Below, in pieces: positions 1-64,000 of a stretch of DNA of 64,000 nucleotides. Origin of the DNA: Halarcobacter sp. (GTDB lineage: Bacteria; Campylobacterota; Campylobacteria; Campylobacterales; Arcobacteraceae); NCBI RefSeq assembly GCF_963675975.1, contig NZ_OY780939.1, positions 496,001 to 560,000 on the forward strand, read 5' to 3'. Under the pieces are notes generated by a model that searched no databases, was not told the DNA's origin, and was given only the letters and a program-made list of their open reading frames with translations. The position numbers and the translations under genes were made by a program. Within the stretch, counting starts at the first letter, position 1. Every line of letters starts with the position of its first letter.

Positions 1-1
1 A

Positions 2-220
2 AACTCTATTCTTATAAATCTAAACACTACAAAATATTTTATGAATCATAGTTTTTATACTTCAAAACTATATATGGAACACACCTCTGCATCTATTGGG
101 GCAAGAGTTATAGATTGGGTTGCATTAACACCAAAAGAGAATTTGTTAGAAAATTATGAGTCAAGATTAAAACATATGGCTTATAGACTTATAGCCTCAA
201 TTAATCAAAAAGCTTCTTAA
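2..220 (+). CDS. 3' end of an unidentified protein (partial)
   Basis: An open frame enters from the left edge and ends at TAA 218-220, giving about 72 codons. The readable part contains EHTSASIGARVIDWVALTPK and ends in SINQKAS. I do not recognise the family. It is the only gene before the convergent nuo operon and shares its terminator with nuoN. Its codon use resembles the neighbouring genes, so it is probably a real gene whose start lies outside the window. Confidence 0.55.
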   Translation, partial: NSILINLNTTKYFMNHSFYTSKLYMEHTSASIGARVIDWVALTPKENLLENYESRLKHMAYRLIASINQKAS

Positions 221-227
221 ATTTAGC

Positions 228-248
228 TACTAGGAAAAATTCCTAGTA
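228..248. terminator. Bidirectional hairpin between two convergent genes
   Basis: A 9-bp perfect stem, TACTAGGAA / TTCCTAGTA, closes a 3-nt AAA loop. It lies between the TAA of the left-edge gene and the TAG of nuoN, and the right arm includes the nuoN stop codon. A symmetrical stem at a convergent junction suits termination from both sides, although the T-run after it is short in each direction. Confidence 0.6.
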
Positions 249-1730
249 ACCTGAAATCTGTACATAATATGAGATTATGTTAAGTAGTGGTTCTACTAAA
301 AAGATTGAAAGTATAGTTACAATTGCACAAAAACCAATAACTGTTTTAACTGGTCCTGTTGCATTTACCATACATTTTATACCATCTTCTGCTGGCTCTT
401 TTAAGAAGATATATACTATTGGTTTTAAGTAATAGTAAGCTGCTATTGCAGAGTTTATTGCCATAATAAGTGCAAGGATAATATACCCAGCATTTACAGC
501 ACTTCCTATTAAATACATTTTTCCCCAGAAAAGTGAAAATGGAGGAACACCTGCTAATGATAAGAAAAATAGTCCCATCATAGTAGCTGTAAAAGGTGAA
601 GTTTTAATAATCCCTGAATATTTTTCTAAAGAATGGTCAGATGCAAAGCTATAGTCTTTGTTTCTATTTAACCATAACATTGTAAATCCACCAAGGTTTG
701 TAATAAAGAACATAATCCAATATAAGAATAAAGCATTTGTAGCTTGTGTAGTTCCTATTAAAATTGCTCCCATTGCAAAACCTGCATTTGAGATAGATGA
801 ATAAGCTAACATTCTTTTTATATCTGTTTGAACTAAAGCTATAATATTTGGAATAGTCATAGTTAAAACTACAGTTGCATAAAGGATAATCTCAACATAC
901 ATGTCCCCACTTGCAACAAAGATTTCGAAGAATCTTAAAGCTACAACAAATCCAGCTATTTTTGGAACTACAGATAAGAATCCTGCTAAAGAAGCAGTTG
1001 ACCCTTCATAAACATCTGCAACCCAAGTATGATAAGGAACTAATGAAAGTTTAAATCCAAGTGCACCAAGTAAGAAAACAACTCCAAGTAAAATCACAGG
1101 ATAGTTTTCAAAATTTGATTCAGTTAATACCTCAGAGATTTGCCCAAGTTCAACTGTACCTGTAACTGCATAAAATATCATAGACCCAAATGCAAAAAAT
1201 GCTGTTGCTAATGCACCCATAGTAAAATATTTAATTGCTGCTTCAATGGCATTTTTTCTATTGTGCATTGCAATTAATGTATATAAAGCCATAGAAGATG
1301 TTTCAAGTCCAACAAAAATAAGAATCAATGAATCTGAACTTACCATAAATTGGAAACCTGCAACAACAAATAGATATAAAGCAAAATATTCTGGATATCT
1401 ATGTTCTTGGAATCTTAATTTATTCATAGCTGTTAAGATAAATAAAATTGAGGCGAATACTATTATTGCTTGAGATAAAATTGCAATACCATCAACTAAT
1501 AATAGATCAAAGAAACCTCTAACATTTCCAGAATAACCAATTAGAGTACCTAAATCTACAAAAAGAAATAATACAGTTAACATCACATAAAGCGATTTAT
1601 CAAGTTTTTTATTTACTAAATCAACACAAAGAATAACTAAAGCACCAACTATAGCCATAAGCATTGGTACAATTGTAGTAAAATTTAAACTAGCAAAATC
1701 AATTGCTACTGGTGGGATAACACTAGTCAT
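243..1730 (-). CDS. nuoN: NADH-quinone oxidoreductase subunit N
   Basis: This is one of the three antiporter-like, proton-pumping membrane subunits of respiratory complex I. The 495 residues are almost entirely hydrophobic (about 14 membrane segments). They carry the conserved Glu of this family in [12 protein letters not shown] (E143) and the Lys-bearing segment [11 protein letters not shown]. It is the last gene of the nuo operon. Its ATG overlaps the end of nuoM by 8 nt and has a GGAGG Shine-Dalgarno sequence. The length is normal for NuoN. Confidence 0.96.
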
Positions 1731-3354
1731 TTTTCACCTCCCCAATGCTATTAGACTCTAAGAGTCTAGTCTTTGTTGTTTGATTTACTGCTTTTATTTG
1801 CATAATCTCTATAAGCTGAGAAACTGATTTGTCAACAGGTTTTAAAATAGGTTTTGGATAAACCCCTAAGATAACAACTAATGCAACTAAAGGTACAAGT
1901 GCAGCTATCTCTCTTCCTTTGATATCTTCTAGTTTTTTATTCTCTTCATTTGTAAGTGGTCCAAAGAAAGATTTTTTATACATTACAAGCATATAAACAG
2001 CTCCAAGGATAATTGTAAGACCTGCAATAATTGTTAATACAGGAGATACTTTAAAGAATCCTAATAAAGATAAAAACTCCCCAACAAATCCAATTGTAAG
2101 AGGAAGTCCTACAGATGCCATAAGCATAATCCCAAAGATAGTTGCATATTTTGGCATCACACTTGCTAATCCACCAAACTCTTTTATCATCTTAGTATGA
2201 CGTCTATCATAAATAACCCCAACTAACATGAACAGTGCTCCTGATACAACCCCGTGTGAAATCATTAAGAAGATTGACCCCCCAATACCTTCAACATTTA
2301 GTGCAAAAATACCAAGGATAATAACACCCATGTGAGATACTGATGAGTAAGCAATTACTTGTTTCATATCCTCTTGTGCATATGCAACCATCGCAGTATA
2401 AACAATAGCAATTAAAGCTAAGATAGCCATTGGTATTGTAAAGTAAACTGACGCATCAGGGAAAAGTGGTAATGAAAATCTAACAAACCCATATGTACCC
2501 ATTTTAAGTAATACAGCTGCAAGGATTACAGAACCTATTGTTGGTGCTTGACCGTGAGCATAAGGAAGCCATGTATGGAATGGAAACATTGGAACTTTGA
2601 TTGCAAAACCACAAAAGAAAGCAATGAAAAGTAAACTTTGCATACTAAAAAATGGTGTAGAAAAACTAAAAGAATAATTTATAAAAGGCAAATACTCTCT
2701 TATAAAGTAAATGTCATAGGTTGAAAAATTATATGTAATATAATTAAATGGCAATACAAGCATATTCCAATCCATAATACTAAAGCTCCAGTGTCCAGTT
2801 GCTTGGTAATAAACATATCCAAGATATAACATACCAACTAACATTACAAGTGAACCTAAGAATGTATATAAGAAAAATTTGATTGCTGCATAGATTCTAA
2901 GCTGACCACCCCATGCTCCAATAATATAAAGCATAGGTACAAGTGATAATTCCCAGAATAGGTAAAAGATAATTGCATCTAAAGCAACAAACACACCAAC
3001 CATTGTCATCTCTAAAAATAAAATAGTGATAATCATGTGTTTTAAGTTTCTCTTTTCTGTTAATCCAATTACAGCAATCATTGTCATAAATGTTGTCATA
3101 ATAACTAAAAATAAAGAGATACCATCTATTCCCACTAAATAGTTAATTCCATAACTTTCAATAATAGGGATCATCTCAGTAAACTGCATATCCGCTACAT
3201 TTGTATCAAAGTTTGACCATAATAAAACTGTTAATACAAACTCAATTGCAGTTACTAAAATTGCATACATTCTAATAGAATCGTTTTTAACTAAAAATCC
3301 TATAAATGCAGCAAATGCTGGAAAAAATATTAAAATTGATAAAATATGTTCCAT
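1723..3354 (-). CDS. nuoM: NADH-quinone oxidoreductase subunit M
   Basis: This is the second antiporter-like proton channel of complex I. The 543 residues have about 14 membrane segments, the conserved Glu in [14 protein letters not shown] (E135), and the Lys/His segment [19 protein letters not shown]. It lies 12 nt downstream of nuoL and overlaps nuoN by 8 nt, so it is translated as part of the operon. Size and motifs are typical of NuoM. Confidence 0.96.
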
Positions 3355-3366
3355 CTATCTAACCCC

Positions 3367-5301
3367 TTACTTCGCTATTCCAAGTGCTACTAAAATCACA
3401 AGTAACACTGTTAAACCTAAAATCATCAATCTTAACGATGTTGATAAATTACCACTTTGCATAACTCTTGTTTGTTCTCCACTTTTGTAAACAACTTTTG
3501 CAATTGAGTCAACAATTGCATCAACAATCTTAAGATCAATTTTCTTCCATGAGAATTTAGAAAGTGCCAAATAAGGTTTATTTATTACATTTTCTATTAG
3601 ATGAGGCATAAAATATTGGTTTGCCAATACTTTATAACAAAGTCTATCTTTGAATTTCTCACTAAAATATGTACCATCTTTTTTGAATTTAAACACAGCA
3701 AATGCAATACCACTAAGTGCGATACCTAGAGTTATTACAATTAAAATCCATAAAGTTGCATCACTAACATGAACTTCTAGTTCAGGTAGAAGTTTTGTTA
3801 CCATCTCTATATATGAACCTTTAAAGATACCAGCAATAATTGCTAAAATTGCTAGTGGTGTCATAGCTGCAATCACATAAGATTGAGCTTCATGAGGGTG
3901 ATAACCTTTCTCTTTAAACTTCTCTTCACCATGGAATACATACATAACAAGTCTAAATGAATAAAAGGCAGTTAAACCAGCTGTTATCCAAAGAATCGCC
4001 CATAAAATATATGAATGGTGTCCAAAAGCAACCTCTAAGATTAAATCTTTTGAGAAGAAACCAGAGAATGGGAAAATCCCTGCAAGTGCTATTGAAGCAA
4101 TTGTCATGATAATAGATGTTCCCTTCATGTGCTTATGAAGTCCACCCATGTTTTTGATATTTATCTCATCATTAAGTGCGTGCATAACATTACCAGCTCC
4201 TAAGAATAATACCGATTTAAAGAAGGCATGAGTTGCAAGGTGGAAAAGAGCAACCCAATATGCTCCAAGACCAGCAGCAACAAACATATATCCTAATTGA
4301 GATAGTGTTGAAAATGCAATAATCTTTTTAATATTAGTTGCAACTAGTGCCATAGAAGCGGCCCCTATTGCAACAAAAGCACCAAGACAAGCAATAAAAT
4401 ATCCAACTTCTGGAACAGTTGTAAAGATTTCGTTTGCACGAATAACTAAATAAACCCCAGCTGTTACCATTGTCGCTGCGTGAATAAGTGCAGAAACTGG
4501 AGTTGGACCCTCCATTGCATTTGCAAGCCATTGGTTAAATGGAAATTGTGCTGATTTACCCATCGCACCAATAAATAAAAATACTGCAATAGCTACAACA
4601 AGACTGGTGTCAAGTGTTGAGATATTTGCAAATACATCATCGTATTGTAAGCTTCCAAGATTCCAATAGATTAGGAATAATCCAACTAACATCCCAAGGT
4701 CAGCAACTCTATTTGTTATAAATGCTTCATTAGCTGCATAACCTGGAGAGATTGATGAAAATGGTGATAGTGTTGAAAATGGTGATTTATAAATATCTTT
4801 TGTTAAAGCTTGGTCTTCTTTATGATACCAGAAACCAATTAGTCCCCATGAACATAATCCAACACCTTCCCATCCAATAAATAATCCTGCAAAGTTATCA
4901 GACATAACAAGAATCATCATTGAAAAAACGAATGCTGAAAGCCAAGCAAAGAATCTATTAAATGATTTATCATGGTCCATATATCCAATTGAGTGGATAT
5001 GTACCATAGTTGATACAATAGTTACAACAACCATCATCACAACACTTACTTGGTCAACAACAAATCCAAATGGGATATCTAAACTTCCTATTGAAATCCA
5101 ATCTATAAGTTTTACATGAACAATTGATTCAGTTGTGAATATATATTGTAAAAGTATTAGTGAAGATACCATTGATACAGCTAATAAAAGTGAAGTTATT
5201 ATTCCTGTAAATAACATCTTAGGTCTCATTGAAAAGCATGCTGCTATTAAAGAACCTAAAAGTGGGGCAAAAAGTGCTATATATAAATATTTTTCCATCA
5301 T
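3367..5301 (-). CDS. nuoL: NADH-quinone oxidoreductase subunit L
   Basis: This is the distal antiporter-like subunit of complex I and, in known structures, the one with the long lateral helix. It has 644 residues, FIGWEGVGLCSW with the conserved Glu E145, and the Lys segment FPFNQWLANAMEGPTPVSA. Translation is coupled to nuoK through a TAATG overlap at 5301. An extra loop at residues about 161-187 contains two consecutive near-identical hexapeptides, SPFSTL and SPFSSI; in the usual family pattern this stretch runs almost directly into AANEAF. Confidence 0.96.
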   Translation of the reverse strand: MMEKYLYIALFAPLLGSLIAACFSMRPKMLFTGIITSLLLAVSMVSSLILLQYIFTTESIVHVKLIDWISIGSLDIPFGFVVDQVSVVMMVVVTIVSTMVHIHSIGYMDHDKSFNRFFAWLSAFVFSMMILVMSDNFAGLFIGWEGVGLCSWGLIGFWYHKEDQALTKDIYKSPFSTLSPFSSISPGYAANEAFITNRVADLGMLVGLFLIYWNLGSLQYDDVFANISTLDTSLVVAIAVFLFIGAMGKSAQFPFNQWLANAMEGPTPVSALIHAATMVTAGVYLVIRANEIFTTVPEVGYFIACLGAFVAIGAASMALVATNIKKIIAFSTLSQLGYMFVAAGLGAYWVALFHLATHAFFKSVLFLGAGNVMHALNDEINIKNMGGLHKHMKGTSIIMTIASIALAGIFPFSGFFSKDLILEVAFGHHSYILWAILWITAGLTAFYSFRLVMYVFHGEEKFKEKGYHPHEAQSYVIAAMTPLAILAIIAGIFKGSYIEMVTKLLPELEVHVSDATLWILIVITLGIALSGIAFAVFKFKKDGTYFSEKFKDRLCYKVLANQYFMPHLIENVINKPYLALSKFSWKKIDLKIVDAIVDSIAKVVYKSGEQTRVMQSGNLSTSLRLMILGLTVLLVILVALGIAK

Positions 5302-5600
5302 TACCCCTTCATACTTTGGATAGTATCAAGATCAATTGATCCTCTTTTTTTGTACCAAAGAATCAGTAAACCTAATCCAATAGCAACCTCACTTGCTGCA
5401 ATTGCAATAATAAAAAATGCAAACATCTGCCCTGTTAAATCTCCGTGAAATTTTGAGATAGCAGCTAAACCTACATTTACTGCATTTAACATAATCTCAG
5501 TTGAGAAGAAAAGCATAAGTAAGTTTTTTCTTCTAATTACACCAACAGTTCCTATTAAAAATAAAACTGAAGATAAAATCAAATATGCGTTTAAACTCAT
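5301..5600 (-). CDS. nuoK: NADH-quinone oxidoreductase subunit K
   Basis: A 99-residue protein with three membrane segments. The second carries the family glutamate in STEIMLNAVNVGL and the third has another acidic residue in AIAASEVAIGLGL; both belong to the proton path of NuoK. The gene overlaps nuoJ by 4 nt and nuoL by 1 nt. Its length is exactly typical. Confidence 0.96.
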   Translation of the reverse strand: MSLNAYLILSSVLFLIGTVGVIRRKNLLMLFFSTEIMLNAVNVGLAAISKFHGDLTGQMFAFFIIAIAASEVAIGLGLLILWYKKRGSIDLDTIQSMKG

Positions 5601-6172
5601 TTGCTATCCTTTTCTGCTTCTTGAGACTCTAATAAATCAATCTCTTCTTCACTAAGTTCAGAGTATGAAGTATCCATCTTTTTCCCTGCTAAGATAATTC
5701 CACCTATCATTGCAACTAATAACATAACAGCTGCAACCTCAAATGGAATTAAATATTTTGTAAATAAAACAACCCCAACATCTTGTGAATTACCCCATTC
5801 TGGATGAACTGGATATTGAGCTTCAACATTTGATGTTACAATTGGAGCAACGAAAATAAGCACTATAATTAAAGCAGAAACACCACTTAATAAAAATACT
5901 AATTTTGGATTGTTTACTTTCTCTTTTACTACAGATAAGGCATCAAAGAACATCATACCAAAGGCATAAAGCGCCATTACAGCCCCTGTATAAACTACAA
6001 TTTGTACAGCTCCTAAGAAATCAGCATCAAGCAAGAAGAAGAAAGCTGAAATAAAAATCATTCCCGCAGCCAAAGAACTTAAGGCATATAGTGAATTATT
6101 TGTAAAAACTGTTATGGAAAACATAACAATTGTTAAAATTGAAAATAGATAAAAAGCTACTATTTCAAACAT
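5597..6172 (-). CDS. nuoJ: NADH-quinone oxidoreductase subunit J
   Basis: A 191-residue subunit of the complex I membrane arm with five hydrophobic segments. It includes the conserved glycine-rich helix around IVVYTGAVMALYAFGMMFF. The C-terminus is a cytoplasmic acidic tail (SELSEEEIDLLESQEAEKD). It sits 9 nt after nuoI and overlaps nuoK by 4 nt. Confidence 0.95.
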   Translation of the reverse strand: MFEIVAFYLFSILTIVMFSITVFTNNSLYALSSLAAGMIFISAFFFLLDADFLGAVQIVVYTGAVMALYAFGMMFFDALSVVKEKVNNPKLVFLLSGVSALIIVLIFVAPIVTSNVEAQYPVHPEWGNSQDVGVVLFTKYLIPFEVAAVMLLVAMIGGIILAGKKMDTSYSELSEEEIDLLESQEAEKDSK

Positions 6173-6181
6173 CTCCCCTCC

Positions 6182-6805
6182 TTAATATGATAATGGAGTT
6201 TTCTTGATTTTTTTATCTGCATCAGGAGATACAGCACCAAAACCAGGATACTCTTTTTGTTGTTTTAATTTATCAAGAGGTGTTAATAAATCCTCTTTGA
6301 TAACAAAGTGTGCTCTTTGCTCACTTGCATTTTCATATCTTCCACCATGAACAATTGCAAGTTCTGGACAAACCTCAGCACAATATCCACAAAAGATACA
6401 ACGACCTAAATTAATTGAATACTCCATAACTTCTTTTCTAGAGTTTTCATCTATTTTAGTGTCCATTCTAATACAATCAGCAATACAGATTTTTTCACAC
6501 AGACCACAACCAATACATCTGTTTTCACCTGATTCTAAAAGTGCAAGAAGCTTATGAACTGCTCTATATCTTGGACCAATAGGTAGTTTTTCTGCTGGAT
6601 ATTGAACAGTATGCATTTCACCTTTAAATAAAGCTCCTGTCATCATATTCCATACAATTTTAAGCCCCACAAAAAGTTCACCTTTTACAGATCTTTTCGC
6701 AACTTGCTTAAATTGTTCCCAAGAAGTTTGTGGATATTCCTCTTCTAAAACATTAACATAGTCACCCATGCTAATATTTCTATCTTTTAGTTTTTCTAAT
6801 CCCAT
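6182..6805 (-). CDS. nuoI: NADH-quinone oxidoreductase subunit I (2 x 4Fe-4S)
   Basis: This ferredoxin-like subunit passes electrons through clusters N6a and N6b toward NuoB. The 207 residues contain two full cluster motifs, [11 protein letters not shown] (97-107) and [12 protein letters not shown] (136-147). I chose the ATG at 6803-6805 ([10 protein letters not shown]). An AGGAG sits 6 nt upstream of it, overlapping the nuoH TAG. The longer open frame to 6889 would overlap nuoH by 76 nt and has no homologous N-terminus. Confidence 0.95.
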
Positions 6806-6813
6806 CTTAACTC

Positions 6814-7806
6814 CTAAAACATCATCACAAAACCAGTAATCAAGATATTGATTACTGCTAATGGCATTAAAATTTTCCAACATAACCACATCAATTGGTC
6901 AGGTCTAATATGTGGCCAAGCTGCCCTTGTCCATAAGAAGAAAAATACTAAGAACATAACTTTAAGGATAATTGCAAGTCCTCCAGGGATAAACCATAAA
7001 TCGTTGTATCCACCAAGGAAGATTAAAGATACTAAGAAACAAATTGTAAATAGGTTCGCATATTCTCCAATAAAGAACATCCCCCATCTCATACCTGAAT
7101 ACTCAGTTGCATACCCTGCAACAATCTCAGCTTCATGCTCAAGTAAATCAAATGGTGTTCTATTTGTTTCAGCAAAACCTGCAATTACAAAAAGAACAAA
7201 TGCTAATGGTTGAGACCAAACTAACCAATGTGTAAATCCACCTGCTTGATACTCATTTATATCAATTAAAGATAATGAACCAACAAGCATAAGAGGAGCA
7301 AGTAATGCAAGTCCAGATACAACCTCATAAGAAAGAAGTTGTATAGCTGTTCTAGCTCCCCCTAAAAGTGACCATTTATTTGCACTACTCATACCACCTA
7401 AAAGTGGGCCATAAAGTCCAACTGATGCAACACCCATTACAAATAAAACCCCAACATTTACATCTGAGATAATAGGTCTTACTGTATAACCAAATAGTTC
7501 AAACTCTGGGAAAAATGGAACGGCTGTCATTGCAATAAATGCAGTTGCTGCTGTAATAATAGGTGCAATCATAAATACAGGTTTAGCTGCATTTTGTGGA
7601 ATAAAATCCTCTTTTGTAAATAGTTTTATACCATCTGCTGCTAATTGTAAAACCCCATGAGGTCCAACATTCATAGGGCCAAGTCTTCTTTGCATAAATG
7701 CAAGTACTTTTCTTTCGATATAAGTAGTAAATCCAGCCAATGCTGAGAAAACTGCTAATACTACAATAGCCTTTATAATAGTCTCAATAATAAATCCTGT
7801 TTCCAT
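6814..7806 (-). CDS. nuoH: NADH-quinone oxidoreductase subunit H
   Basis: This is the membrane subunit at the junction of the two arms of complex I that helps form the quinone chamber. It has 330 residues and about eight membrane segments. The signature loops are visible: [20 protein letters not shown] near residue 31 and the acidic loop [19 protein letters not shown]. It follows nuoG by 2 nt. The size is normal. Confidence 0.96.
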
Positions 7807-7808
7807 TA

Positions 7809-10316
7809 TTACGCCTTTTTAATTACAGCTTTTGAAAATCTATATCCATCAAAAAGTGCTTTAGTATCTAAATCCTTTTGGAATGTTGATACATATGCAA
7901 TCTCACCAGATATTTGATCATCACAATATACGTTTAGTTCAAGTTCAGTTCCATTTGAACTAACTTTTACTTTATCACCCTTTTCCAGTTCAAGTTTTCC
8001 AAATAGTTCTTCTGAAACAAAAACACCCGATTGTAAATCTTTTGCAAACTCATGAGCAATAGCTGTGAATTCATTAAATTGGTTTATTGGATTTGCTCTG
8101 TAAATAAGAGTTTCATTTTCAGACAATGTTAATGTAGCACTTAATGCCTCATCAACTTGTTCAACCGAAAGTTCATTTAATCCCTCTTCTAATGTTTTTG
8201 GTACAACTATCTCTTGAGGTACTAAATCATACCCTCTAAACTCAACTCTGTCATTTCCAAAGTAGTTAGGAAGTTTATCAAAATCAACTGCTTTGAAACC
8301 AAGCTCTTCTGGAAGTTGAATTGTATATTCTATTGTATATTCTACATCATCTTCTAGAACTACATTTGCAATATCATTTAACACATAACCCTTATAATCT
8401 ATTGCAACATTTGTAGGGATTACTTTTTTGTCAATGTTTGTAAATGTTCCCTCTTGTTGGTTAAGTGCTGGCATATCTAAATCACCATCACCTAAAGCAC
8501 TCAATTGAAAATCTGCTTTTTCATTGTAACCTACAGTTGAACCAGTAGCCTCATCACTTAAGTCACAAATTAAACTAACCCCTAAAGTATTAGTTTGAGA
8601 AGGGATTATAACAATACTAAAATCAGTATACTTATCTATAAATCCACAAAGTTTTGCTAAGTTCTCACTTCTTGGGTGTGTATATAAATCTTCCCCAACA
8701 ATTAAAGAGTAAGTATCTTTTTTAGCAAGTAATGCTTCTAAAGTATCAAGGAATTTTTCATCTAATCCTAGATTGTCAAGAAGTTTTGTGTATTCAAACT
8801 CTACTTCTTTATTAACTTTTTTACTTACTACTTTTTTCTTTTCAGTCTCTTCACCTGTTTCTTCATCTTTTATAACTTCTACTACTGTTTCTTTTACTGT
8901 TTCAACTATAGTTTTTGTTCTAGTTTCTTTTTGAGAATCAATGAAAGATTGAATATCTTGAGGTAAATCTTTTCCAAATTTATCTAAGATTAGATATAAA
9001 ACTGACTCTTCAGATAAAGGGTTATATTGTACAAACTCCGTTGTTTTTCCCCTTTTTCCTACTTTTTCCATAACCTTATCAGAGATTGGATGGAAATATA
9101 AAGCTGCACCTTTGTTCATTACAACAGAATTATTTAGTGCATATCTTGCATTTGGTAAATCTGATTTTAAATATGACCCAACAGAGATTACAAAGTTTGA
9201 ATCATGTACATCTTTTAGTGTTGACGAGTATAAAGCTGTTCCAGAAGTAGAACTATATGCACTTAAAAAATTTTTATAATTGTATGCATCTTTATTTACA
9301 AGTTTTGCACCTGTTTTATTAGCTATTTTTTGTAAGATAAATGCTTCTTCATTTGTAATATATGAGTTAAAAAGAATTGAATCTGCTTTTTTAAATGCTT
9401 CAACAGCTTTTGCAAAACTTTCTTCATCTTTTCCTTGAACTTTGTTTTCAAAGTCATATCCAAATCTAGCAGCACCATTTAGTGTTGAATAGTGATGTTC
9501 ATTTGTAACTCTATAAATTTTAGGCTCTGCATTTTCTATAGATTCATGTTTTGTTTCATAATACATAAATGCACAATCTGATGAGTGAGGGTTTGCTGCT
9601 GGAATTTTATTTAATTCCCAAGCATTTGATTTGTATTGGAAGTCTGAAGAAACTAATGCTCCAACTGGACAAACAGAGATACATTCACCACAATCTGTAC
9701 AAGAGTCTTCATCAAAGCCAATAAGTGATTTATTAAGCTTATTCCACATAGAGTAAGCATCTTTTGGCATAGTGTCTTTAAATGTTTTTTCAATTGCATC
9801 TGCACCACGTTTAACTGTACTTAAAGCGTTTGATCCAATCATATCTTTACATACAGTTACACATTTTTCACAAACAATACATAAACCTGGATCATATTTC
9901 ATAACTCCCCAGTTTGCTGCTGGTCTTGGCACATCTTTTATAGTGTAGCTTTGAGAATCAACTTTCATATATAAAGAGTAGTTTTGTAGTTCACACTCTC
10001 CACTTTGATCACAAACTCCACATTGCAAAGGGTGATTTACATCATATACTTCCATTATTGCACGTCTTTCTTTTGCAATATTAGCAGTATCAGTTGTAAT
10101 ATTCATCCCCTCTTTTATTTTAGTATTACAAGAGTAAACTTGTTTACCATCAGCTTCAACAAGACACAGTCTACATGCCAATGTTGGTGAACATCTTGTT
10201 AGATAACAAACAGCAGGAACAAATATATCATTTGCACGAGCTACATTTAATATATATTCACCCTCTTTTGCTTGAACACTCTTACCATTTATCGTTAATG
10301 TTATTAAATCACTCAT
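7809..10316 (-). CDS. nuoG: NADH-quinone oxidoreductase subunit G, long form
   Basis: This is the large iron-sulphur subunit of the peripheral arm, 835 residues. Visible ligands are a [2Fe-2S] set C37, C48, C51, C63; an N5-type set H95, C99, C102, C108; and two ferredoxin motifs at C146-C156 and C206-C216. The region after about residue 245 is a degenerate molybdopterin-oxidoreductase-like domain. It contains a charged low-complexity linker (about 463-505, rich in K, E, V and T) that probably forms an extended or coiled segment. Its C-terminal half closely resembles the next upstream gene (10316-11128). It overlaps that gene by 1 nt. Confidence 0.95.
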   Translation of the reverse strand: MSDLITLTINGKSVQAKEGEYILNVARANDIFVPAVCYLTRCSPTLACRLCLVEADGKQVYSCNTKIKEGMNITTDTANIAKERRAIMEVYDVNHPLQCGVCDQSGECELQNYSLYMKVDSQSYTIKDVPRPAANWGVMKYDPGLCIVCEKCVTVCKDMIGSNALSTVKRGADAIEKTFKDTMPKDAYSMWNKLNKSLIGFDEDSCTDCGECISVCPVGALVSSDFQYKSNAWELNKIPAANPHSSDCAFMYYETKHESIENAEPKIYRVTNEHHYSTLNGAARFGYDFENKVQGKDEESFAKAVEAFKKADSILFNSYITNEEAFILQKIANKTGAKLVNKDAYNYKNFLSAYSSTSGTALYSSTLKDVHDSNFVISVGSYLKSDLPNARYALNNSVVMNKGAALYFHPISDKVMEKVGKRGKTTEFVQYNPLSEESVLYLILDKFGKDLPQDIQSFIDSQKETRTKTIVETVKETVVEVIKDEETGEETEKKKVVSKKVNKEVEFEYTKLLDNLGLDEKFLDTLEALLAKKDTYSLIVGEDLYTHPRSENLAKLCGFIDKYTDFSIVIIPSQTNTLGVSLICDLSDEATGSTVGYNEKADFQLSALGDGDLDMPALNQQEGTFTNIDKKVIPTNVAIDYKGYVLNDIANVVLEDDVEYTIEYTIQLPEELGFKAVDFDKLPNYFGNDRVEFRGYDLVPQEIVVPKTLEEGLNELSVEQVDEALSATLTLSENETLIYRANPINQFNEFTAIAHEFAKDLQSGVFVSEELFGKLELEKGDKVKVSSNGTELELNVYCDDQISGEIAYVSTFQKDLDTKALFDGYRFSKAVIKKA

Positions 10317-11128
10317 TATGCATCAACCTTTTCAATCTTTACTTGCTTGTACCGATATCCTTGAGATAGATTAGTAGTATCTCCATATGACATAGGACAT
10401 AATGCTACAGTTCCAAATAAATTTTTATCTACTTTAAATTCTCTTTGAAACTTCTCACCACCACAATTAATATAAATTTTATCGTGGTTAGAGATTTTTG
10501 CAATTTTTGCAAAAGATTCACTTCCAATTAAAGTTGAGATATCATCCTCTTCATAAACTCTATAAATAACTGTTCCATTATAAGAGTGTAACTCTTCAGG
10601 CTCTTCAAGATTTTCATCTAAAACTTCATTTAAAATAGAATTATATTCAGGGTCTAAAGCTACAATATTTAAATCACTAAATTTTCTTATTACTGAAAGA
10701 ATTTTTACAATATTTTCTACTCTTTCGTGTGAGAACACATCTCTTCCAATAATCATTGTTTTTTGTTTTTTATTTTCTGCTTTTTCTGAAGCCTCTTCAA
10801 ACTCTTCTTCCCCAGCTGAACTTTCAGCAGAGATATAACCAATATCTAAATCATCTATATAAGCTTGAACCTTTTCATCCGATTGTTTTACAAAAGTATC
10901 TAATAATAAAGAGGTAATACCCTCTTCACTTCCAACTTCATATTTTATAAATTGTGTGTAATATACTTTTAAATCAATATTATCAATAGGATGTAAATAT
11001 ATAAACTCTGCATTGTTTTTTGCAATTGCTTCTATAATTGATTCTTGAATCTCTACATTATCTCTCGCTAAGAAAGATCCAAATGTGATAATATAATCAC
11101 TTTTTGCAATAATTTCTTTAATATCCAT
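10316..11128 (-). CDS. NuoF-position complex I subunit (Cj1574c-type), NuoG-like
   Basis: The gene occupies the nuoF slot but the 270-residue protein has no FMN, NADH or 4Fe-4S motifs of NuoF. In Campylobacter the equivalent gene pair is thought to adapt complex I to flavodoxin rather than NADH (established for C. jejuni; inferred here). Its sequence parallels the C-terminal half of NuoG: residues 9-80 match NuoG about 371-448, residues 123-160 match about 534-572 (shared pattern IG.D.[FY][ST]H.R.EN), and the last 60 residues match the NuoG C-terminus. Even the acidic linker (about 100-122) is in the same place as the NuoG linker. Confidence 0.85.
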   Translation of the reverse strand: MDIKEIIAKSDYIITFGSFLARDNVEIQESIIEAIAKNNAEFIYLHPIDNIDLKVYYTQFIKYEVGSEEGITSLLLDTFVKQSDEKVQAYIDDLDIGYISAESSAGEEEFEEASEKAENKKQKTMIIGRDVFSHERVENIVKILSVIRKFSDLNIVALDPEYNSILNEVLDENLEEPEELHSYNGTVIYRVYEEDDISTLIGSESFAKIAKISNHDKIYINCGGEKFQREFKVDKNLFGTVALCPMSYGDTTNLSQGYRYKQVKIEKVDA

Positions 11129-11130
11129 TT

Positions 11131-11475
11131 CTACTCTTCATCATCGTCGTCATCGTCATCATCATCTTCAGCTTGTTGCGCTTTTTTTGCTTCTTCAGCT
11201 GCTTTCTCTTCTGCTTCTTTTTTCTTTTTTTCAATAAGCTCTACATCAGTCTCTTTTTTTACAACTATAGTCCAATCAACTTCATTGAATTTAATAGAAT
11301 TCATAAGTGTATATCCAGCTTCAAAAACTACATCAGCACTTTTTTGTACTCCACTAAAATCTCCAATTTCAAAAAGAAAAATCGCATTTTCACCAGAACT
11401 AACCTCTTTATCCATAAGTTCTAACATTCTGTCGTAGAAGTTATCTTTTAAAGGTCTTAAATCAAATCTTTTCAT
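11131..11475 (-). CDS. NuoE-position complex I subunit (Cj1575c-type)
   Basis: A 114-residue protein in the nuoE slot that lacks the four-cysteine [2Fe-2S] motif of true NuoE. A small globular part (1-80) is followed by a Lys/Glu/Ala-rich helix (about 80-103) and a run of nine aspartates ending in EE. The position, between nuoD and the NuoG-like gene, matches the small substitute subunit in Campylobacter. The acidic tail could form an ionic docking surface for a redox partner (inference). Confidence 0.8.
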   Translation of the reverse strand: MKRFDLRPLKDNFYDRMLELMDKEVSSGENAIFLFEIGDFSGVQKSADVVFEAGYTLMNSIKFNEVDWTIVVKKETDVELIEKKKKEAEEKAAEEAKKAQQAEDDDDDDDDDEE

Positions 11476-11486
11476 AACTTCTCCTC

Positions 11487-12716
11487 TTATCTATCAATCT
11501 CACCAAATACTACGTTTAAACTACCAATAATAGTTACAACGTCAGCTAACTGGTGACCTGGCATTAAATCTTCAAAAATACCTGTATGCCAAAAAGATGG
11601 TGCTCTTAGTTTCATTTTATAAGCATATGGAGTTCCATCACTTACAATCATATATCCCAGTTCACCTTTTGGTGACTCTGTTGCAACATAAACTTCACCT
11701 TTTGGTGGTCTCATACCTTGTGTTACAAGAACAAAGTGTTGCATTAAAGAGTAGTTTTGAGTCATAATATCTTCTTTAGAAGCAGAGATATATTCTGGTG
11801 CATGTGCCATTAGTTCACATTCACTCTCTTTATACATAGGGATAAGTTGTCTTAAGATTTTTGCAGATTCTCTCATCTCTTGCATATAACAAAGATATCT
11901 TCCATAACTATCACATTTATCTGAGAAAGGAACATCGAATTCTAATTCAGGATATAGTCCATATGGCATCTCTTTTCTTAAGTCCCATTTAATACCTGAA
12001 CCTCTAAGTGTAATACCTGAACAAGCCCAAGATTTTGCTAACTCAGGAGGAATAACACCTACATTTTCAAGTCTCATCTTCCAGATTCTGTTTTTTGTTA
12101 AAAGCCCTTCATACTTATCAACTTCAACATCTAAGATTTTTAGGAATTTTTCTAAATTATCACACCAGTCTTCTGGTAAATCTAAAGGAACTCCTCCAAT
12201 TCTAACTGCACTGTGAGTTAGTCTTGCTCCACAATAATCCTCAATAAGGTCCATTGCAAATTCTCTTTCTCTAAATGTATAAAGGAAAACTGACATTGCC
12301 CCAACATCAAGTGCATGAGTTGCAAGCCAAAATAAATGAGAAGTTATTCTATTTAGTTCTAAAAGCATAGTTCTAATAACTTCTGCTCGTCTAGGAACTT
12401 CTATTCCTAATAGTTTTTCAACAGCTAAAGCATAACCATAATTGTTTGAAGTTGATGCAATATAATCCATTCTGTCTGTAGTTGGTAAGAATTCATTATA
12501 AATCATATTCTCACCCATTTTCTCCATACCCCTATGAAGATACCCCACACCTGGTCTTGCTTTTACTATCTCTTCCCCTTGAAGTTCTAGCATAAGTCTC
12601 ATTTGTCCGTGAGAAGATGGATGTTGAGGACCAAAGTTGATCATCATTGTGTTATCTTCTCTCTCAAAATTTATATTTTCAAAGAAAGGTTTTAATCTAT
12701 TTGGTGTTTGTTTCAT
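11487..12716 (-). CDS. nuoD: NADH-quinone oxidoreductase subunit D
   Basis: This is the 49-kDa-type subunit that forms the quinone site with NuoB. It has 409 residues. The conserved N-terminal loop [20 protein letters not shown] contains the quinone-binding His, and the hydrogenase-like C-terminus ends in [13 protein letters not shown]. It is not fused to NuoC, unlike in E. coli. It starts 3 nt after nuoC. Confidence 0.97.
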
Positions 12717-12719
12717 AAT

Positions 12720-13529
12720 CTACCTTCTCTCTTCTAATGTAACACTATCATCTTCATGAAGTTTTTTAATAATTCTAACTCCACCCTCTTCTTGGTAACC
12801 AAGTGGTGTGTGTTCTGGTTCTTTACCATCTGTGATATCAGTACCATATGGAACTTCATGTCCTAATCTTGAGAATCTCTCAGTATCATATCTATCAACA
12901 TTTGCCCCATCTCTTATTTCTGGACCAATTTCGTCTCTAGCTTCTTTTCCAAAAATTTTATCAACTTCATACCACTGTGCAGTTTCATCACCATGTAAAG
13001 GATAAGTTTTTCTTAATGGATGGTCATACCAATCATCAGGCATAAGGATTCTTTTCATGTTTGGATGGTTTACTACTTTTACCCCATACATGTCGTACAT
13101 CTCTCTTTCTGCCCAGTTTGCCATTTTAAATACAGAATAAACAGATTCAATAGGTTGTTTTTGTCTAATAAAAGTTTTAACTCTCATTCTTTTTCTTTTT
13201 GTTAAAGAAAGCATCTCATAAAAGATTTCAAAGCCACCTTTATCGGCTATATAATCAATAGCTGATAATTCCATTAGCATCTCGTATTCTAACTCTTCTT
13301 TCAAAAATGTTAATACTTTTACATTATCTTCATTTTTGATATAAATTACTAACTCATCAATCTCAATATATGACTCTGAAATTTCAAATTTATTTTTTAA
13401 AGAGTTCACATCTTTAGCATATATTTCATCTGAAGAAGGGTCTTTTTTTGGAGTTTGAGGAGCTACATAAAATCTGTCACTAAAGTATGATTTATTTTGT
13501 ACATCATTTTTAGGTGTATATTTTCTCAT
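12720..13529 (-). CDS. nuoC: NADH-quinone oxidoreductase subunit C
   Basis: This is the 30-kDa-type subunit, 269 residues. It contains the family signature WAEREMYDMYGVKVVNHPNM followed by RILMPDDWYDHPLRKTYPL. An N-terminal extension of about 45 residues precedes the conserved core and a C-terminal tail follows it, so it is longer than the E. coli-type domain. It overlaps the nuoB stop codon by 1 nt. Confidence 0.96.
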   Translation of the reverse strand: MRKYTPKNDVQNKSYFSDRFYVAPQTPKKDPSSDEIYAKDVNSLKNKFEISESYIEIDELVIYIKNEDNVKVLTFLKEELEYEMLMELSAIDYIADKGGFEIFYEMLSLTKRKRMRVKTFIRQKQPIESVYSVFKMANWAEREMYDMYGVKVVNHPNMKRILMPDDWYDHPLRKTYPLHGDETAQWYEVDKIFGKEARDEIGPEIRDGANVDRYDTERFSRLGHEVPYGTDITDGKEPEHTPLGYQEEGGVRIIKKLHEDDSVTLEERR

Positions 13530-14038
13530 TACACTAACCTCTTTTTCTTTATACTTCTAAAAATAGTTTCTCTTCTTATTTTCTTTTGTAGCATCATAAG
13601 AGCATATTGTAGAGTTTCAGGTCTTGGAGCACATCCTGGAAGATAGATATCCACAGGGATAACTCTATCTACACCTTGAACTGTTGCGTAAGTATTAAAC
13701 ATCCCACCTGTATTTGCACATGAACCCATTGAAATAACCCATTTAGGATCTGGCATTTGATCATATAATCTTCTCATAAACTCTGCATGTTTTTTTGTAA
13801 GTGTTCCAGCAACAATAATACAATCTGATTGTCTTGGACTTGCTCTAAAAATAGTACCAAATCTATCAAAGTCGTATCTTGATGCTCCTGTTGCCATCAT
13901 CTCAATAGCACAACATGCTAATCCATATGTCATAGGCCAAATAGAGTTTGACCTACCCCAGTTTACAAGTTTGTCAACTGTAGTAAGAGCAATAGGAGCT
14001 CCACCATCTTGTAAATAGTTTACTTTATGCTGTGCCAT
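13529..14038 (-). CDS. nuoB: NADH-quinone oxidoreductase subunit B
   Basis: This subunit carries cluster N2, the last redox centre before quinone. All four ligands are present in 169 residues: the tandem pair C42-C43 ([12 protein letters not shown]), C107 ([10 protein letters not shown]) and C136 ([10 protein letters not shown]). The N-terminus overlaps nuoA by 19 nt. Confidence 0.97.
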
Positions 14039-14409
14039 TCAAGCGCTCCTTTTTTCCAAGCATATATAAATCCAATAGTAAGTAAAAGAATGAAAAGTAC
14101 CATTTCAACAAATCCAAACCATCCTAAAACTTTAAAATCTATTGCCCATGGAAACATAAATATAATTTCAATATCAAAAAGTATAAACAAAAGAGCCATC
14201 AAATAAAATTGTACAGAGATACTACTTGGCTGTTTTGTAACTTCTGGTCCACATTCATAAAGTGTAGACTTTAATTTTTCTGTATCAAGTCTAGCTAATT
14301 TTCGGCTTATTAATCTAGCTAAAAAAACAGTTGCGATAAAGGCACCGAATGTTAATAAAAACATGAAGAATGCACCAAAATACGGATGTGAAAACTCCAT
14401 ATGTGTCAT
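14020..14409 (-). CDS. nuoA: NADH-quinone oxidoreductase subunit A
   Basis: This is the first gene of the operon, 129 residues with three membrane segments. It has the conserved loop YECGPEV after helix 1 and the acidic helix [22 protein letters not shown] stands 6 nt before the ATG. The 161 nt upstream, to the end of the AAA+ ATPase gene, must hold the operon promoter. Confidence 0.96.
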
Positions 14410-14570
14410 CTTTAATCCTTCTTAAATTTTCTCATTAATGTAAGATAATATCCAATCTCATATAAAGCTCATCTTATAAGAGAAGGTTATGTACTTACTA
14501 TTTTTTTCATTTATAACTAAAAGTATCAAATAAAAAAAATTATTAAGTAAATATTAATTTTTGTAAAATA
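14410..14570 (-). promoter_or_regulatory. Upstream region of the nuo operon
   Basis: These 161 nt separate nuoA from the AAA+ ATPase gene, which is also on the minus strand. Read toward nuoA, the region has long A/T tracts around 14495-14560 and a short dyad CTCATCTTATAAGAG near 14467-14482. I cannot place one convincing promoter: TATAAG-like and TATTAT-like -10 candidates lie 35-80 nt before nuoA. No terminator with a clear U-tract was seen. Confidence 0.35.
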
Positions 14571-16307
14571 TTAGCTAAAAAATCCTACTTTAGCTTCAGA
14601 ATCAAAATTACCTTGTTTTTCTTTTTCTATTTGTTCTTCAAACGATTTAACGGTAAAAAGAGGTTCATCTTCAACTGCAATTTTAAACGCAGTATTTTTG
14701 ATTACCATCTCAATTTGACCACCAGTTAACTCATGTGTAGCAAGTTTTTGAATATCAAACCCCTCTTCCAACGGAAGATTCTCAGGTAGTAGCTTTTCCC
14801 ATAATTGAACTCTTTGTTTCAAAGTTGGTTTTTTAAACTCAATTTTATAATTGAATCTTCTAGAAAAGGCTTTATCAAGTGATTCTAAAAGGTTTGTCGT
14901 TGCAATAAGTATTCCGTCGAACCTTTCAATCTGTTCTAAAAATATATTTTGCATCTGATTATGCATCTTTTCGCTACCACTTGCGCTAGTAGTTGTTCTT
15001 GCACTTAAAAACTGATCTGCTTCATTTAAAAGTAGTATTGGTTCAGACTTACTTTTATCTCTCAAATCATAATATTTATCAAAAATTGCCCTAACATTTT
15101 TTTCACTTTCACCAACATACATTGATAAAATCTTTGAACAATCAAAGCTCAAAATCTGCTTTTTTAAGGACTTTGCAAAGGCTAAAGCTGTTAATGTTTT
15201 ACCTGTTCCTGCAAAACCATAAAAAATAATTCTAGCTTCAATTCCTCTTTTTCTATCTTTTAATCCCCACTCTTTAAGTCTATTAAATACATCTTTATCC
15301 ATTTGCTTTAATAAAGAGTTTAAAACCTCTCTTGTTTTTTCATTTAATACAACATCATCTAAAGATTTACTTGTAGTAACCAATTCAAACATATCTTGGT
15401 CTTTAATTAGACTATCTAGTTTTACTTTTCTGTTAGATGTTTTCTTTTTTGTAGGGTGTGATATTTTATAAAGAATATCATCTGGGATATAAAAGTTTCT
15501 ATTTATCCCACCAAAAGGTGTTAAGACCTCATCATAATCAACCAAACCATTTGAAACTAAATTTGAACCCTCTTCTAATAAACTTCTAAATTTAATCTTC
15601 TCATAATCATCACTTGAGATTAATTCAATTAAAGAGTTCATATCTCTAATTGTCCCATCTCCACCTGAATATTCCTCTTTTAATAGGGCTAAAAACAACA
15701 TCTGTTCTTGTTCATTTAGATTATTCGATTTAAAAAAATCTTCAAGCAAAATTTCACTATTTGTTTCTTTTACTCTGTCTTTTATTCTATTTTCCAAAAG
15801 TGTTAGTTTTGTTCTTAGTCTATTTATATTTGGCGAGTTTTCATCAAAGTTTCTTTTTACTAAATTTAATTGTTGAGCTAAATCTATTTTGAAAAACTGA
15901 TCTTGTAAATACTCCAAATGGTCGGCATAACTTTTTATTTCAGGAAGAACAAACTCCAATGAACCTTTTTCCAAAAACTTTAAATAAGCAGGAGATAAAG
16001 TTACAGCTGAGTTTAAAAGCTCTAATTGAGACATATCACTTAATTTTAGATGTTCAAAACTATTTTGTACTAGCCATCCTAAACCTAACAATGCTTTTAT
16101 CTCATGGATATGATTTAAATGTTCATAGCTTTTTACATCATAAAACTCTGCTAAGATATCAATTACTATAAGAGTATCTCTACCTGTGATGTACTCTTTT
16201 GTAATATATTGTAGAATTTTCGCTTCCTCTTTTGAACACTTTAGATGTTTGAAAAAGTTTGTTTTTTCAACATTATTGGCTTTTATGTAATCTATAATCT
16301 CTTTCAT
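14571..16307 (-). CDS. AAA+ family ATPase with large N-terminal region
   Basis: The 578 residues have an unrecognised, mostly helical N-terminal part (about 1-330) and one C-terminal AAA+ module. The module has Walker A FYGFAGTGKT near residue 365, a Walker B segment ILLLNEADQF near 422 (Asn in the place usually held by Asp), a sensor segment ILIATTN, and arginine fingers in AFSRRF. Such single-AAA proteins remodel or unfold partner proteins; the substrate is unknown. Its start overlaps the preceding small membrane protein by 4 nt, so the two are probably one transcription unit. Confidence 0.8.
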   Translation of the reverse strand: MKEIIDYIKANNVEKTNFFKHLKCSKEEAKILQYITKEYITGRDTLIVIDILAEFYDVKSYEHLNHIHEIKALLGLGWLVQNSFEHLKLSDMSQLELLNSAVTLSPAYLKFLEKGSLEFVLPEIKSYADHLEYLQDQFFKIDLAQQLNLVKRNFDENSPNINRLRTKLTLLENRIKDRVKETNSEILLEDFFKSNNLNEQEQMLFLALLKEEYSGGDGTIRDMNSLIELISSDDYEKIKFRSLLEEGSNLVSNGLVDYDEVLTPFGGINRNFYIPDDILYKISHPTKKKTSNRKVKLDSLIKDQDMFELVTTSKSLDDVVLNEKTREVLNSLLKQMDKDVFNRLKEWGLKDRKRGIEARIIFYGFAGTGKTLTALAFAKSLKKQILSFDCSKILSMYVGESEKNVRAIFDKYYDLRDKSKSEPILLLNEADQFLSARTTTSASGSEKMHNQMQNIFLEQIERFDGILIATTNLLESLDKAFSRRFNYKIEFKKPTLKQRVQLWEKLLPENLPLEEGFDIQKLATHELTGGQIEMVIKNTAFKIAVEDEPLFTVKSFEEQIEKEKQGNFDSEAKVGFFS

Positions 16308-16657
16308 TTATCTAACTGATCCTTTAAATTTTTATAAAAATTTTCTTTGTTTTCTTTGTCTTTAAATTCAATTTCATAGTCATCATTGATAATAATTGTT
16401 AAAGTTTTATCATCTAATTTTTTTATATCTTTTAGTTTTATACTCTTTTTATCTTCTTTTATATTTACTTCAAAACTATTAGGTATTTCAACTAGTTCAT
16501 CACCACAAATACCTTTGTAACTACCTTTTGAATAGATTATGTTCTTACAATTTTTATCTTTGAAATTGTTCTCTATTTTTTCTAAATTTGAACTATCCAT
16601 CATATTTAAAACAATTACAATTGCAGCTACAATTCCTACTAAAACTAAAAAAATCAT
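16304..16657 (-). CDS. Small single-pass membrane protein, unknown function
   Basis: A 117-residue protein. An N-terminal membrane segment (MIFLVLVGIVAAIVIVLNMM) is followed by a soluble, lysine-rich domain with alternating strand-like segments. No family was recognised. GGGAG precedes the ATG at good spacing. It overlaps the AAA+ ATPase by 4 nt and may anchor or supply the substrate of that ATPase (inference from context only). Confidence 0.65.
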   Translation of the reverse strand: MIFLVLVGIVAAIVIVLNMMDSSNLEKIENNFKDKNCKNIIYSKGSYKGICGDELVEIPNSFEVNIKEDKKSIKLKDIKKLDDKTLTIIINDDYEIEFKDKENKENFYKNLKDQLDK

Positions 16658-16722
16658 TTATTACTCCCTATAAAACTATTAATATCTTACTACAATTATG
16701 TTAAAGGCAATCAATTAATATC

Positions 16723-17646
16723 TTAATTTAGATATTGAAGAAAACCTAAAATAAAAGATACAGTAAATAAAGAAAATAGAGTTTCAAAAGTTATGATAGA
16801 TGCCATTAATTTAGTATCTCCACCTAACTGTCTTGCCAAAATAAATGAGGAAGAAGCAGTTGGCATTGCAGCAAATATTATTAATATAGTTAATAAAAAC
16901 GAATCAAGTGCAAAAAGTTTTCCTATAAAAAACATAGCAATAGGCATTACAACTAGTTTTAAAACTGATGAAACAACTAATTCAAGCTTTGCTTCTTTTA
17001 TAGAATTTAAATCTAATGCAAATCCAATAGATAAAAGACCTAAAGGAAGAGCAGATGCACTTAAAATTTCTAAAAATTTAACCGCAATAATTGGCATATA
17101 AAAGTCAAAATAATTTATACTCCCACCAATAACACAAGCAACAATCAAAGGATTTTTCACAATTGATTTAATCATCCCCATAAATGTTGCTTTTGTATCA
17201 TTTACATATATTGCAAATACTGTGATACAAATAACATTTATAATAGGTATTGCAAAAGTTATTAGTAAAGCTGAAAGAGCAATCCCTTCATCTCCTAAAA
17301 TAGCTGCTATAAGACCTAAAAAAACATAAGTATTAAATCTTATTGCCCCTTGAACTACTGAGGTAAAAGAAGCTCCAGAAGTATTCATCTTAAACTTTAT
17401 AATTATACTTATTACAAGAACAAACACTATCCCTAATATTCCAGTTATTACAAAATCAATAGCATTTAGATTATCTAAGTTTGCAGTTGATAATTTGAAA
17501 ATCAATAATGCGGGCATTAGAACAAAGTATGTTAATTTGTCTGCATTTTTCCAAAATTCTGCTGATGGGAAATTGATTTTCTTAAATGAAAATCCAGTTA
17601 AAATCAATAAAAATATTGGGATTAATGCTGTAAGTATATGTTCCAT
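16723..17646 (-). CDS. AEC-family transporter (auxin efflux carrier / malate permease type)
   Basis: The 307 residues have about ten membrane segments in the AEC arrangement. They include the N-terminal MEHILTALIPIFLLILTGF, the mid-protein break FVLMPALLIFKLS and the C-terminal segment AAMPTASSSFILARQLGGD that is characteristic of the family. Characterised members export or exchange organic acids such as malate, or auxin-like molecules; the substrate here cannot be read from sequence. AAGG precedes the ATG. It appears monocistronic. Confidence 0.85.
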   Translation of the reverse strand: MEHILTALIPIFLLILTGFSFKKINFPSAEFWKNADKLTYFVLMPALLIFKLSTANLDNLNAIDFVITGILGIVFVLVISIIIKFKMNTSGASFTSVVQGAIRFNTYVFLGLIAAILGDEGIALSALLITFAIPIINVICITVFAIYVNDTKATFMGMIKSIVKNPLIVACVIGGSINYFDFYMPIIAVKFLEILSASALPLGLLSIGFALDLNSIKEAKLELVVSSVLKLVVMPIAMFFIGKLFALDSFLLTILIIFAAMPTASSSFILARQLGGDTKLMASIITFETLFSLFTVSFILGFLQYLN

Positions 17647-17741
17647 AGAACCTTCTGTTTATAAATTATTAGTGATATTATATCTCATTTCTTTTGAAAG
17701 TAAAAATCTTCTTTGAATACTTACTAAACTTACAAAGGGTT

Positions 17742-18251
17742 TTAAACCTCTGAAAGCTTATTAAGTTGAGAAATCATATTTTTTGCACTCTCTTCATTTA
17801 ATGGTTTATCATAACTTGTTAAAATCTCTCTTGCTAAAATATTAGCCCCTAAATGTTGAAACTGAATTCTCATAGCTTGAAGAACTTTTGTTCCTCCACC
17901 ACCACTGTGAGTTGCTAATCCAACAATTTTTTCATTAAAAGCATCTCTCCAATCTTTTGTTGCTCTTGAAGTCCATGACATCGCATTATTTAATACTGCT
18001 GGCATAACTCCGTTATATTCAGGTGCAACAACAATAAATGCTTTTAGAGATAATATTTTTGAGGCTAACTCTTGTGCTACTTTTGGAATACCATTTTTTT
18101 CCTCTTCAATTGTATTATAAAGTGGCAAGTTAAGACTTACTAAATCAATAAGTTCAGTCTCTACACCTTGCTCTTTTGCAAGTAGTGCTAGCTTTTGTCC
18201 AAGTTTCAAATTATTGTTTGAACTTGCAACTAAAATTCCTATTTTTGACAT
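17742..18251 (-). CDS. NAD(P)H-dependent FMN reductase family protein
   Basis: A 169-residue flavodoxin-fold protein. It has the phosphate-binding N-terminus GILVASSNNNLKLG and the flavin-site motif VVAPEYNGVMPAVLNNAMSW, with a later glycine loop THSGGGGT. Relatives reduce FMN, quinones, azo dyes or chromate with NAD(P)H. AAGGA lies before the ATG. No adjacent partner gene suggests a specific role. Confidence 0.85.
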   Translation of the reverse strand: MSKIGILVASSNNNLKLGQKLALLAKEQGVETELIDLVSLNLPLYNTIEEEKNGIPKVAQELASKILSLKAFIVVAPEYNGVMPAVLNNAMSWTSRATKDWRDAFNEKIVGLATHSGGGGTKVLQAMRIQFQHLGANILAREILTSYDKPLNEESAKNMISQLNKLSEV

Positions 18252-18338
18252 AACAATCCTTCATATTTAATTCATTAAAATCCGCATTTTATAACTTTTA
18301 GTTTATGTGAATATTAAATTTATTCCATAACTACTAAT

Positions 18339-18358
18339 TACAAGGAATAATTCTTGTA
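18339..18358. promoter_or_regulatory. Imperfect palindrome upstream of a small ORF
   Basis: The 20-nt sequence TACAAGGAATAATTCTTGTA is symmetrical at eight of ten pairs. It lies 25 nt before a small ORF, within its probable promoter: a TATATATT stretch follows directly and AAAGGAG then leads the ORF. The layout suits a repressor-type operator, but no regulator can be named. Confidence 0.35.
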
Positions 18359-18382
18359 TATATTTTTTTAAAAGGAGATTAA

Positions 18383-18610
18383 ATGAAAAAAGCCCCTAAA
18401 GCTTTTAATCCAGATGATTTTTTTACAACATTAACAGTAAAAGATGTAGTACCGAAATTTGAGGAGCTTTATACTTTAAACTATAAAGAGATAAGTTTAA
18501 ATGAAGAGCTTACAAAAAGAAATTATGAAATCATTTCAAAAGAGTATAAAGACTTTATGTCTGCATCATTAGCAGACTATTATGAGTTTGAGGTTGATGA
18601 GATAGTTTAA
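18383..18610 (+). CDS. Small acidic protein of unknown function
   Basis: A 75-residue ORF with a strong Shine-Dalgarno sequence (AAAAGGAGATTAAATG) and ordinary codon use, so it is likely a real gene. The protein is soluble, rich in Glu, Lys and Tyr, and has no signal peptide or membrane segment. It ends 1 nt from the convergent HNH-type gene. No family recognised. Confidence 0.65.
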   Translation: MKKAPKAFNPDDFFTTLTVKDVVPKFEELYTLNYKEISLNEELTKRNYEIISKEYKDFMSASLADYYEFEVDEIV

Positions 18611-18611
18611 A

Positions 18612-19301
18612 TTAATAAACCTCTTTCAACCTTTCCATTAAAGAGTTTAGAATATTTTCATCTACAGATACACCTATTCTATTTGCAACTAAAGAGTGTA
18701 ATTCAAAACATTTTCTTATATAGTTTAGTTGCTCATCTAAACTAAATCTTTCCCAGTTTTTATTTGATTTTTTTCCATTATGATATTTCAGTATTAATTG
18801 AAAGTTATCAGGATGATGTTCTCCCGCATCGTTTTCATTTAATAAAGCTTTTGCATGATCAAGTTCAAAATCTAGATTAAAAAAAGTTTTAAATGCTTTT
18901 TGAATATTTCTAAACTCATCCAATCGATAAAGCTCTTTTAGTACCATTTTATCTTCTGCTGTTTTTTCAATCTCTTTTCTGTTTAAAGGTTCTAAATCCT
19001 CTTCAATCTCTTGGGTAGTATTTTCATCTAATTCCTCTTTTGAAATATACTTAACCTTTCTTGGTCTTTCCATCTCATTGATTTTAATAAAACCCTCAAA
19101 TCCACCAGTAGAAACCCTAGACCCAATCCTTGCAGCAATCTCTCTTAAACCAGTTGTATCATTTTTTTGTCCATCAGCTTCTTTATTGGCTTTTTCTAAA
19201 AGACTAGGATATAACAAAGCAACCTTTTCTGCCCACTCTGAAACAGTCACATAATCCTCAAAAGTTTTTAAAGCTTCTAAATATTTTTCATAGGTTTTCA
19301 T
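18612..19301 (-). CDS. Orphan HNH-type nuclease-like protein
   Basis: A 229-residue protein. The C-terminal part has the pattern of a beta-beta-alpha-metal HNH nuclease: FELDHAKALL, then GEHHPDNFQLILKYHN, then KKSNKNW (residues about 150-185). The Asp-His pair, the PDNFQL strand, the Asn and the Lys-Ser-Asn run are the usual landmarks. The N-terminal half is helical with no known domain. HNH proteins of this size are often restriction enzymes, but no methyltransferase is adjacent. It sits 180 nt from the old end of the CRISPR array. A GGAG precedes the ATG. Confidence 0.6.
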   Translation of the reverse strand: MKTYEKYLEALKTFEDYVTVSEWAEKVALLYPSLLEKANKEADGQKNDTTGLREIAARIGSRVSTGGFEGFIKINEMERPRKVKYISKEELDENTTQEIEEDLEPLNRKEIEKTAEDKMVLKELYRLDEFRNIQKAFKTFFNLDFELDHAKALLNENDAGEHHPDNFQLILKYHNGKKSNKNWERFSLDEQLNYIRKCFELHSLVANRIGVSVDENILNSLMERLKEVY

Positions 19302-19480
19302 TAATTGACTCCATATATAAATATTATTAAATTATTTAAATTAAAAAATCACAATTTATTTTAATGAATATAATATCTTATAAAAATTAATTTTTTCTTT
19401 ATTGCCTAGACTAAACCAGTTGACCTTTTAACCTTATTTTTAACTTTTAATACACCCTAATGAAAGATTTAAATGGTATT
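19302..19480. other. AT-rich spacer between the HNH-type gene and the old end of the CRISPR array
   Basis: These 179 nt contain poly-A/T runs and no supported gene. They include the promoter region of the minus-strand HNH-type gene and the point where array transcription would run out. No strong terminator hairpin was found here. Confidence 0.5.
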
Positions 19481-22400
19481 GTTTCAATACATCATATGTT
19501 TTGGTTCAAGGATATCCTAAAACAATACCTTCTATTTCCCCTTTATTTCAATACATCATATGTTTTGGTTCAAGAAAGTATAAACTTTAGTTTTAGAGCA
19601 ATAAATATATTTCAATACATCATATGTTTTGGTTCAAGTTATCTCTTTGTTCTTTGTAAGATTGGTCATCAATTATTTCAATACATCATATGTTTTGGTT
19701 CAAGTTGGGGATTAGATATCTCTAAAAAATGTTGTTGTCCACAATTTCAATACATCATATGTTTTGGTTCAAGATTAATGCTTGCAAAAAAATTAGAAGT
19801 TTCTTTAACATTTCAATACATCATATGTTTTGGTTCAAGATAACATTGCGTGTAAATGTGGCACACCTGACTTAATTTCAATACATCATATGTTTTGGTT
19901 CAAGAAATAGATTTTTTAACAATTACAGATATGTAAGTGAATTTCAATACATCATATGTTTTGGTTCAAGTAAATATATCTGATTTTGTTGATTTATCAA
20001 CAGATAGATTTCAATACATCATATGTTTTGGTTCAAGTTAAATTGCTGTTCAATTCTTTCAAATTCATCCTCATTTCAATACATCATATGTTTTGGTTCA
20101 AGCTTTCCAGTGTCAATCGGGATTGACAGCAATTTTGTAATTTCAATACATCATATGTTTTGGTTCAAGTATTTACTCTCTTGCAAATGAATACACAGCA
20201 GATTTATTTCAATACATCATATGTTTTGGTTCAAGGTTTTAGTGGTATGAGTAATTTATTATCTATTGGATTTCAATACATCATATGTTTTGGTTCAAGA
20301 ATTTGGTTATGTGCCTGAGTATGAATTTATGTGATTTCAATACATCATATGTTTTGGTTCAAGATTCTGTACTCTGTTTATTAGGGGATATCCCCTAAAT
20401 TTCAATACATCATATGTTTTGGTTCAAGTTAAAATTTTTTATTATTGCTTTTTCTTTTTTAAATTTCAATACATCATATGTTTTGGTTCAAGTCATCTTC
20501 TAAACATAACTCTTTGCTTTCAAAACAATTTCAATACATCATATGTTTTGGTTCAAGTCATCTACTGCAACAGAAATGCAAAAGGCTTTAAAATTTCAAT
20601 ACATCATATGTTTTGGTTCAAGATCAAATACAGTTTTATATAGAGGTATGTCAGTTCCATTTCAATACATCATATGTTTTGGTTCAAGAGAAGGCAATTT
20701 AAATATAAGTAGTTTTGTAAATGATTTCAATACATCATATGTTTTGGTTCAAGCTTTTGCAGGAGGAAACATTGTTCAATCATTAACATTTCAATACATC
20801 ATATGTTTTGGTTCAAGTGTTCCATTAGTTTTTTAGTCTCTAATGTATTGAAATTTCAATACATCATATGTTTTGGTTCAAGACCGTTACAATTACTCTT
20901 GCAATCAAAAAATCAGGATTTCAATACATCATATGTTTTGGTTCAAGAAAACAGGCAATCGCAGTTGGTGCAAGACTTAATAAATTTCAATACATCATAT
21001 GTTTTGGTTCAAGCACAAGGTCAAGCAGCTAAACATAAAAGATTACAAAATTTCAATACATCATATGTTTTGGTTCAAGTAAATTTGTAAAGAAAAATGC
21101 AAGGAGAAGAAACAAATTTCAATACATCATATGTTTTGGTTCAAGTTGCAAGTTTAAGGTCTTCTCTTCCGAGAAGATAATCATTTCAATACATCATATG
21201 TTTTGGTTCAAGGATTAAAACTATCAGCACTTTTAATATGCCCAAGCCAATTTCAATACATCATATGTTTTGGTTCAAGTTCCAGTCTGTTACAGTAATG
21301 TCATGATCTGAACAATTTCAATACATCATATGTTTTGGTTCAAGATGTAACTCTTTATAGCTTTTACATTGTTAGCAGATTTCAATACATCATATGTTTT
21401 GGTTCAAGTTAAAAGACTTAAATCAACAAGTTACTAATGTTGTATTTCAATACATCATATGTTTTGGTTCAAGTAAGACAAAAATTAAAAGGGTATTTTG
21501 TGTTTAAATTTCAATACATCATATGTTTTGGTTCAAGTATATAAGTGCTACTAAATACAATAGTTTTATTAGAATTTCAATACATCATATGTTTTGGTTC
21601 AAGGATGACAAAGGTATTTCCATTAATTCTGTTAGCGTATTTCAATACATCATATGTTTTGGTTCAAGGCAGCATCATAATCAGTTTTTAATATTTGGGT
21701 ATCTATTTCAATACATCATATGTTTTGGTTCAAGAAGATATTGTTGTTGCAAATGAAGATTTAATATCATTTCAATACATCATATGTTTTGGTTCAAGTT
21801 TTTGCATTAGTTGTTCTTAGAAAGTTTTTAAAAATTTCAATACATCATATGTTTTGGTTCAAGAATTACCTTTTAGAACTCTACCTTTATATCTTTTATT
21901 ATTTCAATACATCATATGTTTTGGTTCAAGAAAAAAATTTTATCTTTACCCGCGCGCGGTCACATATTTCAATACATCATATGTTTTGGTTCAAGCATAT
22001 TCTCAAGATTTTTTGCAATTTCATTATATTGATTTCAATACATCATATGTTTTGGTTCAAGCTAGTCAGTCCTTTATTAACTAAAAAATTAGCCAATTTC
22101 AATACATCATATGTTTTGGTTCAAGGAAGTTACCGGAGATGCTAGAGACAGCGTAAAAGTATTTCAATACATCATATGTTTTGGTTCAAGGCAACACCAA
22201 TATTTGAAACTCTAAGTATAAACTAATTTCAATACATCATATGTTTTGGTTCAAGATTTAAAAGATTTCTTGATTTTATTAATTTATTATTATTTCAATA
22301 CATCATATGTTTTGGTTCAAGAAAGGTACAAGAGTAGATACATTAAGATGGTCTGAATTTCAATACATCATATGTTTTGGTTCAAGATTTAGATTCGATT

Positions 22401-23880
22401 TCTTTAAAGTCTTATATTAATAATTTCAATACATCATATGTTTTGGTTCAAGATCTAGAAGAGATTCTAACGGCGCAATAACTAGTTAATTTCAATACAT
22501 CATATGTTTTGGTTCAAGCTTGTTGTAGCACTATAAGGATTTTCTGCACATTTATTTCAATACATCATATGTTTTGGTTCAAGTATATCCTAATTGAATA
22601 TAACCTTTATAACCTACATTTCAATACATCATATGTTTTGGTTCAAGAAAATCATATTTAGATCTAGTAAAATCTTTGTTATTTCAATACATCATATGTT
22701 TTGGTTCAAGGTCATTATAAAGTTCACTTTCATATCCACTTATTATATTTCAATACATCATATGTTTTGGTTCAAGGTAATTTCAATAAAGAGCTTGTTT
22801 AAAGCTCTTGTTATTTCAATACATCATATGTTTTGGTTCAAGAAAAAACCATCATAACTTGCTGTACTTATACTTCCATTTCAATACATCATATGTTTTG
22901 GTTCAAGCTTTTCATTACTCTTTTATACACTTTTGCTATAGTATTTCAATACATCATATGTTTTGGTTCAAGTATTCTGTGTACTGGCATTTCTTTATTA
23001 TTTTTCCAATTTCAATACATCATATGTTTTGGTTCAAGGAAATGATAAACTCTCTAGTTGTAACACCATCCATATTTCAATACATCATATGTTTTGGTTC
23101 AAGATTGGCTTTGCTCCTAATAAAAAATGGGATATTGTATTTCAATACATCATATGTTTTGGTTCAAGTTGTAATAATTTGTTTTGTTTTCATTCGTTCC
23201 CCTAATTTCAATACATCATATGTTTTGGTTCAAGAAATCTTTTTGTGCTGTAGCTGCTTCTTCATTTATTTCAATACATCATATGTTTTGGTTCAAGTTT
23301 TGTTTTCAATTCTTCCTACGGCGGAATCTGTATTTCAATACATCATATGTTTTGGTTCAAGGAGTGATAAAAGATGATGACTTGGAAAATCTAATAAATT
23401 TCAATACATCATATGTTTTGGTTCAAGGCGTTTGGCAAGGTGCGATAGAAGGTGTAGATTAATTTCAATACATCATATGTTTTGGTTCAAGATGGTACTG
23501 CCAATAAGTATAGACCACAATTACCATTTCAATACATCATATGTTTTGGTTCAAGAAGCACAGAGGGCGCAGTCTATGGATACAATCCGATTTCAATACA
23601 TCATATGTTTTGGTTCAAGCTATACTCATTGAAAGTTAATTCTGTAAATCGTTCATTTCAATACATCATATGTTTTGGTTCAAGGAAGCTTTAAGACTTT
23701 TAACTCTCTCTTATATTTTATTTCAATACATCATATGTTTTGGTTCAAGCTAAAGCTTCCTCTGCTTCACCTCTAATTGTCATTATTTCAATACATCATA
23801 TGTTTTGGTTCAAGCAAATGTTTTTATACAGATGAACCACTAAATAAGCAATTTCAATACATCATATGTTTTGGTTCAAG
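19481..23880 (-). CRISPR. Type I-B CRISPR array, 68 repeats and 67 spacers
   Basis: I counted 68 copies of a 30-nt repeat that on the plus strand starts ATTTCAATAC and ends TTTTGGTTCAAG. Spacers are 33-39 nt, mostly 34-36. All copies are identical except the lowest-coordinate one, which starts with G. Read on the minus strand the repeat ends in ATTGAAAT (ATTGAAAC in the deviant copy), the usual 8-nt crRNA handle of type I-B. The array is therefore transcribed from high to low coordinate, away from cas2. The newest spacers are near 23.8 kb and the deviant terminal repeat at 19481-19510 marks the oldest end. Confidence 0.98.
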
Positions 23881-24045
23881 TAACGCAAAATAAGCATTCT
23901 TAAAATGCCATTTCTTATAAATAGGATATGCAAAGTAGTTTTTTCCAACCAATTATTTTTTAAACAATAAGTTGTAAAAGAACTTTTAAAAAGTACGATA
24001 TTATAGCTATTTTTAGATGATATTGTATTTAAATTGGTTGGAAAA
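23881..24045 (-). promoter_or_regulatory. CRISPR leader and array promoter
   Basis: These 165 nt lie between the last cas2 codon and the first repeat. On the minus strand a perfect TATAAT -10 box lies at 24005-24000, which would start transcription about 115 nt before the first repeat. A perfect 14-bp inverted repeat, TTTTCCAACCAATT at 23941-23954 and AATTGGTTGGAAAA at 24032-24045, brackets that promoter. A small GCATT/AATGC dyad lies nearer the array. The position matches where leader elements guide new spacer integration. Confidence 0.75.
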
Positions 24046-25369
<1,324 letters not shown>

Positions 25370-25377
25370 TTTAAATC

Positions 25378-25872
25378 CTATATAAAACAATACTCATAAT
25401 AAGCACACTTTTTACACTTGTTTTCAAACTTAGCTTGTGGTGGAGTATCTTGATTGATAAGAGTTTCAATCTTTTCTAATATATCCAAAAGCTCTTTTTC
25501 ATTTACCTCATCAAGTTCTATATAATGTACTTTTTTGTCTTGTCTATTTTTTTCAATAAACTCAATCTTCCCTTTTCTCTCCACACCTTTTTGTTTTAGT
25601 TTGTATAGATAGAGTAAAACTTGCCATTTTACAGCTTCTAGGTCACTATCACTCTTTTTTATCTCAACTAAATAATCACGAGTGAGTTTATCAATCTTGA
25701 TATTGTCAATACTAACTTCACCCTTTTTTGATTTTTCCTCATTTATCTCATGTAAGATTTTACCAATACGTACATCTTCACTATTGTCTTCTAAGTTTAT
25801 ACGGTTGGCGTGAAGATAACACTGCCTTTGACAATGGAAATAGTAGTTTATAAGTGTGCCGTTTATTTTCAT
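25378..25872 (-). CDS. cas4: CRISPR-associated exonuclease Cas4
   Basis: A 164-residue RecB-like nuclease that trims prespacers and helps select PAM and orientation. The cluster ligands are an N-terminal Cys in INYYFHCQRQCYLHANRI and a C-terminal trio in CKKCAYYEYC. The nuclease core has an EVNEK/GKIEFIE region where RecB motifs are expected. It is the first adaptation gene and is separated from cas3 by 89 nt that contain two hairpins. Confidence 0.93.
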   Translation of the reverse strand: MKINGTLINYYFHCQRQCYLHANRINLEDNSEDVRIGKILHEINEEKSKKGEVSIDNIKIDKLTRDYLVEIKKSDSDLEAVKWQVLLYLYKLKQKGVERKGKIEFIEKNRQDKKVHYIELDEVNEKELLDILEKIETLINQDTPPQAKFENKCKKCAYYEYCFI

Positions 25873-25900
25873 TTGTTTCTTAATCTTTCTTGTATATTTT

Positions 25901-25959
25901 CAACTGGCTACACTTTGTAGTCAGTTGATTTTATTTATGACTGGTGACAATTTGTCACC
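25901..25959 (-). promoter_or_regulatory. Two tandem hairpins between cas3 and cas4
   Basis: Transcription from cas3 meets first GGTGACA / TGTCACC (25943-25959, 7 bp, 3-nt loop). It then meets a longer stem, CAACTG.CTACA / TGTAG.CAGTTG (25901-25927, about 11 bp around one mismatch). The second stem is followed on the minus strand by AAAATAT. Two stable stems in an otherwise tightly packed operon suggest partial termination or an RNA processing site that sets the level of cas4-cas1-cas2. Confidence 0.55.
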
Positions 25960-25961
25960 GT

Positions 25962-28544
25962 TTAAATTATCATAGAGACGAATTCACCTTTTAAGACACT
26001 TGTTTCCAAACCATCCTCATAGGAATAAAGTTGTTTGTTATCACTTATATCATTCCATTGTTCAAGATATAAATATCCACACTTTTCTTCTCCATATGGT
26101 TTTAAATACTCGATACCACTATTGTGATAATCAGCTAATGAAAAAGTATATTGAGAAATTTTTGAGGCAAGTTCTTTAAGTGATATTTTTTTATCAATTA
26201 GATCTCGTTCTTTATTTTGTATTGCTTCTTCATACTGATTCCAAACACTAATTGCTTCATTATTAATAGGTACAAATACAGAAATAGATTGCATATCAAT
26301 AATTTTAATATGAGCATTATCAAAACGGAGATTTTTCATATCCGCCTTATAATCACTCAGCCCTTTTATAAATTCTTTTTTATTTTTTTCAATAATATTT
26401 TTTAAAACATGATTATAAAACTTGTCAAAATCTTTTGTATCTAATACATTCTTGACTTTACTGTCCTCTTCATACGTTGCAGAAACATTTTTTCGCTTAT
26501 CATCTCTATATACAAAGTTTTCATTACCTTGACCAATCTTAAATAAGAAAAGTTTGTTGCCTTGTTTGGAACTGTTTCGATTGATACGCCCAGCTAATTG
26601 CTCATCACTATCTAAAAGAGATTTTTCTTTAAAACCTATATCCATATCTATATCCACACCAGCTTCAACCACTTGGGTAGTAACAAGCAAAATATTTTTA
26701 TCATGAGTATTTTTTATAAATTCTATTATCTCTTTTCTACGAGGTTCTAAAATGGTTCCGCTTAGTATAAATATCTCATCAAAGATTTTATTATGCTTTT
26801 TAGTATATTTATAAAACTCATCAGCCCCTTTTTTGGTTATAAACTCTATGATAGTTTTGACTTTTTTTGATTTGGTAGTTCCTAAATTTTGATACGAAAC
26901 ACTTTCTTCCTCTAATTTTTGATAAATCTCTTCAGGTTTTTGTATCTGTATAACATTTGTATCTATTGTAACCCTTTGTGCAAAATTTGGATTTTGAAAG
27001 TATTGCTGTTTATTGGATACCAAAAAAGCAAAGTCACTATCAATAATATCTCCTATCTTTGGTAATGTTGCACTCATAACAATAAATTTCATATTAAAGT
27101 TTTTTGCAAATATATCCAACAAATAAACAATTTGAGACCATAAATTTGGGCTATATGTCTGTATCTCATCAATAATCACTACAGAGTTTGCAAGTCTATG
27201 AAAAATATAATTGTCATCTTTGCTAATGCCCGTCAAAATATCAAAAAATTTAACATGACTCAAAAGTGTTATAGGGTAGTTCATAAACTGATTATCTAAA
27301 AAATTCTTTTTATCATCTCCATACACTCCATCTTCACTCTCTTCTTTTTTTTGATTATATTTTGCTTTTGAGTGGAGTTGCACTATTTGTGAATTGTTAA
27401 GAGTTAGTGTCTTTTTTATAGATTCATATGTTTGAGTTATTAGTGTTGTAAATGGAAATACATAAAATACTTTATTGATTGAAGGGTCTTTTTGTAGTAT
27501 TTCAACCACGCTCATAAGTGATAAATTTGTTTTTCCAGCACCTGTTGGAGCTTCAATATAAAATAAATTTTGATTAGGATTTTCTTTTAGAGTAGTTTTT
27601 AAGTTTTCTCTTACTTCTATAAAAAGCTTGTTTCGTAAGTGATTTAAATTGTCGTTTGATTTATTTTCTAAATCACTAAATTTTTGAAAATCTTTGTTTG
27701 TTTTATTAACCAATTCTTTATCAAATTGATTTGCATAAAATTGCATATAAATACGCTCTCTAAACTTCTCATCTATCAAGCCAAAATCAGTATATTTTAA
27801 CTCTGCATTATTCCCAAAGTTCATAAATTGAGCAGTAGCGTAGTAATCAGAAATAATAAGAAGAGAAAAAAGGGATTTGGAGAGAAGAAACAGTATTTCC
27901 TCATTTGTTTCAATATAATCAAAAATAGAAGAAAAATTTCTATTTTTGTCTTGATTTTTTTTTGTATGTTCAACGTGTAAATCAAAATGATTTAAAAATT
28001 CTAAAAACTCTTTTTGAAAAATCAGATCTTCATATTGATAAACTTTTCCATGATGTTTTGAGACTAAAAATCCAAATATATAAATTATTGTTTCAATAAT
28101 TTCTGCCTCATCTCCTTTCCAGTTCTTTGAATCCATTTCATCTAAAGAATGATTTATAAAGAGATACGCACCAAGTGGAGAATGATGACTATCTGATAAT
28201 GTAGATTTGATATTTAAATTATTTAGCATAATATCTTTTTGAAAATTTGGATTAATTTTTCCCATATCATGCCAATAGATAGCTTTTGAAAAAAGATATT
28301 TTATAAAATCAGAGAACTCTTTTGTTTGCTCTATATCATTTAACAAAATAGCACTTTTTTCAAAAAGAACATCTAAATAAATTTCTAAATCATTTTGTTT
28401 TGTCAGCTCAATGAAATAGTCATATACTAAATCAATATGTTTTTTTAAAGTCTCTTTCTTGTGAGAATTTTTTGATAAATGGGCTTTGTACTTCTCTTCT
28501 ATATTTAACTTAATATCTAACTCACTAAATTTTAGAAAAGACAT
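25962..28544 (-). CDS. cas3: CRISPR-associated helicase-nuclease Cas3
   Basis: The effector that unwinds and degrades target DNA after Cascade binding. An N-terminal HD nuclease is seen at AIYWHDMGKINPNFQ (about residue 90) and SDSHHSPLGAYLF. The superfamily 2 helicase follows: Walker A IEAPTGAGKTNLS (about 330), box II VVIIDEIQTYSP (about 456), FIVMSATLP, and motif VI region DEQLAGRINRNS. The 860 residues and fused HD domain are typical. It overlaps cas5 by 13 nt. Confidence 0.96.
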   Translation of the reverse strand: MSFLKFSELDIKLNIEEKYKAHLSKNSHKKETLKKHIDLVYDYFIELTKQNDLEIYLDVLFEKSAILLNDIEQTKEFSDFIKYLFSKAIYWHDMGKINPNFQKDIMLNNLNIKSTLSDSHHSPLGAYLFINHSLDEMDSKNWKGDEAEIIETIIYIFGFLVSKHHGKVYQYEDLIFQKEFLEFLNHFDLHVEHTKKNQDKNRNFSSIFDYIETNEEILFLLSKSLFSLLIISDYYATAQFMNFGNNAELKYTDFGLIDEKFRERIYMQFYANQFDKELVNKTNKDFQKFSDLENKSNDNLNHLRNKLFIEVRENLKTTLKENPNQNLFYIEAPTGAGKTNLSLMSVVEILQKDPSINKVFYVFPFTTLITQTYESIKKTLTLNNSQIVQLHSKAKYNQKKEESEDGVYGDDKKNFLDNQFMNYPITLLSHVKFFDILTGISKDDNYIFHRLANSVVIIDEIQTYSPNLWSQIVYLLDIFAKNFNMKFIVMSATLPKIGDIIDSDFAFLVSNKQQYFQNPNFAQRVTIDTNVIQIQKPEEIYQKLEEESVSYQNLGTTKSKKVKTIIEFITKKGADEFYKYTKKHNKIFDEIFILSGTILEPRRKEIIEFIKNTHDKNILLVTTQVVEAGVDIDMDIGFKEKSLLDSDEQLAGRINRNSSKQGNKLFLFKIGQGNENFVYRDDKRKNVSATYEEDSKVKNVLDTKDFDKFYNHVLKNIIEKNKKEFIKGLSDYKADMKNLRFDNAHIKIIDMQSISVFVPINNEAISVWNQYEEAIQNKERDLIDKKISLKELASKISQYTFSLADYHNSGIEYLKPYGEEKCGYLYLEQWNDISDNKQLYSYEDGLETSVLKGEFVSMII

Positions 28545-29275
28545 ATTACCCCATTGTCAGATTCATAAAGAATACCTAAATGTTCAATAGATTTTAAATA
28601 TTCAATTGATTTAAATACTGCATTTGTATATACAAACTCTTGGTACTTATATTGCCTTGGATTTGAATTCCAATCAATTGGCAATCTTTCAAAAAGATAA
28701 AAATAATTTGTAGTACGCTCTTGATAACCACTATTTTTAAGCACAAAGTTCTCATTTTTTGGAATAATTGTCAAGACTCTAAACTGCTCTTTTTGCTCAA
28801 TTTTTTCAAATTTTTGATGTTCATGAAAATTATCCCACCACAATGAAAACTCATTTTTACCCATATAGGGAAGATATTCTGATTGATTGGATTTTAACCT
28901 TTTTATCAGTTCATGATTTTCATCAATTTCAATATATATATCATAGGCTGGATTGACTAAAGTTTGCTCTGTAATGTTTTTTGTTTCTCCATTGGTTGTA
29001 TTGTTAAAGAGAATAAACTCTTTTTTATAAATCCCACCATTTTTATCACTTGGAACAACAGCAATTCTTAGATTTTTAAGCTTTTCATAAAACTCAGGCA
29101 TTTTAGTCTGATCTTTGTTTTGTGCATACCCTTCATATCCCATAATTGCACCCAACATACCTAAAATATATGTTTTGGGAATGATATTATACGTGATAAA
29201 AATCTTATCATTTATATCAGGCTTTTTAAACATCCCAAAATCAGATTTAATGGTAAAACTAATTAGTTTTTTCAT
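28532..29275 (-). CDS. cas5: Type I-B Cascade subunit Cas5
   Basis: A 247-residue RAMP protein that holds the 5' handle of the crRNA. The family N-terminus is clear (KLISFTIKSDFGMFKKPDIN, then TYNIIPKTYILGMLGAIMGYEGY). It starts 11 nt after cas7 with only a weak ribosome-binding site, so translation is probably coupled. It overlaps cas3 by 13 nt. Confidence 0.92.
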   Translation of the reverse strand: MKKLISFTIKSDFGMFKKPDINDKIFITYNIIPKTYILGMLGAIMGYEGYAQNKDQTKMPEFYEKLKNLRIAVVPSDKNGGIYKKEFILFNNTTNGETKNITEQTLVNPAYDIYIEIDENHELIKRLKSNQSEYLPYMGKNEFSLWWDNFHEHQKFEKIEQKEQFRVLTIIPKNENFVLKNSGYQERTTNYFYLFERLPIDWNSNPRQYKYQEFVYTNAVFKSIEYLKSIEHLGILYESDNGVICLF

Positions 29276-29286
29276 AATTAAATACT

Positions 29287-30228
29287 TTAAACTGTTTGAG
29301 ATAAATCGAATATCTGTATATTTAGATTTTGGCTATCATAAATTAAGTCTATAAGCTCTTCTATTACATAAATTTCAATAGATGCTATTTCATTATTGTA
29401 TTTGTTTAAATAGCTTATTAATTCACTTAAATCAAAACTATTTTTTTCTCCATTTTCACCTTTTTTAAACTTAATGAATTGAGTAAAACTAGGAAGTGTT
29501 AAAATTGAATTTTCATTAAGAGTCACGTATATTGATAGTTCATTTTCAACTCCACTCTTTGAATGCGAATCATAAAATGTTGCTGCATTATTAAAAGCAT
29601 TTTTTAAAACAATGATATCATTTGAAGATAATAAGTTTAATGAATCTTCTTGATTATTATCAAGTAAAGTTTTTTCTTTTTTAGCTTCTTTTTTTTTGAT
29701 AACACTTTTCCAATTAGATAAATTTTTGGGATTTATTGAAAAGTTATGTATGTAGTGAACCTCTGTAGCTTTACTCATACTTCCTATAGCTGTAAAAGGT
29801 GCTAAAATTTCATCTGTATAAACTTTTCCTTTCCCAAATAGATCGGTTGCATGATTTACTTGTACAACTCCATGTAATGATAAATTTTTACCTTTTGCTG
29901 TAAATGTAGCACCAAACAATCGAACATCTATACACTCCAAAAGAGTAAATAAAACATTTTCTTTTTGCTCTAATTTATCAAATGCTTTATCCAAATCAAT
30001 TGCCTCAAAGTTTTCATTCAACTGTTTTGTAAACAATATTTTTTCATTCTCTTGATTCTTTTTAATATAATTTCTGACCAACCACTTAAACGATTTATCC
30101 GTCGCATAAAAACTTCCATCACTTTTCAAACGTCTTGGAAGACCGTTAAAATCAGCATTATAATTTGCGTTGATTGCCTTAACAACTACACACCCATAAA
30201 CTCTATTTTTAAATTCTGTACTACTCAT
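29287..30228 (-). CDS. cas7: Type I-B Cascade backbone subunit Cas7 (Csh2-like)
   Basis: This protein polymerises along the crRNA spacer. I chose the ATG at 30226-30228 (MSSTEFKNRVYGCVVVKAIN, 313 residues). AGGAGAAAGAAG precedes it and it overlaps the cas8b stop by 8 nt. The N-terminus through NADFNGLPRRLKSDGSFYAT and the central segment LFGATFTAKGKNLSLHGVVQ are typical of Csh2-type Cas7. The longer frame to 30291 has no family-like N-terminus. Confidence 0.93.
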   Translation of the reverse strand: MSSTEFKNRVYGCVVVKAINANYNADFNGLPRRLKSDGSFYATDKSFKWLVRNYIKKNQENEKILFTKQLNENFEAIDLDKAFDKLEQKENVLFTLLECIDVRLFGATFTAKGKNLSLHGVVQVNHATDLFGKGKVYTDEILAPFTAIGSMSKATEVHYIHNFSINPKNLSNWKSVIKKKEAKKEKTLLDNNQEDSLNLLSSNDIIVLKNAFNNAATFYDSHSKSGVENELSIYVTLNENSILTLPSFTQFIKFKKGENGEKNSFDLSELISYLNKYNNEIASIEIYVIEELIDLIYDSQNLNIQIFDLSQTV

Positions 30229-32227
30229 CTTCTTTCTCCTGCATTTGATTATTTTGGTATTTGATTTGATTGTCGGCAAAATATCCAGCAATCATATATT
30301 CCATGACACTATCCATATCAAGCGTATCTTGATATGTTTGTATTATGCTCATTGCATTGTCATATCGTTTCTTAAACTTTAACTTATGGGCATATTTACG
30401 ATGTACTTCATAGATATACTCTTTTAGAAGTTTACTTGTTTGCCAATCAGTAAAAGCATTAAAATCACTATGATTTTTGTTTTCTTCTTTTTTTTCACTT
30501 TGATCAATTAAAAACCTTGCCATCTGACCGCAAAGAAATGCGAATAATTTATCATCATATTCTATATGGTCAACTCCACCAACAAACTCTCTTTTTGGTT
30601 TCCCATTCTCTTTTAAAATTTGGTTGTCTTTTTCGTCTTTTTCATCTTGCCAATATCCTAAACTATTATGCAATTTTGTTTTTAGTTCTACAAATTCACC
30701 TTGTTCCACTTTTTCACCTCCATCTTTAAAATAATGCTTGATACTAAAAAGCAAATTGAGTTTTTCTTTTATCTCATTTTCATAAATTGAATAACCGTTT
30801 TTATTATTGTCATCATGTTTGATATTATCTTTTATAATATCCAATAGCATCTCTCTAAACTCAATATCTTCTAAACTTGTTTGATAAGATTTATAGATAA
30901 AATCATAAAAATTTTGACGGTATTTAATAAGATAGTTTTTAAGTAAATTATTTGAGTTCTTTGAATCTATTTTAGAATAAGTAATATCAATATCCTTATA
31001 GTCTGAAAAATAGTTATATTGAAGCTTATTATCAAAAATCAATTCATTTACAATTTTTTCAAATTGAAATACAGATAATTCTTTCTCATAAAAATTTGCT
31101 AATTTGAAACCATTTTTTAAATCTGTAAAATTAAAAATTATAAATGGTGCCATATATTCAAAATTTTCAATATAATCAATATCTCTTATTTTTAAATCAT
31201 ATGTCTTATTACCTTTATTAAAAGATGAAAAATAGTTCAAAAGATAGAAGTTTTTTAAATCTTTTGGGTTTACATCCCAAACTGCCTTAATGATTTCTCT
31301 ATAACTTCTTTTTTTCTCGTTATCTTGTAAAACTGCTACTTGTTGTCCAAAAAGAGATTTATTATCAATGAATAAAGGAAATGGTTTTGTCAGCTGATTA
31401 TTATCTGTCATAACTTTAAATTTATAAAGTTTTACAGAACAACTTTTACATACAAAGTTTGTCAAATCAACAGGCATAGTAGGTTTCATTTCAAATGTTT
31501 TCGTACCAAAAGTATTTAAAAAAGACGGTAAAGAAACATCTTCATGAACTCCGCAGATTGAGCATACCCCATTTTGAATATATTTTTTATCCGAACTTAA
31601 AAATACAGAATCTTTTAAATAAACAGCATTAAACTCTCTAACTCGTTTTGTATCATAATTTTCAAAATCAATATAAATTCTCAAAGAGATTGATACATTA
31701 TCTTTCTTGGCTTTTTTTTGTTCCATATATTGTAAAAAAGATTGATTTTGATAAATAGCATCTTCTAAGCTATTCATCAAACATTCTTTCAATTTATCTA
31801 GTATCTCATTTTGAATTCTATAAGTTTTAGCGTCATTAAAATGCTTTTCAATTCTATTAAAAAAGTATTCTTCTCTATTTTTCGGTTTTTTTGAATCATT
31901 AATATCTGATTTAAAATTAACGCCGTCATATTCTATATTAATCGTCAAAATATATGGACTAGAACCTTTCAACCCATGTATACGGTCTAAAGCTTTGTTA
32001 AATAGAGCTTTTTGATAATAAGTCATATATTTTATGAACTCTTTTTCTTTATAATCTAGTTTTTCATAAATCCAAAATGTACTTTTATCACTATCTATAA
32101 TAAAAGAATTTTCTTTTTCTAAAATTTTGACATAAAAATGTTCATAAGTTTTAGATGGCTCATCTGCAATAAAATATTCTTCAATTCCTTCATTTGCATC
32201 CATAAACTCCACAATCTCTTTTATCAT
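30221..32227 (-). CDS. cas8b: Type I-B Cascade large subunit Cas8b (Csh1-like)
   Basis: The large subunit that recognises the PAM and recruits Cas3. The 668 residues are highly charged and contain a four-cysteine zinc-finger-like site, CSICGVHEDV (about 221) and CKSCSVKLYKF (about 262), as in Csh1 proteins. The strongest Shine-Dalgarno of the locus (AAAGGAGGT) precedes the ATG. It follows a 94-nt gap after cas6 that carries an imperfect direct repeat. Confidence 0.9.
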   Translation of the reverse strand: MIKEIVEFMDANEGIEEYFIADEPSKTYEHFYVKILEKENSFIIDSDKSTFWIYEKLDYKEKEFIKYMTYYQKALFNKALDRIHGLKGSSPYILTINIEYDGVNFKSDINDSKKPKNREEYFFNRIEKHFNDAKTYRIQNEILDKLKECLMNSLEDAIYQNQSFLQYMEQKKAKKDNVSISLRIYIDFENYDTKRVREFNAVYLKDSVFLSSDKKYIQNGVCSICGVHEDVSLPSFLNTFGTKTFEMKPTMPVDLTNFVCKSCSVKLYKFKVMTDNNQLTKPFPLFIDNKSLFGQQVAVLQDNEKKRSYREIIKAVWDVNPKDLKNFYLLNYFSSFNKGNKTYDLKIRDIDYIENFEYMAPFIIFNFTDLKNGFKLANFYEKELSVFQFEKIVNELIFDNKLQYNYFSDYKDIDITYSKIDSKNSNNLLKNYLIKYRQNFYDFIYKSYQTSLEDIEFREMLLDIIKDNIKHDDNNKNGYSIYENEIKEKLNLLFSIKHYFKDGGEKVEQGEFVELKTKLHNSLGYWQDEKDEKDNQILKENGKPKREFVGGVDHIEYDDKLFAFLCGQMARFLIDQSEKKEENKNHSDFNAFTDWQTSKLLKEYIYEVHRKYAHKLKFKKRYDNAMSIIQTYQDTLDMDSVMEYMIAGYFADNQIKYQNNQMQEKEDE

Positions 32228-32321
32228 TTCAGCAACCTCCTTTCAAAATTTCTGTATAATAACAGTGCAGATCCTAGGTAATTCCTCTCCTGTCTTCGCA
32301 CAGTGATGATCCTAGGGGTAA
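32228..32321 (-). repeat. cas6-cas8b gap with an imperfect direct repeat
   Basis: In this gap CAGTGCAGATCCTAGGTAAT (32263-32282) recurs as a 22-nt version at 32301-32322 with CAGTGATGATCCTAGG then GGTAAT, 38 nt apart. The copies share all but four positions and each contains the palindrome CCTAGG. A short CTGT/ACAG hairpin lies between them. The stretch is much richer in G and C than its surroundings. There is no minus-strand ATG in it, so it is not a protein gene. A TATTATAC -10-like box precedes the cas8b ribosome-binding site. Confidence 0.5.
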
Positions 32322-33068
32322 TCATTTTATCCCTTTCCCAAGTACAAACCCTCCACCATACGATTGTTTCTCCCCAAGTCCACAACCCAAAGCAACAAAC
32401 GCCAACTTCTGACTCACTTCATCTTCATTAGGTACTATTTTAAATTTATTTCCAAAGAGTCTTACTTTTATATACTTTTCATCATTTATTTTTTTATTAA
32501 AAAATATTGATTGAGGTTTTTGATTTTTGATTTCTAGTAGTTGGATGAAGTTTTGTGTTGGTTCTAGTTTTTCATTATAAAAGTTTTCATATTTTTTTAG
32601 AAGGTTATCTTGAAGTTGCTTTTGAAGTTTTAATATATCTCCATCTTTATCTACAGTCCAAAATATTGATTTACCATTTTCGTCTTTTACTGTTGTTATT
32701 GTTGGTGTTACTGTGTATAGTTCACTGATAAAAAACTGCTTTACTACTTTTTTTGTTGCTTGTAATACTTGAAGATAACTGTTGTTTATATTTTCTCTCA
32801 AAATTCTTTGTAGTTTATATATAAACTCTTCATCTAGTGAGCGTATTATAAACTCATAAGTATTTCCCACTTTATATACTTTGTCTTTTTCTATTGGGTA
32901 AAAGTTCCCAAAGCAGTAGTTTTTGAAGCCTTTTTCTCCATGTGATTTTTTTAACTTTTCATCTTCTAAAAAGCTAAAATTTATATAGCTAGATAAGATA
33001 TCAAAGCTATCATTTAGTTCTATGTTTTGTTTTATATATGCCTTGCATTTAAGTTCAAAATATTTCAA
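32322..33068 (-). CDS. cas6: CRISPR RNA endonuclease Cas6
   Basis: The enzyme that cuts pre-crRNA within each repeat. I place the start at TTG 33066-33068 (reading KYFELKCKAYIKQNIELNDS, 248 residues) because AAGGA stands 6 nt upstream and this is where I expect I-B Cas6 proteins to begin. There is no in-frame ATG, and the longer frame from TTG 33110 lacks a ribosome-binding site. The C-terminus has the glycine-rich RAMP loop LGCGLGEKQSYGGGFVLGKG. It is the first cas gene. Confidence 0.9.
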   Translation of the reverse strand: MKYFELKCKAYIKQNIELNDSFDILSSYINFSFLEDEKLKKSHGEKGFKNYCFGNFYPIEKDKVYKVGNTYEFIIRSLDEEFIYKLQRILRENINNSYLQVLQATKKVVKQFFISELYTVTPTITTVKDENGKSIFWTVDKDGDILKLQKQLQDNLLKKYENFYNEKLEPTQNFIQLLEIKNQKPQSIFFNKKINDEKYIKVRLFGNKFKIVPNEDEVSQKLAFVALGCGLGEKQSYGGGFVLGKGIK

Positions 33069-33151
33069 TAATAATCCTTTTAAGCCTATTTCATTAAATT
33101 TAAATATCAAATAATATCTAAAAATAAATTATATTATTTATTTTTCTTTTT
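33069..33151 (-). promoter_or_regulatory. cas operon promoter region with AT-only inverted repeat
   Basis: Only 83 nt separate the decarboxylase stop from cas6. On the minus strand a perfect TATAAT lies at 33133-33128, which predicts a leader of about 50 nt. The box overlaps a perfect 10-bp inverted repeat, AAAAATAAAT at 33120-33129 and ATTTATTTTT at 33136-33145. No strong -35 element is visible, as is common in Campylobacterota. There is no recognisable terminator for the upstream gene, so read-through into cas is possible. Confidence 0.5.
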
Positions 33152-34507
33152 TCATTTCACAGTTGCTAATTTTGAATGTACTGGTATATTTACTGCATTT
33201 ATACTTGGCTTTTTATTATTATGAAAATCAAATTCTAATTTTACATCTGGTCCAAAAATCAAACAATGAGTAGAGCCACCAAAATGGAACATCCCTAACT
33301 CATCACCTTTTTTGATTTGTTGTCCTTTTTTTACAGTTATCTCACAAGATGAAACCTCAGCCATACCAATAGCAATAAAACACATTAAACCTATTTTTGG
33401 ATTATCTGCTTCTATAAAAATAACTGCTCTTGTGGCAACTGCACTTAAGAAAGATTGTGAATCATTTGGTGCACTAGGATCTCCACCATCTTTATTTGAA
33501 AAGCCTTGATATTTGTTCTCTAAATAATATGTTCCATTTACTATAAAAGCTTTTTTAACTTTTCCACTTACAGGAGAGTTCCATTTGTGATAACTTAAAG
33601 CACTTAAAAAGGCTTGATAAACAGTACCACCTTCAAACTTGCTAGCTAATGGGTCAAAGTTCATCATATTTTCCAAAGAGTATGGTTGCCCTTTTAGCCA
33701 AAATTTTGCATCTTTTTTTACATTTTCCACAACTTGTAAAGGTGCAGATTCGCAAGCATTAGCAATAATATCTTTACCTTTTGCTATTGGTCTTACACCC
33801 TCTCTAAATTTTCTTGTAAAAAAATCATCCCAAGATTTAAAGCCATAATACTTATCTTTTGGATTACACTCAAAAATATCTTCAAAAGTTTGTTTCTTAC
33901 AATCTTTTTTATCCACTACAGCTTCACAAGCAACTTTTACCATCTCTCTTTTTGCTTCGTCACTAAGCCAAGCTAATACTTTAGGAGTTCTCTTAGGGAA
34001 ACTTTCGACTAATACTTTTCTTGAACCTTTACTCACAAGATATTTACTCCAATAAGCCAATATCTTTTTAAGTTGTTGATTTACCAAAGTATTTGAAAAA
34101 AACTCATAGCCAAAAGTTGTAGCCATAGGCCAATCAAGCAAAGCATTTATAGGAAAACCTATAAGCCCACAAGGCTCATCATCACCACTTTTATCAGGGC
34201 ATTCTGTAAACTGAGGAGCCTGTGTCATAATACCATTTAAAAGAAATAAAAACTCATCAAAATTTTTAACCTCAGGAGTTCCTAGTGGAGTTTTTTCTCT
34301 CATTATCACAGCTTCTGTGAACATAGAAGTAGCAAGACCATTTAAAATAGCATCACTTTCAACCATCTGTTTAAAATCTTGTATAGGTTTTATTAAAGGA
34401 GCATTTTGTTTCTGTACCTCTTTTTTTAAATCCCTAATCCAAGCATCAATCTGCTCTACACTACTAGGTAGCCAACTTCCTGCTCTTGTTTTTTTTAAAT
34501 GACTCAT
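33152..34507 (-). CDS. Phosphatidylserine decarboxylase family protein (PsiD-like, long form)
   Basis: A pyruvoyl-dependent decarboxylase, 451 residues. The N-terminal half (about 30-190) resembles the extra domain of PsiD-type decarboxylases, with SGDDEPCGLIGFPINALLDW. The C-terminal half is the catalytic core with FDPLASKFEGG, YHKWNSPVSGKV and the self-cleavage segment FHFGGSTHCLIFGPDV, where GGST takes the place of the classical LGST. Members act on phosphatidylserine or on aromatic amino acids, so the substrate is uncertain. A promoter with TTGACA and overlapping TATAAT boxes lies 50-90 nt upstream. Confidence 0.8.
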   Translation of the reverse strand: MSHLKKTRAGSWLPSSVEQIDAWIRDLKKEVQKQNAPLIKPIQDFKQMVESDAILNGLATSMFTEAVIMREKTPLGTPEVKNFDEFLFLLNGIMTQAPQFTECPDKSGDDEPCGLIGFPINALLDWPMATTFGYEFFSNTLVNQQLKKILAYWSKYLVSKGSRKVLVESFPKRTPKVLAWLSDEAKREMVKVACEAVVDKKDCKKQTFEDIFECNPKDKYYGFKSWDDFFTRKFREGVRPIAKGKDIIANACESAPLQVVENVKKDAKFWLKGQPYSLENMMNFDPLASKFEGGTVYQAFLSALSYHKWNSPVSGKVKKAFIVNGTYYLENKYQGFSNKDGGDPSAPNDSQSFLSAVATRAVIFIEADNPKIGLMCFIAIGMAEVSSCEITVKKGQQIKKGDELGMFHFGGSTHCLIFGPDVKLEFDFHNNKKPSINAVNIPVHSKLATVK

Positions 34508-34636
34508 AACTATTCCTTTATAAAAATTGTTTAATTACACCTTTTTTTAATAAACAATTATATTATAAAGTATTTATGTCACAAGTACTGTCAAAAGGAA
34601 AGATTTTGATTTTTTATTGCTAAATTGCGAAAAGAA

Positions 34637-35521
34637 TCACTTCCCTACCAACTCATACATAGCCTTAATTTCATCAGGCCAAATAGTCTCATCAATAGTT
34701 TCTAAAACCATTGGAATATCATCCATTCTGCTGTCATTCATGATAAATTTAAAGGCATCCCAACCAATCTCACCTTCACCTAAAGAATGGTGTCTATCTA
34801 CTCTACTTCCTAAAGGTGGTTTAGAGTCATTTATATGCATCCCTTTTAAAAACTCTCGTCCAACTATTTTATCAAAGTCTCCCCAAGTTTTATCGTATGC
34901 TTCACGTGTTCTTATGTCATATCCAGCTGTAAACATATGACAGGTATCAATACATACTCCAACTCTAGATTTATCTTCAACTTTATCTATTATATAAGCT
35001 AGGTGTTCAAATTTATATCCTAGGTTTGTTCCTTGACCTGCTGTATTTTCGATAACTGCTGTAACACCACTTGTTTTATCTAAAGCTATATTTATAGATT
35101 CTGCTATTACTTCAAGACATTGCAACTCTGCACTATAAATCAAATCATCATAATCAGCTGCTCTTTTAGAAAATTTTTGTAGGTGGCTTCCTGGATGAAA
35201 GTTAAGTCTATCAAGTCCAAGTATTTCACATCTTTGCATCTCATCTATAAAAGCATTTCTACTTTTTATAAGTTTTTCCTCTTCTGGGTGTCCTAAGTTA
35301 ATAAGATAAGAATCGTGAGGTAAAATATGTTTTGGTTGAATACCACTCTCTTCTAAATTTTTAAACCAAAGGTCTAAAGTTTTGTTATCAAATGGTTTTG
35401 CATCCCATCTTTTTTGATTTTTTGTAAAAAGAGCAAAAGCTTTTGCTCCTAACTCTTTTGCGTTTAATGGAGCATTAAAAACTCCCCCTGTTGCACTTAC
35501 ATGTGCTCCTACATATTTCAT
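34637..35521 (-). CDS. nfo: Deoxyribonuclease IV (AP endonuclease)
   Basis: Base-excision repair enzyme that cuts DNA 5' of abasic sites; three-zinc TIM barrel, 294 residues. Signature segments are [79 protein letters not shown] and [23 protein letters not shown]. The ATG has AGGAT about 8 nt upstream. It is divergent from the NDH-2-like flavoprotein gene. Confidence 0.97.
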
Positions 35522-35682
35522 TATTAAATATCCTCTTTTTTTGTTATATTTTACTAAAAAAGTCTGTAGATAATTTTAAGAGTTCCTTTTACATAATGTT
35601 ATTAATCTACACACATTTTTTAAATTTTTGATTATTTTACACATTTACGAAGAGTTATTTTTCAATGGCACAATATATGTAA

Positions 35683-35703
35683 ATATCTATACCATATAGA
35701 TAT
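35683..35703. promoter_or_regulatory. 21-nt palindrome before the NDH-2-like gene
   Basis: ATATCTAT and ATAGATAT form a perfect 8-bp stem around ACCAT, ending 3 nt before the AAGGA ribosome-binding site. It could act as an operator for the flavoprotein gene or as a 5'-UTR hairpin. It lies in a 195-nt divergent promoter region shared with nfo. Confidence 0.45.
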
Positions 35704-35716
35704 GCAAGGATGTTTT

Positions 35717-36916
35717 ATGGATAAAGTAGTAATTATAGGTGGTGGATATGCGGGTATTTATGCCCTAAGAGAATTAGTTAAATCAAAAAATATAAAAATA
35801 ACACTTATTGATAAACACACTTTTCACAACTTACAACCAGAAGTTTATGATTTGATTGCAAATAAATCAAATATTGCTGATGTAACTATAGATTTAACAA
35901 CACTTTGTGCAGGATTAAACCATCCATATTTGGAATATAAAAACCTAAAAGTTAGACAAATAGACCATAATACAAAAAAGATATTTACTGAAGAAAAAGA
36001 GATAGTTGATTTTGATTATCTAATAATGGCAGCAGGGACAAGAACATTTTTTCCTACAGCAATCTCTGGTTTAAATAATGCTGATGATATAAAAAAACTT
36101 CATAGAGCAATGTTTTTTAAACAAAGTTTTGAAAATGAACTGTTTAAAAAAATTAGAGATGAAGCAAAACAGTGTGCAGATACACATATTGTAGTTGTTG
36201 GAGCTGGTTTATCTGGAGTTGAAATAGCAGCAGAGATGGCATACAACTCTAGAAAGTTTTTTAAAAGGGGTAAATTCTCTTGTGATAATATGAAAATCTC
36301 TATAATAAGTAGTTCAGATACTATTTTACCTGGATTAACTCCTGAACTTATTAGAATCTCACATGATAGATTAAAAGAGCTTGGTATAAATGTTATCACA
36401 AATACAAAACTTCAAAAATGTGTAGATAAGTTTGCATTTTTATCTAATGGCACAAAAATTCATTATTCTTTTCTAATCTTTACAGGTGGAGTTGAAGCTT
36501 CTAAAATAACTGATGAATTAGACGTAGCTAAAAATAGAAAAGGTCAAATAATAGTAAATGAATATATGCAAACAGATAAGTATGAAAATATTTTTGCTAT
36601 TGGAGATATTGCTGAGATTAAAAATGCTGCTGGAGAGATAATGCCTCCAAATGTTACAATTGCAAGAATCAGTGGTACAAATGCAGGAAAAAATATTTTA
36701 AATATCATAAATAAAAAGAAACTTGTAAAATGTCAACCAAAGCTAGATGGTATTTTAATCGCTTTAGGTGGACAATATGCAGCGGGGAATATTTTTAATC
36801 TTTTCCATGTAAAAGGAAGATTAGCTTATGAGATTAAAAAATATGTATTTACATCGTATAGAGCACCTCTACTTAAACTTATAAAATCTGGGTATTCAAA
36901 ACTAAGAAAAATCTAA
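35717..36916 (+). CDS. NDH-2-like FAD/NAD(P)-dependent oxidoreductase
   Basis: A 399-residue two-dinucleotide-fold flavoprotein. The FAD site is VVIIGGGYAGIYALRELV at the N-terminus, followed by TFHNLQPEVYDL. The second nucleotide site is VVVGAGLSGVEIAAEMA, and the C-terminal FAD segment is NIFAIGDIAEI. Relatives are type II NADH dehydrogenases and sulfide:quinone-type enzymes. The ATG at 35717 has AAGGA 6 nt upstream; the earlier in-frame ATG at 35702 does not. It could supply NADH oxidation in a cell whose complex I lacks NuoE and NuoF (inference). Confidence 0.85.
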   Translation: MDKVVIIGGGYAGIYALRELVKSKNIKITLIDKHTFHNLQPEVYDLIANKSNIADVTIDLTTLCAGLNHPYLEYKNLKVRQIDHNTKKIFTEEKEIVDFDYLIMAAGTRTFFPTAISGLNNADDIKKLHRAMFFKQSFENELFKKIRDEAKQCADTHIVVVGAGLSGVEIAAEMAYNSRKFFKRGKFSCDNMKISIISSSDTILPGLTPELIRISHDRLKELGINVITNTKLQKCVDKFAFLSNGTKIHYSFLIFTGGVEASKITDELDVAKNRKGQIIVNEYMQTDKYENIFAIGDIAEIKNAAGEIMPPNVTIARISGTNAGKNILNIINKKKLVKCQPKLDGILIALGGQYAAGNIFNLFHVKGRLAYEIKKYVFTSYRAPLLKLIKSGYSKLRKI

Positions 36917-37296
36917 TCTCGTAAAATTTTGATTAAAATATTATTTTCTTTATCTCTGAAAATAGTATTTTTTTCATTTTTTTCAAAAAGCTCTTTTATA
37001 AAAGTTTCTTTGTAGTTTTCATTTAAAAACTCTTTGTTAAAACTTTTAAAACTTTGGCAGGAATAAAAGTCTTTGCAAATTTTGTCTTCATACATTTTTA
37101 GCTTTAAGATTGTTGTCCCAGCAGTCAAAATTTCAACTTGGGTATAGTTATTGTATATAGAGATAAAACCTTTATCATAAAATTTTAGTTTTGGTGTTTT
37201 TATCAGTATTGTTGCACTAGAAACCACCGTAGGTTGGTTAAAAGAACAAGAAGTAAAAAACAATATAATGGGTACAAAAAAGAGTAATTTTTTTAT
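36913..37296 (-). CDS. Probable small lipoprotein with an apparent ATA start
   Basis: The 116-residue frame from TTG 37263 starts inside a signal peptide and has no ribosome-binding site there. Extending it upstream in frame gives KKLLFFVPIILFFTSC, a textbook lipoprotein signal with lipobox FTSC, beginning at ATA 37296-37294. AAGGA lies 6 nt before that ATA, and an in-frame TAA lies two codons upstream, so no ATG, GTG or TTG can serve. Either ATA is used or a start codon has been lost. The mature protein is of unknown function. It overlaps the convergent flavoprotein gene by 4 nt. Confidence 0.6.
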   Translation of the reverse strand: MKKLLFFVPIILFFTSCSFNQPTVVSSATILIKTPKLKFYDKGFISIYNNYTQVEILTAGTTILKLKMYEDKICKDFYSCQSFKSFNKEFLNENYKETFIKELFEKNEKNTIFRDKENNILIKILRD

Positions 37297-37368
37297 CTCT
37301 TATCCTTTGTTTCAAAAAATTTCACTATAATACTAAAAAACGATAAAATATATAATTAAAGGTTATAA

Positions 37369-38442
37369 TTGCTAGTTCATATTTGTTGCGCCGTAGATTC
37401 GCACTATTTTTTAATGAGAATTCAAGAAGAGTATCCAAATGAAGAGATAGTTGGTTTCTTTTATGATCCAAATATCCATCCATATAATGAATACCGACTT
37501 AGATATTATGATGTTGAGTATTCTTGTAAAAAGTTAGGTATAAAGCTTATAGAGGGTCCATACAACTTAGAAGAGTGGTTAAAGAAAGTAAAAGGTTTAG
37601 AAAATGAACCTGAAAAAGGTGACAGATGTACAGTATGTTTTGATGATAGACTTGAAACAACTGTAAAAAAAGCAAAAGAACTAGGCCATGATAAATTTAC
37701 AACCACACTTTTAATCTCACCTAAGAAATCTCAAGATAAACTTGAAAGAATAGGGAATGAATTAGAAGAAAAATACGATTGTAAATTTATTTTTAAAGAT
37801 TACAGAAGTGGAAGTGGTACCCAAAAACAAGGAGAACTTGTAAAAGAAAACTCTTTGTATCGGCAAAACTATTGTGGTTGTCTATTTGGACTAACTGCAC
37901 AAAGAGAGCAGCAGAAAAAAATTATGGATGAGATGTTTTCACCTATTTCTAATCAAATCTTACCAGAATCGATTGAGAGTAGATTAGAGATATACAAAAA
38001 AAGAGATGAATTAGAAGAAAAAGGTATCCCTTTTAAAATCATAAAACAAAGATTTTTAAATTATAGATTATTAAAAGGCTTAACTAAAATTGATAAAAAA
38101 ATAGTTCCATCATATTTTCTTTGTTATTCAACTTTAAATAATAAAAAGATGAATGGAAGAATCGTATATGAAAAAGATGAGATTCACTATCTAGGTAGAG
38201 ATGAAGTAAAAGTTTTAAGTCTTGATATTTTTAACGAGATAGGAAACAGCTCTTACAAATGTACTAAAGACTTAATGTTCAATCCACCAACATTTGAGTC
38301 AGAACTAAATATCAGAGATAAAGTTACAAAAAATCCTTATGGTTTATCTACTATTGTTATAGTTGATGAAGTAATTGATGGAAAATATGAGATTGAACTT
38401 GATAGTGTTATTTATGAAGATGTGAAAGAGGTTATTGTATGA
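37369..38442 (+). CDS. queH: Epoxyqueuosine reductase QueH
   Basis: This enzyme performs the last step of queuosine synthesis in tRNA, the non-cobalamin alternative to QueG. The cysteine pairs are visible: HICCAVDSHY at the N-terminus, GDRCTVCFDDRLE, and RQNYCGCLFGL. The start is TTG 37369 with AAAGG upstream, since the conserved HICC motif lies within five codons. The 357 residues include a C-terminal extension of about 150 residues beyond the QueH core. It overlaps lpxB by 4 nt. Confidence 0.92.
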   Translation: MLVHICCAVDSHYFLMRIQEEYPNEEIVGFFYDPNIHPYNEYRLRYYDVEYSCKKLGIKLIEGPYNLEEWLKKVKGLENEPEKGDRCTVCFDDRLETTVKKAKELGHDKFTTTLLISPKKSQDKLERIGNELEEKYDCKFIFKDYRSGSGTQKQGELVKENSLYRQNYCGCLFGLTAQREQQKKIMDEMFSPISNQILPESIESRLEIYKKRDELEEKGIPFKIIKQRFLNYRLLKGLTKIDKKIVPSYFLCYSTLNNKKMNGRIVYEKDEIHYLGRDEVKVLSLDIFNEIGNSSYKCTKDLMFNPPTFESELNIRDKVTKNPYGLSTIVIVDEVIDGKYEIELDSVIYEDVKEVIV

Positions 38443-39482
38443 GGCTTCTAGTCTGTGCAATGGAAACCTCATCAAATATTCACTTAAAAGAGTTAATAAA
38501 ATATCTAAATGATGATATTGAGCTTGTTGGGGTATTTGACAAAGAGTTAGGTAATCCAATGTATGACCTAACAAAACTTGCAATAATGGGTTTTATTGAT
38601 GCAATAAAAAAATTAAGATTTTTCTTTCAATTAAGGGATGAATTAGTACTTGCTGCTAAAGATTGTGACAAAGTTCTACTTATGGACAGTTCAGGTTTTA
38701 ACCTCCCACTAGCAAGAAAACTAAAAGAAAACTATCCAGACAAAGAGATAATCTATTATATTCTTCCTCAAGCTTGGGCATGGAAGAAAAAAAGAGTATT
38801 TAAACTACAAAAATATTGTGATAAATTATGTTCTATTTTACCTTTTGAAAAAGATATCTACACAAATAAAGATAAAGTTACCTATGTTGGTCACCCATTG
38901 TTAGATGAGATTACAGAGTATAAAACTACCCTTGAAAAAACTGACAAAATAGTTTATATGCCAGGAAGTAGAAAAACTGAAATAGTAAATCATATGCCAG
39001 TTTTTAGAGAAATAAGTCAACAAATAAAAGATAAAAAACATATACTAATTATCCCATCAAAATTTGATAAAGAGTATATTGAAAAAATTTATGGAGACAT
39101 CTCAAATTTTGAAATATCAAATGATGCTCCAAAAAGTTTAAAAGAAGCAGAGTTTGGATTTATCTGTTCAGGTACTGCAACATTAGAAGCCTCAATTGTA
39201 GGAACACCTTTCGTTTTAAGTTATATTGCTAAAAAAGTGGATTACTTTATAGGAAGGAAATTTGTAAAACTTCCCCATATAGGTTTAGCTAATATTTTCT
39301 TTGAAAAAATGGGTAAAAAACCTATTCATAAAGAGTTTTTACAAGAAGATGTAACAGTGGAAAATCTTTTAAAAGAGTATAACTCTATGGATAGAAAAAA
39401 ATACTTAAAAAACTCTACTATATTAAGGGAATATTTGAAACATGGTAGTTCTGAAAATGTAGCTAAAATAATCCAAAACTAA
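38439..39482 (+). CDS. lpxB: Lipid-A-disaccharide synthase
   Basis: This GT-B glycosyltransferase joins UDP-diacylglucosamine and lipid X in lipid A synthesis. Its 347 residues are slightly short for the family. Motifs seen are AMETSSNIHLKEL, LMDSSGFNLPLARKLK, YYILPQAWAWKKKRV, YVGHPLLDE, YMPGSRKTEI and the donor-site segment FICSGTATLEASIVGTPFVL. Its ATG overlaps the queH stop. Confidence 0.95.
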   Translation: MRLLVCAMETSSNIHLKELIKYLNDDIELVGVFDKELGNPMYDLTKLAIMGFIDAIKKLRFFFQLRDELVLAAKDCDKVLLMDSSGFNLPLARKLKENYPDKEIIYYILPQAWAWKKKRVFKLQKYCDKLCSILPFEKDIYTNKDKVTYVGHPLLDEITEYKTTLEKTDKIVYMPGSRKTEIVNHMPVFREISQQIKDKKHILIIPSKFDKEYIEKIYGDISNFEISNDAPKSLKEAEFGFICSGTATLEASIVGTPFVLSYIAKKVDYFIGRKFVKLPHIGLANIFFEKMGKKPIHKEFLQEDVTVENLLKEYNSMDRKKYLKNSTILREYLKHGSSENVAKIIQN

Positions 39483-39553
39483 TTTATTTTTGGATAAAAT
39501 ATATGATTTTTAAAATATAAATATTTATAAATATAAACACATAGGATACAAGA

Positions 39554-39997
39554 ATGTTAGATATAATGGAAATTCAAGAAATTTTACCCCATAGATACCC
39601 AATTCTTTTAGTAGATAGAATTACTGAGATGGAAAAAGGTAAAAGTATCATTGGGTATAAAAATATCTCGATAAGTGAGCCGGCATTTATGGGACACTTC
39701 CCAGGACACCCAATATATCCAGGAGTATTAATCTTAGAAGGTATGGCTCAAGCAGGTGGAGTATTAGCACTAAAAAGTAATGATTTATCAAATGAAGAGT
39801 TAGCAAATAAAGTTATCTATTTTATGAGTATTGATAAAGCAAAATTTAGAACACCTGTGAAACCAGGAGATAAACTTGAATATAAAATTGAAGTTAAAAA
39901 ACTAAGAGGGAACTTAATAGTACTTGACGGTAAAGCTTATGTGGATGATGCACTTGTGGCAGAAGCAGAACTAAAAGCTATGATTGTTGATAAATAG
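39554..39997 (+). CDS. fabZ: 3-hydroxyacyl-ACP dehydratase
   Basis: A hot-dog-fold dehydratase of fatty acid elongation, 147 residues. It has the catalytic His in [11 protein letters not shown] and the active-site helix [20 protein letters not shown] with the catalytic Glu. AGGAT precedes the ATG. It is first in fabZ-lpxA-clpX-mreB-mreC, a conserved Campylobacterota order. A TAAAAT box at 39495-39500 could be its promoter. Confidence 0.97.
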
Positions 39998-40009
39998 AAT
40001 AGGTAAAAA

Positions 40010-40792
40010 ATGAATAATATTCACAAAACAGCAATAATAGAAGATGGTGCCCAACTTGGTGATAATATAACAATTGGAGCCTATACAATAATAGGTAAAG
40101 ATGTAAAAATAGGTAATGGCACAACAGTTGGTTCACATACACTAATTGAAGGTAAAACTACAATAGGAGAAGATAATCAAATTTTTTCTCACGCTTCAAT
40201 TGGAACAATCCCTCAAGATTTAAAATTCAACGGGGAAGATGTTGAACTAGTAATTGGAAATAATAACAAAATTAGAGAATACACACTATTTAACCCGGGA
40301 ACTGAAGGTGGAGGTGGTATCACTAAAATTGGTGATAATAACCTTTTCATGGGATATACTCATGTTGCCCATGATGTAATTGTAAAAAACAATTGTATTT
40401 TTGCAAATGTAGCAACACTTGCAGGACATGTGGAGATTGATGATAATGTAGTTGTAGGTGGATTAACACCTATTCATCAATTTTGTAAAATTGGTTCAAA
40501 TGTGATGATTGCAGGTGGTTCAGTTGTAACTCAAGACATCCCACCATTTTGCCTTGCAGAGGGAAATAGAGCAGTTTTAAGAGGTCTTAACTTAACAGGT
40601 TTAAGAAGAAGATTTCAAAGTAGAGAAGATATTGATGAAGTTAAAAGAGCTTATAAAGCTATCTTTGAATCAGGAAATGCAATAGCTGATGTAGCTAAAG
40701 AGCTTATTGAAACGAACAATAATATCTATGTACAAGAGCTTGCTAATTTTGTTATTTCAACAAAACGTGGAATACCTTTTAATAGAAAATAG
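40010..40792 (+). CDS. lpxA: UDP-N-acetylglucosamine acyltransferase
   Basis: First enzyme of lipid A synthesis. The 260 residues show repeated hexapeptides of the left-handed beta helix, for example [20 protein letters not shown]. They also contain the catalytic His region [18 protein letters not shown] and the C-terminal helical domain after [11 protein letters not shown]. It starts 12 nt after fabZ. Confidence 0.97.
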
Positions 40793-40806
40793 GAGAATAT
40801 ATTTAT

Positions 40807-42027
40807 ATGAGTCAACTAGAATGTGATTTTTGTGGAGCACCTGATTCAGCTGAGAATCCAATCATATCAGGAGATAATGCTTGTATTTGTAAAGCTTGTG
40901 TAAATGCTGCACACGAAATAATGACAGGAGTAAAAGAGCCTTCTGATGAAGATGGACAAGAGGAAAACGATAATGTAACTTCTTCTTTAGAACTTAAAAC
41001 TCCAGCACAATTAAAAGAGATTTTAGATGATTATGTAATTGGTCAAAATAGAGCTAAAAAAGTTCTTTCAGTTGCAGTTTATAATCACTATAAAAGAATC
41101 TTTAGAAAAAATGAAATTGAAGATGATACAGAAATCAATAAATCAAATGTACTTTTAATAGGACCAACAGGTTCAGGTAAAACACTACTTGCTCAAACTA
41201 TTGCAAACTATCTTGATGTACCTTTAGCAATAGCTGATGCAACATCACTTACAGAAGCTGGGTATGTTGGAGATGATGTTGAAAATGTAATCACAAGACT
41301 TTTACAAGCTGCAAATGGAGATGTAAAAAGAGCTGAAACAGGAATTATCTTTATTGATGAAGTGGATAAAGTTGCTCGTATGAGTGAAAACAGATCTATC
41401 ACTAGAGATGTTTCAGGTGAAGGTGTACAACAAGCACTTCTTAAAATAGTTGAAGGTTCAGTTGTAAATGTTCCACCAAAAGGTGGAAGAAAACACCCTG
41501 GACAAGATGCTATTCAAGTAGATACTACAAATATTTTATTTGTTTGTGGTGGAGCATTTGATGGTCTTGAAGAGATTGTTAAAAAGAAAAAAGGTGGAAA
41601 TGTATTAGGTTTCAACCAAGAGAAAAAAAGTAAAAATGATGAAACTATTATCTCAGAAGTAGAAGCTCATGATTTAGTAAAATATGGTCTTATTCCAGAA
41701 TTAATCGGAAGACTTCATATGATTGCTACACTAAATGAAATCACTGAAGATGATATGGTTCATATTTTAACTGAACCTAAAAATGCTTTAATCAAACAAT
41801 ATGTAAAACTATTCAAAATGGATGATGTTGAACTTGAGTTTGAAGAGGATGCATTAAAAGAGATTGCAAAACTTGCAATTGAAAGAAAAACGGGAGCTAG
41901 AGGGTTAAGATCAATTTTAGAAGATATTATGTTAGATATTATGTACGATTTACCTAAGTTCAAAGATAAAAAAGTGATTATTACAAAAGAAGTTGTAACT
42001 AAAGAGAAAGAGCCAAAAATAGCTTAA
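40807..42027 (+). CDS. clpX: ATP-dependent Clp protease unfoldase ClpX
   Basis: AAA+ unfoldase that feeds ClpP. The N-terminal zinc domain has C6, C9, C28 and C31. Walker A is [15 protein letters not shown], Walker [13 protein letters not shown], the pore loop is AGYVGDDVE, and the ClpP-contact loop is LGFNQE. It has 406 residues. An AGGAG lies about 11 nt before the ATG, a longer gap than usual. Confidence 0.97.
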
Positions 42028-42040
42028 AGAAGGGATATAA

Positions 42041-43072
42041 ATGTTATTAGACAAGTTAATTGGAATGTTTTCAAATGATATGGCAATAGACCTTGGAACA
42101 GCAAACACTGTTGTTTCTATTAGAGGGAAAGGTATTATTATAAATGAGCCATCTGTTGTAGCAGTACAAAATGATAGATACGGAAAAGATAAAATCTTAG
42201 CTGTAGGTCAAGAAGCTAAGCAAATGATTGGTAAAACACCATTAAATATCACTGCTGTTAGACCAATGAAAGATGGTGTTATTGCTGACTTTGAGATGAC
42301 AGAAAGAATGATTAGATATTTTATTGAAAAAGCTCATGCCAGAAAATCATTTATCAGACCAAGAATTATTATTTGTATCCCATATGGAATTACTCAAGTT
42401 GAAAGAAAAGCTGTAAAAGAATCAGCTCTAAGTGCTGGGGCTAGAGAGGTTTTCCTTGTAGAAGAACCTATGGCAGCAGCAATTGGTGCAGGTATTCCAG
42501 TTTCTGACCCATCTGGTTATGTTGTTGTTGATATTGGTGGTGGTACTACTGAGATTGGTGTAACATCTCTTGGTGGACTTGTATTATGTAAATCAATTAA
42601 AGTAGCTGGTGATAGATTTGATAAAGCTATTATGGAATATGTAAGACAAAACTACAACCTATATATTGGTGAAAGAACAGCTGAAAATATCAAAATAGAG
42701 ATTGGTTCAGCTATTAAACAAGACCAAGAATTAAAAATCAAAGTAAAAGGTAGAGATAACTCGGGACTTCTTTCAACTATTGAATTAGGAAGTGAAGGTG
42801 TTAGAACTGCTATAAAAGAACCTTTAAGAGAGATTGTATCTGCTGTAAGATCAGTACTTGAAGAGATGCCACCTGATTTAGCAAGTGATATTGTTGATAA
42901 TGGTGTTATTTTAACAGGTGGTGGAGCTTTAATTAGAGGCTTAGATAAATATCTTGCAGATATTATCAAACTTCCTGTAAGTGTAGCAGATGAACCATTA
43001 CTTGCTGTTGCTTATGGAACAAGTAATGTATTAGATCAGGACGCATTATTAAAATTAATCTCTAATGAATAA
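42041..43072 (+). CDS. mreB: Rod-shape-determining actin homologue MreB
   Basis: A 343-residue actin-fold protein that organises side-wall synthesis. It shows MAIDLGTANTVVSIRGKGI (phosphate 1), YVVVDIGGGTTEIGVTSLGG (phosphate 2) and ILTGGGALIRGLDKYL (adenosine site). AGAAGGG precedes the ATG. mreC starts 8 nt before its end. Confidence 0.98.
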   Translation: MLLDKLIGMFSNDMAIDLGTANTVVSIRGKGIIINEPSVVAVQNDRYGKDKILAVGQEAKQMIGKTPLNITAVRPMKDGVIADFEMTERMIRYFIEKAHARKSFIRPRIIICIPYGITQVERKAVKESALSAGAREVFLVEEPMAAAIGAGIPVSDPSGYVVVDIGGGTTEIGVTSLGGLVLCKSIKVAGDRFDKAIMEYVRQNYNLYIGERTAENIKIEIGSAIKQDQELKIKVKGRDNSGLLSTIELGSEGVRTAIKEPLREIVSAVRSVLEEMPPDLASDIVDNGVILTGGGALIRGLDKYLADIIKLPVSVADEPLLAVAYGTSNVLDQDALLKLISNE

Positions 43073-43844
43073 ACTAATATTTTTTATTCTTTTTTTAGCA
43101 ATCTCTCTTGGATACCTTTTTGAGGTAGATGAGATGGTTGCTAGAAATTTCAATCCCTTCGAATCAATTAAACGTTCATACATAAATACTGTCGTATCAA
43201 TTCAAGAAACTACAGAAAAATATTTTAAACAAGTATCTACAATAGAAGAGCTTCAAGAAGAAAATAAAGAATTAAGACCCTACAAAGTTCTTTATGAATC
43301 TGCTCACAATGAGCTAGATTCTGTACTAAAAACAGTAAACAATCCAAAAGGAACAACAGACCAAATAAGATTTGTAAATGTATTGTCATATATAGATTTT
43401 GATAATTTTACAAAAGTATGGCTTGATATGAAAAAAGAGGATAATTCTATTTTAGGTCTTATCTCAAATGGCTATGCTGCTGGTATTGTTGTAAATCTAC
43501 AAGGTAGAGCAAAAGCTTTACTAAATGGAAATGAAAAATGTAATTATGCAATCTTCATAGGGAAAAACAAAGCCCCAGGTATCATCCATGGTTCACAAAA
43601 TAGACATGAACTAATAGCAAAATTTGTTCCCATCTGGTTTGATATAAAAGAGGGAGATGAAGTTATAACTTCAGGTATGGATAATATCTTTTTTGAGGGT
43701 TTAAAAGTTGGTCGTGTAGTATCAATAAAAAAGATGCAAGATATACAAGAAGCAACTATAATACCCTATGCAAATGTACTTAAACAAAAATCATTTTTAG
43801 TATATAAAAAAGAGAAGATCAAAAAAGATGAACCAAGTAAATAA
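43065..43844 (+). CDS. mreC: Rod-shape-determining protein MreC
   Basis: A 259-residue periplasmic scaffold of the elongasome. One N-terminal membrane segment (LIFFILFLAISLGYLF) is followed by a coiled-coil region near residues 45-85 and a beta-rich C-terminal domain with LISNGYAAGIVVNLQGRAKAL and VITSGMDNIFFEGLKVGRV. It overlaps mreB by 8 nt and the methyltransferase gene by 17 nt. Confidence 0.94.
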   Translation: MNKLIFFILFLAISLGYLFEVDEMVARNFNPFESIKRSYINTVVSIQETTEKYFKQVSTIEELQEENKELRPYKVLYESAHNELDSVLKTVNNPKGTTDQIRFVNVLSYIDFDNFTKVWLDMKKEDNSILGLISNGYAAGIVVNLQGRAKALLNGNEKCNYAIFIGKNKAPGIIHGSQNRHELIAKFVPIWFDIKEGDEVITSGMDNIFFEGLKVGRVVSIKKMQDIQEATIIPYANVLKQKSFLVYKKEKIKKDEPSK

Positions 43845-44769
43845 AATCCTAGAAAAACAAGCTTTATTGATACTTGATGGAGCTTTAGGTACTAGATTAC
43901 AAGAAAAAGGTTTTGATATAAATGATTCTTTGTGGTCGGCTAAATTTCTAAATGAAAACCCAAAAGCACTACAAGACATACACACTGAATATTTAAATGC
44001 CGGTGCCGATTGTATAATCACTTCTTCATATCAAGCTTCTATTGAAGGTTTTGTAAAAAAAGGCTTTGATGAAAAAACTGCAAAAAACTTACTAATCCTA
44101 TCAATCCAATTAGCAAAAGATGCAAGAGATGAGTTTTGGGAAGAAAACAAATCACAAAATAGAATAAAACCCTTAGTTGCAGCTTCAATTGGTCCCTATG
44201 GAGCATACTTAGCAGATGGTTCAGAGTATAGTGGAAACTATAAAATTTCAGATGAAGAGCTAAAAGAGTTCCATAAAAATAGATTAGAAATTATTGCAAG
44301 AACAAACCCTGATATTTTTGCTGTGGAAACAATCCCTTCACTAAAAGAGGCAAAAATCATATGTGAACTTTTAAAAGATTTTAAAGATATCTGTTCTTGG
44401 ATTAGTTTTAGTGCAAAAGATTCAAGCTTTACAAATGCTGGAGATGATATAGAAACTTGTGTTAAATATTTAGATACACAAGAGCATATTAGTGCCATTG
44501 GTATAAATTGTACCTCTCCACAATATATCCAATCTTTAGTTAAAAAAATAAAAAAATCATCAAACAAAAATATAGTTGTTTATCCTAATGGAGGAGCAAA
44601 ATATAATCCTCTAATAAAACAATGGGAAAGTTCACCAACTGATGAAAAAGAGTTTGCAAAGATGGCAAACTTATGGAAAAATGAGGGTGCAAATATTATT
44701 GGTGGATGTTGTCAAACAGGACCAAAAGAGATTAAAGAATTAAGAAAAACACTTAAATCTAATATCTAG
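43828..44769 (+). CDS. mmuM: Homocysteine S-methyltransferase
   Basis: A zinc-dependent methyltransferase of the MmuM/BHMT type that makes methionine from homocysteine, probably with S-methylmethionine. In 313 residues I see LILDGALGTRLQEKGFD, ASIGPYGAYLADGSEYSG, IGINCTSPQYI (first zinc Cys) and IIGGCCQTGPKEI (second and third). It overlaps mreC by 17 nt and the convergent ribE by 11 nt. Confidence 0.9.
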   Translation: MNQVNKILEKQALLILDGALGTRLQEKGFDINDSLWSAKFLNENPKALQDIHTEYLNAGADCIITSSYQASIEGFVKKGFDEKTAKNLLILSIQLAKDARDEFWEENKSQNRIKPLVAASIGPYGAYLADGSEYSGNYKISDEELKEFHKNRLEIIARTNPDIFAVETIPSLKEAKIICELLKDFKDICSWISFSAKDSSFTNAGDDIETCVKYLDTQEHISAIGINCTSPQYIQSLVKKIKKSSNKNIVVYPNGGAKYNPLIKQWESSPTDEKEFAKMANLWKNEGANIIGGCCQTGPKEIKELRKTLKSNI

Positions 44770-45376
44770 CCATAATCCCATCAACTTTATCCCAAGTCAA
44801 ATCTTTATCACTACTTTTATTTTGAAACATATTGTAAATATATCTAGCAAACATATCTGTTTCTAAATTTACTTTTGAGCCAACTTTATAAGTTTCAAAA
44901 AGTGTATTTTTTATAGTATGGGGAATAATTGTAAGTCTAAAAGAGTCTTCTAAAACTTCATTTACTGTTAAAGATACACCATCAATAGTAATACTTCCTT
45001 TTGGAATAATATATTTTGCATATTCTTTTGGCAAAGAGATGATAAAATCAGTTGAATTTCCGTTGTTTTTTATAGTTTTTACTGTACCTAAACAATCCAC
45101 ATGACCTTGAACAATATGACCTTCAAATCTATCACCCATCATCATAGCTGGTTCGATATGTACTTTTCCTCTGTAGTTTTCCATAGCTAATATACTTTGA
45201 GTTTCAGGAGATAACTCTACAGTAAAAGTATCACTAGAAAATCTAACAACTGTAAGACAAGCTCCATTTACAGCAATTGAGTCTCCAATCTTTGGTCTAT
45301 ATTTTGCTTTTAGTGTTAAAAAACTATTTTTTAGACTAACAACCTCAGCCATCTCACGTATCAAACCAGTAAACAA
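44759..45376 (-). CDS. ribE: Riboflavin synthase alpha subunit
   Basis: The enzyme that dismutates lumazine to riboflavin. It has two tandem lumazine-binding barrels: the first begins FTGLIREMAEV and holds GDSIAVNGACLTVV, the second begins FEGHIVQGHVDCLGTV and holds KGSITIDGVSLTVNEV. The start is TTG 45376, with AAGGA 5 nt upstream and the invariant FTGLI directly after; the longer frame to 45433 is not family-like. It has 205 residues. No FMN riboswitch was seen upstream. Confidence 0.95.
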   Translation of the reverse strand: MFTGLIREMAEVVSLKNSFLTLKAKYRPKIGDSIAVNGACLTVVRFSSDTFTVELSPETQSILAMENYRGKVHIEPAMMMGDRFEGHIVQGHVDCLGTVKTIKNNGNSTDFIISLPKEYAKYIIPKGSITIDGVSLTVNEVLEDSFRLTIIPHTIKNTLFETYKVGSKVNLETDMFARYIYNMFQNKSSDKDLTWDKVDGIMARY

Positions 45377-45433
45377 AAAAATCCTTCTTTTAGTATCTAT
45401 TAATCTATAATATAAAGTATTAACTAATATCAA

Positions 45434-45565
45434 TGTGATATAATACCGAAAAATTATTAAGATTGAAATTTTTTAGATAAGTGGAAGAAAACATTTATCT
45501 AAGAGATTTCCTATAAAAATACTAAAAAGCCAAAATAGATTAAAAGGCTTTTTCGAAGGAAAAAC
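45434..45565 (+). promoter_or_regulatory. mnmG promoter and structured leader
   Basis: TATAAT at 45439-45444 predicts a 5' leader of about 115 nt for mnmG. It contains two hairpins in a row, each an 8-bp perfect stem with a 14-nt loop: TTAGATAA / TTATCTAA (45473-45502) and AAAAAGCC / GGCTTTTT (45524-45553). The second ends in five T residues and resembles a terminator or attenuator just before the AAGGA of mnmG. Confidence 0.5.
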
Positions 45566-47437
45566 ATGAAATATGATGTAATCGTAGTTGGAGGGGGTCA
45601 CGCAGGGATTGAAGCCTCTTTAGTAGCTGCAAGAATGGGTAAAAAAACCCTACTTATCACTATGCTTGTAGAGCAAATTGGTGCTGCAAGTTGTAACCCT
45701 GCTATTGGTGGTCTTGCTAAAGGACACTTAGTAAGAGAACTTGATGCTATTGGTGGAGAGATGGGTCTTTGTACAGACTATGCAGGAATCCAATTTAGAA
45801 TTTTAAATGCCTCAAAAGGAGCAGCAGTTCAAGGAAGTCGAGCTCAAATCGATATGGATGAGTATAGACACTACATGAGAAAAGTTTGTCACAACACTCC
45901 TAACCTTGAAGTTTATCAAGATGAAGTAAGTTCTTTATTAATAGAAGATAATAAAGTATATGGTGTAAAAACAAAACTTGGTGAAGAGTTCGAAGCAAAA
46001 AAAGTTATCCTTACAACAGGTACTTTTATGAGAGGACTTATTCATATAGGTGAAAATAAATATGACGCAGGTAGAGCGTGGGAATTGCCATCATCTACAC
46101 TATCTATTCAATTAAAAGAATTAGGTTTAAATGTAGGAAGACTAAAAACAGGAACACCTGCAAGAATTGATTCTAACTCTATAAATTTTGATGTGATGGA
46201 AGCTCATGGTGGAGATGAAAAACCAACACCATTTTCATTTAGAACAGATAAATCAAACTTCAATCCAAAACAATATCCATGTTATATAACATATACAAAT
46301 GTAGGAACACACGATACTATTACAGGTAACTTCCACAGAGCTCCACTATTTACAGGACAAATTCAAGGAAGTGGTCCAAGATATTGCCCTAGTATAGAAG
46401 ATAAAGTAAATAGATTTTCTGAAAGGGAAAGACATCAGTTATTCCTAGAGCCACAAACACAAATGTGTACAGAATACTATATAAATGGATTATCAACATC
46501 TTTACCTATTGATGTTCAAAAAGAGATGATTCACTCTATCAATGGATTAGAAAATGCAAAAATCATCAGATATGGTTACGCTATTGAGTATGATTATGTT
46601 GACCCTACAGAGTTAAAACATACCCTTGAGACTAAAAAGATTGATAACCTTTACCATGCAGGTCAAATCAATGCAACAACAGGATATGAAGAAGCAGCAT
46701 CTCAAGGTTTAATTGCAGGTATAAATGCAGCTTTAGCTATAGATGAAAAAGAACCTTTTATCCTAAGACGTGATGAAGCCTATATCGGGGTTTTAATTGA
46801 TGACTTAGTTACAAAAGGAACAAATGAACCATATAGAATGTTCACTAGCCGAGCAGAATATAGACTTCTTCTTAGAGAAGAAAGTGCTGATTTAAGACTA
46901 AGCAAATATGGACACGAGTTTGGACTAATCTCTGATGAACAAATGGATATTGTAGAACATAAAAGAAAAACTCTAAATGATGCAGTTGAATTTATGGCAA
47001 ATGAATGGTTCACTTCAAAAAAAGAAAATCTTGAACTACTTGAAAGTCTAGGTGAAGACAAAATCAAAGATAGATCACTGCTTATTGATATAGTAGGAAG
47101 AAATACAGTTGATGCTTCAAAATTTGATAAGCTTGTACAAACATTATCTTCTACAGATGAATACCTAAAAGAGCAAATTATAATAGAAGCAAAATATTAT
47201 AGATATGTTGCAAAACAAAAAAAACAAATAGAAAAAATGAAAAAAATGCTTCAAATGACAATCCCTGAAAGCTTTGATTATAAAGCAATACCTGGTTTAT
47301 CAAATGAAGTAGTAGAAAAACTAGAAAAATTTAGACCACCAACGCTGTTTAATGCAAGTGAAATATCAGGAGTAACACCAGCTGCTATTGATATTATTCA
47401 TATGTATTTAAATGTGAAAAATAAAGCTTCAAAATAA
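45566..47437 (+). CDS. mnmG: tRNA uridine-5-carboxymethylaminomethyl modification enzyme MnmG
   Basis: An FAD enzyme that with MnmE modifies the wobble U34 of certain tRNAs. It has 623 residues. The FAD site is [21 protein letters not shown]; the family segments [31 protein letters not shown] and [20 protein letters not shown] are intact, as is the helical C-terminal MnmE-binding domain. AAGGA precedes the ATG. Confidence 0.97.
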
Positions 47438-47445
47438 ATATCTTA

Positions 47446-47494
47446 TTTAACTAGAGATTATTCTTTATCAAAAGGATTTAATCTTCTAGTTAAA
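47446..47494 (+). terminator. Long hairpin after mnmG
   Basis: TTTAACTAGA pairs with TCTAGTTAAA. The inner GATTA/TAATC adds five pairs beyond a one-base bulge, closing an 18-nt loop. It begins 8 nt after the mnmG stop. It lacks a clear T-run after the stem, so it may be a 3' stabilising hairpin rather than a classical terminator. A TATAAT at 47560-47565 then serves the antiporter gene. Confidence 0.5.
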
Positions 47495-47597
47495 ACAAAA
47501 TACTCACTTTTATAAAAATATAATATTCTCTTCAATTTTATTTAGTAAAATATACTTCTTATAATAATCATAAATTAGAACAATAATAAGGATTTTT

Positions 47598-49316
47598 ATG
47601 TCAAATGGCGAATTGTTAAACTCTACACTTTATCTATTTGTAGTTGCCACTATTTTAGTAACTTTATCTAAACGTTTAGGATTAGGTAGTATTTTAGGAC
47701 TTCTTATTGCAGGAGTTATTGTAGGTCCCTATTCTCCTGGTCCAATTTTAACAAAAGAGGTTGAAGCTGTTCGTCATATCACTGAGTTTGGGGTTGTACT
47801 TTTACTTTTTGTAATTGGGCTTGAGATGCAACCTAAAAAACTTTGGAGTATGAGAAAAGAGGTTTTTGGATTAGGAAGTGGTCAGATCCTTATTTCTGGT
47901 TTTTTTATATTTTTATATTCAATATATTATTCAAGTTCTTGGCAAGTTGCTTTATTGGTAGGTTTAACTTTTGCCCTATCTTCTACAGCATTTGTTATGC
48001 AAATATTACAAGAAAAAGGTGAACTTTATACGCCAAAAGGAAAAAGCAGTTTTTCTATTTTACTTATGCAGGATTTGGCAGTTGTACCTCTCCTTGCATT
48101 AGTTCCTATTTTAGCAGATAAAGGTAATCTTACAGATGGTCACCCTGTTTGGCAACAAGTTCTTATAGCGATAGGATTAATATTACTTGTTCTTGCTTTT
48201 GGAAAATATCTTGTTCCTAAAATGCTAGATTATTTAGCTAAACATCAAAATAAGGATGCCTTCTTTTTCTCAGTTATTTTATCTGTAGTATTTGCAGCTT
48301 GGGCTATGGAACATGCTGGTTTATCTATGGCTTTAGGTGCTTTTATTATGGGTATGATTTTATCAAGCTCTCAATACCATTATCAAATTCAAGCAAATAT
48401 TGAGCCTTATAAAGGTCTTCTTATGACACTATTTTTTGTAGCTGTTGGTATGTCTGTAGATTTAGAAGCTATGATGAATGATCCTTTGATTTTGGTTCAA
48501 CATTTAGTTGTGATTATGAGTATAAAAATAGTTGCCCTATTTTTACTTATGATTTATATGGGATACAAACGCTCAACAGCAATATCTGTCTCTTTTCTTT
48601 TAGCTCAAAGTGGAGAGTTTGGTTTTGTATTATTTGGAGCAGCAAAAGCTTTAGGTGTAATTAGTGACCAGATGTTTGTAGCAGCAGTTACTATTATCTC
48701 ATTTAGTATGCTTTTAACACCTTTAGTTGTAAGGTTAAGTGAAAAGATTGCAGAAAAATTTGATAACACTCCAATTGAGATAAAATCAGCTTATGTACCA
48801 GAAGAACAATGGAAAGGTGTGATTATAGCTGGTTATGGTAGAGTTGGAAGATTAGTTGCAACTATGCTTCATCATGCAAATGTTCCTTTTGTAGCCTTTG
48901 ATGCAGATATACAAAGAGTTGAGTTAGGACAAAAAGAGGGGCGTGCAGTTTATTTTGGGGAACTAAGCAATTTAGACTTTTTATCACAAATTGGTTTAGA
49001 CAGAGCAAATTTAGTGATTGTAACAGTTGATAATCATCATACCTCATCTAAAATAGTTTCACATATAAGAAATAGATTTCCAACACTTAGAATCTTATCT
49101 CGAACAAAAAATATGAAAACAAGAGATGCTCTACTTAAACATGGTGCTTCTTGGGCAATGCCAGAATCTTCTGAAGGAAGTCTAAGATTAGGAGCGGAGA
49201 CTCTTTTAAGCCTTGGAAGAACAAGAGAAGAGGTAATTGAACTCTTAACATTTTTTAGAAAAGATGATTATGAAACTATTAGAAGATTACACGATGGAAT
49301 AGAAAGTGATGACTAA
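47598..49316 (+). CDS. Kef-type cation:proton antiporter (CPA2) with TrkA-N domain
   Basis: A 572-residue K+/H+ (or Na+/H+) antiporter of the inner membrane. Residues about 1-385 form the 12-13-helix exchanger domain with LVIGLEMQPKKLWSM, ALSSTAFVMQIL and MALGAFIMGMIL. A cytoplasmic Rossmann TrkA-N domain begins at VIIAGYGRVGRLVATML (about 413) and gates the channel in known Kef systems. No ancillary KefF/G gene is adjacent. AAGGA precedes the ATG. Confidence 0.9.
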   Translation: MSNGELLNSTLYLFVVATILVTLSKRLGLGSILGLLIAGVIVGPYSPGPILTKEVEAVRHITEFGVVLLLFVIGLEMQPKKLWSMRKEVFGLGSGQILISGFFIFLYSIYYSSSWQVALLVGLTFALSSTAFVMQILQEKGELYTPKGKSSFSILLMQDLAVVPLLALVPILADKGNLTDGHPVWQQVLIAIGLILLVLAFGKYLVPKMLDYLAKHQNKDAFFFSVILSVVFAAWAMEHAGLSMALGAFIMGMILSSSQYHYQIQANIEPYKGLLMTLFFVAVGMSVDLEAMMNDPLILVQHLVVIMSIKIVALFLLMIYMGYKRSTAISVSFLLAQSGEFGFVLFGAAKALGVISDQMFVAAVTIISFSMLLTPLVVRLSEKIAEKFDNTPIEIKSAYVPEEQWKGVIIAGYGRVGRLVATMLHHANVPFVAFDADIQRVELGQKEGRAVYFGELSNLDFLSQIGLDRANLVIVTVDNHHTSSKIVSHIRNRFPTLRILSRTKNMKTRDALLKHGASWAMPESSEGSLRLGAETLLSLGRTREEVIELLTFFRKDDYETIRRLHDGIESDD

Positions 49317-49340
49317 ATATAACTATTAAAAGGTGAAGAG

Positions 49341-50186
49341 ATGAAAAAAAAGATATTTATACCTTTATTATTAGTTTTATTATTTGCAAGTTGTGCAATA
49401 GATAATAAAAATATATCAAAAATTTATAAAGATGTTAAAGATTGTAAAATCTATCCTGAAGATATGAGAAGATTTTATTGTTATAAAGAAAAAGCAGAAG
49501 ATGGAGATATCCTTGCTCAAAGCTGGATAGCGTACTATTATAATGTAGGAAAAATAGTTTCTGAAGATAAGAGAAAAGCTACAAAGTGGTATTTAAAAGC
49601 AGCAAAAGCAGGAGATACATATTCTCAAAGAGAATTAGCTATAAATTATTTAGATGATAAAGAATATAAAGAAGCTTTTTACTGGTTTCAAAAAGCCTCA
49701 GACTCAAATGACATGAAAGCACAAAAAGAATTAGCAAATTTATATGATAGAGGTTTAGGTGTAAAAAAAGATTTAAAGAAAGCATTTGAATATTTTCAAA
49801 AAGCTGCTTTTCAAGGAGATACCTTATCTCAAAATCAACTTGGGTATTATTTTGAACAAGGATGGGGAGTAGAAAAAGACTATAAAAAAGCTAAATACTG
49901 GTATGAAAAAACAGTAAAAAAAGATAACGCTTATGGATTATCTAAAATAGCTTATCTTTATGCAAATGGTTTTGGAGTAGAAAAAGATTATAAAAAAGCT
50001 TTCGATTTATTTATGCAAGCAGCTAATAAAGATGATAATTATTCTATGTCGTGGATAGGATATCTTTATGAAGAAGGCTTAGGAGTGGAAAAAAACATAG
50101 AAAAAGCTAAATATTGGTATATAAAATCTGGAAATGATTATGCAAAAAAAAGATATTACATAATAGAAAATAAAGTGAAGGAATAA
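49341..50186 (+). CDS. Sel1-repeat lipoprotein
   Basis: A 281-residue exported protein. The signal peptide ends in LLFASC, with Cys18 as the lipidation site. It is followed by about five or six Sel1 repeats of about 36 residues, each with the pattern A..WY.KA...GD..SQ..LA..Y. Examples are KATKWYLKAAKAGDTYSQRE and KKAFEYFQKAAFQGDTLSQN. Such repeats bind partner proteins. AGGTGAAGAG precedes the ATG. Confidence 0.9.
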   Translation: MKKKIFIPLLLVLLFASCAIDNKNISKIYKDVKDCKIYPEDMRRFYCYKEKAEDGDILAQSWIAYYYNVGKIVSEDKRKATKWYLKAAKAGDTYSQRELAINYLDDKEYKEAFYWFQKASDSNDMKAQKELANLYDRGLGVKKDLKKAFEYFQKAAFQGDTLSQNQLGYYFEQGWGVEKDYKKAKYWYEKTVKKDNAYGLSKIAYLYANGFGVEKDYKKAFDLFMQAANKDDNYSMSWIGYLYEEGLGVEKNIEKAKYWYIKSGNDYAKKRYYIIENKVKE

Positions 50187-50468
50187 CTATTTAAAAAGAG
50201 TTTGAGAGATTCATTAAATAATAATTAAGATTATATAAATAGAAATAATTGTATAATACTTCTAATAAATATGTTTAAAAGCACCAATCTCTATAAATAA
50301 GAGTGAAATATAAGTTTTAAGATTAATTTTGTCTTTTATTTTTTGTTATTCTACGACTGACACTATACACAATTTATCAGATACAAATACAAAAAATATA
50401 AACTTTAATCTAGATTATTATAGAATTCGCGAAATTGGTGTAATCAAAAATTAAGATTAGGAAAGATT
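50187..50468. other. Intergenic stretch with a possible tiny ORF
   Basis: These 282 nt hold no clear gene. A 41-codon frame from TTG 50329 to TAA 50454 reads partly like protein (NFNLDYYRIREIGVIKN) but has no good ribosome-binding site. It could be a gene remnant or chance. AGGAAAG at the right end serves the next gene. Confidence 0.35.
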
Positions 50469-51308
50469 ATGAAAGTTTATCTTTATGCAAAAAGTGGTCA
50501 TGCCATTGGATTGGATGCCACAAGAAGATGTTCAGCTGTTGCTAAACTTTTAGAAGAAAAAAATTGCGATCCAATTTTATGCACTTGTGATTTTAGAGCT
50601 GGTGCTTATGCTAAAGAGGAATTAGGTATAAAAAAGTATGTCTCAGTAGATATACTATCAAATTTGCCAAATATCATGGAAAGAGGAGATATCCTAATCT
50701 ATGATACTGATGAAGCAAGTGAATTTATGGAAACAAATATGAAAGAGTTTTGTACACTTTTATATAAAATACCTGATGATATACCTTCTAAAATCATTGA
50801 TAAAGAACTTTATAAAAGGCAAAAAAATCATCCAATAGAAAAAATGTTCTTTTTTGGAGATGATGATTACAACAATATACTTCTTAATCTATGCAAAGAT
50901 TCAAAACAAACAAATATACCTCTACTTTGGGGGCACTATTTCTTTTTAGGAAATGAAAAAGAGTTAAGCCCTTATTTCAGTGAAATATTAGAAGAAGAGG
51001 ATTACATTGATTCAATAAAAAAGGTTAAGTATCTTTTATCAGGATCACTTAATACATGTATTGAAGCTATAGAATGCGGGGGAAAACCTGTATTATTAAG
51101 AAGAGACGACAAAGAGTATGATGAGAGTTTAATAAAAGAGTTACATTTACCAACAATTAAAGGAAGTACTTTAGATGAGATAATTGAAAAATTTGATTCT
51201 ATAATAAAAAACTACCCTAAAATTAATTATTCACATAACTACGATATAGACTCTATCATAAACAGTATTTCTGTAAGGATAGAAACTTATAGAAAACTTA
51301 CATTTTAA
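50469..51308 (+). CDS. PseG-like (GT-B fold) conserved protein
   Basis: A 279-residue soluble protein. Its beginning, YLYAKSGHAIGLDATRRCSA followed by VAKLLEEK, resembles PseG-type nucleotide-sugar hydrolases and related GT-B enzymes. Its C-terminal segment YLLSGSLNTCIEAIECGGKP resembles their donor-binding region. The match is partial, so the reaction is unknown. No pseudaminic acid genes are adjacent. AGGAAAG precedes the ATG. Confidence 0.55.
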   Translation: MKVYLYAKSGHAIGLDATRRCSAVAKLLEEKNCDPILCTCDFRAGAYAKEELGIKKYVSVDILSNLPNIMERGDILIYDTDEASEFMETNMKEFCTLLYKIPDDIPSKIIDKELYKRQKNHPIEKMFFFGDDDYNNILLNLCKDSKQTNIPLLWGHYFFLGNEKELSPYFSEILEEEDYIDSIKKVKYLLSGSLNTCIEAIECGGKPVLLRRDDKEYDESLIKELHLPTIKGSTLDEIIEKFDSIIKNYPKINYSHNYDIDSIINSISVRIETYRKLTF

Positions 51309-51404
51309 TATATAAGCTTAACTTATAACTTAAACTTATAATTATTTATGTTAATTATAAGTTAGCTTTATATATAATTAAAGAAAAAGTTTAGGATGAG
51401 AAAA

Positions 51405-52790
51405 ATGGAAGCACAAACAGCGACTTTAAAAAAGACTCCATACCGAATAAAACGGTATTATGCTTATATTGTTGCCACTATGGTTGCTTTAATTGTACCT
51501 TTTATTACAATTAATGGAAATCATATATTTTTATTATCATTTGATAAAAAGCAACTTCACTTAATGGGTGTTGCATTTGATATGCAAGAATTATATTTAA
51601 TGCCATTTCTACTTATGTTATTATTCTTAGGTATTTTTGCAGTTACTGCAATTGGAGGAAGAGCATGGTGTGGATGGTCATGTCCGCAAACAATCTTTAG
51701 GGTTGTATATAGAGATTTAATCGAAGGAAAACTTTTAGGTCTAAGAAGAATAAAAAATAAACAAAAAGAACCAAATTGGAAAAAAGCAGAAAATGCTTCA
51801 AAAAGAGTTATTGCTATATTACTTTGGTCTTTACTAGCTATTATAGCAGCAGCTGACTTTATGTGGTACTTTGTTCCACCTGAGGATTTCTTTGCATATA
51901 TTCAAAACCCAACTGAACACTGGTTTTTAATAGGTTTTGTTTTAATCATTGCCGCATTTTTAGTATATGATGTGGTTTGGATGAAAGAAAACTTTTGTGT
52001 ATATGTTTGCCCTTATTCAAGAGTTCAATCAGTACTTTATGATGATGATACTTACCAAGCAATATACTCTACAAAAAGAGGTGGTAATATCTATAATGAA
52101 TCAAAAGAAAAAATTATCTTTAAGCAAAAAGATTTACCAAATGAACAAGATGAATGTACTGCCTGTGAATCTTGTGTAACTGTATGCCCTACTCATATTG
52201 ATATTAGAAAAGGTATGCAACTTGAATGTATCAACTGTTTAGAATGTGTTGATGCATGTACAACAGTTATGGGTAAATTAGGAAAAGAATCTTTAGTACA
52301 ATGGACAAGTACAAGGGATATTGAAAAAAATGAACCTACTAAAATATTTAGGAAATCTACAATTATGTACTCAGTAGCACTTGTAGTTATTATTGGTCTT
52401 TTATTTGTAATGGGTGGAGAAAAAGAGCATATGTTGTTAAATGTAAATAAAACAACACAACTTTATAAAGTAAAAGAAGGAAATGTTGTAACAAATAACT
52501 TCTTATTCCTTTTCCAAAACACTGATTCTAAAACTCATACATATGATTTAGAAGTAATTGATCATCCAGATATTAAAATTACAAGATTTAAACCATTTAA
52601 ATTAAGCCCTAAAAAAATGGCTAAAAAAGTAGTTATTTTACAAACAGATAAAGTACTTGTAAATGATGCTACAAAAGATACACCAATCACTGTTACAATC
52701 AGAGCTTTTGCGGTTGATGAACCTGAAAAAGTAACTGTATTTAGAAAAGCAGTATTTATCTATCCAAGAGCTGACAAGCTAAAAAAATAA
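51405..52790 (+). CDS. ccoG: Cytochrome c oxidase accessory protein CcoG (FixG/RdxA)
   Basis: A membrane ferredoxin needed for copper insertion into cbb3-type cytochrome oxidase. I chose the ATG at 51405 because AGGA lies 8 nt before it; the ATG at 51396 overlaps that site. The 461 residues contain several membrane segments with WCGWSCPQTIFRVVYRDLIEG and CVYVCPYSRVQSVLYD. Two 4Fe-4S motifs follow, CTACESCVTVCP and CINCLECVDAC, and a beta-sandwich C-terminus ends the protein. Confidence 0.95.
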   Translation: MEAQTATLKKTPYRIKRYYAYIVATMVALIVPFITINGNHIFLLSFDKKQLHLMGVAFDMQELYLMPFLLMLLFLGIFAVTAIGGRAWCGWSCPQTIFRVVYRDLIEGKLLGLRRIKNKQKEPNWKKAENASKRVIAILLWSLLAIIAAADFMWYFVPPEDFFAYIQNPTEHWFLIGFVLIIAAFLVYDVVWMKENFCVYVCPYSRVQSVLYDDDTYQAIYSTKRGGNIYNESKEKIIFKQKDLPNEQDECTACESCVTVCPTHIDIRKGMQLECINCLECVDACTTVMGKLGKESLVQWTSTRDIEKNEPTKIFRKSTIMYSVALVVIIGLLFVMGGEKEHMLLNVNKTTQLYKVKEGNVVTNNFLFLFQNTDSKTHTYDLEVIDHPDIKITRFKPFKLSPKKMAKKVVILQTDKVLVNDATKDTPITVTIRAFAVDEPEKVTVFRKAVFIYPRADKLKK

Positions 52791-52794
52791 AGTA

Positions 52795-52816
52795 AAAGGA
52801 GTTTCAATACTCCTTT
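52795..52816 (+). terminator. Hairpin after ccoG
   Basis: AAAGGAGT and ACTCCTTT form a perfect 8-bp stem with a 6-nt loop, starting 5 nt after the ccoG stop. The right arm ends in TTT followed by CTAC, so the U-tract is short. It separates ccoG from pyrG. Confidence 0.6.
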
Positions 52817-52902
52817 CTACTTAACTCAAAATTTACTTCTATTAAGTTATAATCGCGAAATAATTTTACAATTTTCAATCAATTTTTACGGAGTTTCATA
52901 CA

Positions 52903-54519
52903 ATGACTAAATTCATATTTGTTACAGGTGGGGTTTTAAGCTCACTAGGAAAAGGTATTACCTCAGCTTCTATAGCAACTATTTTAAAACAATCAGGTTT
53001 TCAAGTTTCAATGCTTAAAATCGATCCATATTTAAATGTTGACCCAGGGACTATGAGTCCCCTAGAGCATGGAGAGGTTTTCGTTACAGCTGATGGTGCA
53101 GAAACAGACTTGGATTTAGGAAACTACGAAAGATTTATAGATAAAACTCTTACTGCAAAAAACTCTTTTACAACAGGTCAAGTTTACCAAAGTGTAATTA
53201 GAAGGGAAAGAAAAGGTGGATACTTAGGTAAGACTATTCAAGTTATTCCACATGTTGTAGATGAGATTAAAGACAGAATTTATGCAGCAGCTGAAGATAA
53301 TGACTTTTTAATCATTGAGCTTGGTGGAACTGTTGGGGATATAGAAGGTTTACCTTTTATGGAAGCAATTAGAGCTATGAAACATGAGTTACCAAAAACA
53401 AATACAATGAATATTCATGTAAGTTTAATCCCTTACATAAAAGCTGCAGGAGAACTAAAAACAAAACCTACACAACACTCTGTACAAGAATTGAGAAGAA
53501 TTGGTATCACTCCACATATGTTAGTATGTAGAACAGAGAAACCTCTTCCAAAAAATCTAAAAGATAAACTTGCACTTTCATGTGATATTGATAGAAATGC
53601 AGTTATTGAAGCAGGAGATGCACAATCAATTTATCAAGTGCCTCTTCACTTTATCAAAGAGGGTATTTTAAATCCTTTATCTGAGCACTTCAATGTAAAA
53701 CTAAAACCAAATATGGAAAAATGGGATACATTAGTAAAAAATATTCTTGTACCTCAAGATGAAGTTACAATTGCATTTGTTGGTAAATATCTAGATTTAA
53801 AAGAGTCTTATAAATCATTAATCGAAGCACTAATTCACGCTGGAGCTCACCTAAATACAAAAGTAAATATTGTTTGGTGTGATTCTCAGAGAATAGAAGA
53901 TAGTGGAGCATATGAAATTATCGGAAATGCTGATGGTATCTTAGTTGCAGGTGGATTTGGGCACAGAGGTGTTTTAGGGAAACTTGAAGCTATTAAATAT
54001 GCAAGAGAAAATAAAATTCCATATCTTGGTATCTGTTTAGGTATGCAGTTAGCAGTTATAGAATATGCTAGAAATGTACTTGAGATTGAAGATGCTAACT
54101 CAGTTGAATTTGATACAGAAACACCAAATCCATTTATATATTTAATTGATGAATTTATTGACCAAAGTGGTAACAAACAAGTTAGAACTAAAAAATCTCC
54201 TATGGGAGGAACAATGAGACTTGGGGAATATCCATTTGAACCACTAAAAGGAAGTAATCTTCAAAAAGCTTATGGTACAGAAAAAGTATATTATGAAAGA
54301 CATAGACATAGATATGAGGCAAACCCAGCATATAAAGAACAATTAGAAAAAGCAGGTATGCAAATAACTGGTCAATCTAATGGTCTTATTGAGGCTGTAG
54401 AGATAAAAGACCATCCATGGTTTGTAGGAGTTCAATTCCACCCAGAATTTACTTCACACTTAGAAACACCAAATCCAATTATTTTAGAGTTTGTAAAACA
54501 AGCGAACGCCACTAAGTAA
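52903..54519 (+). CDS. pyrG: CTP synthase
   Basis: Converts UTP to CTP with glutamine. The 538 residues have the N-terminal synthase domain with [40 protein letters not shown] and [19 protein letters not shown]. The C-terminal glutaminase has the nucleophile Cys in [11 protein letters not shown] and a His/Glu in GVQFHPEF. It is coupled to recJ through TAATG. Confidence 0.98.
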
Positions 54520-56084
54520 TGTCAAAAATTACGAAAAAAAAACTTTTCGATCTTTTAAAAGCAAGGCATGAGGATAACCAATATACTCGCCTTGCCCAAA
54601 TACCTAAACCTGATAGTTTTAAAGATATAGATAAAGCTACAAAAAGAATCAAAAAAGCTTTAGAAACAAATGAACAAATCACTATTGTTGGAGATTATGA
54701 TGTTGATGGAGTAGTATCTACTACAATTATAGTTGACTTCTTCAAAAAAATTGGAGTAGAAGTAAATCATATTATTCCAAACAGATTTAAACATGGATAT
54801 GGTTTATCACCTAAGATTGTTGATATGATTGATTCTGGTTTAGTAATAACAGTAGACAATGGTATTTCTGCTGTAAATGCTGCTAAAAAACTAAAAGAAA
54901 AAAATATAGATTTGATTATCACAGACCATCATACAGTTGGAGATGAACTTCCTGATGCACTTGCAATCATAAATCCTAAACAAGAAGATTGTACTTTTCC
55001 ATTTAAAGATATATGTGGAGCACAAGTTGCTTGGTATTTATGTGCAGCAATAAAAAAAGAGATCAATGCAGATGTAAACTTACAAGAGTTTTTTGACCTT
55101 TTATGTATTGCAATAATAGCTGATATCATGCCAATGACAAGTTTAAACTATACTATGGTTAAACACGGGCTAAAGTTAATAAAACAATCTCAAAGACCAG
55201 CTTTTATAAAAATAAATGAGATGATGCAAAAGAACCTATATGTTTCAGATGATATTGGTTTTACAATTGCACCTAAAATCAATAGTGCAGGAAGAATGGA
55301 TGATGCTTCAGTTGCCTTATCTTTTTTATTATCTGAAAATATATATGATGCAAATAATTCATTACAACTTTTAGAAGAATTAAATTGTTATAGAAAAGTT
55401 CTTCAAGAAAGAATCTCTCAAAAAGCAAACAATGCAACAAATGAAGAAGATAATGCAGTAATTGTTTGGGGAGATGATTGGCATGAAGGTGTTATTGGGA
55501 TTGTCGCATCTAAGCTTTCAAATTCACATAAAAAACCAGCTTTTATTTTTTCTATTAAAGATGGAATAGCAAAAGGAAGTGCTAGAGCAAATGCTAATAT
55601 AAATCTTCACTCTATTATTTCTGAAACATCTGATTTATTAATAGGTTTCGGTGGACATAAAAATGCCGCTGGCTTATCTATGAAAGCATCAAATCTTGAA
55701 GAGTTTAAAGAGAGAATTAACTCTTTGTTGAATATTGAACCTGAAGAGCTACATATAGAACATGATGTCTTAGGAGAGCTTGATGCTTCATGTGTTGATA
55801 TAGAGTTTTTAGATATTATTGAAAAGTTTGAACCATATGGATTAGATAATCACAGACCTATATTTAAAATATCAAATTCTAAAGTTATGAAATCTCAACT
55901 TTTTGGAAAAGACAAAAACCATTTAAAGCTAACACTAAATAATAATGGCTTTGTATTCGAAGCTTTACAATTTCACACAGAAAATAAAATATTAGATGAA
56001 TATATAAGTTTAGTAGTATCTATAAATAAAAATGAATTTAGAGGGGAAGTAAGCCCTCAGTTTCTAATCCAAGATATTTTATAA
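54519..56084 (+). CDS. recJ: Single-strand DNA exonuclease RecJ
   Basis: A 5'-3' exonuclease of repair and recombination, 521 residues. DHH-family motifs are present: ITIVGDYDVDGVVSTTIIV, VITVDNGIS, LIITDHHTVGDELPDA, and the DHHA1 motif LIGFGGHKNAAGLS. The pyrG-recJ order matches other Campylobacterota. It overlaps the convergent lipoprotein gene by 6 nt. Confidence 0.95.
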   Translation: MSKITKKKLFDLLKARHEDNQYTRLAQIPKPDSFKDIDKATKRIKKALETNEQITIVGDYDVDGVVSTTIIVDFFKKIGVEVNHIIPNRFKHGYGLSPKIVDMIDSGLVITVDNGISAVNAAKKLKEKNIDLIITDHHTVGDELPDALAIINPKQEDCTFPFKDICGAQVAWYLCAAIKKEINADVNLQEFFDLLCIAIIADIMPMTSLNYTMVKHGLKLIKQSQRPAFIKINEMMQKNLYVSDDIGFTIAPKINSAGRMDDASVALSFLLSENIYDANNSLQLLEELNCYRKVLQERISQKANNATNEEDNAVIVWGDDWHEGVIGIVASKLSNSHKKPAFIFSIKDGIAKGSARANANINLHSIISETSDLLIGFGGHKNAAGLSMKASNLEEFKERINSLLNIEPEELHIEHDVLGELDASCVDIEFLDIIEKFEPYGLDNHRPIFKISNSKVMKSQLFGKDKNHLKLTLNNNGFVFEALQFHTENKILDEYISLVVSINKNEFRGEVSPQFLIQDIL

Positions 56085-56720
56085 AACCATTGGAGTGATT
56101 ATATGAGAATGGGAAGAACTTCTTTCCAAATCTAAAATCTCTTCATCAATCAAAGTTTCACTATATGCAGAACTCAAAATTGTTCCATTTTTTATATCTA
56201 TAAGTTTTATAAAAACTATTAAACTTTGTGTAGTGATACTATAAGTTCCTACAAAAGCATAATTATTATCAACTGTTTTATCTTTTATATCTTTTTGGTT
56301 TCTTGTTAAGAGATTAAATCCATGCTTGCCATACTGAAAATCTCTTCCAAGCTCAATAGCTTTTATGATAATACCTCTGTTAGATAATGAATTTTTCATT
56401 TGTTCAGATAAAAGAAAGCCCAATTTTGAACGATTTTGTAATCTATTTATATTAACAAAATCAGGTACTAATATAATCTCTTCAGAAGTTATATATTTAG
56501 CTACTTTTGATTCTTGGTCTTGAATAAGATTTTCAACAAGCGAATTAAAATCATTTGCACCAGTTAAGTTTTTGTGATATGTAGGAGATTTACTAGCTAT
56601 CTTTTTAGCAATATTACCTGTAGTAACCTCTTTTACCATATCAACACATCCGGTAAAGAAAGTAATTAAAAGTATTGGAAGTAGATTATACTTCAATACT
56701 TTTACAAAAAAATTATTCAT
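56079..56720 (-). CDS. FlgO-domain lipoprotein (second copy)
   Basis: A 213-residue outer-membrane-type lipoprotein. The signal ends in ITFFTGC, with Cys25 lipidated. The mature part fits the FlgO pattern: ILVPDFVNINRLQNRSKLGF, LLSEQMKNSLSNRGIIIKAI and AFVGTYSITTQSLIVFIKLI. FlgO proteins support flagellar outer-membrane structures in Vibrio; the role here is inferred. It lies 5 nt downstream of a related gene. Confidence 0.75.
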   Translation of the reverse strand: MNNFFVKVLKYNLLPILLITFFTGCVDMVKEVTTGNIAKKIASKSPTYHKNLTGANDFNSLVENLIQDQESKVAKYITSEEIILVPDFVNINRLQNRSKLGFLLSEQMKNSLSNRGIIIKAIELGRDFQYGKHGFNLLTRNQKDIKDKTVDNNYAFVGTYSITTQSLIVFIKLIDIKNGTILSSAYSETLIDEEILDLERSSSHSHIITPMVL

Positions 56721-56725
56721 TTATA

Positions 56726-57388
56726 CTATTTTTCTTCGATTATATTAATAGTTCTTGCTGGTTTACAATCTTTGAAAAGAATACAATCATTTTTTCTATT
56801 GTGTTGGAAAGTTGATCTTGCACTTGAAATAATTTTACCAGTAATATTATCCATAACTCTTGCATTTAACATAATTTTTCCATATTGTCTTGAATAAGTA
56901 CCAACTACAACATATGTATTTGGTATTTTTTCTTTTAATTTATGTGGATTTCTACTAATAAAATACTCACCTCTTTCATTTATAGATACAGCCATTTGAC
57001 CTCTATATTCTATAATATTAAAACCTCTATTAGACATCTCATTAATTAAACTTTCACTTACAATTCTTCCAAACTCAGTAGTTTTTTTAAAATTATCCAG
57101 TCTTACAAAAGATGTGATTAAAATTGGTTTATTTGTACTCATTTTTTGGTTTTGCATCATTTGTGCTGCCAATGAGTTAATAGTTGCTTCAAGTGTATAT
57201 TGCGTAGTAACATTTTGTTGCATATCATTTGCTACTTCAATATGTTGTTTTGTAACTTGAACTTTTTGATTTTCTTTATCAACTGAGTTATCTGAATAAC
57301 TTTGAAGAAGTGGTGATTTTACAGAACACCCTAAAAATAATGAAACAGTTGCAGCTACAAGGCAAGATTTAGCGAAAGTTTTATACAT
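56726..57388 (-). CDS. FlgO-domain lipoprotein (first copy)
   Basis: A 220-residue lipoprotein with signal VSLFLGC (Cys21). It has the same mature layout as the following gene: ILITSFVRLDNFKKTTEFGR, IVSESLINEMSNRGFNIIEY, TYVVVGTYSRQYGKIMLNAR. The pair is probably an old tandem duplication. A Gln/Asn/Thr-rich linker follows the lipobox. No flagellar genes lie in the window. Confidence 0.75.
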   Translation of the reverse strand: MYKTFAKSCLVAATVSLFLGCSVKSPLLQSYSDNSVDKENQKVQVTKQHIEVANDMQQNVTTQYTLEATINSLAAQMMQNQKMSTNKPILITSFVRLDNFKKTTEFGRIVSESLINEMSNRGFNIIEYRGQMAVSINERGEYFISRNPHKLKEKIPNTYVVVGTYSRQYGKIMLNARVMDNITGKIISSARSTFQHNRKNDCILFKDCKPARTINIIEEK

Positions 57389-57529
57389 AAATTCCCCTTA
57401 TGATAGTTACTAAGATTTTATTTAAAAATAGCTTATAAATTCTTGAAAACTCTTCTTATAAGTCCACTAATACACCTATTTTCATGTTAATATGATAAAA
57501 TACGAAAATATAAATTAAGGAGTTGAATT

Positions 57530-58072
57530 ATGTCAAAAGTTTTATTACCAATATCAAACGGTTTTGAAGAGATTGAAGCTTTAACTATAGCTGATATTTG
57601 TAGACGAGCAGAGATAGAAGTTGTTATAGCATCAATTGAAGATTTAAAAGTTTCAGGTGCTCATAATATAAGTGTTAATGCAGATTCACTTTTAAAAGAC
57701 GTAAACCCAGATGATTTTGATATGATAGTTTTACCAGGAGGCCTTCCAAATGCCTTTAATCTTGCAGATGATGAGTTATTAAAGACTATATTAAAAAAAT
57801 TTAAAAATGAAAATAAATATATTGGTGCCATTTGTGCAGCACCTTATGCTTTACATAAAGCAGAGGTTTTAAATAAAGAATACACATGCTACCCAAGTTT
57901 TGAACAAAGAATAGATTCTTCAAATTATGTTGAAGATAAAATTATAGTACAAGATGAAAAAGTAATAACTTCACAAGGACCAGCTACAGCAATGCCTTTT
58001 GCGTTAGAACTTGTAAAGATATTAAAAGGTGAAGAGATTTCAACTCAAGTAAAGAATGAACTTTTAGCTTAA
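57530..58072 (+). CDS. DJ-1/PfpI family protein
   Basis: A 180-residue protein of the DJ-1/ThiJ fold. It shows LPISNGFEEIEALTIADICR, VLPGGLPNAFNL, and the nucleophile elbow IGAICAAPYAL with the reactive Cys. YajL-type members are linked to chaperone or deglycase activity, which is debated. TAAGGAG precedes the ATG. It overlaps the convergent glycosyltransferase gene by 9 nt. Confidence 0.9.
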   Translation: MSKVLLPISNGFEEIEALTIADICRRAEIEVVIASIEDLKVSGAHNISVNADSLLKDVNPDDFDMIVLPGGLPNAFNLADDELLKTILKKFKNENKYIGAICAAPYALHKAEVLNKEYTCYPSFEQRIDSSNYVEDKIIVQDEKVITSQGPATAMPFALELVKILKGEEISTQVKNELLA

Positions 58073-59200
58073 TTTTTTCAAAATCTCTTCATTTTTTTCC
58101 CAAAAATCTAAAAAACTATGAGAGATAGACATATCTCTCATAAACTCATATGCTTTATTTCTCTTAGAAAAATACTCTTCATCTTTTTTTGCTAATTCTT
58201 TTAAGGCTTCAATAACCTCTTTATTTGAATTTATATCAACAATATATCCAAAATCTTTTTTTACAAATGTTTTAGGACCACCTTTAGTGGTAACTATTAC
58301 AGGAAGAGAAGAAGACATGGCTTCCATAACAACTTGACCTAAAGTATCAGTTGTAGAAGGGAAAATAAAACAATCACTTGAAGCATATATTGAAGATAGT
58401 TCTTTACCTCTTTTTCTACCTAAATAAGTAATTGATTCATCTTCAATTGTTGTTTTAAGTTCTTTATCCCCAACTAATATCAACTGACAATTTTCTAACT
58501 TTGCTTCTTGCCAAAGGTTTAAAAGCTTATGTACATTTTTTTCAACAGAAACTCTACCCACATATAAAACTTTAAATTTTTTGTTATCAACTTGATATTT
58601 ACTCCAAATAGAATCATCTTTAAACTCTTTATCAAAGCTTTCAATATTTATCCCTGCTTTTAAAAGATATAAATCTTCATCCTTAAAACTTAGTTGCTCT
58701 TTTAAAGTTTTAAAATATTCGTCAGATCTAGAAAACAAAGCTTTATATGAACCATAAAAAAATTTTAAAAATTTAATTGTACTCCAACGAAAAAATCTAT
58801 TTTTTGTATTTTTATACATATAAGCAGGAAAATCCGTATGATAAATACCAACAACTGGTATTTTCAATAATTTTGCGCTTATTAAAGCGCATAAACCTAC
58901 AGTCCCTGGCGTTGAGATATGTAATAAATCAGGATTAATTTTTTTTATCTCTGCTTTTATTTTAAAAAAATTTGGTAATACCAAATCCAAAGATTGATAA
59001 TAAGGCATTTTCATTCTAAATATAGGTTTTATATTTTTAATATTTGCAAAACTCTCTTCAGCTTCTTTTTTTGTAGAGGTAATTACAGTAAACTCCTTAT
59101 TATATGTTACTGCTTCTTTTGCAAAATCTTGAATAAATCTTGAAACACCATTAACATCAAAAACTGTATCACTAACTAAGCATATATTTAAATTTTTCAT
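58064..59200 (-). CDS. Family 4 (GT-B) glycosyltransferase
   Basis: A 378-residue retaining glycosyltransferase. The N-terminal acceptor domain has CLVSDTVFDVNGVSRFIQDF. The C-terminal donor domain has VLYVGRVSVEKNVHKLL and IFPSTTDTLGQVVMEAMSSS with the conserved Glu. Relatives transfer mannose or glucose to lipids. There is no Shine-Dalgarno sequence: the ATG is the outer end of one arm of a 23-bp inverted repeat shared with the divergent phosphoesterase gene. The divergent pairing with a phosphoesterase suggests a role in envelope lipids. Confidence 0.85.
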   Translation of the reverse strand: MKNLNICLVSDTVFDVNGVSRFIQDFAKEAVTYNKEFTVITSTKKEAEESFANIKNIKPIFRMKMPYYQSLDLVLPNFFKIKAEIKKINPDLLHISTPGTVGLCALISAKLLKIPVVGIYHTDFPAYMYKNTKNRFFRWSTIKFLKFFYGSYKALFSRSDEYFKTLKEQLSFKDEDLYLLKAGINIESFDKEFKDDSIWSKYQVDNKKFKVLYVGRVSVEKNVHKLLNLWQEAKLENCQLILVGDKELKTTIEDESITYLGRKRGKELSSIYASSDCFIFPSTTDTLGQVVMEAMSSSLPVIVTTKGGPKTFVKKDFGYIVDINSNKEVIEALKELAKKDEEYFSKRNKAYEFMRDMSISHSFLDFWEKNEEILKKLS

Positions 59201-59284
59201 TTGAAAATTCTATTACAACAAGATTACAAGAGTATTACATGTCATTAATTTGTAACCATCATGTAATAGAATTTTCAGATGAAA
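59195..59284. repeat. Inverted repeat enclosing the divergent promoters and both start codons
   Basis: The left arm 59195-59217 and right arm 59262-59284 match at 22 of 23 positions (core TGAAAATTCTATTACA / TGTAATAGAATTTTCA). They surround 44 nt. Each arm, read toward its gene, gives TGTAATAGAAT, a -10-like box, then six bases and the ATG, so both genes may be transcribed without a leader; neither has a ribosome-binding site. An 11-bp direct repeat, TACAAGAGTAT, also occurs at 59225-59235 and 59285-59295. Confidence 0.7.
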
Positions 59285-60016
59285 TACAAGAGTATATTTA
59301 TATCAGATATTCATTTGGGAACTAAATTTTCAAATACAAAACAATTATTAGATTTTTTAAAAAACAATGAGTGTGATAACCTATTTCTAGTAGGAGACAT
59401 AATAGATGGTTGGGCAATAAAAAGGAAATTTGTATGGCCACAATCACATTCAGATGTTATTCAAAAGATTTTAAAAAGAGCAAGAAAAGGTTGCAATGTA
59501 ACTTTTATAACTGGTAACCATGATGAATTTTTAAGACCTTTTGTTCCTTTAATATTAGGGCACTCCCTTGAAATAAAAAATGAACTAATCTATACCTCAA
59601 TAATAGGAAAAAAATATCTAGTAACCCATGGAGATTTTTTTGATTCTATTACAATGACAAAAAAATGGTTGGCAATACTTGGTGACTATGGATATGAACT
59701 ACTTTTAAATGTAAATCAAACCCTAAATGTAATTAGAACAAAATTAGGTATTAAATCAAAATGGTCTTTATCTAAATATGTAAAAGACAATGTAAAATCT
59801 TCAGTTTCTTTTATAACTGATTTTGAGGCAACCTTAGCAAATCATGCAAAATATAAAGGTTATGATGGCATAATATGTGGACATATTCATAAAGCAGAAA
59901 CAAAAATGATAGACCAAGTTGAGTACCTCAACTGCGGTGATTGGGTTGAGTCATGTACAGCTATTGTTGAAACATATGAAGGTGAATTTAAAGTTATTAA
60001 TTGGTTACATAAATGA
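59279..60016 (+). CDS. LpxH-like metallophosphoesterase
   Basis: A 245-residue calcineurin-fold phosphoesterase similar to UDP-2,3-diacylglucosamine pyrophosphatases. The metal motifs are FISDIHLGT, LVGDIIDGW, TGNHDEFLR, LVTHGDFFD and CGHIHKAE. It may cleave UDP-2,3-diacylglucosamine in lipid A synthesis or act on another envelope lipid headgroup. It starts without a ribosome-binding site and overlaps the patatin gene by 4 nt. Confidence 0.85.
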   Translation: MKYKSIFISDIHLGTKFSNTKQLLDFLKNNECDNLFLVGDIIDGWAIKRKFVWPQSHSDVIQKILKRARKGCNVTFITGNHDEFLRPFVPLILGHSLEIKNELIYTSIIGKKYLVTHGDFFDSITMTKKWLAILGDYGYELLLNVNQTLNVIRTKLGIKSKWSLSKYVKDNVKSSVSFITDFEATLANHAKYKGYDGIICGHIHKAETKMIDQVEYLNCGDWVESCTAIVETYEGEFKVINWLHK

Positions 60017-60774
60017 GTGAAAAAAAATTAGCCTTAGCCTTAGGTGGTGGGGCAGCTAGAGGTGCTTTTCATTTAGGTGCACTTCATTTTATGGAAGAGA
60101 GTAATATTCAAATTGATGCTTATGCAGGAAGTTCTATAGGAGCAATAATTGCAGCATCCCATGCAAGTGGGGTAAAAGCAAAAGAACAATTAAAAATATT
60201 TTCTTCTAGTGAACTCAAAACCGCCTTGAAATTTAACTACTTTAAAAATGGTTTGATTCGAATAGAAAGAAACCATCAAGTTTTAGATAAAATCTTACCA
60301 ATAAAAAATCTAGAAGATATTCCCAAAAAAATATATATAACTGCCTATGATTTAAAAAAAAGAGAGCTTCACTATTTTGATGAAGGAGATACTCATACTT
60401 TATGTATGGCTTCAAGTGCTTTGATTCCACTTTTTAAACCTATCTCATATAAAAATATGTATTTAATAGATGGGGGACTTTTTGATTCAGTACCTATCAA
60501 ACCCTTTGATAATAGTATTTATGACACTTTATCAATTGACCTTTTTCCTAAAAGCAATAGTTTAGAGAAAAAAAGAAAAAACCCCTTAAAAACTCTCAAA
60601 AAGAAGCTTTTTACACAATTATATGAAAACCATATTTTTACTATAGAAAACTCTAGTCAATACCTTGCATCTTTAGAGATTAGAGATTATTCAATGTTTA
60701 CATTTAAAGAGTTAGATGATTGTTTTAAATTAGGATATCAAGAAGCAAAAAAACATTTTTTATCATCTAAATAA
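60013..60774 (+). CDS. Patatin-like phospholipase
   Basis: A 253-residue lipid acyl hydrolase. The oxyanion loop is LALGGGAARGAFHLGAL, the nucleophile Ser lies in YAGSSIGAIIAASH (GxSxG), and the catalytic Asp in YLIDGGLFDSVPIKP (DGG). No signal peptide is present, so it acts from the cytoplasm. It is coupled to the phosphoesterase by ATGA. Confidence 0.9.
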   Translation: MSEKKLALALGGGAARGAFHLGALHFMEESNIQIDAYAGSSIGAIIAASHASGVKAKEQLKIFSSSELKTALKFNYFKNGLIRIERNHQVLDKILPIKNLEDIPKKIYITAYDLKKRELHYFDEGDTHTLCMASSALIPLFKPISYKNMYLIDGGLFDSVPIKPFDNSIYDTLSIDLFPKSNSLEKKRKNPLKTLKKKLFTQLYENHIFTIENSSQYLASLEIRDYSMFTFKELDDCFKLGYQEAKKHFLSSK

Positions 60775-60877
60775 ACCTATTCTTAAATATAAAAATTATC
60801 CCTTTAATTTTTCATCTATTTTTATATGCTATTGGGTATAATCACTTTAAAATTTACAAATAAAAAAAGATAATATT

Positions 60878-63800
60878 ATGTCACAAACACCAGAATTTAC
60901 ACACTTACATTTACATACAGAATATTCACTTTTAGATGGTGCGAATAAGATTAAACCCTTAGCGAAAAAAGTAAAAGAGATGGGGATGAAAAGTGTTGCT
61001 ATGACAGACCATGGTAACATGTTTGGAGCTATCGACTTTTACAATGCTATGAGAGCACAAGGTATTAAACCAATCATTGGGATGGAAGCATATATTCACA
61101 ACTCAGAAGAGATTGATGATAAAACTACAAGACAAAGATTTCACTTATGTTTATATGCAAAAAATGACACAGGATATAAAAACTTAATGTTCCTAAGTAG
61201 CCAAGCTTATATGCATGGCTTTTATTATTACCCAAGAATAAACAAAAAACTTTTAAAAGAAAACTCAGAAGGTTTAGTTTGTAGTGCCGCTTGTTTACAA
61301 GGTGAGATAAACTGGCATCTTAATACAAACAATGAAAGAAATGTAAAGTTTGGTGCAAAAGGTTATGAAAGAGCAAAAGAGATCGCTTTAGAGTATAAAG
61401 AGATTTTTGGTGATGACTTTTACTTAGAAATTATGAGACATGGTATTGGTGACCAGTTATTTGTTGATGATATGATTTTAAAAATAGCAAAAGAAACTGG
61501 AATAAAAGTTGTTGCTACAAACGATACTCACTACCTAGAACAAAAAGATGCTGAAGCTCACGAAGCATTTATGTGTATTGCCATGAATAAACTTTATGAT
61601 GATCCAAATAGACTTAGACACTCGGTTCATGAGTTTTATTTAAAAACTCCAGAGCAAGTTTCAAAGCTATATGCAGATATTCCAGAAGCAATTGCAGCAA
61701 CTCAAGAGATTGCTGACAAATGTAACTTAGAGATAAAACTAGGAAACCCTACTCCACCAAACTTTAAATTTACAAGACAAAAACTTGAAGAAGCAAATGT
61801 TGCTATTCCAGAGCCAGAAAATGAATACTCACTGCAAAACGATATTGCTCTATTTGAACATAAATGTTGGGAAGGGCTAGAGATTCGTTTAGAAATTGTA
61901 CCCGAAGAGAAACACCAAGAATATAGGGACAGACTCCAAGTTGAGATTGATATTATCAATAACATGAAATTCCCAGGATATATGCTAATCGTTTGGGACT
62001 TCGTTATTGTAGCAAAACAGATGAAAATCCCAGTTGGTCCAGGAAGGGGTTCAGCAGCAGGAAGCTTGGTTGCCTACTCCCTTTTTATTACCGATATTGA
62101 CCCTATGCCTTATGGTTTACTTTTTGAGAGATTCCTAAATCCAGAAAGGGTATCGATGCCCGATATCGATATGGACTTCTGTCAAAGTAGAAGGGGTGAA
62201 ATTATCGATTATGTTGTTCAACAATATGGTCGTTCAAACGTTGCCCAGATTATCACATTTGGTAAACTTCTTGCAAAAGGGGTTATTAGAGATGTTGCCA
62301 GAGTTCTTGATATGCCATACTCAAAAGCAGATGCTATGGCAAAACTTATTCCTGATGAACTAGGTATTAATCTTACAGATTCATATGAAAAAGAACCAAA
62401 GATTAAAGAGCTTTGTGATGCTGACCCACAAGCAAAAAGAGTATGGGAGTTTGCTTTAGCTTTAGAAGGTCTAAATAGAAATGCCGGTACTCACGCGGCT
62501 GGTGTTGTTATCTCAAATGAGCCTTTATGGAAAAAGACTCCATTATTTAAACCTTCAGGTATGGATACAATCGCAACACAATACAATGGTAAATATGTAG
62601 AAGATGTTGACTTAATTAAATTCGACTTCTTAGGTCTAAAGACCCTAACAGTTATTGATGAAGCAAATAAACTAGTTGAAAAAAGATATGGAAAAAAGAT
62701 TGACTTTATCCATGAAGATGTAAATGACCAAGGGGTTTATGACCTAATCCAATCAGGAAATACAATTGGATTATTCCAGATAGAATCTGCAGGTATGCAA
62801 GACCTTGCAAAAAGACTTAAACCTTCAGGATTTGAAGATATCATTGCGATGCTTGCCCTTTATAGACCAGGTCCAATGGAGTCAGGGATGCTTGATGACT
62901 TTATCGACAGAAAACATGGACGAGCAGAGATTTCATATTTCTATGACGAATTTGAAGAACCTTTAAGACCTATTCTTGAACCAACTTATGGGGTTATTGT
63001 TTACCAAGAGCAAGTTATGCAGATTGTACAAACAATTGGTGGATTCAGCCTTGGTGGTGCCGACTTAGTTAGACGGGCAATGGGTAAAAAGATTAAAGAA
63101 GAGATGGATAGACTTAAAGGCGAGTTTGCCGAAGGTGGAGTGAAAAAAGGTTATGTAAAAGAGCATTGTGAAGAGCTTTTCGACCTGATTGTAAAATTCG
63201 CCGGATATGGTTTTAATAAATCTCACTCAGCAGCCTATGGACTAGTAACATTCTATACAAGTTTCTTGAAAAAATATTATCCAACAGAGTTTATGGCGGC
63301 ACTTCTTACACTTGAAAAAGATAATACAGATAAAGTTGTAAGATATGTTGATGAAGTAAAAAGATTAGATATTGAGCTTTTCCCTCCACATATTAATAAA
63401 TCTGACCTTGTTTTCTCTGCAAGAGAAATAGATGGTAAAGAGGTAGTAATGTTTGGTATGGGTGCCATTAAAGGTGCTGGAGATGTTGCTATTAACTCTA
63501 TTTTAAAAGAGAGAAGAGAGAATGGAGATTTTAAAGATTTAGGTGATTTTATCTCTAGAATTGATGGTAGTAAAGTAAACAAAAGAGTAATTGAAGCTTT
63601 AATCAAAGCTGGTGCACTTGATGATTTTGAATACTCAAGAAGAGCTCTTTTAGAACAAATAGAACTAATTGGTGAATATGTTGGTAAAGCAATGCAACTT
63701 AAAAAGCAAACTACCTCTTCACTATTTGGTGATGACCAAGAGATGCTAAAAGTTGATGTTGAACTTGAACACATCCCAGAATTTGAACCAAAAGAGATTT

Positions 63801-64000
63801 TAGAGTTTGAAAAAGCCTCTTTAGGGTTTTATGTTTCTGGTCACCCACTTGATGGTTATAGAGAACAACTTGATAAGATCAACTATACACTAAGTTCTGA
63901 AATAGACGAAGTTGCAGATGGTTCACAAGCATTGATTATTGGTAAGATTGAAGAGATAACTCAAAAAATCTCTAAAAAAGGAAATAAATTCGGAATTGCA
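60878..64000 (+). CDS. dnaE: DNA polymerase III subunit alpha (partial, 5' part)
   Basis: The replicative polymerase; 1,041 codons are present and the frame is open at the right edge. The N-terminal PHP domain begins FTHLHLHTEYSLLDGANKI, then MTDHGNMFGA and GMEAYIHNS. The polymerase active site has VGPGRGSAAGSLVAYSL and SMPDIDMDFCQSRRGEI (catalytic Asp pair near residue 427-429). NRNAGTHAAGVV and QEQVMQI follow. Only a weak AAAGATA precedes the ATG. The tail and OB-domain end lie beyond the window. Confidence 0.97.
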   Translation, partial: MSQTPEFTHLHLHTEYSLLDGANKIKPLAKKVKEMGMKSVAMTDHGNMFGAIDFYNAMRAQGIKPIIGMEAYIHNSEEIDDKTTRQRFHLCLYAKNDTGYKNLMFLSSQAYMHGFYYYPRINKKLLKENSEGLVCSAACLQGEINWHLNTNNERNVKFGAKGYERAKEIALEYKEIFGDDFYLEIMRHGIGDQLFVDDMILKIAKETGIKVVATNDTHYLEQKDAEAHEAFMCIAMNKLYDDPNRLRHSVHEFYLKTPEQVSKLYADIPEAIAATQEIADKCNLEIKLGNPTPPNFKFTRQKLEEANVAIPEPENEYSLQNDIALFEHKCWEGLEIRLEIVPEEKHQEYRDRLQVEIDIINNMKFPGYMLIVWDFVIVAKQMKIPVGPGRGSAAGSLVAYSLFITDIDPMPYGLLFERFLNPERVSMPDIDMDFCQSRRGEIIDYVVQQYGRSNVAQIITFGKLLAKGVIRDVARVLDMPYSKADAMAKLIPDELGINLTDSYEKEPKIKELCDADPQAKRVWEFALALEGLNRNAGTHAAGVVISNEPLWKKTPLFKPSGMDTIATQYNGKYVEDVDLIKFDFLGLKTLTVIDEANKLVEKRYGKKIDFIHEDVNDQGVYDLIQSGNTIGLFQIESAGMQDLAKRLKPSGFEDIIAMLALYRPGPMESGMLDDFIDRKHGRAEISYFYDEFEEPLRPILEPTYGVIVYQEQVMQIVQTIGGFSLGGADLVRRAMGKKIKEEMDRLKGEFAEGGVKKGYVKEHCEELFDLIVKFAGYGFNKSHSAAYGLVTFYTSFLKKYYPTEFMAALLTLEKDNTDKVVRYVDEVKRLDIELFPPHINKSDLVFSAREIDGKEVVMFGMGAIKGAGDVAINSILKERRENGDFKDLGDFISRIDGSKVNKRVIEALIKAGALDDFEYSRRALLEQIELIGEYVGKAMQLKKQTTSSLFGDDQEMLKVDVELEHIPEFEPKEILEFEKASLGFYVSGHPLDGYREQLDKINYTLSSEIDEVADGSQALIIGKIEEITQKISKKGNKFGIA

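Follow-up and report, generated by a model that had tools for sequence, protein, structure and literature searches.

Complex I of the Campylobacterota is known to lack NuoE and NuoF, with nuoXY genes replacing nuoEF (PMC6682613), and the source of the replacement has remained open in the literature accessible here. A. butzleri has canonical nuoEF in place of nuoXY (PMC6682613). In C. jejuni, Cj1574c, probably together with Cj1575c, is reported to pass electrons from flavodoxin to complex I (PMC4178425), and HP1264, a homologue of the protein found in the NuoE position, is reported to bind FMN (PMC6269979). We analyzed such an operon in a 64,000-nucleotide stretch of a Halarcobacter sp. genome (the window), using E' and F' for the proteins in the NuoE and NuoF positions and NuoG1 and NuoG2 for the two NuoG types described below. 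The relevant features of the window are as follows.

10316-11128, minus strand: F', the NuoF-position protein of 270 aa, on ORF, profile, and tree evidence very probably a reduced NuoG1
10796-10846, minus strand: F' residues 95-111 (DIGYISAESSAGEEEFE), a conserved motif
10634-10660, minus strand: F' residues ~157-165, the site of the missing QEGTF segment, where NuoG1 has ~100-120 further residues
7809-10316, minus strand: NuoG of the NuoG2 type, 835 aa, with Fe-S domains retained (domain and cysteine check)
7812-9200, minus strand: NuoG residues 373-835, the region homologous to F' (BLASTP and profile comparison)
11131-11475, minus strand: E', the NuoE-position protein (PF16514 at 1e-38), with an acidic tail
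14571-16307, minus strand: AAA ATPase gene, upstream of nuoA

The reading frames, strands, and lengths of F' and NuoG agree with those of a first-pass annotation of this DNA. The F' gene lies between the PF16514 E' gene and nuoG, overlapping the NuoG start by one base, in an operon without nuoE and nuoF. This is the position of the NuoY/Cj1574c/HP1265 type, which is also similar in size, and from position and family F' is probably the Campylobacterota NuoY/Cj1574c/HP1265 protein. Proteins matching the F' profile were present in f10 and f20 genomes, taken as Campylobacteraceae and Sulfurospirillum relatives, and the matching proteins of f10 and f13 genomes occupied the F' position (names for families f10, f13, f15, and f20 were inferred from gene content and named relatives). 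NuoF, the 51-kDa NADH/FMN subunit, is like F' in operon position only, since F' has neither sequence or profile similarity to it nor an FMN domain. The C-terminal end of E' is an aspartate run, DDDDDDDDDEE, encoded by a near-simple repeat (window 11131-11180). The same genome also carries, outside the window, a second complex I operon of the NADH type (L071:2827-17313; G000:C1 about 90.8-105.3 kb) that encodes NuoE, NuoF, and a 502-aa NuoG; a citrate synthase gene separates nuoF from nuoG, a layout repeated in L072 and L073.

Sequence comparison showed that the whole of F' is homologous to the C-terminal half of NuoG, and that NuoF is not a homologue. BLASTP of F' against the window NuoG aligned residues 10-165 with NuoG 373-578, and the first two of three similarity blocks named in the first-pass annotation fell inside this alignment, including IIGRDVFSHERVEN against IVGEDLYTHPRSEN. 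The profile-profile comparison of 39 F' proteins with NuoG (271 columns, 99.8% probability) reached the third block, GYRYKQVKI against GYRFSKAVI, so all three blocks are real. NCBIfam model PRK08493, which describes Campylobacterota NuoG, matched F' at 1.3e-25 in three stretches. The F' profile had no similarity to the NuoF profile (probability 0.1%) or to the profile of X, a flavoprotein introduced below (0.3%), and an origin from either protein was rejected. The annotation had also described a charged linker at the same place in both proteins, which proved false: NuoG has a ~45-aa charged insertion that is absent from F'. The acidic stretch D95-E111 of F' (DIGYISAESSAGEEEFE) is instead a conserved motif, D-x-GY-x-S-x-E-x(4)-E-x-x-x-E, common to operonic F', stand-alone F', and NuoG1, and absent from NuoG2.

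F' is predicted to have the molybdopterin-oxidoreductase/NuoG fold. Its AlphaFold2 model (mean pLDDT 91.3, pTM 0.89) matched formate dehydrogenases in VIA-align with Z of 21.9 and 21.3, the latter being E. coli FdhF, and matched E. coli NuoG with Z of 17.1 over 243 aligned residues. Formate dehydrogenase and nitrate reductase catalytic subunits, both molybdopterin oxidoreductases, were the closest in structure (Z ~20-22, covering nearly all of the model), although F' shares only about 10-15% identity with them, is about one third of their length, and has no recognised cofactor domain. A PDB sequence search with F' gave no match, and the fold search alone returned these relatives. Compared with the NuoG of Campylobacterota, F' has the same fold over the C-terminal half, with the C-terminal molybdopterin-like domain identified by PRK08493, fold, and profile comparisons alike, but it has none of the Fe-S domains and is missing the ~100-aa QEGTF segment and a loop of 13-15 aa. 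Pfam searches of F' detected neither the N-terminal 2Fe-2S/4Fe-4S domains of NuoG nor the NuoF domains PF01512 (FMN/NADH-binding) and PF10589 (4Fe-4S), and F' contains no conserved cysteines. The fold matches thus identify F' as the core of the molybdopterin-enzyme fold in compact form, with no Fe-S domains.

The first-pass annotation had proposed that the substitute arose by duplication of the neighbouring subunit's C-terminal half and not by change of NuoF. Membership in the NuoG family rather than NuoF was borne out. The direct partial copy of the adjacent NuoG was not, and we give it next to no credence: the similarity is real (BLASTP E 3e-14) and the genes are adjacent, but F' is much closer to NuoG1 (profile match E 6e-76) than to NuoG2 (E 5.8e-30), and the D95-E111 motif is common only with NuoG1. 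Trees split F' and NuoG1 from NuoG2 at 100/100, and topology tests rejected grouping the window F' with the window NuoG (p-AU 1.9e-6) and all F' with all NuoG2 (p-AU 0.0016).

Searches across 60 related genomes often gave, as the best F' match outside its closest relatives, a ~750-780 aa protein adjoining nuoG. These loci were organized as nuoABCD, E', X (~670 aa), NuoG1 (~750-780 aa), NuoG2 (~820 aa), and nuoHI, and both NuoG genes were full-length at the locus in many Campylobacterota. NuoG1 retained the full set of conserved cysteines. In X, the NuoF 4Fe-4S domain PF10589 precedes, and is fused to, a GltD-like FAD/NAD(P) part with Fer4_20 and Pyr_redox_2; the protein appears to be an alternative module for NAD(P)H input in free-living Campylobacterota. 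Examples are L031:9282-11285 and the corresponding place in L039, L061, L178, L190, and L205, always with a full-length NuoG1. E', X, and NuoG1 occurred together at 53 loci and E' with F' but without X at 60. Calls of F' length and of X coincided at three loci, where the NuoG1 genes were broken or at a contig end. The NuoG duplication is ancient and was of a full-length gene, and F' is almost surely a reduced NuoG1. We propose that the ancestral Campylobacterota complex I would have carried X and a first full-length NuoG (NuoG1) between E' and NuoG, and that several lineages, including that of the window, would have lost X, the Fe-S half of NuoG1, and the internal ~100-aa segment. The remainder would be a compact domain that has the molybdopterin-enzyme fold and apparently carries no cofactor. 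The window NuoG has lost cysteines of the N7-type cluster motif at residues ~240-285 (NPHSSDC, TLNGAARFG); NuoG1 and some NuoG2 retain them.

F' proteins were scattered among NuoG1 in a tree of 76 rows and 253 columns, from which Helicobacteraceae-type rows were left out (Helicobacteraceae-type F', L099, and L033 were poorly placed long branches). Sulfurimonas F' fell within Sulfurimonas NuoG1 (100/97), one Sulfurovaceae F' was sister to NuoG1 from its own genus group (98/92), and the Arcobacteraceae F' of L168 fell within Arcobacteraceae NuoG1 (100/99 and 99/89). The window F' belonged to the main Arcobacteraceae F' clade (100/100), and the remaining F' were Campylobacter/Sulfurospirillum/Helicobacter-like and Nautilia-like. 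This topology has six changes of state, at least five of them forced by starred branches. A tree of six other nuo proteins of the operon (2188 columns) has seven changes and agrees with the F'/NuoG1 tree. The changes themselves are undirected, and we read them as reductions because regaining ~450 homologous residues, and X in that place, would need transfer, of which the matching gene and operon trees show none. Read this way, the trees require at least five apparently independent reductions of NuoG1 to F'.

A single ancient truncation, after which F' spread by horizontal transfer or was kept as a separate paralogue, would account for the identical three parts missing in all F', and 23/24 F' grouped together at 91/93 in our first, smaller, sparsely sampled tree. 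A single origin was rejected once Sulfurimonas, Sulfurovaceae, and more Arcobacteraceae loci were added (one clade of all F', p-AU 0.006), and we consider it quite unlikely: each of the F' groups concerned (Sulfurimonas, Sulfurovaceae, and two from Arcobacteraceae) lies among the NuoG1 of its own relatives, with the operon tree matching. Every reduction removed X, the Fe-S half, the QEGTF segment of ~100-120 aa, and the 13-15 aa loop, but the exact deletion ends differ between reductions. Intermediates also exist, in L055 (472 aa) and L202 (448 aa): both lack X and the Fe-S half, and L055 visibly retains the internal segment. At L202 (Sulfurovum sp. AR), an unrelated FAD-type oxidoreductase gene (L202:2475-3488) lies on the opposite strand at the expected place of X, adjoining the 448-aa NuoG1.

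Parallel reduction of NuoG1 supplies an origin and a stepwise path for the protein that replaces NuoE/NuoF, shows one gene reduction occurring several times in parallel, and uncovers a little-noticed ancestral layout of X and two NuoGs in many free-living Campylobacterota. We found no earlier report of a second NuoG or of the origin of NuoY in the accessible literature, whose limited coverage makes this weak evidence of novelty. The accessible literature on nuoEF replacement likewise did not contain the NuoG1 origin, the parallel reductions, or the survival of F' without the complex.

F' and complex I did not always occur together. F' was present without E' and without a close NuoH in G019 and G025, and both of these genomes, the ones inspected, have a second, NADH-type complex I elsewhere. 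Aliarcobacter-type genomes (G025, G081, G152, G171, G230, and G276) had the AAA ATPase gene next to F' with no surrounding nuo genes, an arrangement with A. vitoriensis and A. cryaerophilus as named relatives (L165 and L171). In Nautilia-like genomes, complex I has 11 subunits and lacks E, F, and G, and F' is encoded by a separate gene (compare PMC2628731). Seven genomes had an F'-profile match and zero NuoH-family proteins (G067, G069, G165, G120, G201, G119, and G150), the matches in G119 and G150 being only partial or weak; all seven are drafts, in which missing genes are weaker evidence than in closed genomes. Conversely, NuoG and NuoH were present and F' missing in G030, G038, and some Helicobacteraceae-type genomes (G100, G086, and G284). 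F' is thus not indispensable to complex I, as some complex I operons have lost it. Among stand-alone F', dN/dS was 0.09-0.20 in the Nautilia-like group, indicating clear constraint, and 0.11-0.75 in Aliarcobacter-type genomes, where constraint looks looser.

F' could be a functionless, decaying relic, given its absence from some complex I operons and the relaxed dN/dS of Aliarcobacter-type genomes. This is very unlikely, as F' was intact in most of the 241/249 matching genomes (a count that also takes in NuoG matches), invariant residues are common to operonic and stand-alone forms, and the Nautilia-like group is under strong constraint. A role outside complex I is rather probable because several lineages that lost the complex retained F'. 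We also lean, if only slightly, toward the broader conclusion that parallel reductions, at least five of them, removed the Fe-S clusters from a duplicate electron-transfer subunit of complex I and left a domain whose function is independent of the complex. Such a function would explain why orphan F' persists after loss or replacement of nuo in Aliarcobacter, Nautilia-like, Campylobacteraceae-type, and Helicobacteraceae-type genomes. It predicts that in Campylobacter/Helicobacter relatives this protein acts outside the complex I of which it is annotated as a subunit, which changes the reading of F' gene knockouts.

Within complex I, F' and E' would cap NuoG at the tip, helping to dock a low-potential donor (flavodoxin or ferredoxin) whose electrons would pass into the Fe-S chain of NuoG itself, perhaps by way of FMN on E', and F' would also act in a role independent of this complex. 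We hold the docking or scaffold role within complex I tentatively, at just under an even chance. Flavodoxins are themselves acidic, which makes the acidic F' motif a less than obvious partner for them. F' itself might alternatively be the electron-input subunit, binding flavin or donating electrons directly, as the reported link of Cj1574c to flavodoxin-dependent complex I activity could suggest (PMC4178425). We consider this unlikely: F' has no Fe-S ligands and no flavin domain, relatives of its fold bind pterin and not flavin, the reported FMN binder is the E' homologue HP1264 (PMC6269979), and genomes that lack this complex I also encode F'. With neither a conserved cysteine nor a recognised cofactor domain, F' offers no support for active electron transfer. 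The most likely reading of F' is a docking or assembly scaffold that carries no cofactor and has an additional role outside complex I. Taken whole, the explanation combining a reduced NuoG1, a putative docking or scaffold function, and a probable role outside complex I is in our judgment highly likely.

Co-occurrence of F' with 2-oxoacid oxidoreductase, flavodoxin, and molybdoenzymes followed no consistent pattern. Of 24 genomes tested, only G030 (L043, Arcobacteraceae), which lacks F', had no POR_N (2-oxoacid oxidoreductase) protein, but POR_N is present in other genomes lacking F'. The neighbours of stand-alone F' were, depending on lineage, the AAA ATPase and an MqnD-like gene, a TPR protein, a hemN-like gene, or PseD, and because they differ between lineages no partner emerged. 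The AAA ATPase, which has a winged-helix domain (window 14571-16307), is upstream of nuoA in many genomes, directly adjoins the stand-alone F' in Aliarcobacter-type genomes, and also adjoins the 11-subunit nuo operon of a Nautilia-like genome (L074:4681-6384). Stand-alone F' lies directly before the TPR protein of ~750-780 aa, which we take to be PflA-like, at L099:7370-10456, L056:480-3340, L123, L126, L132, and L135, and in L074 a TPR protein of like kind follows the nuo operon.

Follow-up and report, generated by a model that had tools for sequence, protein, structure and literature searches.

Two probable promoters beneath an inverted repeat

In Halarcobacter sp., a glycosyltransferase gene and a phosphoesterase gene diverge from a short intergenic region carrying an inverted repeat whose arms run into both start codons, raising the question of whether the repeat is itself the functional unit. 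The region was analysed within the window, the whole 64,000-nt stretch of DNA studied here, and in related genomes. The features concerned are:

58064-59200, minus strand: GT4 glycosyltransferase (378 aa), Agt-like, with Pfam Glycos_transf_1 and Glyco_transf_4 domains
59195-59217: left arm of the inverted repeat, holding the start codon and AAA, a 6-nt gap, the -10 box and a third in-phase TGTAAT
59207-59239, minus strand: putative Pho-box promoter of the glycosyltransferase, with TGTAAT (59239-59234), N5, TGTAAT (59228-59223), N10 and the -10 TAGAAT (59212-59207)
59240-59272, plus strand: putative Pho-box promoter of the phosphoesterase, with TGTCAT (59240-59245), N5, TGTAAC (59251-59256), N10 and the -10 TAGAAT (59267-59272)
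59262-59284: right arm of the inverted repeat
59279-60016, plus strand: PlcP-type phospholipase C (245 aa, calcineurin-like phosphoesterase), assigned by identity to P. aeruginosa PlcP
60013-60774, plus strand: patatin-like phospholipase (Pfam Patatin), with an ATG that overlaps the stop of plcP

The first-pass annotation had described 23-bp arms with one mismatch, 44 nt apart and ending in ATGAAA, and this is confirmed: the arms agree at 22/23 positions across a 44-nt spacer, ATGAAA terminates both, and TAGAAT lies 6 nt ahead of each ATG. It is the only inverted repeat of at least 22/23 with a spacer of up to 100 nt in the whole window, and none of equal quality appeared in 20 order-1 Markov simulations of the window.

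Read outward from the centre, the plus strand carries TGTCAT-N5-TGTAAC-N10-TAGAAT-N6-ATG and the minus strand TGTAAT-N5-TGTAAT-N10-TAGAAT-N6-ATG. The PHO box is described as two 11-nt direct repeat units (PMC4415409), and both strands have two such 11-bp repeats with a TGTNA core; the box replaces the -35 element and lies at a fixed N10 from the -10, as in phoA. The two 33-bp modules, which a genome scan with the pattern returns as G000:C1:555207-555239:- (glycosyltransferase) and G000:C1:555240-555272:+ (phosphoesterase), abut at 59239/59240 with no base between them, and the 78-bp intergenic gap divides into 39+39. As a control the phoA promoter of E. coli (TGTCAT-N5-TGTCAC-N10-TATAGT) was retrieved, and its 33-bp geometry and spacings are identical to those of both promoters. 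It differs in having a long leader, whereas here the -10 is only 6 nt from the ATG; the half-sites here are also mostly TGTAAY, and the two promoters abut head to head. The third in-phase TGTAAT overlaps the -10 within the arms. It is probably not required, a TGTNAY at this place (17-18 nt before the ATG) being found in only 7 of the 87 unique plcP upstream regions described below.

The 78-bp region is thus very probably a pair of minimal head-to-head Pho-box promoters, predicted to drive lipid remodelling by PlcP, the patatin-like protein and the glycosyltransferase during phosphate starvation. What speaks for this can be read from the DNA and its relatives: the promoter architecture and geometry, the genome-wide association through the shared motif, the conservation, the homology to PlcP and the leaderless geometry. 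The mirror-image leaderless promoters of the first-pass annotation are supported, but the Pho boxes and the phosphate-starvation regulon had been overlooked.

Conservation in relatives

Phosphoesterase orthologues (E below 1e-50) occur in 24 of the 41 genomes searched, with weak matches alone in 7 more. The glycosyltransferase is found in 14/41, every one of which also has the phosphoesterase. Named loci come from Arcobacter, Poseidonibacter, Malaciobacter, Aliarcobacter, Sulfurimonas, Sulfurospirillum, Sulfurovum and others. Of 102 loci, 94 yielded an upstream region, with 87 unique sequences among them; the other 8 were dropped because the phosphoesterase start could not be recognised or the upstream DNA was too short, and L153 and L154 were excluded as partial.

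A comparison with orthologous promoters had been proposed as a check on the earlier reading, and it finds the promoters conserved. In the 87 unique regions the start positions of TGTNAY cluster 39-40 and 28-29 nt ahead of the ATG, and the box pair and the -10 occur together in 34 (shuffle mean 0.005). The -10 is present without the box pair in a further 21 regions, and neither is at the expected place in 29. The glycosyltransferase promoter in relatives keeps the same positions (39/28) and a -10 gap of 6.

The arms behave differently. Over 22 loci, compared without L024, whose upstream sequence duplicates another's, the arms agree at 22/23 positions here and at 21/23 in the nearest relative, then at 18/23 in the next and at 8-14/23 in the other 19. 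A functional palindrome serving both genes, such as the operator of a dimeric regulator or a structural element of the cruciform kind, would fit the 22/23 arms, their uniqueness in the window and their absence from the 20 simulations, but it is very unlikely, since arm identity is lost in most relatives while the boxes, the -10 and the distance to the ATG persist, and the boxes also persist at plcP where there is no divergent partner (in 22 of the 34 regions with box pair and -10, a divergent glycosyltransferase was not recognised opposite). The persistence of these elements as arm identity decays indicates selection on the promoters and not on the repeat. Though real, the inverted repeat is a by-product, or "shadow", of two facing promoters and is not itself a functional unit; its origin is the opposed placement of two similar promoters and two ATGAAA starts. 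The earlier reading had been made to depend on conservation of the arms in sister species, and on this point the repeat falls while the promoters hold.

An invertible promoter segment between recombination sites was also considered, because the inverted arms flank 44 bp. The first-pass annotation had pointed out that inversion would leave both promoters in place, with which we agree. Both promoters would be retained in either orientation, the arms are unconserved, and all 11 of the 11 loci with a recognisable asymmetric centre are oriented alike, although these are single assemblies, in which rare inverted molecules might be missed. With only one orientation observed, inversion has a negligible probability.

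An 11-bp direct repeat, TACAAGAGTAT, at 59225 and 59285 had been seen as adding to an impression of duplicated promoter pieces. Of its two copies, one runs across a Pho half-site, and codons 3-6 of the phosphoesterase make up the other. The repeat is treated here as a coincidence, since L013, the nearest relative, no longer has the upstream copy intact and the other copy is coding. The 11-bp repetition that counts is that of the TGTNAY boxes, spaced every 11 bp, which had gone unnamed.

Leaderless geometry

Both genes lack a Shine-Dalgarno sequence and have a -10 within 5-9 nt of the ATG, the arrangement of a leaderless gene. The TAG of TAGAAT is an in-frame stop ahead of each ATG, and therefore neither gene has a start codon further upstream. 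The shared -10-like box, six-base spacing and missing ribosome-binding site reported in the first-pass annotation are borne out for both genes. A TANNNT lies 6-7 nt before the ATG in 55 of the 87 phosphoesterase upstream regions (shuffles: mean 8.5, maximum 17) and 6 nt before it in 16/23 glycosyltransferase regions, a recurrence that supports mirror-image leaderless expression. Shine-Dalgarno-like sites are found in 12/87 and 0/23 of these regions, respectively. Within the Arcobacteraceae-like subset, picked by locus number (L012-L029, from the family of the window, and L075-L094, by record titles and with a few unassigned MAGs), the -10 is at 6-7 nt in 31/32 regions. Leaderless expression of both genes is well supported by this geometry. 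The background in the window is low: among 45 genes of at least 150 aa that begin with ATG, 3 have TANNNT at 6-7 nt while lacking a Shine-Dalgarno-like site, and two of the three are the pair studied here. The third, at 35702-36917, has TACCAT 6 nt before its ATG and no Shine-Dalgarno sequence.

It is also conceivable, if unlikely, that the genes are Pho-regulated and yet transcribed from further upstream with short leaders, the TANNNT near the ATG not being a -10. This would account for the 32/87 unique regions in which TANNNT is missing at 6-7 nt, and other Pho genes of this genome (olsF, phoX) do have leaders with AAGGA-like sites. Against it are the sharp peak at 6-7 nt, the scarcity of Shine-Dalgarno-like sites, and a distance from box to -10 equal to that of E. 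coli phoA.

Leaderless mRNAs of C. jejuni are described as following the rule gnTAnaAT-N5-9-ATG (PMC3847290), and the two genes resemble them in having TAnAaT 5-9 nt before the ATG and no ribosome-binding site. The same study describes leaderless genes as poorly conserved among Epsilonproteobacteria (PMC3847290), in contrast to the -10 that recurs here in nearly all Arcobacteraceae-like regions; this poor conservation makes the recurrence at plcP noteworthy.

The gene products

The phosphoesterase appears from its homology to be the phospholipase C PlcP. It is 46.4% identical to P. aeruginosa PlcP over 239 aa. Its identity to the homologue in S. meliloti is 44.8%, and PlcP-type proteins from Pseudomonas, Sinorhizobium, Sphingomonas and Mitsuaria give 45-48%. 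The Pho-box control and the link to a glycosyltransferase are likewise those of PlcP. The P. aeruginosa protein has a glycosyltransferase gene immediately after it, the arrangement of plcP and glycosyltransferase given for PA3219/PA3218 (PMC8528852). Between the P. aeruginosa and S. meliloti proteins the identity is 46.6%, matching the 46% reported between PA3219 and S. meliloti PlcP (PMC8528852). The S. meliloti homologue has an acyl-homoserine-lactone synthase gene and a LuxR-type gene as neighbours. From these neighbours and the gene order, we take the homologue to be SMc00171. SMc00171 is described as a phospholipase C of the Pho regulon (PMC3596328).

Annotation pipelines name PlcP relatives UDP-2,3-diacylglucosamine diphosphatase, that is, LpxH of lipid A synthesis. 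The pair could then be read as LpxH beside a glycosyltransferase for a surface polysaccharide, under another OmpR-family regulator, and the genome does hold many PhoB-like regulators (85 matches). This reading is highly improbable. LpxH was rejected on identity, which is 27% over 118 aa to the E. coli protein, far from that to PlcP-type proteins. A separate LpxH-like gene (open frame of 231 aa) lies at G000:C1:1620276, and the congener G013 keeps its equivalent while having no plcP orthologue. The motif sites, moreover, cluster at phosphorus genes (see below). TIGR01854, the LpxH model, fails to tell PlcP and LpxH apart here, giving 43.5 bits to the phosphoesterase and 40.4 to the paralogue against a cut-off of 190; a six-frame search with this model omitted the phosphoesterase, the 43.5 bits coming from a direct scan. 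A PDB sequence search returned LpxH entries and weak sucrose-phosphate-synthase-like matches only.

The glycosyltransferase is 23.8-25.6% identical to P. aeruginosa Agt1 and the Sphingomonas PlcP-linked glycosyltransferase, and it has the same GT4 domain families. Its best NCBIfam model is GlcN_PG_synth, at 125 bits against a cut-off of 480. By these comparisons it is Agt-like and not a clear Agt orthologue. The patatin-like gene is probably co-transcribed with plcP, and a patatin relative lies within the fetched stretch at 60/87 loci by tblastn, a count used in place of the 24/87 from a regular expression that was too strict.

PlcP-Agt clusters with Pho boxes are described as established in marine heterotrophs and Pseudomonas (PMC4796936, PMC8528852). 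The locus resembles these clusters, such as PA3219-PA3218 of P. aeruginosa and plcP-agt of SAR11 and Erythrobacter, in having PlcP beside a glycosyltransferase and a Pho box (PMC8528852, PMC4796936). It differs in that the genes are divergent and not on the same strand, the glycosyltransferase is only 24-26% identical, a patatin gene is added, the geometry is leaderless and the phylum is Campylobacterota. C. jejuni, of the same phylum, has the phosphate-sensing two-component system PhosS/PhosR. This system is reportedly "non-classical", in the words of a 2006 title. Searches of the open-licence literature returned no report of plcP in Campylobacterota, of phospholipase C together with plcP in Epsilonproteobacteria, or of PhoB together with a Pho box in Sulfurimonas. 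Papers there matching Arcobacter and the Pho regulon, PMC9449129 included, had neither term in title or abstract. Pho-controlled lipid remodelling, known elsewhere, is the likely function here, in a compact, leaderless, back-to-back form for which no Campylobacterota report was found.

A predicted Pho regulon and its proposed mechanism

Scanned for TGTMAY-N5-TGTMAY-N10-TANNNT, the 3.27-Mb genome gives 11 matches, against none for the reversed control. When both gaps were left free (25 combinations), 19 matches were obtained, 11 of them on the single combination N5/N10. Seven of the nine sites beyond the studied pair adjoin phosphorus genes; the names pstA, pstB, phoU, kinase, PHP and HAD used here are a reading of the translations and not the result of a family search. 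The nine sites are:

pstC, at the head of pstC-pstA-pstB-phoU-response regulator-kinase
olsF (OlsF, NF052615, 709 bits, cut-off 620)
PhoX phosphatase
DeoR/GlpR regulator followed by a UgpC-like ATPase (ugp-type)
PhnF-like regulator and PhnC (phnF-phnC; PhnC above its cut-off)
PHO4 permease, the box being directed away from the permease
organophosphorus-type ABC operon with PHP- and HAD-like genes
L001, without an evident phosphorus role
L009, ahead of a gene encoding a NIT domain, also without an evident phosphorus role

A family scan over 104 genomes gave 403 matches against 16 in the control, with at least one match in 95 of them.

The candidate regulator lies beside pst-phoU at G000:C1:978406-979065 and is 34% identical to E. 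coli PhoB, scoring 173 bits against the NCBIfam PhoB cut-off of 296. A 135-aa protein (L048:3568-3975) is encoded between the phoU-like and phoB-like genes of the pst operon.

Binding by this regulator, induction, the start site and the lipid products we infer as follows. When phosphate is scarce, the PhoB-like response regulator of the pst-phoU operon would occupy both 11-bp repeats of each promoter and bring RNA polymerase to the -10 box, which follows them by 10 nt. Initiation at or beside the ATG would yield leaderless mRNAs for plcP (with the patatin gene) and for the Agt-like glycosyltransferase. PlcP would cleave phospholipids to diacylglycerol and a phosphorylated head group; from the diacylglycerol, a phosphorus-free glycolipid would be made by the glycosyltransferase. 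OlsF, also behind a Pho box, would supply ornithine lipids, and phosphorus-containing membrane lipids would be replaced by glycolipids and ornithine lipids under phosphate starvation.

A broader proposal, offered tentatively and with somewhat less than even confidence, is that PlcP-centred remodelling (PlcP, patatin, Agt-like glycosyltransferase and OlsF) under a TGTAAY-type Pho box is lineage-wide in Campylobacterota. The plcP and glycosyltransferase messages might then be leaderless by selection, remaining translatable when starvation depletes ribosomes, and with the promoters compacted to 78 bp the touching regulator arrays may bind cooperatively.

These assignments give a predicted function and regulator to two genes annotated by pipelines as a lipid A enzyme and a generic glycosyltransferase, and they provide a usable Pho-box definition for Arcobacteraceae. 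They also predict phosphorus-free membrane lipids in Campylobacterota. A conserved leaderless pair under a known stress makes it testable why some stress genes are leaderless.

Other Pho-box loci

The Pho-box OlsF ornithine-lipid synthase gene lies in a cluster with a PhoX-like lipoprotein and a divergent phytase-like protein (L049, G000:C1:1303500-1313500), a candidate phosphorus-scavenging island. The box just upstream of the PHO4-family phosphate permease (L004:1501-1533, G000:C1:823921-823953) faces away from the gene, and this orientation might reflect repression of the permease under starvation. The match at L009:1501-1533 precedes a gene whose product has a NIT sensing domain and may be a sensor or chemoreceptor under Pho control.
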